Shown here one piece after another: positions 1 through 25,428 of a DNA stretch of 25,428 nt; position 1 is the stretch's first letter, and each line of letters begins with the position of its first letter. The DNA comes from a virus: IMG/VR virus record IMGVR_UViG_3300049893_002332, positions 1 through 25,428 of that record, one strand, 5' to 3'. The translations under genes and the position numbers were made by a program. The notes under the pieces were generated by a model that saw only the letters and a list, made by a program, of their open reading frames with translations, was not told where the DNA came from and made no database searches.

Positions 1-355
1 ATCCCGCACTGAGCCCAAGTCTGTTCATAGGAATATTATTATTCCTACAGCCAAAACAGACAAACTTATAATTTTCTACTCTGAAATAATCCGTCATTTG
101 AATGAAAGCTCTGAGTACTTTGGAAGAACCCCGGTACTCTGGAAAGCTCCCACCAAACTCAATGTAAGCACCTTTTTTTGGGAGATCCTTAACAGTGGTG
201 TAGATAATAGGTGCGTCTTTTTCTTCATCAATAGTCATTAAAGCAAAATCAAGTGAGCCAGGCTCGTAGCCGACGTCAGGCTCAAAAACGCTAAGGTGCG
301 CGTTCTCTGAGAATTCCTTTAACCACAAATCTTTTTCAACCCGTATTGTTCTCAT
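1..355 (-). CDS. Partial GNAT-like protein, C-terminus outside the window
   Basis: An open frame starts with ATG at 355 and runs off the left edge, giving 118 residues. The start sits directly after the stop of the upstream gene (TAA-ATG) and has an AGGA six bases upstream. The segment around residues 70-115 (GGSFPEYRGSSKVLRAF, later NNNIPMNRLGL) resembles an N-acetyltransferase fold: a strand, an R-G-S/G-rich acyl-CoA loop with a following helix, and an N-x(n)-N-RLGL element near the C-terminus. GNAT-like genes occur beside tail and internal virion genes in several podophages. The family call is inference from short motifs; no acetylation substrate can be named. Confidence 0.6.
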   Translation of the reverse strand, partial: MRTIRVEKDLWLKEFSENAHLSVFEPDVGYEPGSLDFALMTIDEEKDAPIIYTTVKDLPKKGAYIEFGGSFPEYRGSSKVLRAFIQMTDYFRVENYKFVCFGCRNNNIPMNRLGLSAG

Positions 356-1027
356 TTATTTTCCTAATACAGATCCCACTCCACCCATTACTCCGCCCTT
401 CTCTCCCTTACCACGAGAAGCGGCGTAGCTTGCTTGCCCAGCTTTTCCAGCTGCGTAAGCCTGCATTTGTTGCCCATATTTTGCGACGTTAAATTGATTT
501 CTTGCAAGTTGGTCTGCTTTACGAGAAGCAAGATTTTCTTTCTCACCCTCACGACCAAGCTCAAATTGTTTCTCCATGATTCCTTGTTGACCCGATACAT
601 CCTGAGAAGTGACGTCTTGTTGATTACCCATTGCATCTCGCTGCGCCTGCATCGCAAGACGAGCCTGCATCGCAGGAGTTAAACCTCCACGGCTTGCTAG
701 TTGAGCTCTTTGATTTGCTTGTGCTTGAGCGGCTTGGAGAGCGATTCTATTTCTAGCACTACCAATATCTTGCTTAAGACGATCTTGTGCAATTTTGGTG
801 TAGCCTTCTCCGCCTGATAATTTGTAGCGATCTAGGAGTTCGCCTGTTTTATTATCAGTAATACCTTCGTAGTTAATTTTCTCAGGTGCAACTCCTGGAT
901 CAAGGGAAGCAAGTTGAGCGTCAAAGTCTTGTTTTGCTCTATCTCCCTGCCCACCCAATACGCCGCCTAAAATTCCAGCTACTGGAGCCGACACTACTTT
1001 TGCTACTGACTTAACGACTTTTCCCAT
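356..1027 (-). CDS. Putative internal virion / DNA-ejection protein
   Basis: This 223-residue protein begins with a Gly/Ala/Val-rich amphipathic segment (KVVSAPVAGILGGVLGG) and ends with another Gly-rich segment (GGVMGGVGSVLG). Between them lies an Ala/Gln-rich, highly charged helical region, about residues 80-200, with many AQA and RAQL stretches. Hydrophobic glycine-rich ends around a long polar helix are typical of small ejection proteins carried inside podovirus capsids and inserted into the host envelope. It lies three bases after the adaptor gene. No enzymatic motif is visible. The role is inferred from composition and position; a minor tail protein is the alternative. Confidence 0.55.
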   Translation of the reverse strand: MGKVVKSVAKVVSAPVAGILGGVLGGQGDRAKQDFDAQLASLDPGVAPEKINYEGITDNKTGELLDRYKLSGGEGYTKIAQDRLKQDIGSARNRIALQAAQAQANQRAQLASRGGLTPAMQARLAMQAQRDAMGNQQDVTSQDVSGQQGIMEKQFELGREGEKENLASRKADQLARNQFNVAKYGQQMQAYAAGKAGQASYAASRGKGEKGGVMGGVGSVLGK

Positions 1028-1030
1028 ATA

Positions 1031-1732
1031 TTAGTTTCCGTACCAATAGTTATAAGAATCAAAATCAACGTAATGACTGAGATCTTTTCTAATTTCTGTG
1101 TTTTCGTCAATGACTCTATTAGATAGCGTTTGAATCATGAGATCCATCATTCTATCTAAAGATTCCATGTCTGCTGACGTGTCTGGATGACCCTCTTTTA
1201 AGTGACACTTCCAACGAACATATTGATTAATGATGTTGGAAAACTGAGGTATATCACAAAGGCTTGTTTCATCTACGTATCGATTTGCACCTCTTAGATA
1301 CCAAATCTTTAAAGGAGAGTTTGTGTAAGTAGCGTTGAAAGCGGGATAAATTTTTAGCTTCATTCCAGCCGTGTCTGGATTTAAAATGATGTATCTGTAG
1401 GAATCATTAGCGTTTACAAATAAAGTGTCGTTGATGTTCTTAATGGGCATCATTTCATACTTATCAGCGTCTCCATTTACCCAGTGAGCTTTTCTAATTT
1501 TATTGGCGTAAATATTTGATGGTAAATCTACCTCGCTTTGACCTGATGTAACGTTTTGCTCGTTCATGGTCATGAAGTAGTCTTCGTATACAGTATGTAT
1601 TGTACCCTCCACCATCTCAACGGCTTCATTATAAAGAGCCTGAATCTCTTCGGGCTTAATGAAAGTTTCTTCGTTAAGGTCCAAATCGTTTTTAAGTTTT
1701 GTCGATAAATCCGAAAACAAAGGGTAGTTCAT
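1031..1732 (-). CDS. Putative head-tail adaptor (tail tubular A / gp4-type)
   Basis: This 233-residue protein has the layout of podoviral adaptor proteins that bind below the portal: an N-terminal helical part with an acidic helix (EEIQALYNEAVEMVEGT), a central beta-rich part (about residues 65-150), then a D-x-P-x(n)-INQYVRWKCHLKEG helix and a long C-terminal helix. The DIPQF...YVRWK pattern near residues 160-175 is characteristic of such connectors. It overlaps the preceding gene by four bases (ATGA) and lies in the nozzle-adaptor-internal protein block. The call rests on length, pattern and position. Confidence 0.6.
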   Translation of the reverse strand: MNYPLFSDLSTKLKNDLDLNEETFIKPEEIQALYNEAVEMVEGTIHTVYEDYFMTMNEQNVTSGQSEVDLPSNIYANKIRKAHWVNGDADKYEMMPIKNINDTLFVNANDSYRYIILNPDTAGMKLKIYPAFNATYTNSPLKIWYLRGANRYVDETSLCDIPQFSNIINQYVRWKCHLKEGHPDTSADMESLDRMMDLMIQTLSNRVIDENTEIRKDLSHYVDFDSYNYWYGN

Positions 1733-2058
1733 TCAAAGTTCTCCCGATATGCTCCCACTAATGCTCGGACTGTGACTGGCCCCGTGGTAGTTACTACTAA
1801 AAATTTATCAGTAAAATCCTCATAAAGAAAGGTTATGGCACCAGTTCCCGTCTGCCTCGTTACTATTACATCCTGCGGCACATAGCCTAAATCATGGGCA
1901 ATGAGTAAATTAGTAGAAGCTGCTGGAACTTCTATGTCCATTTTTTTCCAGTCAAACTTAGCCACTTCTTGAGCTCTTAGATTTTGCTCTAAGCCCTCAA
2001 AATTACGCCTAGTCATTCGGTCTAAGATCTCACTGGTAAATGGTGCAAAACCCTTCAC
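1729..2058 (-). CDS. Small phage structural protein, probable tail component
   Basis: A GTG start at 2058 gives 109 residues; GGGTGA precedes it and it overlaps the nozzle-like gene by four bases. The N-terminus is helical and charged (about residues 8-40). The rest is beta-rich and contains LIAHDLGYVPQDVIVTR followed by FLVVTTTGPVTVRALVG. H-x-LGYVPxDV with a later strand-forming segment is a recurrent pattern in short beta-sandwich phage structural proteins. It sits between nozzle and adaptor genes, so a minor tail role is likely. No specific function is claimed. Confidence 0.7.
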   Translation of the reverse strand: MKGFAPFTSEILDRMTRRNFEGLEQNLRAQEVAKFDWKKMDIEVPAASTNLLIAHDLGYVPQDVIVTRQTGTGAITFLYEDFTDKFLVVTTTGPVTVRALVGAYRENFE

Positions 2059-4370
2059 GGTTCACCCGTTTCTGCCTTACCACCTTTGTAAGTTCTAAAA
2101 GTGTTTGGCGTGAGAGGTGAGAAGTAAATAATATAGCTCATGAGCTGCACTATCTCATTCTTAGGTTTACCCTGAATAATCCACTGATTTAGGTCAAAAT
2201 CTATAGTGTTAAAGACCGTATTTATACGGTTTGTAGGATCAAGTAGCTGAATCTGAGTATCGGACAATCGCTCCACAATTGGAAACCTAGCAGAATCATA
2301 AAGTGGAGGATCTACGTTACCACCTAGTCCAATGTCGTAATCTTCGATGTCTAAAGGCCATGAAAATGCGGGATCGTCTAGAGTCAAAATTTTAGTCACT
2401 CTATCTAAGGACGCAGTTGTGATGGAATCGCTATTTATAATATTTGTGTAAGCGTTAGTTAACCTAATTTGTTTGTAAGAACATCTTAGGCCACCAGCTG
2501 GGAATCTACGGCGTTGCTCGATTAATCCAAAGAAAGCCCACTGAATGGTATCTGTTCCCCAAATAATATCTTCTTGCCCCCATACGCAGGTGTCTCTAAA
2601 TCTAATTTCTTTCAAAGGATCTTCAACGCTGGAATCGTCGTTAATAGAGTAAGCTTGAACTGATACGTTTGAGATATTTTTTAAAGTAACAAGTAATTGG
2701 CTAACCCATTTGCGAACCATTGGCATTCCAAAATTAAACGCTACAGATTTGTAGTCCCAAATAATTGCAAGCTTCGTCCAATCCTCTGGGAGTGCTAATA
2801 TATCTACTTTTGGATCTGTGGCTACGTCTGGGTCATGTCTAAATAAATATCCTCTAAAATCTGCCCTGAGTAATTCATCGTTATATAAATTAATTGCCGA
2901 TGGCGCAAAACTCTCCCCGTTCGTCCAGGTGGTGAATGTGGAATCGAGCCTAATACCATAACGAAGATCCAAAACAAGTAACGTGTCGTTGTCATCGCTT
3001 GCTTCATCAGCCCTCACAGTCCAGTAAATTTTACTGTTTAATGCGTCGTATTTTCCTTCGATTCTTGTGTAGAATGCGGGATCTGTGATGTATGTTTTAT
3101 ATCTTTCGTTGATGGAGTCTGAAATTTTATTAACTTGGAAGCCGTCTGTAAAATAAACGCCGTCATTGCCAAAGAAGAAAACACCATCACGAGTCTGTAC
3201 GATAGAGCGATGAGACAAACAGCCAGTAACTTTAGAGATTTCTTCATAAGTCATCCCGTCTCGGCCAAGCTCATCAAAGTAACCGTCGATTCGGAAAACT
3301 TTGGTCTGACCAAAAACAATCAAGTTACTATTATACGAACTTCCTCCTGTAATGGTATCCCTGACATCTAAAAAGAAATCTACTGGGCAAGCATCGGGGT
3401 CATCAGTAACGGATTGACGAATACGGCTTGGTAAAAATTCAGAGCCTTCTTTTAAATTCATATAGTACGCACGTCCGTTCATGACGTGAATGAATTTAGC
3501 TAAAGGCGGCTCGTCGTAATCTAGCGTTCCACCTGCTGTATAAATTGTAATTCCATTTGCTTGAATGGTAGCGTCTGAGAAATTATCAACAAAAACTGTT
3601 GTTCCGTTTGTGACTTCTCCTACTTTAAAACCAACCTTCCCACCATTTGTAGTTCTATAAATTTCTACTTTAATGTTAGCGGTGTCGTAAGCGGTTCCAC
3701 CCGCATTTGCTAAAACTGCAATAGCTGAAATGTTGTTTTGATTTACGCTTGGATCTGATGAGTTAAGAACTTGTACTTGTACGACTGATGACTGATCTAA
3801 GTACTGAGTTGTTCCAACTAGGTATGTGTAGCTTCTAACGAAGTAGTAAATAAAAGTCTGAGCACCAACTACTGTTGGTGTAATAACAGGGTCTGTTGCT
3901 AACGGAGGTAGTCCAGCTGTTCTAACTACTGGTGTATTTGTACCGTCTTTGAAAATCTTAATGGGTTTAGCAAAACTATCATTCACTCCGTAAATGTGAC
4001 GGTTCCACTCACCAAAACTTGTATTACCTAAAGTAATTGATCCAGCGTTAAAGGCTGGGTTTGACCCCGGTGCTTGAACTTCTACATATGCAGTCTCTAA
4101 AGCGTTTGGGTGAAAAACTTTTTGTCCAACAACCAAGTAAAAAATCTCATCGCTCTCTACGACTGTTATGTTCTGAATTCTGGCAACACCCTCTGGTGTC
4201 TGAGCCAAATCTTCGTTGTAAATAGTACTACCGGGACGAAGTAAAGCCTTTCTATTTGGGTCAATGATAAGGTTCTCCAGCGTAGCCGCCTTGTTTAAAG
4301 GGGCATCAAACGGGTAGTCCGTTATTCCACCTGAGAAATCATTTACCTGAAGACTTTGTTGTTCCAGCAT
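2055..4370 (-). CDS. Large tail nozzle-like structural protein
   Basis: This 771-residue protein opens with NDFSGGITDYPFDAPL, then LENLIIDPNRKALLRPGS. The pattern S-GG-x(n)-N-x-R-RPG marks the N-terminus of long beta-rich podophage tail proteins of the nozzle/stabilisation type (P22 gp10-like and T7 gp12-like in role). The rest is rich in short beta strands, aromatic residues and Asp/Asn turns, consistent with a propeller-like body. The ATG shares one base with the preceding TAA (TAATG) and no Shine-Dalgarno is visible, so translation is probably coupled. The exact homologue is uncertain. Confidence 0.7.
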   Translation of the reverse strand: MLEQQSLQVNDFSGGITDYPFDAPLNKAATLENLIIDPNRKALLRPGSTIYNEDLAQTPEGVARIQNITVVESDEIFYLVVGQKVFHPNALETAYVEVQAPGSNPAFNAGSITLGNTSFGEWNRHIYGVNDSFAKPIKIFKDGTNTPVVRTAGLPPLATDPVITPTVVGAQTFIYYFVRSYTYLVGTTQYLDQSSVVQVQVLNSSDPSVNQNNISAIAVLANAGGTAYDTANIKVEIYRTTNGGKVGFKVGEVTNGTTVFVDNFSDATIQANGITIYTAGGTLDYDEPPLAKFIHVMNGRAYYMNLKEGSEFLPSRIRQSVTDDPDACPVDFFLDVRDTITGGSSYNSNLIVFGQTKVFRIDGYFDELGRDGMTYEEISKVTGCLSHRSIVQTRDGVFFFGNDGVYFTDGFQVNKISDSINERYKTYITDPAFYTRIEGKYDALNSKIYWTVRADEASDDNDTLLVLDLRYGIRLDSTFTTWTNGESFAPSAINLYNDELLRADFRGYLFRHDPDVATDPKVDILALPEDWTKLAIIWDYKSVAFNFGMPMVRKWVSQLLVTLKNISNVSVQAYSINDDSSVEDPLKEIRFRDTCVWGQEDIIWGTDTIQWAFFGLIEQRRRFPAGGLRCSYKQIRLTNAYTNIINSDSITTASLDRVTKILTLDDPAFSWPLDIEDYDIGLGGNVDPPLYDSARFPIVERLSDTQIQLLDPTNRINTVFNTIDFDLNQWIIQGKPKNEIVQLMSYIIYFSPLTPNTFRTYKGGKAETGEP

Positions 4371-4750
4371 TATCTAAATAAAATGTCGTAGGTTAAAGTG
4401 TTGTCACAAGTGTAGATGTCAAAACTTGTGGTTGTTACTCGCTCAATTGTTGGAAAAATTTGGTCTCCACTGAAATTATCTTTCACCTGATAGTGAAAAG
4501 TATTCATGTTGTAGCCTGGAGGACATGTGACGGTTTGTTTGTACTTACCTGGAATGATTGCAACGCCCCAGTTAGCAGCTAGGGCTTGAACCGTCGCCCC
4601 TGCTACGCTTGCAGCTGCAAGAGGCGCAGAGTCTACACCATTGTGAGAATGGTCGTTAAGTCTTTGAATATTTTCTTCCATTGCTGGAAAGAAAATTGAA
4701 CCCCGGTCCCCTGCTTCTGGCTTCTTATAGCCATACGATAACGTAATCAT
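4370..4750 (-). CDS. Hypothetical tail-associated protein with DHSHNG motif
   Basis: This protein has 126 residues and a GAGGTG four bases upstream of its ATG. Residues about 30-45 read RLNDHSHNGVDSAPL. The 'L-x-DHxHNG-x-xS' motif recurs in tail fibre and baseplate-like phage proteins, where it precedes a trimerisation or head-attachment region. The C-terminal 60 residues look beta-rich (FDIYTCDNTLTYDILFR). It follows the endolysin gene after a 37-base gap and is coupled to the nozzle-like gene. It is probably a virion protein; its precise role is unknown. Confidence 0.65.
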   Translation of the reverse strand: MITLSYGYKKPEAGDRGSIFFPAMEENIQRLNDHSHNGVDSAPLAAASVAGATVQALAANWGVAIIPGKYKQTVTCPPGYNMNTFHYQVKDNFSGDQIFPTIERVTTTSFDIYTCDNTLTYDILFR

Positions 4751-4774
4751 TAAACACCTCTTCCATGTGTGCTA

Positions 4775-4784
4775 AGATATGGCC
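4775..4784 (-). promoter_or_regulatory. Intergenic element GGCCATATCT, copy 1
   Basis: The minus strand reads GGCCATATCT about 25 bases upstream of the gene starting at 4750. An outer short inverted repeat, TAAGA/TCTTA, lies at 4773-4790. The same ten bases occur in the gap upstream of the scaffold gene (16733-16742). A shared transcription or RNA-processing signal is possible, but this is inference. Confidence 0.35.
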
Positions 4785-4787
4785 GTC

Positions 4788-5186
4788 TTAAGCGTAGCGC
4801 CAACGGCGCTCTTTATCAGTTCTTATATCTAAATGTACCCAATTTTCAGCTACTCCGATAGCTTTAAAACCTTTTTGGGAAGCTACTTTCTCTAGCTCTT
4901 CTCCAGACATTCCTTCCACTTGAATATCTGCAGCCGCACCCCTCATGTGGGTAGAGTTTTTGACTGCGGGATAGCCCTCTTTGATTAGCTCGTCGTTATG
5001 AGCCTCGCATCGGTAGCCTGAGCGTATCACTACAGGTTTTCCAGTCTCATTACGAATGAGTTGGAGCTTAACTACGAGATCTAATTCTATGTGAGTTTCA
5101 TCACACCTATGGCATACGCAGTCAAATTCTAAAGCTTTAAAATCTTTTGTGATCCTAGCGTTTGAACCCTTTGGAAATATCATCAT
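4788..5186 (-). CDS. Endolysin, peptidase M15-type (D-Ala-D-Ala carboxypeptidase-like)
   Basis: This 132-residue single-domain enzyme is a zinc peptidase of the M15_3 type that cuts peptidoglycan peptides, most probably the phage endolysin. Visible motifs are SGYRC (residues 56-60), H80 with D87 in STHMRGAAAD, and WVHLD with H118 and D120. These match the family's zinc ligands H, D and H. A cysteine cluster, C23-x-C25-x2-C28, near the N-terminus is an extra. No signal peptide is seen, so it needs a holin or an equivalent to reach the wall. Two adjacent ATGs lie at 5186 and 5183. It follows the lipoprotein gene by eight bases, within the lysis-type block. Confidence 0.9.
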   Translation of the reverse strand: MMIFPKGSNARITKDFKALEFDCVCHRCDETHIELDLVVKLQLIRNETGKPVVIRSGYRCEAHNDELIKEGYPAVKNSTHMRGAAADIQVEGMSGEELEKVASQKGFKAIGVAENWVHLDIRTDKERRWRYA

Positions 5187-5194
5187 ATAAAATT

Positions 5195-5476
5195 CTATCT
5201 GCCATGTTCACAAGCATCAAGTCTCGTAACTAAATCTTTATATTCAGCCTTCAATTGAAGGTATTCCGAAGTGAGCATTACCGTACACTTACCCGTTTTA
5301 TTCTCCTCAGGAGCACAAACCGATAAAGCTAAATCATTCTCAGGTTTATTTGATATAAGCTTACCCTGAAAAGATTCTGCATCTAGTAAGTAATAACGAT
5401 AGGGAAACTTAGCAGCCACACAACCCGCTAAGAATAAACCAGCCACTACCCCAAACCAAAAACTTCTTAATCCCAT
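5195..5476 (-). CDS. Putative lipoprotein, possible outer-membrane spanin
   Basis: This protein has 93 residues, with a basic start, a hydrophobic stretch and a lipobox L16-A17-G18-C19. These are the signals for type II signal peptidase cleavage and lipidation at Cys19. GGGAGG lies five bases upstream of the ATG, and the start overlaps the end of the 55-residue gene by ten bases. The mature part (about 75 residues) is polar and carries three further cysteines. Its place between lysis genes and the endolysin fits an Rz1-like spanin subunit, but it lacks the proline richness common in that group. The lipoprotein call is firm; the spanin role is inferred. Confidence 0.75.
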   Translation of the reverse strand: MGLRSFWFGVVAGLFLAGCVAAKFPYRYYLLDAESFQGKLISNKPENDLALSVCAPEENKTGKCTVMLTSEYLQLKAEYKDLVTRLDACEHGR

Positions 5477-5634
5477 TCCGGCCTCCCACCTTGCTCAATT
5501 TTTGTTAACTCAGCTTTCATCTCTTCTAGTAACTTTTGACGACGTGAAGCGGGGGATTTTTGTAGAAGCTTAATTAAAGCCACTACTTGATCAAAGAATG
5601 TAAAAAAACCTTTTATAAGAGCTATGTATTCCAT
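5467..5634 (-). CDS. Small hypothetical protein, 55 residues, after the terminator
   Basis: An open frame of 55 residues starts at ATG 5634 and ends at TAA 5467. The first half is hydrophobic and aromatic (MEYIALIKGFFTFFDQVVAL). The second half is a charged helix with SRRQKLLEEMKAELTKIEQ. It starts with MEY, as does the protein just upstream (MEYLKPIF). The ATG directly abuts the T-tract of the terminator, and no Shine-Dalgarno is present, so how it is translated is unclear. Its overlap with the well-initiated lipoprotein gene supports a real coding segment. It could be a small lysis accessory protein; the function is unknown. Confidence 0.55.
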   Translation of the reverse strand: MEYIALIKGFFTFFDQVVALIKLLQKSPASRRQKLLEEMKAELTKIEQGGRPEWD

Positions 5635-5666
5635 AAATAAAAACGGAGAGGTTATTAGCCTCTCCG
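5635..5666 (-). terminator. Rho-independent terminator inside the late operon
   Basis: On the minus strand CGGAGAGG, a seven-base loop and CCTCTCCG form a perfect 8-bp stem, followed at once by TTTTTATTT. It begins 25 bases after the stop of the gene at 5691-6014. The next gene's ATG abuts the T-tract, so lysis, nozzle and adaptor genes need read-through, antitermination or another promoter. Confidence 0.85.
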
Positions 5667-5690
5667 CCCACCATTTTGAGAGACAACTTG

Positions 5691-6014
5691 TTATTTATCT
5701 TTAGCGGCATCACTAGCAGCTTTGCCGATTTTGAGAACTTTTTTCAAAACTTCTGCGATTTTTACAATGATTGCAGCGGCTGGGATATTCACGTGTGGGA
5801 ACAACTCCAAAACTGCAATAACTTTATCTTTAATAGGTTTTGCTTTTGCGAGAGCCTCATCGTCTTTTTTAGTAGGAGTCCATAAAGCAATTAACTCTAC
5901 AATCTCAATTAAAACAGAGACTGCTACTGAGATCGCAAATGCATTAGCCACGACAACACCCGCGACTGGAAATTTCATAACAATAAATTCAAAAATCGGT
6001 TTTAAGTATTCCAT
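5691..6014 (-). CDS. Small membrane protein, holin candidate
   Basis: This 107-residue protein has one long hydrophobic span, about residues 18-45 (VAGVVVANAFAISVAVSVL and onward to ALWTP), that could cross the membrane once or as a tight hairpin. A second amphipathic hydrophobic stretch lies around residues 65-95 (VIAVLELF, IPAAAIIVKIAEVLKKVLKI), and the end is Lys/Ala-rich. AGGAG is well placed before the ATG, and the start shares one base with the upstream TAA. Its position beside another membrane protein and shortly before the endolysin suggests a holin. The topology is only a reading of the sequence. Confidence 0.65.
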   Translation of the reverse strand: MEYLKPIFEFIVMKFPVAGVVVANAFAISVAVSVLIEIVELIALWTPTKKDDEALAKAKPIKDKVIAVLELFPHVNIPAAAIIVKIAEVLKKVLKIGKAASDAAKDK

Positions 6015-6238
6015 TACTTTTCTCCTTCTAAAATAGTTTTAATAACTCTGATATCAGCTTTAATCTCTGCTATATCTCTAGAGTATTCTTCTTGTTTATC
6101 TTTTACAACCTCTAGAGTATTTGCATTACTCTCAGTCATAAAATGAAGTTTAGTCATCCACCCCGTAACCCCAAGAGCTGCTCCTAAGAGCACCCAGAAG
6201 ATTGTAATTGAGATAGTGGAGTTTTCACTAATCTTCAT
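6014..6238 (-). CDS. Small membrane protein with C-terminal coiled coil
   Basis: The start at 6238 is preferred because it overlaps the stop of the 637-residue gene as TAATG; an upstream in-frame ATG at 6256 has no better ribosome site. The product has 74 residues. A transmembrane helix spans about residues 10-30 (TISITIFWVLLGAALGVTG). It is followed by a charged heptad-like helix (VKDKQEEYSRDIAEIKADI). An N-terminal anchor plus a periplasmic coiled coil is the arrangement of inner-membrane spanins and some holin accessory proteins. Family membership is not established; the lysis role is inferred from position. Confidence 0.7.
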   Translation of the reverse strand: MKISENSTISITIFWVLLGAALGVTGWMTKLHFMTESNANTLEVVKDKQEEYSRDIAEIKADIRVIKTILEGEK

Positions 6239-8151
6239 TATTTTGAGCCCTTGCATATAATTTCAAAATTATAATCAGTAGCGGTATCTGAGTTGTTTAC
6301 TGTTTTAACAGCAACAAAAGTACTTGTTTTTGTGGACTGAATAATTCTAGCTGCCATAGCATTTGCTTGATCGTCAATCGCAGTAGTACAAGTAGGAGCC
6401 GCTGTAAACCCAGTTAAATTTAAACTACATGTCCCAGCACCAGTTCTATTAGTAGAAGAAATCCAATTACCAGAGGATTCAGATACGACACAACTACTTC
6501 CATTATTTGTTACTTTTGCGTGTTGGCTATACTCAGCGCTTGAAGAACTTGTGGTAACTGATCCAACTAAAACAGGAGCTGGCAAGTTTTGATCAATTGG
6601 GAAAATACTCCATTCAATAGAAGATCTAGAATTTGTAGCTACTGAAGAAGCTCCAATATCACTAGTACTAGACCCAGCAGCTCCTTGAATTTTTAGAGTT
6701 CTTTGAGATAAAGAATCAATTTTATAAATACCACATAAAGGCAGTGTTAGAGTAAATGCGGCTCCGCCTGTAGACACTTGCTCAGTGTTAGCGATAACAG
6801 TTGGAGATCCTTCTGTGTCTAATAAACGAAACTCCGCAATTTCGTTTGAAGCTCCTTTAGAAGTCTGAGGTATAGCACAAACCCAAAAACGTCCTGTCTT
6901 AAACGGAGTGAAAACAATTCCAGGAGCTTTATCAGAGCCATCTAAGAAACTTGTAACGGTTCCAAAATTAGAATTATCGCGCTCTGTAAAAGTACAAGAT
7001 GCATCCCCTGTGTAGTCTCCGTAAGTAGTTCCAGATCTAGACCAAGTACAATTATTTGCATGATAACCAGTCCATGAACCAGACACTGTATTTAGAGTAA
7101 CAGCTGTTTGGGATTGGGTTGGGTAGTAGTAAACGTCAAAGTTTAAGCTCTCCCCTTCTGTTTGATTAGCAGAAATAAGACATGCGTTTGAACCGTTGCC
7201 TTTATTCTGAATCTCAAAAGTTTTTAAAGAACTAATTCCATTTGGGTAATCAATTGAAAATTGAGTTGTCCCTAAAGATGGATTAGAGCCTCCGTCGTAA
7301 ATAGTAGGCTCTTGCAATGAAGACGTCGTTCCATCGTTCAATCTATAAGAACAATAATAAGATGTTGCACTAGCTTTTAACAAAGACCCGCTTGCGATTG
7401 CGAATAATCTACCAGGAGGGAGGCTTGATAAAGTAAAAGCTGGGATTTTAGTAGCAGGTGCCCCAACACTTCCAGTAACTGCGGCAGCCGAGCAATCTGT
7501 GTCTGCTGCAAAACCTACGTAGGACGCACTTGTTGCAGACCAAGAGCAGCTGGCAGCTGGAGAATAAGTAAGTGTCCCTAAGTGAACCGCCTCGGGTCTA
7601 TTTGTAAATAAATTATAACCTTCAGCTTCTGTTAAAACACACTCATCGATATAAATCTCTGGCTCATCAGCCGCTACGGATTTAACGATTGGTCTTAAAT
7701 TACCAGAAGCGGGTGCGATAAAGCTAAGAGCGTTAATAATAAAAGAAGATGTGCTTGTAGTAATTGCGTTTGATTGAATAGGATTTGGTCCCGTTCCATC
7801 ATCAACTTGAAATAAGTGAGTTGGAGATCCGCTTGCTGCTTTAAATTTACAAGCAAGTACTGCAGATTTTCCCTTTAATCCGTCTGGAATAGCTACTGTT
7901 TTTAACGTCAAAGTCTGAGCCGCAGCAGTGCTGTTCCAAGAAAGTCCTAAAGCTCCATATGCTTTTGCAGTAGAATTAGCTACAGCTGCTGGAGTAGCGG
8001 TTACACCAGAAGTCCCAGATTCAAATCCTGGATTAAATAAAATATTTCTTCCTCGTTCTACAAGTGATCTATCTGCATCACTTACCGCCCCAAAAGCAGA
8101 AGTAATTCCAAGAGCCAAGGCTACAAAACCAACTTTTAAAATATTCATCAT
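6238..8151 (-). CDS. Exported beta-rich protein with three four-cysteine modules
   Basis: This 637-residue protein starts with a convincing Sec signal peptide: MMNILK, a hydrophobic core to about residue 20, and a probable cut after A-F-G21. Residues 35-175 begin NILFNPGFESG and look like a carbohydrate-binding jelly-roll, with Cys101 and Cys171. Three similar modules follow, each with four cysteines: 202/220/267/324, 368/386/425/473 and 554/575/588/633. Modules 1 and 2 open with C-S/T-W-S and a second Cys 18 residues later. The even cysteine count fits disulfides formed outside the cytoplasm. The start overlaps the previous stop (ATGA). It sits between fibre and lysis genes. A surface-exported fibre or receptor-modifying protein is possible; the function is unknown. 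Confidence 0.8.
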   Translation of the reverse strand: MMNILKVGFVALALGITSAFGAVSDADRSLVERGRNILFNPGFESGTSGVTATPAAVANSTAKAYGALGLSWNSTAAAQTLTLKTVAIPDGLKGKSAVLACKFKAASGSPTHLFQVDDGTGPNPIQSNAITTSTSSFIINALSFIAPASGNLRPIVKSVAADEPEIYIDECVLTEAEGYNLFTNRPEAVHLGTLTYSPAASCSWSATSASYVGFAADTDCSAAAVTGSVGAPATKIPAFTLSSLPPGRLFAIASGSLLKASATSYYCSYRLNDGTTSSLQEPTIYDGGSNPSLGTTQFSIDYPNGISSLKTFEIQNKGNGSNACLISANQTEGESLNFDVYYYPTQSQTAVTLNTVSGSWTGYHANNCTWSRSGTTYGDYTGDASCTFTERDNSNFGTVTSFLDGSDKAPGIVFTPFKTGRFWVCAIPQTSKGASNEIAEFRLLDTEGSPTVIANTEQVSTGGAAFTLTLPLCGIYKIDSLSQRTLKIQGAAGSSTSDIGASSVATNSRSSIEWSIFPIDQNLPAPVLVGSVTTSSSSAEYSQHAKVTNNGSSCVVSESSGNWISSTNRTGAGTCSLNLTGFTAAPTCTTAIDDQANAMAARIIQSTKTSTFVAVKTVNNSDTATDYNFEIICKGSK

Positions 8152-8759
8152 ATGAAACTAATCTCCGTGTCTCCAAACATAAACTCAAACTCTGTTGTAT
8201 TGGTAGGATCACTTTCGATTTCTACCAAAATAATGTCATTAGTTTGAAGTGTTACTGCGTTAATTTGATTCGCTGTTGCTAAATCAAATTGTAAAATTAA
8301 AGGTTTGTTTACATCCCCGGCTCCAACCGTAAGAGTGTCTGTGTCAACATTTGGGGTAAGAGCGCCGTTTACGTTTGTGACTCCTGGTCTAATGAGAAAA
8401 GCTCTTACATTAATTAAAGGCGTAGATGCTGAGTCTGCGAAAAAGAATCCTCTTAGTTTTGGAGTACTCTCTCGAACTACCCTAAAAGAAGTTCTAAGAA
8501 TATTTCCCGCTGCAAAAAGATAAGTCTCAAAATTATTTACCGCGTTTAATTTGTAAGCTGGAGTATTTGGACCCTCTACCCAACGAAGTGAACTTGCACC
8601 GCTTGCACCCACTGCAATCCACTGAGATCCGTCACTTACGTAAACTATTTTTGAGTCCGTAGTCCAAATAACCCTCTGAGCATAAACTGCTGGAAGAGGT
8701 TTAGTCCCCTCTGTGAATGCCTCAAACTGCGCTGCCTCTAACTCTCCAAATACTTTCAC
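8148..8759 (-). CDS. Short fibre-like structural protein
   Basis: A GTG start at 8759, with AAGGGG six bases upstream, gives 203 residues and overlaps the preceding stop by four bases (GTGA). The N-terminal 55 residues contain RVIWTTDSKIVYVSDGSQWIAVG. The pattern 'R-x-ixT..sk.....dgs-W..vg' is a common small domain in phage tail fibre and receptor-binding proteins, often at their attachment end. The remaining 145 residues look like a beta-sandwich (TLTVGAGDVNKPLILQFDL, FEFMFGDTEISFI). No catalytic residues are apparent. A virion surface component is likely from its neighbours. Confidence 0.65.
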   Translation of the reverse strand: MKVFGELEAAQFEAFTEGTKPLPAVYAQRVIWTTDSKIVYVSDGSQWIAVGASGASSLRWVEGPNTPAYKLNAVNNFETYLFAAGNILRTSFRVVRESTPKLRGFFFADSASTPLINVRAFLIRPGVTNVNGALTPNVDTDTLTVGAGDVNKPLILQFDLATANQINAVTLQTNDIILVEIESDPTNTTEFEFMFGDTEISFI

Positions 8760-9088
8760 AGGAGCCCCTTTTTAATTAATAGTAATACAATTAAGTTCAA
8801 AGCTATACCAATGCCTATAAAATAAGGTGTATACGACTTTTTTGGTATTTCTTTTTTAAATGATAAACCTTTGTACTCAAAAGGTTTACCAACTTCTAAA
8901 GCTTTTTTCTCACTGGGTAATTTAAAACAAAGCTTACCATCCACAATTTTTAAATCGTGAAAGTGTACTCCTTTTAAAGTACGGAGATCAGGATTGATGA
9001 CAACATCTTTCCTACCCTCATAGGGCTTGATGTCAGCGACTTTTATGCAGTATACTGAGTCATTTTTGGTGATCGCTACTGTATACAA
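8756..9088 (-). CDS. C-tail-anchored small membrane protein, probable TTG start
   Basis: The frame is open from further upstream, but a start at 9133 would be TTG without a ribosome site. TTG at 9088 has AAGGAG at 9099-9104, ten bases away, so it is the better start and gives 110 residues. Residues 1-80 are polar. The C-terminus is one hydrophobic helix (FIGIGIALNLIVLLLI) ending KKGLL, so the protein should be held in the membrane by its tail with the bulk in the cytoplasm. It overlaps the papain-like gene. A holin, antiholin or lysis regulator is conceivable; no family was recognised. Confidence 0.6.
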   Translation of the reverse strand: MYTVAITKNDSVYCIKVADIKPYEGRKDVVINPDLRTLKGVHFHDLKIVDGKLCFKLPSEKKALEVGKPFEYKGLSFKKEIPKKSYTPYFIGIGIALNLIVLLLIKKGLL

Positions 9089-9590
9089 GTTCCATCTTCT
9101 CCTTACATTTTTGATAAAGCTCTTCGGTGTCAATAGATTCTGGGTCTAATCCATAAAGCTCTGAACTTTTTGCCACTCTATGTCCGTAAATAGGTACAGC
9201 ACAACAAACCATTCCAAATCTAAAAAAGTTTGGGATTTTAATTCCAATTCTCATGAGTAGTCTACGAATACCTAAACTGATTAACTGCGGGTATCCGTAA
9301 ATAGTTTTTACTATTTTGAAACCCTCATCACGTATCTTGAAAGAATCGTTGTACCCAATTGTTTTGGATCTATAAATTTCAACATCTACTTTTGGATTAT
9401 TTAGATATGGATCGATTGTGGAAATCACAACCTCAAAGTCAGAAGTCTCAAGTAGCATTGTTTTATGCTCCCATTGGCCCATAACTAAAAAAGAATGACT
9501 CCAACGAGATTTCATAAACCAAGCTATAGTCTTAGAGAGAATATTTTTTTTATGGATGATGAATCCAATATCCCCTTTGTTTAAAATCAT
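9060..9590 (-). CDS. Permuted papain-fold hydrolase (YiiX/NlpC-P60-like)
   Basis: This 176-residue protein opens with GDIGFIIHK, then SRWSHSFLVMG with His32. A lipid- or peptide-binding-like middle part follows (ETSDFEVV, VDVEIYRS, YGYPQLISLG). FGMVCCAVPIYG supplies Cys129/Cys130 late in the chain. His before Cys is the order of circularly permuted NlpC/P60 (YaeF/YiiX-type) enzymes, which act as amidases or peptidases on peptidoglycan or lipid amides. GAGGAG lies five bases before the ATG, and the start overlaps the upstream stop (ATGA). It may be a virion-associated or lysis enzyme distinct from the M15 endolysin. Substrate unknown. Confidence 0.75.
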   Translation of the reverse strand: MILNKGDIGFIIHKKNILSKTIAWFMKSRWSHSFLVMGQWEHKTMLLETSDFEVVISTIDPYLNNPKVDVEIYRSKTIGYNDSFKIRDEGFKIVKTIYGYPQLISLGIRRLLMRIGIKIPNFFRFGMVCCAVPIYGHRVAKSSELYGLDPESIDTEELYQKCKEKMELVYSSDHQK

Positions 9591-10027
9591 GACAACTCCT
9601 CAAGACTCACCCTTGGATCACTTGCATTTAAATTAGAAAAGTCCCAAGATACAGCATCTAATTGATCTTTTGTAGAACAAGCATTCATAGCAGCAATAAC
9701 TTCTGCATTGTACGTCATGACTTGATTAGCCCATACAAAAACCTGAGACAAAGTCCCCACTAGTTCAGAATCACCCATCACAACACCGTTCAAAACCATC
9801 TTGGCAATAATCCCATCGGTTTTTCTAAGGTCATAATGAGCGTCTATAAATTTTCTAGTTTCTTCTTCAAACAAATCTATTTTTTCTTTTTTGAAATCAG
9901 AAAGTGTTTTTAAAAGAGGCGCTTGCATTTCAGCGATTCTAGCTTGCCACACTGATTCTGGAGTGCCATTTGGTAAACTCAACGTCCCGATAAAAGTAGG
10001 TCCTGCATAAACGTCACGTGCTTCCAT
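9587..10027 (-). CDS. Hypothetical protein, possible fibre-associated or chaperone
   Basis: This is a 146-residue, mostly helical protein whose ATG shares one base with the stop of the glycine-rich adhesin (TAATG). A helix-rich centre (KTLSDFKKEKIDLFEEETRK) is followed by SQVFVWANQVMTYNAEVIAAMN and a short Asp/Ser-rich tail. It has no signal peptide, membrane span or catalytic motif. Small helical proteins directly after adhesin genes often help fibre folding or attachment, but here that is only a positional suggestion. I do not recognise the family. Confidence 0.65.
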   Translation of the reverse strand: MEARDVYAGPTFIGTLSLPNGTPESVWQARIAEMQAPLLKTLSDFKKEKIDLFEEETRKFIDAHYDLRKTDGIIAKMVLNGVVMGDSELVGTLSQVFVWANQVMTYNAEVIAAMNACSTKDQLDAVSWDFSNLNASDPRVSLEELS

Positions 10028-11292
10028 TAGAACACCGTCCAGACTTTAGAAGAACAATTGAAATATGAAACAATTCCTTGAGTGCCAGCTCCACCAGCAG
10101 TACCCGCTGCACCCGTACCAAATCCGTTACCGCCGTTACCGCCGTTACCGCCCAATGCTTGAATTGTACCAGCTGCAGTAATAGATCCCGCTATCAGATA
10201 AATAAAACCGCCACCTCCACCACTACCTCCACCACCGCCTCCAGTATTTCCGGCCACACCGTTTGCACCGTTACCGCCTGCACCGCCGTTTGCTTGAATA
10301 GTTCCTAAGTTATTTAGGACTCCGCAAGAAATGTATACGATACCGCCGCCTGCGCCACCACCCCCGCCGCCACGACCTAAGTTAACACCGTCACCTGATC
10401 CTGAACCTCCGCCCGCGCCTCCAGAACCGCCTTGAATTAAAACAATCCCAATCAACAAATCTTTTGTCACAACTCTAATAGGTCTTAAAGCGGTTGTAGC
10501 ACCCGCTCTTGCAGCGCCGCCTGCTCCTGATCCGCCAGAGCCACCAGCGCCAGAAGTTCCGCCATTTCCACCTTGACCTGTTGTTGCAGTAGGAGCTGCG
10601 GCTTGAGCACCAACACCTGTTACACCAGTAGCTCCAGCAGTCGGTGTTCCACCCGATCCTACATCAGCAGCTCCAGCAGCAGCTCCAGCGCCCCCACCAG
10701 TTTGAGAAACGGAGTTACTACCGTTACCGCCGTTCCTATTAATGATACCGCCCACATCAATTTGGAGCGTACCTTTTACGTAAACTTTGAAACTACCAGT
10801 GTTTAAAACACCGCCTGATTGAACGGTTAAATTATTATAAAAAGTAGTTCTAGTAAGAGTGAGTGGTCCTGATAAAACTAAGTTACCGTCACTTCCATCT
10901 CCAACGTCACAATCAAAAGGTAATTGAGCGTCGGGTACGGTTCCAGATGCATTTAGAGATGCGTATCCGTTAGCCACACCTTTTTGAGAAAGGTCTTGTT
11001 TTAGCGCTAAAGCAGCTGCAAGTCCTGAGACATCCGCTGTAGAAATTGTTGCCCAAGCAGTGTCGTAATCAACGCCTGAATTTTTTCTTAGAAATTGACC
11101 AAGCACTCCGCCAATTGCAACACCTGGACCTGCAATCCCGTAGTAAGGAAGAGAATTCCAAACAGTAGCACCGTCTCCAATTTTAGTTTGATTGGTATCG
11201 GTCTCGTATCCAATTTCACCTTGTGATAAAAGAGGATTTACGGATGTCCAAAGAGCTGCAGTACCACGTCTAAGTTGTATTTTTTGAGCCAT
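10027..11292 (-). CDS. Glycine-rich tail adhesin with fibre-type N-terminal domain
   Basis: This 421-residue protein has GGGGGAG nine bases before its ATG. The first 50 residues (IQLRRGTAALWTS, LSQGEIGYETDTNQTKIGDG, W) are the widespread small domain at the N-terminus of phage fibre and receptor-binding proteins. Residues 60-180 include SGLAAALALKQDLSQKG and a strand-rich linker. From about 190 to 400 the chain is extremely rich in GG, GGAGG and GGNGG repeats broken by short hydrophobic strands. This layout resembles T-even gp38-type adhesins, in which glycine strands pack as a polyglycine II sandwich and loops bind the receptor. Receptor binding is inferred. Confidence 0.75.
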   Translation of the reverse strand: MAQKIQLRRGTAALWTSVNPLLSQGEIGYETDTNQTKIGDGATVWNSLPYYGIAGPGVAIGGVLGQFLRKNSGVDYDTAWATISTADVSGLAAALALKQDLSQKGVANGYASLNASGTVPDAQLPFDCDVGDGSDGNLVLSGPLTLTRTTFYNNLTVQSGGVLNTGSFKVYVKGTLQIDVGGIINRNGGNGSNSVSQTGGGAGAAAGAADVGSGGTPTAGATGVTGVGAQAAAPTATTGQGGNGGTSGAGGSGGSGAGGAARAGATTALRPIRVVTKDLLIGIVLIQGGSGGAGGGSGSGDGVNLGRGGGGGGAGGGIVYISCGVLNNLGTIQANGGAGGNGANGVAGNTGGGGGGSGGGGGFIYLIAGSITAAGTIQALGGNGGNGGNGFGTGAAGTAGGAGTQGIVSYFNCSSKVWTVF

Positions 11293-11293
11293 C

Positions 11294-11590
11294 CTATGGC
11301 ACTCCCCCGTCGATAACGTCTAGTCCACCGTACACACTATCAGGTGCCCCGCCGTCAATGTTATTTATAATAGCTTCATTCACGCTAAAATCTATTTCAT
11401 CCGTAAGCGCATTTCCAGTGATAACTACGGTAGTGTCTGAAGAAGTGAGTGTTAAAGTATCTGCTGGGCTATCTGCGGATGGAAATGTTCCAAAGTCTGT
11501 TTGAATAGTAGCAAAAGAATTTGAAGGCACCAAACTAGTTGGTGGCAGCATCGCATTCCAGATAAATGGGTAAGTCCCTCTACTCATCAT
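11294..11590 (-). CDS. Small fibre-related protein
   Basis: This protein has 98 residues; two ATGs stand in tandem and AAGGG lies upstream. The N-terminal 'YPFIWNAMLPP' echoes the 'VFIWNSQQFAG' start of the 815-residue fibre, which suggests a shared attachment or assembly region. The middle is Thr/Ser/Asp-rich and strand-forming. The end, GGAPDSVYGGLDVIDGGVP, resembles a common C-terminal motif of small virion proteins in many phages (A-x-x-Y-x(n)-I-x-GG). It lies one base before the adhesin gene and four bases after the 815-residue gene. It is probably a short virion fibre or cement component. Confidence 0.65.
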   Translation of the reverse strand: MMSRGTYPFIWNAMLPPTSLVPSNSFATIQTDFGTFPSADSPADTLTLTSSDTTVVITGNALTDEIDFSVNEAIINNIDGGAPDSVYGGLDVIDGGVP

Positions 11591-11594
11591 AAAA

Positions 11595-14042
11595 TTAACC
11601 CTTCAAAAACCATTTTGACCTATTAATGCTATAAATAAAAACAGCAGTGTCGTTTTTTTGCAAAACAATTTGTGAATAACTAGCAGCCGACTCTATTGTT
11701 AAATTAAAATCTGTGTCATTTATAATTGTGAGCTCAGTTACAATGCTAGGCGTTGGAAGTGATGCAATAGAAGTATCAGCTGAGCCAGTAAAAATTCTAT
11801 ACTGATCCTTAACACCAGCAGTTAATGAAACCGACGATCCCGTAAAAGTAGCTTCATCCACCGTAACAGCCCCCGCTGCTATAACGATGTCATTAGTATT
11901 TTGAGTTAAATTTATACCTGTCCCTGCCGATAATGACCTAAATTGCGCAGTAGTACCGCTAATACCAGCGGCTACCTGAGAACCAGCCCCTAAATTAGAA
12001 GTGGTAGATAATTTTGCAGCAAAGCTTGTGAAATCAGCTGCTGATAAAAGACCTGGCTGAGATGAGTTAGCGGTTTGGATGTCAATTGAAACGTTAGTGG
12101 CTCCAAAAAGTCTATCGGCCCCATTACTAATTGAAACACCTGTCGTTGCCGACACGATATCTCCGTCACCAGCTGGAAATGTGGCGACGTCAAAAGTAAT
12201 ATCGTTAGTATTTTCAGTAATGGTAATGTTAGTTCCAGCAATTAATTTTCTAAATTGAAGATTCGTACCACTCACTGATGAAAAAACAGAAGAACCTGAA
12301 GCGCCTAAATTAGTCGCCCCTCCAATTTTGCTATTAAAAGTACTAAAATCAGCAGCAGAAAGAAGTCCAGGCCCTGACCCACTAGCAGTGTCAATATTGA
12401 TGGAAAGATTAGCAGCGCCAAAAAGTCTATCGGTTCCATTGGATATATTTACTCCTGTTGTGGAGGTAATTACGTCTCCATCCCCAGCAGGAGGAGCGCT
12501 TGAAGAAATAGAAATGTCATTAGCATTTTCAGTTACGCTAATATTAGATCCAGCAACAATTCTTCTAAATTGAAGTGCTGTTCCACTTTGAGATTCAAAA
12601 ACACGGGCTCCAGTAATACCTAAATTTACGGCTGACGCAATTTTATCGTTAAAAGTATTAAAATCAGTAGCTGATAAGTAACCGTCAGCAATTGTAGTAG
12701 CTTGATTGATTGCAAAAGTTCTATTTGTGGATAAATCCCCACCTCCTGTAAGCGGAGCCGTTGTGGAAATTGTTGTAGCTTTATCAGCTTTTAAATCTAA
12801 TGCTGTTTGAGTAGCTGTAGAAATGGGTTTATTTAAATCTGATGTATTATCTACGTTACCTAATCCAACATCAGCTTTTACTAAAACTACAGAACCAGTG
12901 TACCCATTTACCGATGAAACGGCGTCGGTGTTATCAGATTTTTCCCAAAAAGAGCCGTTATAAATAACGTAATCGCCAATATCGAAAGTAATATTACCAG
13001 AACCAAGATTCTGAGTGCCTGCAGTACCCACGCGGTACAAATCACCAGAATCTCCAACACCATCAGCCAAAACTGGAGAGTTTGTACTAGCATTCCACAC
13101 TCCTAAGTAGTTCATTATAGAACTTGGAAGTTGTGAGAGCGGTACTTTTCCACCTGAATCAAGCTCAGCTATACCATTTGCTACACCTTTTTGAGCTGCA
13201 ATTCTTGCATCGGCTGCGGAAGAAAAGTCTGAGATTGTAGACGCAAGCTGAGTACCTGTATGGTTAGCACGCATTCTATCGGAAGCGTGAAAATGTCCTG
13301 GATAATCTAGTCCGCTCTGAATCGCATTCAATTGAGAAACTGTAATTGTGACATCAGTCACATTAGCTAAAACGTGTGTATGACCAAGATCCGTTTTTGT
13401 AGCTAAAGCATCAAAAACAGCGTTCTGAGAAGGAGCTGTTGCTGTAACACCATCATTTATAGCATCAACAACTACAGCAGCTTGAGCCGCTGATGTAAAA
13501 TCAGAAATATTTGCAGCAACGTGAGTATGACCCACGTTTGATTTAAGAGCTAAGGCATCTACCACTGCATTTTGTGAAGGAGCTATATCTATAACTCCGT
13601 CAACAAGAGCGTCTTGCACTGAAGCAGAACGAGATGCAGCTGTAAAATCAGAAATTGTAGAAGCTAATTGAGTGCCAGTATGATTAGCTCTAGCTAATAA
13701 GAAAGCGTCTGTTTGATTTGCCGTTGCTCCAGCTGCAATACCATCAAGTTTTACTTTATCAGCAGCAGATAAAAATCCAGCAACACTTGTAGTAACCAGT
13801 GCATGAGCAGCCCCTCCGCTACCAGCGTGGCTTAGATCTAATTTCTCAGAATCTAGTTCTTGAATTGCTAATTGCGCGGTAACCGCAGAGATATTTCCAG
13901 AAGGAGTAAATGTTATTTGGGAAGCGGTGTAATCTCCAGAATTTGAGAGTACATCTCCTGTTCTACCAAAAACAGAAGTTACAGCTCCACCACCAAGAGT
14001 TCCAGCGAACTGTTGTGAATTCCAAATGAACACTAAGCCCAT
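11595..14042 (-). CDS. Large repetitive tail fibre protein
   Basis: This 815-residue fibre has GGGG well placed before its ATG. Residues about 60-300 hold repeats of NHTGTQLASTISDF and APSQNAVxDALA...GHTHV, typical fibre stalk units. A KVPLSQLPSSIMNYLGVW element and a VKADVGLGNVDNTSD element follow. Residues 473-577 and 578-682 are two full copies of a 105-residue unit (AGTNITxTENTNDI, TTGVxISNGxDRLFGA, PGLLSAADF), and 683-725 is a shortened third copy. The final 90 residues form a distinct beta domain ending SKWFLKG, a candidate receptor-binding or trimerisation tip. It is expected at the virion surface; the receptor is unknown. Confidence 0.85.
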   Translation of the reverse strand: MGLVFIWNSQQFAGTLGGGAVTSVFGRTGDVLSNSGDYTASQITFTPSGNISAVTAQLAIQELDSEKLDLSHAGSGGAAHALVTTSVAGFLSAADKVKLDGIAAGATANQTDAFLLARANHTGTQLASTISDFTAASRSASVQDALVDGVIDIAPSQNAVVDALALKSNVGHTHVAANISDFTSAAQAAVVVDAINDGVTATAPSQNAVFDALATKTDLGHTHVLANVTDVTITVSQLNAIQSGLDYPGHFHASDRMRANHTGTQLASTISDFSSAADARIAAQKGVANGIAELDSGGKVPLSQLPSSIMNYLGVWNASTNSPVLADGVGDSGDLYRVGTAGTQNLGSGNITFDIGDYVIYNGSFWEKSDNTDAVSSVNGYTGSVVLVKADVGLGNVDNTSDLNKPISTATQTALDLKADKATTISTTAPLTGGGDLSTNRTFAINQATTIADGYLSATDFNTFNDKIASAVNLGITGARVFESQSGTALQFRRIVAGSNISVTENANDISISSSAPPAGDGDVITSTTGVNISNGTDRLFGAANLSINIDTASGSGPGLLSAADFSTFNSKIGGATNLGASGSSVFSSVSGTNLQFRKLIAGTNITITENTNDITFDVATFPAGDGDIVSATTGVSISNGADRLFGATNVSIDIQTANSSQPGLLSAADFTSFAAKLSTTSNLGAGSQVAAGISGTTAQFRSLSAGTGINLTQNTNDIVIAAGAVTVDEATFTGSSVSLTAGVKDQYRIFTGSADTSIASLPTPSIVTELTIINDTDFNLTIESAASYSQIVLQKNDTAVFIYSINRSKWFLKG

Positions 14043-14043
14043 T

Positions 14044-14373
14044 TTACAACCCCGCTAAGTAAGTTACTTGAATCTTTTGGTTAGCACCTGCTGCAATAAT
14101 TCTATAAATCGTTCTATTTCTAATAGGTAAAATCATGGACGCCCCAGGAGGAAGTTCAAAACCACCCTGAGATCCATCATTTAAAACACCTGTTTTACTA
14201 ATAAAAGCAGTAAAGCCGTTTGTACTTAAGGATTGAATAAAAATTCTCTCCGCATTCTTCACTACAGGAGATCCATCAGCGTTTGTTCTTGGTGCTGGAA
14301 AAGCCTGTTCAGTAGTACCAACGTTCATTTGTTGGGAGTCAAATTCCCCGTTGAAATCGACGTAAGCGCTCAC
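14044..14373 (-). CDS. Small beta-rich virion protein after the coat gene
   Basis: A GTG start at 14373 with GAGAGGAG six bases upstream gives 109 residues. The sequence is strand-rich (RIFIQSLSTNGFTAFISK, FELPPGASMILPI, YRIIAAGANQKIQVTYLAG), which suggests one compact beta-sandwich or barrel. It is separated from the coat gene by a strong stem-loop and lies one base before the long fibre gene. It may be a head decoration, neck or fibre-attachment protein. No specific family is recognised. Confidence 0.65.
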   Translation of the reverse strand: MSAYVDFNGEFDSQQMNVGTTEQAFPAPRTNADGSPVVKNAERIFIQSLSTNGFTAFISKTGVLNDGSQGGFELPPGASMILPIRNRTIYRIIAAGANQKIQVTYLAGL

Positions 14374-14398
14374 GTAATTCTCCTCTCAATTTGGTAGA

Positions 14399-14420
14399 GG
14401 AGTGGTTATAAAACCACTCC
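14399..14420 (-). other. Perfect stem-loop after the coat gene
   Basis: GGAGTGGTT, a four-base loop and AACCACTCC form a 9-bp perfect stem 15 bases after the coat stop codon. No T-run follows on the minus strand, so it is not a standard terminator. It could protect or process the abundant coat mRNA, or attenuate downstream fibre expression. Confidence 0.7.
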
Positions 14421-14435
14421 CCACACCTAATTTAA

Positions 14436-15689
14436 TTAGTAAGTAAGGCTTAATCCGTAGAGTACGCCGTTTTTAGAAGGCTCTTGTAAAACGAATTCAC
14501 CCATCAAGCTCATATCAACAATGTATTGATAGCCAGAGGTATTACGTACAGTGAAGTACTCAAGACCTTCTGGAGATTTTTGCTTGCGGAGACCGCCGTT
14601 TGAGTACATTTTCGCCGAGCTGGAGTCGAAGAAAATTACCTCAGTATCGTTCATCTCTTGAAGAGCAACGATAGTTACAACGCCTGCATATCCACCAACT
14701 TGAATCTCAGTCCAACCGTAGTTGTTGATTTTCTCAGATTGAGGAATAACGTTGAAAGCACCTGTGAGCGATTTCAAGTTTTGGATACAGACACCGTAGT
14801 TTCTGTAGCTCATGAGTGCTTTGAAAGGTTTACCTTGACCTTTTTTACGGATCAAAACGTAAGCCTTAAAAATGTTATCGAGAAGTGTTGCAGCAGTGAC
14901 GTTTAATCCTGAAGCAGAACCATCGATAGCAATGGATTGTGTGAAAGGTGTATCTGTTTTAGTTACACCATACAATGTAGCCGATCCACCCGCAGATAAA
15001 GGCAAGATACCCGATAAAAGCGAAGTGAAACCATTTGATTGTTGTTGGTCTGCATAAACTTTTGCATTTTGTGAAACGGTGTACGCAGACAAGTCCACAA
15101 CAGCACCACCAGAACGAGCATCATAGATGGTCAATTCATCGGTATTCATGTTGATGAAACGAATGTAACCAGTAACTGGTGCTGAATCGTCGTCGTCAAC
15201 TTGAACTTTCATACCAAGAACAAAACGCTCTGGGTTAGAAACTTTCAAGATACCGCCAACAGTACCGTTAGCCACTGCTTTATCAACAGCTGTACCATTG
15301 ATAATGTTTTGACCAAGAACTTGGTTCACATAGTCCATGTGTCGGTTGATTTGGTCAGGCAAAATGCGGAGAAAGTTTTGCTCCGACACTTTATCGTTGA
15401 CCATCAAGTCTTTTGCTTCAAACAAAAGAGACGACCACATTTCTTTGTGAGCAGAAACCACACCACGAACAGTCGACTCTTTAGCGATGTCGGATGCAGT
15501 AGTTAAGTCACCGAAACGAGTAGAACTCGCAGGTGCGCTTACGAAACTAACTATTAAGTTACCAAGCTTCCAGCCTTTGTCGTGCTCGATGTTTTGAAGA
15601 AGCCAGTTACGTTTTTTAAGCTCCTCCATGAGTAATTTGTTTGGCAAATATTCATTAATCATATTTGCAAACGTTTGAGTTGTTGCCAT
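14436..15689 (-). CDS. Major capsid (coat) protein
   Basis: This 417-residue protein follows the scaffold gene and has AGAGG nine bases before its ATG. It starts TFANMINEYLPNKLLMEELK, followed by NWLLQNIEHD, and then STVRGVVSAHKEMWSSLLFEAKDL. This pattern is frequent in HK97-fold coat proteins of podophages: an N-terminal arm, then an E-loop region. Residues about 150-215 contain an inserted beta domain (VLGMKVQVDDDDSAPVTGY, DELTIYDARSG). The A-domain-like C-terminal part includes KPFKALMSYRNYGVCIQNL and ends GVLYGLSLTY. The coat shell would be assembled with the scaffold and portal. Order, length and pattern agree; the precise coat family is not claimed. Confidence 0.85.
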   Translation of the reverse strand: MATTQTFANMINEYLPNKLLMEELKKRNWLLQNIEHDKGWKLGNLIVSFVSAPASSTRFGDLTTASDIAKESTVRGVVSAHKEMWSSLLFEAKDLMVNDKVSEQNFLRILPDQINRHMDYVNQVLGQNIINGTAVDKAVANGTVGGILKVSNPERFVLGMKVQVDDDDSAPVTGYIRFINMNTDELTIYDARSGGAVVDLSAYTVSQNAKVYADQQQSNGFTSLLSGILPLSAGGSATLYGVTKTDTPFTQSIAIDGSASGLNVTAATLLDNIFKAYVLIRKKGQGKPFKALMSYRNYGVCIQNLKSLTGAFNVIPQSEKINNYGWTEIQVGGYAGVVTIVALQEMNDTEVIFFDSSSAKMYSNGGLRKQKSPEGLEYFTVRNTSGYQYIVDMSLMGEFVLQEPSKNGVLYGLSLTY

Positions 15690-15719
15690 GATTGTTAACC
15701 TCTATTTGTTAAATTGTTG

Positions 15720-16715
15720 TTATTCCGATTCATAGCGTTCTTGCGCTAATTTTCGGAGATCCTCTACACTGTTTACTTTTTTAGCTGTAGGTGAGACGGG
15801 CTTGCCTTCTACAATTGGGAGCGTCGGTCTGTCTTTTACCGCTGCTACCGCGTTTGTCTGCGAAGCCTGAACCATGGCGGGTCCAAAAAGGCTCATTACT
15901 TGGTTAACCGCTTCTTCAGCGGTTAGGTCTTTTTTCTGAGTATTCCAAGCTAAAATACCCCGACCAACAATTTCATTTTTGAAAGCGCCTTCTCCGTGCT
16001 TGGAGTCAAATGCTTTCATTACCGAAGAAACATCCTGACGGCTTAGGACGGTTTCTAAGTCACGCTCTCGCTGTTGGATCTGAGCGTTTTGTTGTTCAAC
16101 AGTCGTACTCTCAATTGTAGATTTAAGCTGCTGGTTTTGCATCTCAAGCTCATACAACTTCTTTTGTGACTGCCTGCTATCAGTATAAAGTCTTTGTTGC
16201 TCGTTTGGCAACTCTGCCATCTTTAATTTTTGATACATCCACTCCTGAAGATCTTTTTCTGGTATCTGAAGCGTTTCAAAGTAGGTATCGTAATCTTTTC
16301 TCTCTAAACACTTAACCAAGAAATCAATTTGTTGATCTTGTTGTTTATAATGAGAAACTTCTGTGTTTAAAGCCTCATATTTTTCACGGAGCGTTTGGTT
16401 CTTCTCACGCATTCCGTCAATTCCAAAAGCTTTCTCAAAAATATCCCTGACTTCTTTCTCAGACTCAGCGTCCTTGATAAGTCCTCTAAATTTTTCTGGA
16501 ATCTCAAATTCTTTTCCAAAAGATTTAACCTTAAAATTAGGAGTAAACGCAGGCGCTTCAACGGCTGGTTTCTCTGGTTCTTGAAATGTTTTTTCCTCTT
16601 GTTTTTCACCCGAAGAATCTAATTTTGGTAGATCGTCTACTGAATTAAATTGTGTTGGTGTATCTACCGCAGATCCTGCGGTTGCAATCGTTTCTTGAGC
16701 TAATGAAGCATCCAT
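15720..16715 (-). CDS. Capsid scaffolding protein
   Basis: This 331-residue acidic, helix-rich protein lies between portal and coat genes, the classical scaffold position. AAGGA stands eight bases before the ATG. Residues 1-60 are low-complexity, Glu/Pro-rich (EKQEEKTFQEPEKPAVEAP). Long coiled-coil segments with many Gln, Glu and Lys follow, about 90-240 (MREKNQTLREKYEALNTEV, QQRERDLETVLS). The end, PTAKKVNSVEDLRKLAQERY, is a short basic helix of the kind that scaffolds use to bind coat. No enzyme motif is seen. It would fill the procapsid and leave before DNA packaging. Confidence 0.8.
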   Translation of the reverse strand: MDASLAQETIATAGSAVDTPTQFNSVDDLPKLDSSGEKQEEKTFQEPEKPAVEAPAFTPNFKVKSFGKEFEIPEKFRGLIKDAESEKEVRDIFEKAFGIDGMREKNQTLREKYEALNTEVSHYKQQDQQIDFLVKCLERKDYDTYFETLQIPEKDLQEWMYQKLKMAELPNEQQRLYTDSRQSQKKLYELEMQNQQLKSTIESTTVEQQNAQIQQRERDLETVLSRQDVSSVMKAFDSKHGEGAFKNEIVGRGILAWNTQKKDLTAEEAVNQVMSLFGPAMVQASQTNAVAAVKDRPTLPIVEGKPVSPTAKKVNSVEDLRKLAQERYESE

Positions 16716-16732
16716 GTTCTTAATCCTTGATC

Positions 16733-16742
16733 AGATATGGCC
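16733..16742 (-). promoter_or_regulatory. Intergenic element GGCCATATCT, copy 2
   Basis: The minus strand has the same ten bases as 4775-4784, here 18 bases before the scaffold start, in the 48-base gap after the portal gene. The alignment extends as GA-x-GGCCATATCT-x-A. A GATC pair also flanks it. Two copies in two of the few real gaps of the operon hint at a shared signal. Confidence 0.35.
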
Positions 16743-16763
16743 TTCCGATCTATAGGCTTGAGA

Positions 16764-18887
16764 TTATTTTTGCGGCATCCCACTCATGTAAGGCTGTTCC
16801 ATTGGTGGAGCAGTCTGTGGCAGAGACGAGTCACCCTGTCCTTGGGATGGAAGCATGCGAGCAATCTCAGCCTGCACACCTTGACTCATATTTTGTAATA
16901 CTGCCTGCGATTGTCCCTGTTCTTCTAATTTTTGCAAGAGCCAAATAATAGCTTCGTATGGAACGCGAGCGCGCTGTGTCTTTTTAGGCGACGTCGGATC
17001 TTGAACATACAAATCCACAGGAGTTAAAGGACCACCACTTGGAATAAATCCAGCCGCAGCTCTCTGAAGCTCAGCAGCCTGAGCAGCTTTTATCTCTTCA
17101 TGCTCAGTAATTTTATCTTGGTACATGAGCTTCACTTGCTCTGATAAAAATACAAAATCTGGTTCACTCATACGAGTAGAGAGTCGTTTAATTTGGTACT
17201 CGTGATTATCGTATTGACGAGGCGGAGGCATTCTACCAGCATCAAGAGCTAAGATATCATTTGTCGCATTATCGTAATCCAAAGTCAGATCCTTAAACGC
17301 TTCTTCTTCATTCACGTAAGGCATCATTCTAAATAATTTACCAATGTCTTCTGGCTTAAGATTTGTACCCACGTACTGCAGAATCGTTGTGATCTGCATG
17401 AGTTTACCAAGCTTTGTCTCAGAATCATCCGACGCTGGGTCTACTTTAATTTGGTAATTAAGAGGAGTTGTGTTCTTAAACTCATCCACATTCACCATCT
17501 CACTTCTACCAATCGCAGGAATTAAATTTTGCTCTGTGTAGTATTCCTTCGCTAATTTTAACGTAACCTCACACACGTTAACTAAGAAACGCTCAAACTT
17601 ACACGCATACTTGGAGTAACGCTTCTTCTGTCTCATCGAAGCATAGAGAAGTGCTTGCGGGTCCATTTGCGCTGGCTTCTCCTCCATATCCTCAGCCATT
17701 CTGCACACTGCGTACATCTCACTGATGATACCAGCCATGTAGTTATCGTATTGATCACCGCTACGGCCTGGCAAAATTGTAGGTGGCTCACCCGCGTACT
17801 GAAGATTGCGAACACCAGGCAGCACTCCGCCCTGAGTAAGTTTGGTTCCACTTTGAGTTAAAATTTTATCATCACCAATTGTGATTTGGTGTTCTACAAT
17901 TTTGGACGCACACCTGTTAATCTCAGCCTGGTAAGGACGCGCGACTTTGATAATCGAGTAGTGGCGAGGCGTACTCTCAAGCTCGTCAAAACCCTCGTAC
18001 ACAATTGGAAATACTCCAGCTGGTAGCTCTCCCTCAAATAAAACCCCTGTAGGTGTACAGTAGTAATAATATCCATTTGGAAAATCAGGACTAGGTCTCC
18101 AGTACATCTCAAAAATTAAACATTGATTCTTGCTATCAACGTATTTACCCGTGACTGGGTCAAAAACAATATATGTTTCATCTTTTGTCTCGCTGATAAG
18201 TTTTAATTTATCTTTGTCGTTACCAACCATCTCCTTAAGCTTTGGAATATCGACCATTTTGTCGTAACCAAGCCACTGAGCATCGTCCATCGAACGCGCT
18301 CCAGGAGGACGTCTTAAATTAAAACTAAAAAGTCTCTCGTACTCAAAATCCCCTGAAAAAATGGCGCGTCCTTGCGCCGGAGATCCATCCTCCTTGAAGA
18401 TAGGCTCACCTGTTTTTTCATCAATAGCTTGATCATAACCAATGTGCTCCCCAAGATTTGGGTTCCAAAAAATTTTAGTAGCTACTTCCCCCTGAATTAC
18501 GAAGTCGTTACAGAACTCATCAATTTTTTTATCAAGCTTTCTTCTGTGCTTTACATCCTGCCAAACGGCATTGCATAACTGCGCAGCCTTTTGATCCTGA
18601 AGTTCTGTCTTGTTCTTGGGCATGCAAGAAACACCAGGAGCAAGCGTTAAAATATTATCAACGTAGTTTTTGCAAATCTTCTGAATGTGATTTTTTGTAA
18701 TCCGAATCTTAGTCGAATTATCTAAATTTTGATTGTTTCTTATCGAGTTCCAAAATCTGGAACCCTGTCTGGTGTAGTGCTCACCCGCATAGAGTAAAAC
18801 GTTTGATTTCTGCTCGGCTGAAATATTTTTATCGATGGAAACAGATTCTTCCCTAAGAGCCCACAAATCATTGAACGTCTTCTTCAT
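16764..18887 (-). CDS. Portal protein, P22-type
   Basis: This 707-residue protein, close to the size of P22 portal, has AGGAAA four bases before its ATG. The N-terminus (SRFWNSIRNNQNLDNSTKIR, then THE NHIQKICKNYVDNIL region) is the usual wing start. Central parts include VIQGEVATKIFWNPN, FEYERLFSFNLRRPPGA and YEGFDELESTPRHYSIIKVA, which match the clip, stem and crown order of podophage portals. The C-terminal 120 residues are Gln/Pro-rich and disordered (MSQGVQAEIARMLPSQGQG). Twelve copies should form the DNA channel that docks terminase and, later, the adaptor at 1031-1732. It overlaps the small upstream gene by 20 bases. Confidence 0.88.
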   Translation of the reverse strand: MKKTFNDLWALREESVSIDKNISAEQKSNVLLYAGEHYTRQGSRFWNSIRNNQNLDNSTKIRITKNHIQKICKNYVDNILTLAPGVSCMPKNKTELQDQKAAQLCNAVWQDVKHRRKLDKKIDEFCNDFVIQGEVATKIFWNPNLGEHIGYDQAIDEKTGEPIFKEDGSPAQGRAIFSGDFEYERLFSFNLRRPPGARSMDDAQWLGYDKMVDIPKLKEMVGNDKDKLKLISETKDETYIVFDPVTGKYVDSKNQCLIFEMYWRPSPDFPNGYYYYCTPTGVLFEGELPAGVFPIVYEGFDELESTPRHYSIIKVARPYQAEINRCASKIVEHQITIGDDKILTQSGTKLTQGGVLPGVRNLQYAGEPPTILPGRSGDQYDNYMAGIISEMYAVCRMAEDMEEKPAQMDPQALLYASMRQKKRYSKYACKFERFLVNVCEVTLKLAKEYYTEQNLIPAIGRSEMVNVDEFKNTTPLNYQIKVDPASDDSETKLGKLMQITTILQYVGTNLKPEDIGKLFRMMPYVNEEEAFKDLTLDYDNATNDILALDAGRMPPPRQYDNHEYQIKRLSTRMSEPDFVFLSEQVKLMYQDKITEHEEIKAAQAAELQRAAAGFIPSGGPLTPVDLYVQDPTSPKKTQRARVPYEAIIWLLQKLEEQGQSQAVLQNMSQGVQAEIARMLPSQGQGDSSLPQTAPPMEQPYMSGMPQK

Positions 18888-19182
18888 TAGCTTTCCTCAT
18901 AATTTCAAGAGTTCTTCTCTCGTACTCAGCCGGATCAGTCAGCTGCAGCTCCATGAACTCCTCTTCATCGTCATCAATTTTTTGTTTTTTATCTGCTTCT
19001 CGCTCGATTGCGTCGGCGGCCCGAGTGACTTTCTCTGGGACTTGAACAGGCTCTGGCACTGTCATGCGTTTTCTAGCGTGGCTACCAAAAACGACCTTTA
19101 TACCTTCTAAGTCTAAACTCTGTAACTCATATTGGGAAGCCATCTCCAATATTTCTTTTATCTCACTGAGTTGGTACTTCAT
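18868..19182 (-). CDS. Small hypothetical protein between terminase and portal
   Basis: This protein has 104 residues, with GGGGGAG four bases before its ATG; the gene overlaps the large terminase gene by 20 bases and the portal gene by 20 bases. It is charged and helical: MKYQLSEIKEILEMASQYEL, a basic middle (HARKRMTVPEP), an acidic run (KIDDDEEEFMEL), and a helical end. The N-terminal 40 residues (helix, then LDLEGIKVVFG) resemble small phage proteins of unknown role. An accessory packaging or head-assembly function is plausible from context only. Confidence 0.7.
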   Translation of the reverse strand: MKYQLSEIKEILEMASQYELQSLDLEGIKVVFGSHARKRMTVPEPVQVPEKVTRAADAIEREADKKQKIDDDEEEFMELQLTDPAEYERRTLEIMRKANEEDVQ

Positions 19183-20788
19183 ACAACTCCCCCCATGCGT
19201 CTAGTTCAGCATCTACTGTCCATTCCGATTGGGGTTCTGTAAATCTTTTTCTTCTCTGATCATCAATTGTCTCTTCTCTTTTGACCTCTAGAACCGGGGG
19301 TTTCTCCTCTAACGTACCCTCCATCACCCCAATCTTAGGCCAATTCCAAGGAAGTCTTGTTAACGCATATCTAAGCGCGTCGCATAAATCATCAAGCGCC
19401 TTACGCTTGTCCGTCTCAATGAGTAACGTCGAGAGCTCGTACTGAAGAGCGTCCGTCTCCTCCAACTCAAAAATCTGAAGCGCCCCATGTTTGAATAAAA
19501 CATTTAGCACCTTCTCCCCCACGTCATGACGTTTGTCAGCTGGAGTAACGGCTAAACCCCTACGGGTCGCAATCGTAGAAAAATCCTTGGCGTGGTAATC
19601 GTAAAAAATTCCAGTTAGCGATATCTTCGCATCCGCGACTAACTCTAAAAGTTTGTCGTAGACGTCCATGTCAGTGGTGAGAACCTTATCCCCCTTCCAA
19701 GCCCGAACCACTCGCGCCTCCGTGAAAGTTGGATCAACAGCCACAATCACTATCGTGCTTGGATGATTAGCAGAACCCCCGGACCCAATATCCACTCCAG
19801 CGTAGTAACCCCAATTCACCGGAATCTTGTGAGGCTTACAAACATTCCTTCTTCTATCAAACGCTGAGTACTTTAGCCCCCCGTCCAAAACAAACCGCCC
19901 GTACACACGGCGCTGAACCTCTGCCTCGTTCTTGCAAAATTTTATTACGCGATTAATTGCGTCGGGGGTCCAATGCGATGGCGTGCCGTCCTCAAAATGC
20001 TTACAGTCAAACAAACTCACCTGAAGCTTAAACGCCCCCTGGAAACGTTCTTCTGCAGTCCCCTGCCGCTCCATTGTATCAAACCAAAGCTTCTGTCCCA
20101 TGGTAGCCGTGAACACCATACTAAAGTATCCATTATTGGCCTGCCGCCTAAAGTTCATCTCATCCCAAAAATCCTCTGGTAACTCCTCATCGCAAAACAT
20201 CGCCCACACGGTTGCGCCCTGAAGGTTCATGATGTCCTGAGTGTAAGATAAAAAGTAAACACTCACCCCGCTGTTGAAGTGAATGGCGTGGATGTAGCTC
20301 CCCCGCTTCTCAGCCTTCCACCCGTACACCGGGTGATCCTTCATCTCATTCTGAGGCAGAAAGTCTGGAACCCACTTCTTGTAAAATTCCCTAGTCGCAA
20401 AATCATGCGACGGGTACATGTACCAAAAGGTTCGGGGTTGTGTTCGCCAAAGACTCGTCCACTTCTCTTTATTGGTAGCCCAGTCAATACACTTCATGAT
20501 CTGAACAGAGCTTTTTCCGATCTGGTTAGCAGCCGTTATGAACTGCTCATGCTCCATCGAATCCAAATACTTCCTCTGCCACTCGTACAAATTGAAACCA
20601 TACAAGTGAGGAAGATTTTTTTTGTACTTAAACTTCTGCTCAAGAAGTGCAACCTTCTCAGCTTTTAAAACCTGCTCTTTTATCTCAGCATCCCTAGCTT
20701 CGTCTAAAGCCCGAAGCTCATCTTGGGTAGGCTCAGGTTTTTTCTTGGGTGACGACCGACTCACTTTGGACTTCAATGACGTGCTCAC
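19163..20788 (-). CDS. terL: Terminase large subunit
   Basis: This 541-residue packaging motor has both expected domains. ATPase: an adenine-binding-like segment with YEWQRKYL (68-75), Walker A AANQIGKSS (86-94), Walker B VWAMFCDEE (194-202) and the coupling motif MVFTATM (224-230). Nuclease: GVDIGSGG with D333, FYDYHAKD with D397, and DDLCDALRY with D470. It drives ATP-dependent DNA translocation through the portal and cuts concatemers. The longest reading uses GTG at 20788, overlapping the small subunit gene by 56 bases. Its ribosome site is poor and an in-frame GTG eight codons later is an alternative. Confidence 0.95.
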   Translation of the reverse strand: MSTSLKSKVSRSSPKKKPEPTQDELRALDEARDAEIKEQVLKAEKVALLEQKFKYKKNLPHLYGFNLYEWQRKYLDSMEHEQFITAANQIGKSSVQIMKCIDWATNKEKWTSLWRTQPRTFWYMYPSHDFATREFYKKWVPDFLPQNEMKDHPVYGWKAEKRGSYIHAIHFNSGVSVYFLSYTQDIMNLQGATVWAMFCDEELPEDFWDEMNFRRQANNGYFSMVFTATMGQKLWFDTMERQGTAEERFQGAFKLQVSLFDCKHFEDGTPSHWTPDAINRVIKFCKNEAEVQRRVYGRFVLDGGLKYSAFDRRRNVCKPHKIPVNWGYYAGVDIGSGGSANHPSTIVIVAVDPTFTEARVVRAWKGDKVLTTDMDVYDKLLELVADAKISLTGIFYDYHAKDFSTIATRRGLAVTPADKRHDVGEKVLNVLFKHGALQIFELEETDALQYELSTLLIETDKRKALDDLCDALRYALTRLPWNWPKIGVMEGTLEEKPPVLEVKREETIDDQRRKRFTEPQSEWTVDAELDAWGELYEVPTQ

Positions 20789-21506
20789 TCTCTAGGTGCT
20801 CATGCCCCTCAATCTGTAATGGCTTTGATACTCGGTACGCACCCTCTGATAATTGTTTCTCAAGCTCCGCTAACTTCTCATCCAAACTTCTAACAGGATT
20901 GGTAACCTCAGAAGTCTTTGTCTCAACCATGAGCTTGTTCTCATTCACATTCAAATTAATCGCCTGTGTCTTCTGAGTGTACCCACCCTTTAAACGCATA
21001 TCTAACATCATCGTAGCTTTTAAAATCAAATCCCCAACCTTCGTATTCACTTCTCCCGTTCGCTCATTAGAAATCGGAAGTTTTAATATCTCCCCAATAC
21101 GCCTAAGACCAATCTCAAGCAAATCCTCCGTCCGAGCCATGTACTCCCTTGGAGGAATTAAAATATAGGCAAGCACCTCTGGTTTTTTAATGTAACGCTC
21201 AAAAGTAAGCCTAGCACTCACTAATTCATAAAGCGGATCAAACCGCATCGCAGTCTTGTGCTGAATAGCGTAGTCATACTCCGCCCAAAATGAACGCCTG
21301 TAATAAACCGTCGAGTTCGACGGCTCCCCATACTTATCAATGAAATCTTCCTCAGTAAGATTTTTGTACTCCGCTGGTAGGCGCATTACTTGGTACTTAA
21401 TCTGGTAAGGTACTAACTCCTCCACGGTTCGGGGGGTTTGGTAATTAAGAACCGTCGCGTCAAAACCCTTTTCCCTGTATTTAGCTGATTTTCTCGTCTT
21501 AGCCAT
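20733..21506 (-). CDS. terS: Putative terminase small subunit
   Basis: This 257-residue protein starts the late operon directly upstream of the large terminase. Residues 1-60 are basic with LPAEYKNLTEEDFIDKYGEP and YYRRSFWAEYDYAI, compatible with a helix-turn-helix DNA-binding domain. A helical central oligomerisation region follows (RTEDLLEIGLRRIGEILKL). The acidic C-terminal tail (about residues 200-257, LDEKLAELEKQLSE) could contact the large subunit. No Shine-Dalgarno precedes the ATG; the repeats at 21509-21585 end almost at the start codon, so leaderless or unusual initiation is possible. The assignment is by position and composition. Confidence 0.75.
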   Translation of the reverse strand: MAKTRKSAKYREKGFDATVLNYQTPRTVEELVPYQIKYQVMRLPAEYKNLTEEDFIDKYGEPSNSTVYYRRSFWAEYDYAIQHKTAMRFDPLYELVSARLTFERYIKKPEVLAYILIPPREYMARTEDLLEIGLRRIGEILKLPISNERTGEVNTKVGDLILKATMMLDMRLKGGYTQKTQAINLNVNENKLMVETKTSEVTNPVRSLDEKLAELEKQLSEGAYRVSKPLQIEGHEHLESEHVIEVQSESVVTQEKT

Positions 21507-21524
21507 TATTTAAGATTAGTTAAC

Positions 21525-21547
21525 ATTGTTAAGACATGTAAACAATT
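21525..21547 (-). promoter_or_regulatory. Operator-like dyad 1 (ATTGTT-N10-AACAAT)
   Basis: ATTGTT at 21525-21530 and AACAAT at 21541-21546 form a 22-bp dyad. The minus strand reads TCTTAACAAT within it. It lies 19 bases from the terminase start. On the minus strand a weak TTGTTT-N17-TAACTA promoter can be drawn over the same bases, so a bound protein could block or activate late transcription. Confidence 0.5.
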
Positions 21548-21562
21548 TTAATAATTCTTAGC

Positions 21563-21585
21563 ATTGTTAAGAAAAGTGAACAATT
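21563..21585 (-). promoter_or_regulatory. Operator-like dyad 2 (ATTGTT-N10-AACAAT)
   Basis: The same dyad with identical 10-base spacing lies 38 bases from dyad 1 and is embedded in a 38-bp imperfect direct repeat. On the minus strand a weak TTGTTC-N17-TAAGAA promoter overlaps it. The candidate plus-strand promoter at 21595-21623 begins ten bases to its right. Confidence 0.5.
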
Positions 21586-21594
21586 GGTAATTCT

Positions 21595-21623
21595 TTGGTA
21601 TGGCTAAGTGCGACATATATAAT
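21595..21623 (+). promoter_or_regulatory. Candidate sigma70-type early promoter 1
   Basis: TTGGTA, 17 bases and TATAAT match a host sigma70 promoter, with a perfect -10 hexamer and a fair -35. It faces the early genes but lies more than 400 bases before the first of them. It may produce a long leader or a small RNA. Confidence 0.5.
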
Positions 21624-21769
21624 AGAGGGGTTTCTGGTAAAATGATGCGGGGGATTCACCAAAAAAGTTCAGCGAGAAGACCCCCACCCCCTCCCCTTCG
21701 ACAAAAATTCTATAATGATCCCCGAGTCTTACGAGCAGTCAAGCACAGCACCAATGAACCGGGGGATAC

Positions 21770-21796
21770 TTGACACGTGTGTTCTACTAATATAGA
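21770..21796 (+). promoter_or_regulatory. Candidate sigma70-type early promoter 2
   Basis: A perfect TTGACA is followed after 15 bases by TATAGA. The spacer is two bases shorter than the optimum, so strength is uncertain. It faces the early genes and is followed by GGGGGA at 21808. Confidence 0.4.
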
Positions 21797-21827
21797 TGCA
21801 GAGAGTCGGGGGAACGTTCGAACTTTG

Positions 21828-21851
21828 ACTTGTTGTGTTTACACTACAAGT
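21828..21851. repeat. Inverted repeat, 24 bp, operator or hairpin
   Basis: ACTTGTTGTGT and ACACTACAAGT are inverted complements with one mismatch in 11 and a two-base centre. A dimeric regulator site is the simplest reading. It lies between candidate promoter 2 and the three 21-bp-spaced boxes. Confidence 0.5.
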
Positions 21852-21862
21852 TAGTGATTCGA

Positions 21863-21915
21863 TCTTAACAATTCAACGTTGGAACTTAACAATTGAGCAC
21901 TAAGTCTTAACAATT
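21863..21915 (+). repeat. Three CTTAACAATT boxes spaced exactly 21 bp
   Basis: Boxes start at 21863 (TCTTAACAATT), 21884 (ACTTAACAATT) and 21905 (TCTTAACAATT), all in the plus direction. A 21-bp period is two helical turns, so proteins bound there would line up on one DNA face. The same motif lies in the dyads beside the terminase gene, in the opposite direction, and again at 22124-22133. Confidence 0.7.
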
Positions 21916-22026
21916 ACATTCTTTGGCAGCTGTCTAAAAGTTATACGACAAAAAATGTCACTTCAAAAATGACACATCTAATTTAATTAAAGAAACTCCA
22001 ATGGCACATGCGATGCATCATATAGG

Positions 22027-22052
22027 GTGTACGCAAAAACAAAGGAGCTAAT
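22027..22052 (+). promoter_or_regulatory. Leader element 1: GTGTACGCAA plus Shine-Dalgarno
   Basis: The leader of the 48-residue gene has GTGTACGCAA (22027-22036), then AAAGGAGC before the ATG. The leader of the next gene has the same order. The ten bases and GGAGC are both complementary to the loop of the hairpin at 23086-23133. Confidence 0.6.
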
Positions 22053-22199
22053 ATGTATACACCTAAACAAGTAAATGAACACGCTAAAAAAGTAAATGAA
22101 GTCATGAAAGTGATCATCATCGGCTTAACAATTGGAATGTTAAGTATTGATCATGTTGTGAAAGTCGCTCAAGCGATGATCACACTTTCAAACCAATAA
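22053..22199 (+). CDS. Small 48-residue early protein, or structured RNA region
   Basis: This is the first early open frame, with a strong AAAGGAG six bases before its ATG. The product starts MYTPKQVNEHAKKVNEVMK, then a short hydrophobic stretch VIIIGLTIGML and an amphipathic end (HVVKVAQAMITLSNQ). It is too short to assign. The DNA also forms a long imperfect stem: 22105-22118 pairs with 22175-22190, 14 bp with a two-base bulge. It also contains a CTTAACAATT box at 22124. The strong ribosome site favours translation, but an RNA function cannot be excluded. Confidence 0.6.
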   Translation: MYTPKQVNEHAKKVNEVMKVIIIGLTIGMLSIDHVVKVAQAMITLSNQ

Positions 22200-22200
22200 T

Positions 22201-22224
22201 TGTACGCAACATAAAGGAGCCTAT
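22201..22224 (+). promoter_or_regulatory. Leader element 2: TGTACGCAAC plus Shine-Dalgarno
   Basis: TGTACGCAAC (22201-22210) is followed by five bases, then GGAGCC (22216-22221), which includes the Shine-Dalgarno of the 138-residue gene. It repeats leader element 1. Both segments are fully complementary to the hairpin loop at 23097-23112. Confidence 0.65.
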
Positions 22225-22641
22225 ATGAAATTAGTAAAATCAAAATCTTTTAGATTAGTATACGAATCAATGGTTGTCGGATACTCGGACTGCCACGAGA
22301 TGGATCAAAAGAAAGAACTAATATTCGGACAACGTGGTGAGCGAAATTTAAATTTTAATACAATCCTTATTGGCGCAGTTAACGCTGTAGAGATGTGTGA
22401 AATATTCTCTAAAGTTTGTCCGGGCGGTTACAACACAATGAATAAAGAGTCATTAGTCAAAATAGCTGAATGTTTTGATGATGCTGAATTCTATTTAGGT
22501 CGTGAGGGTTCTCCAGTTTTGTATATCAAACCCAAAACAAGATTATGGTTTGGAGACCGAAGACACACCGAAATAGGTACATTAGCTGACGAAGTATCTT
22601 ACGAGCCAAGCGTTGGTATGTTCAGAGTTTGGTTTGACTAA
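22225..22641 (+). CDS. Hypothetical early protein, 138 residues
   Basis: ATG at 22225 has AAAGGAG upstream, in leader element 2. The protein is a mixed alpha/beta chain (LVKSKSFRLVYESMVVGYSD, then FNTILIGAVNAVEMCEIFSK, and VLYIKPKTRLWFGDRRHTEI). Three cysteines are scattered and no metal motif is seen. There is no signal peptide or membrane span. It is probably a small phage takeover or regulatory protein. The family is not recognised. Confidence 0.8.
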   Translation: MKLVKSKSFRLVYESMVVGYSDCHEMDQKKELIFGQRGERNLNFNTILIGAVNAVEMCEIFSKVCPGGYNTMNKESLVKIAECFDDAEFYLGREGSPVLYIKPKTRLWFGDRRHTEIGTLADEVSYEPSVGMFRVWFD

Positions 22642-22655
22642 AGGTAGGAGATTAT

Positions 22656-22880
22656 ATGAATAAAAATAAATTTGTAATTATAGATTGGTGCTCAAACATT
22701 TGTTTTAAAGGCCGAGAGTTCGATTCTTTTGAAGACGCATGGGGTTTCTTGTATGAGCTCTATGACGAGCAAAAGTTCGCTGGAACTTTATCTGAAAAGG
22801 AATTCGACGACCAAATGAGCGAGTACTCAGTAGTGAATACGAAGTCTAAAAAATATCAAAATTGTAATTGGAGAATTTAA
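22656..22880 (+). CDS. Hypothetical early protein, 74 residues
   Basis: GGTAGGAG lies before the ATG. The product is acidic and aromatic: FVIIDWCSNICFKGREFDSF, then EDAWGFLYELYDEQKF and EKEFDDQMSEYSVVN. The 'F-x-S-F-E-DAW-x-FLYE' stretch is a pattern common in small phage proteins of unknown role. It is followed after one base by the next gene. It is likely cytoplasmic; no function is claimed. Confidence 0.75.
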   Translation: MNKNKFVIIDWCSNICFKGREFDSFEDAWGFLYELYDEQKFAGTLSEKEFDDQMSEYSVVNTKSKKYQNCNWRI

Positions 22881-22881
22881 T

Positions 22882-23070
22882 ATGAGTAAAAATAAAGTAT
22901 ACAAAGTAACTGATTTAGGAGTAGAACCAGTTTATCCAGAAAATTTTGAAGAGTATGAGGAACTTTTAGCGGGTGATGACCCTCACTTTAGCGATTTCGA
23001 AACTGCTATGATGTTCTGTTTAGCGGCTATTTGCTCTAGGCTCAAAGAACTTGAGAACAAAAAAGATTGA
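22882..23070 (+). CDS. Small acidic early protein, 62 residues
   Basis: This gene starts one base after the preceding stop, with GGAGA upstream in the end of that gene. The protein is strongly acidic (YPENFEEYEELLAGDDPHF) and ends with a helix, ETAMMFCLAAICSRLKELEN. Acidic small early proteins sometimes mimic DNA or bind host proteins, but nothing here is specific. The family is unrecognised. Confidence 0.7.
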   Translation: MSKNKVYKVTDLGVEPVYPENFEEYEELLAGDDPHFSDFETAMMFCLAAICSRLKELENKKD

Positions 23071-23085
23071 CCAGCTAGCGGTCAT

Positions 23086-23133
23086 ACCATGGGGCGGGCT
23101 CCGTTGCGTACACTTCGTATTTCGCCCCGTGGT
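23086..23133 (+). ncRNA. Hairpin with loop antisense to two gene leaders
   Basis: ACCATGGGGCG and CGCCCCGTGGT form an 11-bp stem with one T-G wobble around a 26-base loop. The loop begins GGCTCCGTTGCGTACAC. GTTGCGTACA is the exact complement of TGTACGCAAC in leader 2, and GGCTCC complements its GGAGCC ribosome site. TTGCGTACAC complements leader 1. It lies in the 83-base gap before the cold-shock-like gene. It could be a trans-acting RNA, a long-range switch in the same mRNA, or a structured leader of the next gene. No clear terminator follows. Confidence 0.55.
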
Positions 23134-23153
23134 TCAATTTTGAAAGGATCTTT

Positions 23154-23378
23154 ATGATGAAATTAAAGGGATTAGTTAAGTGGTTCGACGAATTTAAAGG
23201 AATTGGAGAAGTATACAGCCAAGAAACAAAAAGTATATATTTTGTAATTTTTCCAAAAACAAGACAAATAAACCCGGGTTTTAACACTTTAAAGGAAAAA
23301 CAACGAATAATATTTAATATAAATAAACATGGTTTAGTAACTGAATACTTTAAATTAAGTTCTGAGGTGTCTTTATGA
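23154..23378 (+). CDS. Divergent cold-shock-domain protein
   Basis: This protein has 74 residues, near the usual size of CspA-like proteins. KGLVKWFDEFKGIGEV near the N-terminus matches the cold-shock signature (x-VKWFN-x2-KGFGF). NPGFNTLKEKQRIIFNI matches the later loop-strand (x-DGYKSLDEGQ-x-VxFxI). The RNP2-type VFVHF is replaced by IYFVIFP, so the conserved His is missing and RNP1 is altered. The fold should bind single-stranded nucleic acid, but affinity may differ. AAAGGA lies upstream; ATG 23157 is an alternative start. The long hairpin in its leader recalls structured csp mRNAs. Confidence 0.75.
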   Translation: MMKLKGLVKWFDEFKGIGEVYSQETKSIYFVIFPKTRQINPGFNTLKEKQRIIFNINKHGLVTEYFKLSSEVSL

Positions 23379-23611
23379 GAACTAAACAAATAGACGGATC
23401 TGAATGTGTGCTAATGTGCGGCGGCCCTAATTTTAAAATATATTCCTCTGATAAAGGATGGATCATATTTAAAGGCAAAAAACAAAAGCTAATTACACCC
23501 GAAGATAAAGAGTACAAGTTTGTAAGAAGGTACGTAACACTAAAATATGAGCCTTTGGGACAAGTTGAATTCGTAAAAAATACATTCAATGAAATACTTG
23601 GTGAAATGTGA
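23375..23611 (+). CDS. Hypothetical early protein, 78 residues
   Basis: The start overlaps the cold-shock-like gene by four bases (ATGA), so translation is probably coupled. The protein is basic with beta-type segments: ECVLMCGGPNFKIYSSD, GWIIFKGKKQKLI, then KEYKFVRRYVTLKYEPLGQ. The basic surface and the partner gene suggest nucleic-acid-related activity, which is inference. Family unrecognised. Confidence 0.7.
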   Translation: MRTKQIDGSECVLMCGGPNFKIYSSDKGWIIFKGKKQKLITPEDKEYKFVRRYVTLKYEPLGQVEFVKNTFNEILGEM

Positions 23612-23718
23612 ATATCAACGACGAGAACATGAGAACGGCACTAATACTAGGGATTATAGACTGGTATCAGTACCTAAATTACTGGAGACAAAGAGAGGAC
23701 GAAACCAATGCTGTATAG
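23608..23718 (+). CDS. Tiny coupled open frame, 36 residues, GTG start
   Basis: A GTG start at 23608 overlaps the previous stop by four bases (GTGA) and the frame ends at TAG 23718, giving 36 residues. GGTGA lies close upstream. The sequence includes TALILGIIDWYQYLNYW, a short hydrophobic-aromatic stretch, and a charged tail. The next gene begins inside its end. Its place in a continuous chain of overlapping starts supports it, but length limits confidence; an internal ATG at codon 8 is an alternative. Confidence 0.45.
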   Translation: MNINDENMRTALILGIIDWYQYLNYWRQREDETNAV

Positions 23719-23860
23719 CTATTTAGGGCCTCAAGGTCAGTTGTTTTTCTATATATGGCTAGGAGTTGGATACTACCAACTATTAAAGAAGTTTGGACGG
23801 GAACCCTCCACATTCCATATAAGTCTATTTTACGCCGTGTGTTTTTTATTCATTCAATGA
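23708..23860 (+). CDS. Small membrane protein, 50 residues
   Basis: ATG at 23708 overlaps the previous frame and has GAGAGG upstream. The product is largely hydrophobic and aromatic: LYSYLGPQGQLFFYIWLGVG, a short loop (KKFGREP), then FHISLFYAVCFLFIQ. Two membrane segments joined by a basic loop are likely, giving a small inner-membrane hairpin. The stop lies just before the start of an exported protein. Possible roles include envelope or superinfection effects; nothing specific is seen. Confidence 0.6.
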   Translation: MLYSYLGPQGQLFFYIWLGVGYYQLLKKFGREPSTFHISLFYAVCFLFIQ

Positions 23861-23871
23861 AAGGACTACCC

Positions 23872-24180
23872 ATGCTTACAATTATTTTATTAGTCATGAG
23901 CTCATATGCCACTGAGGAACGACTCCAAACTGAATACGAGATCCAAAGAGACCTTGCGGCTAAACATTGGGTACATATACCAAAGGGTGACCACTGGATA
24001 TATGTCAAAGGCATACAAGCCTACTGCTCAATGAATTACGGCGGGGATAACACGCCAAAAGGCCAAGTAAAGTTCTTTGTTAGCTGCATCCACGACACAG
24101 AGTCAGACTGCAAGGCCATGGACAGTGAAAACCTTGGATGCAAGTCAAATAAAGAAGCGTGGGAACTTATACGAAAATAA
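23872..24180 (+). CDS. Small exported protein with four cysteines
   Basis: The frame is open further upstream, but ATG 23872 has AAGGA six bases before it and begins a signal peptide, MLTIILLVMSSYA, with cleavage likely before TEERL. ATG 23857 (ATGA overlap) is a weaker alternative. The product has 102 residues. The mature part has aromatic segments (HWVHIPKGDHWIYVKG) and four cysteines (AYC, VSC, SDC, LGC), fitting two periplasmic disulfides. No known domain is recognised. Small secreted phage proteins can alter the envelope during infection. Confidence 0.7.
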   Translation: MLTIILLVMSSYATEERLQTEYEIQRDLAAKHWVHIPKGDHWIYVKGIQAYCSMNYGGDNTPKGQVKFFVSCIHDTESDCKAMDSENLGCKSNKEAWELIRK

Positions 24181-24192
24181 CTTACGCGCGCG
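24181..24192. repeat. CTTACGCGCGCG direct repeat, copy 1
   Basis: CTTACGCGCGCG is followed by AATAGGGAGGCGA, just before the second exported gene. The same 12 bases recur at 24668-24679, followed by TAAAGGGGCGA. The copies flank the exported gene and the minus-strand small gene. Confidence 0.6.
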
Positions 24193-24209
24193 AATAGGGA
24201 GGCGAACTT

Positions 24210-24512
24210 ATGAGAGTACTTATTTATTTAGCTGCAATGTTGGTAATGGCTTTAGGAGCTCAAGCCGATTTCATCATAGTAGGAAACGGACATTCTACCC
24301 AAGTAATTGGCAATGAAAGATGGTGCCACGGCAGAGAGTTGGAACCTAAAAGTATGCTAGTAGAGTGTTTGTATCCGTCAAAAAAAGTCTGTGAATCTAT
24401 ATCAAAAGACGAATGCAAAAATATAAAAGAGGTTAAGAATCTTTTTGTTACAATTATAAAGGAGACTTTTTGTTTCCAAACAAAGACCCCGATTGACGGG
24501 CTCCTCTGCTAA
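24210..24512 (+). CDS. Small exported protein with six cysteines
   Basis: GGGAGGCG lies five bases before the ATG. The first 19 residues are a clear signal peptide (VLIYLAAMLVMALGAQA, cut before DFII). The product has 100 residues, and the mature part has six cysteines (RWC, VEC, KVC, DEC, TFC, LLC) in a Lys/Glu-rich chain, an even number that fits disulfides in the periplasm. It follows another exported gene and lies between two copies of a GC-rich repeat. It resembles a small accessory gene. The family is unrecognised; its 3' end overlaps a convergent small gene. Confidence 0.75.
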   Translation: MRVLIYLAAMLVMALGAQADFIIVGNGHSTQVIGNERWCHGRELEPKSMLVECLYPSKKVCESISKDECKNIKEVKNLFVTIIKETFCFQTKTPIDGLLC

Positions 24513-24648
24513 AGTCTTCAGCTTTCTTTTTATCTATTTGCCAGTCTGATTTTTGGGCGGTTTGAGCTTTGGATGGATCTGGAGTAGAAACTGATTTTTT
24601 TAGATTATCAACTAAGAGTCCATACCAAGGAGTTTTCTTTTCAGCCAT
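24454..24648 (-). CDS. Possible small convergent gene, 64 residues
   Basis: A minus-strand frame of 64 residues starts MAEKKTPWYGLLVDNLKKS and is rich in Lys, Ser, Gln and Ala, with a polar disordered-looking end (FSRGARQSGSLFGNKK). Composition looks protein-like, but there is no Shine-Dalgarno before the ATG and its last 59 bases overlap the convergent exported gene. It may be a small virion or regulatory protein on the late strand, or a chance frame. Confidence 0.4.
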   Translation of the reverse strand: MAEKKTPWYGLLVDNLKKSVSTPDPSKAQTAQKSDWQIDKKKAEDFSRGARQSGSLFGNKKSPL

Positions 24649-24667
24649 AATCTAAATATGCCAAAAG

Positions 24668-24683
24668 CTTACGCGCGCGTAAA
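24668..24683. repeat. CTTACGCGCGCG repeat, copy 2, with perfect palindrome
   Basis: CTTACGCGCGCG begins at 24668 and overlaps TTACGCGCGCGTAA (24670-24683), a perfect 14-bp palindrome. In copy 1 the palindrome is incomplete. Such a site could bind a dimeric protein or mark the edge of an inserted cassette. Confidence 0.6.
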
Positions 24684-24880
24684 GGGGCGAGAAGCAAAAA
24701 CTTTTGACGCGTTTTACCTTACTGAAACATTGGATATTCACTACTGAAACATGGATGTTTCAGGGTTAAATATTGGATAACAAAGTAAATAATACCTGTA
24801 ATCTCGTTTTTTTGACTGAAACATGCCTTTCTGGGATGCGACCATTAGAGCGAAAAATCGATTGGCTATGCGTCAATTGG

Positions 24881-24950
24881 AAAAAATAAAAATATTTCTC
24901 TTAATGCTTTGATATTTTTATAAATATATTAATATATACATAGTGTTATT
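24881..24950. other. AT-rich tract, possible DNA unwinding element
   Basis: By my count 8 of 70 bases are G or C. The tract contains AAAAATAT/ATATTTTT inverted repeats and ATATTAATAT. It lies between two groups of the TGAAACAT sites, as an unwinding element does in iteron origins. Confidence 0.5.
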
Positions 24951-24953
24951 TGA

Positions 24954-25060
24954 GTTAACTTATTGAAATCATTGACCTTTAGTGCTGAAACATTACTGAA
25001 ACACTTAGGTATTAAGCACTATGTTAACATCTTGAAATCATTCAGTTCTAGTGAAACATT
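24954..25060. repeat. Imperfect direct repeat, about 40 bp, period 69
   Basis: Copy 1 (24954-24994) and copy 2 (25023-25060) share GTTAAC, TTGAAATCATT, TAGTG and AAACATT in order. Copy 2 lacks three bases near its end. Each copy ends in a TGAAACAT site, so the array seems to have grown by duplication of a larger unit. Confidence 0.65.
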
Positions 25061-25122
25061 TGCCATGTTTCAGTCATGTTTCACCATGTTTCAGTCACGG
25101 TACTTTTTGCCCAATTCTCTCC

Positions 25123-25146
25123 AATCTTATACCCAAATATAAGATT
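25123..25146. repeat. AT-rich perfect hairpin, 9-bp stem
   Basis: AATCTTATA, six bases (CCCAAA) and TATAAGATT form a perfect stem between the last two groups of iteron sites. Few T residues follow on either strand, so it is not a clear terminator. It may belong to the origin. Confidence 0.55.
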
Positions 25147-25264
25147 TTCCAACGCACCCCGACGAACTGAAACATTAGCACTTTTCTCAGGTATTTTCTA
25201 ACGCGAATTACCTCACCTTTTCTATCAAGAACCCCCGCTTCCTCAATTCCCATCTTCATTACTT

Positions 25265-25292
25265 CCCCAAATAACCCCTTCCCAAACCCCCC
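25265..25292 (-). other. G-quadruplex motif on the minus strand
   Basis: The minus strand has G-runs of 6, 3, 4 and 4 separated by loops of 3, 2 and 6 bases, which satisfies the canonical four-run quadruplex pattern. It sits between the iterons and the next gene, in a tract almost free of G on the plus strand. Confidence 0.6.
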
Positions 25293-25315
25293 GAATCTTT
25301 GTTATCTCCACCCTT

Positions 25316-25428
25316 ATGACATCCCCAATTTGCACCCAATGCCAGGCGTTAGCCGAGTTGTCTCTTACCAAGCGAGGTGAGTATTGGTTGTGCGAGACTT
25401 GCATGGAGCAGTTTGAGATAACCCCCGC
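25316..25428 (+). CDS. Partial zinc-ribbon protein, cut by the right edge
   Basis: An ATG at 25316 opens a frame that runs off the window after 37 codons. It reads MTSPICTQCQALAELSLTKR and continues with WLCETCMEQF. Two C-x2-C pairs about 20 residues apart form a zinc ribbon as found in small DNA- or RNA-binding proteins and at the start of phage primases and helicase-primases. There is no evident Shine-Dalgarno. Its place after the candidate origin would suit a replication protein, but too little is visible to decide. Confidence 0.5.
   Translation, partial: MTSPICTQCQALAELSLTKRGEYWLCETCMEQFEITP

Follow-up and report, generated by a model that had tools for sequence, protein, structure and literature searches.

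A hairpin in the early operon of an unclassified phage presents a loop that is complementary, in two parts each, to the leaders and ribosome sites of two genes upstream on the same strand. For this one genome, the best explanation, and one that we consider fairly probable, is that the loop, as + strand RNA, exerts antisense control over the translation of these genes, which encode proteins of 138 and 48 residues. The window (the whole stretch of DNA analysed, a virus record of 25,428 bases) has genes for packaging and virion structure on the − strand, those for terminase, portal and tail among them; on the + strand, small genes are grouped from position 22053 onward. The features discussed below are:

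22027–22048, + strand: target 1, leader and Shine–Dalgarno sequence of the 48-residue gene, GTGTACGCAA-AAACAAA-GGAGC
22053–22199, + strand: 48-residue gene, no credible family match
22201–22221, + strand: target 2, leader and Shine–Dalgarno sequence of the 138-residue gene, TGTACGCAAC-ATAAA-GGAGCC
22225–22641, + strand: 138-residue gene, no significant family
23071–23153, + strand: intercistronic gap of 83 nt between the genes for a 62-residue protein and a cold-shock protein, mostly filled by the hairpin
23086–23133, + strand: hairpin, with arms at 23086–23096 (ACCATGGGGCG) and 23123–23133 (CGCCCCGTGGT)
23097–23122, + strand: 26-nt loop, GGCTCCGTTGCGTACACTTCGTATTT
23097–23113, + strand: antisense segment of the loop, GGCTCC (anti-Shine–Dalgarno) followed by GTTGCGTACAC (anti-leader)
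23154–23378, + strand: gene for a 74-residue cold-shock-domain protein, CspE/CspA-like, that follows the hairpin directly

The hairpin and its two mirrored leaders

Within the loop, GTTGCGTACA is the exact complement of TGTACGCAAC (22201–22210) in the leader of the 138-residue gene, and GGCTCC is the exact complement of GGAGCC (22216–22221), the Shine–Dalgarno sequence of that gene. The leader of the 48-residue gene matches through GTGTACGCAA (22027–22036) and GGAGC (22044–22048). Exact complementarity extends over 10 + 6 bases for the former leader and 10 + 5 for the latter, in the same order and with the Shine–Dalgarno sequence included in both. The paired parts are separated by ATAAA (5 bases) in the 138-residue gene leader and by AAACAAA (7 bases) in the 48-residue gene leader; this spacer is absent from the loop, and there is no similarity between loop and leaders outside the paired segments. 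The core sequence TGTACGCAA has three copies in the whole window, two in the leaders and one, inverted, in the loop, all inside 1.1 kb of the early region. An initial annotation of this DNA had described the hairpin and its complements to the two leaders, and its coordinates, stem, loop and exact matches all proved correct when re-checked.

The stem comprises 11 pairs, one of them U·G, and RNAfold added two G·U pairs, giving a 13-bp stem with a 22-nt loop. These U·G and G·U pairs hold in + strand RNA only and are mismatches in − strand RNA; the folding energy was −24.1 kcal/mol for the + strand RNA compared with −19.4 for the − strand RNA. Only two stems on the + strand of the window have 9 bp or more together with 6 or more GC pairs, and that of the hairpin is the longer; among the wide-loop stems of that strand, it is also the strongest. 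Gaps elsewhere in the operon, up to the hairpin, do not exceed 25 nt. Hairpin and targets lie on the same strand, with no + strand terminator-like site between them, and a search for signals of a short RNA identified no + strand terminator or processing site. No Rfam family matched the hairpin, and no tRNA was found. A frame of 22 codons (23089–23157, MGRAPLRTLRISPRGSILKGSL) opens within the stem, and its stop overlaps the start codon of the cold-shock gene; no Shine–Dalgarno sequence was seen for it, and it is probably due to chance, or may encode a leader peptide.

The protein encoded downstream matches PHROG 729 (1.1e-5) and the CspE structure PDB 3i2z (4.6e-7), and it matches the CspE model at 3.5e-9, under the curated cut-off of that model. 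Its RNP1-like nucleic-acid-binding motif is altered, reading GIGEV rather than GFGFI. Judged by these matches, it is a divergent CspE/CspA-like protein, and a role as RNA chaperone for the hairpin would be attractive. Structure prediction for the 138-residue protein gave a pLDDT of 41, with no confident fold.

Selectivity and strength of the predicted pairing

Among the 36 leaders in the window, the loop gave its best duplex energies with the leaders of the 48-residue gene (−26.8) and the 138-residue gene (−26.6), followed by −19.4 for the next best. The antisense segment (23097–23113) accounted for −26.6 with the 138-residue gene leader and −22.2 with the 48-residue gene leader. When the opening of loop and target was included, the same two leaders ranked first and second of 36, at −17.0 kcal/mol for the 138-residue gene and −7.8 for the 48-residue gene, and the remaining 34 reached −4.5 or weaker. 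The 48-residue gene leader, which costs 14 kcal/mol to open, folds on itself, with GGTGTA pairing to TACACC at the start codon, and is therefore the weaker target. Ordinary cofolding, a method that cannot model loop kissing, kept the hairpin and the 48-residue gene leader apart, and 16 pairs in a closed 26-nt loop are geometrically tight.

The comparison with shuffled loops suggested by the initial annotation came out in favour of the real loop: its duplex energy was matched by 1 of 5,000 dinucleotide-shuffled loops for the 48-residue gene leader and by none of 5,000 for the 138-residue gene leader. When all 26-mers of the window were taken from both strands, energies below −23 with the 138-residue gene leader were reached solely by the loop and by the two leaders' own complements. 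Of 200,000 random 26-mers from the early region, 333 matched one of 10 leaders on the + strand in a bipartite (9 + 5) manner and none matched two, although two-leader matches are not independent because both leaders have the motif in common. As a natural null, we tested hairpin loops against the leaders of their own contigs in 66 contigs with a GC content of 0.30–0.46; a GC-matched set was used, whereas a null over all contigs is dominated by GC-rich ones. The loop was the best of 312 and the sole one that paired with two leaders at −22 or better.

A possible third target, AATACGAAGT (22836–22845), complements the 3′ half of the loop exactly and is located some 36 nt before the 62-residue gene begins. 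It was set aside as weakly above chance, with a 10-base run in 28 of 1,000 shuffles and a comparable energy in 10 of 60.

Known antisense systems and the search for relatives

The closest known system is the C4 antisense RNA of phages P1 and P7 (RF01695), in which two segments, both presented in loops, pair with the target: one overlaps part of its ribosome site, and the other provides specificity by pairing with bases upstream (PMC5320573, PMC12197685). The hairpin resembles C4 in its bipartite complementarity to a ribosome site and the sequence upstream of it. C4 folds into three stem-loops, keeps its two segments in different loops and is released from a precursor by RNase P (PMC5320573), whereas the hairpin has one long stem with both segments side by side in a single loop and lies downstream of its targets. 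The C4 covariance model gave no match at the gathering score in the window, nor any up to E = 10 in 22950–23200. By analogy, the hairpin would be C4-like in its working and is not a member of the C4 family.

OppZ and CarZ of Vibrio cholerae are operon-derived RNAs, cut by RNase E from a 3′ UTR, that pair with the mRNA of their own operon and inhibit its translation (PMC7398697). The loop is likewise complementary to the translation start region of genes on its own strand; unlike OppZ and CarZ, the hairpin is phage-borne and internal, between two genes, with the cold-shock gene and further + strand reading frames following it, and its pairing region is the loop. A similar arrangement is known from RNA-OUT of Tn10 and from other antisense RNAs of the loop-to-leader kind, where the loop of a hairpin pairs with a linear leader across its ribosome site. 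RNA-OUT is encoded opposite its own target. Here the loop is encoded on the same strand as its targets and about 0.9–1.1 kb from them, which also distinguishes the hairpin from cis-antisense RNAs of the OOP and sar type. A literature search for antisense control within the same mRNA in phages yielded nothing useful.

The phage terminase shares about 23–25% identity with those of LUZ24-like Pseudomonas phages. A terminase profile search brought up only LUZ24-like relatives at 20–25% identity, with one 30-residue stretch at 53%; these are too far removed to have early regulation in common. Because the terminase is so divergent and no closer relative was found, we treat the phage as unclassified and the record as probably a fragment. 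Scans of viral contigs with single proteins (the 138-residue, cold-shock, terminase, portal and 331-residue proteins) found no close relative, a terminase scan of genome contigs found none either, and the early region had no relative in viral contigs, genome contigs or phage and plasmid records.

The bipartite site as a DNA pattern had 43 matches in viral contigs, and the pattern GGCTCCGTTGCGTACA had 40 in genome contigs against about 120 expected from base counting; both sets resemble chance. A leader-type pattern had 71 matches, which are genuine ribosome sites but belong to unrelated phages. In the nine contigs with this pattern that we examined, the best mirror of the leader in the rest of the contig reached −17 to −23. 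One apparent leader in contig L008 had no loop partner. Separately, a conserved leader, CCTGTACGCAACTAAAAGGAGTAACTATG, precedes small genes in a number of low-GC viral contigs (L074, L079, L088, L096, L098 and others); these contigs are unrelated to the window, and the two that were checked contain no loop partner.

Elsewhere in the window, ten copies of ACTGAAACAT (six exact) lie in both orientations at 24720–25176, a number reached in 0 of 100 shuffles. They resemble an origin of the iteron type or a set of partition-type sites, with parS-like half sites.

Competing explanations and the proposed control

An inverted match of this kind fits three readings, namely an antisense RNA, a DNA site and an inverted copy of a leader, and a complement of the Shine–Dalgarno sequence is expected for the first and the last only. 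A plain inverted leader copy is disfavoured because the spacer of 5 or 7 bases is missing and similarity ends with the paired segments. The DNA site was raised by the initial annotation as a protein site present in both orientations, and it could take the form of an operator, TGTACGCAAC, for a phage or host regulator, placed twice in one orientation and once inverted, with the hairpin and the complementarity as by-products. The confinement of three exact TGTACGCAA copies to 1.1 kb would suit such a site, as would a sigma-54-like sequence at 22002–22017 (TGGCAC-N5-ATGCA, 0.40 expected by chance), which would have transcription start at about 22027, where the 48-residue gene target and with it the first copy begin. 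We nonetheless regard an operator as improbable, and the protein-site alternative as less likely than antisense control, because the Shine–Dalgarno complement beside the inverted copy and the absence of the 5–7-base spacer are left unexplained, as is the fact that this copy falls precisely within the loop of the strongest stem. Moreover, the second copy is inside the operon, immediately behind a stop codon, and therefore fits translational rather than promoter control. The region also has another repeat that already looks operator-like from its arrangement: CTTAACAATT, with four exact copies and two inverted near-copies inside 610 bp (21524–22133), three of them (21864, 21885 and 21906) at exactly 21-bp spacing.

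The functional RNA could instead come from the − strand, where the inverted hairpin is directly followed by a terminator-like hairpin and T run (TGACCGCTAGCTGGTCA-ATCTTTTTTG, 23084–23059), which would yield a small RNA of about 90 nt. Such an RNA has the same sense as the leaders and would therefore be a decoy that draws off ribosomes or a regulator of the leaders, or it could be antisense to the + strand hairpin. We judge this quite unlikely: terminator-like sites in the region are at chance level (three found, 2.9 expected), the T run corresponds to two Lys codons of the 62-residue gene read from the opposite strand, no promoter-like site of at least 9/12 lies upstream on the − strand, and the stem is weaker on that strand. 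A similarly small chance attaches to the hairpin being a 5′-UTR element of the cold-shock gene, serving autoregulation, temperature response or mRNA stability, with the leader complementarity secondary or fortuitous. Its position directly upstream of a CspE/CspA-like gene would agree with this, and CspE proteins bind and melt RNA hairpins; against it, the complementarity to two leaders is far above chance, the ribosome site of the cold-shock gene near 23145 is not covered by the hairpin, and the nucleic-acid-binding motif of the protein is altered.

The antisense reading, which the initial annotation had proposed for both genes, thus emerges with its targets unequally weighted: the loop beats shuffled loops, selects exactly two of 36 leaders with their Shine–Dalgarno sequences and sits on a stem that forms better on the + strand, but the 48-residue gene leader is the weaker partner. 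On this reading, the hairpin in the + strand early transcript would be an antisense RNA element whose stem displays a single-stranded stretch of 17 bases. The first 6 bases of the loop would pair with the Shine–Dalgarno sequence and the following 10 or 11 with the recognition sequence just upstream, strongly at the 138-residue gene leader and less so at the 48-residue gene leader. Pairing would begin at the exposed loop bases, after which the top of the stem would perhaps open because so many pairs are tight in a closed loop. With the duplex in place, 30S subunits would be kept from binding, and translation of both proteins would fall. The hairpin would be transcribed after both targets, and the effect would therefore set in once the transcript has passed the hairpin, as delayed negative feedback in the early operon. 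It may act in cis, in trans from within another mRNA copy of the operon, or as a small RNA released by processing.

More tentatively, the hairpin could represent an RNA class for which no family has been described. It would be a compact antisense module with a single loop, set between genes of a phage early operon as a timer that shuts off the first two of them, possibly with the adjacent CspE-like protein as its RNA chaperone. To our knowledge, few early operons of phages encode an antisense regulator of their own, and the chief precedent for a match to the ribosome site plus the sequence upstream is C4. If true, a one-loop antisense element inside the operon that it regulates would show how little sequence delayed early-gene feedback needs, and would suggest a general search for operon-internal hairpins whose loops mirror upstream leaders.
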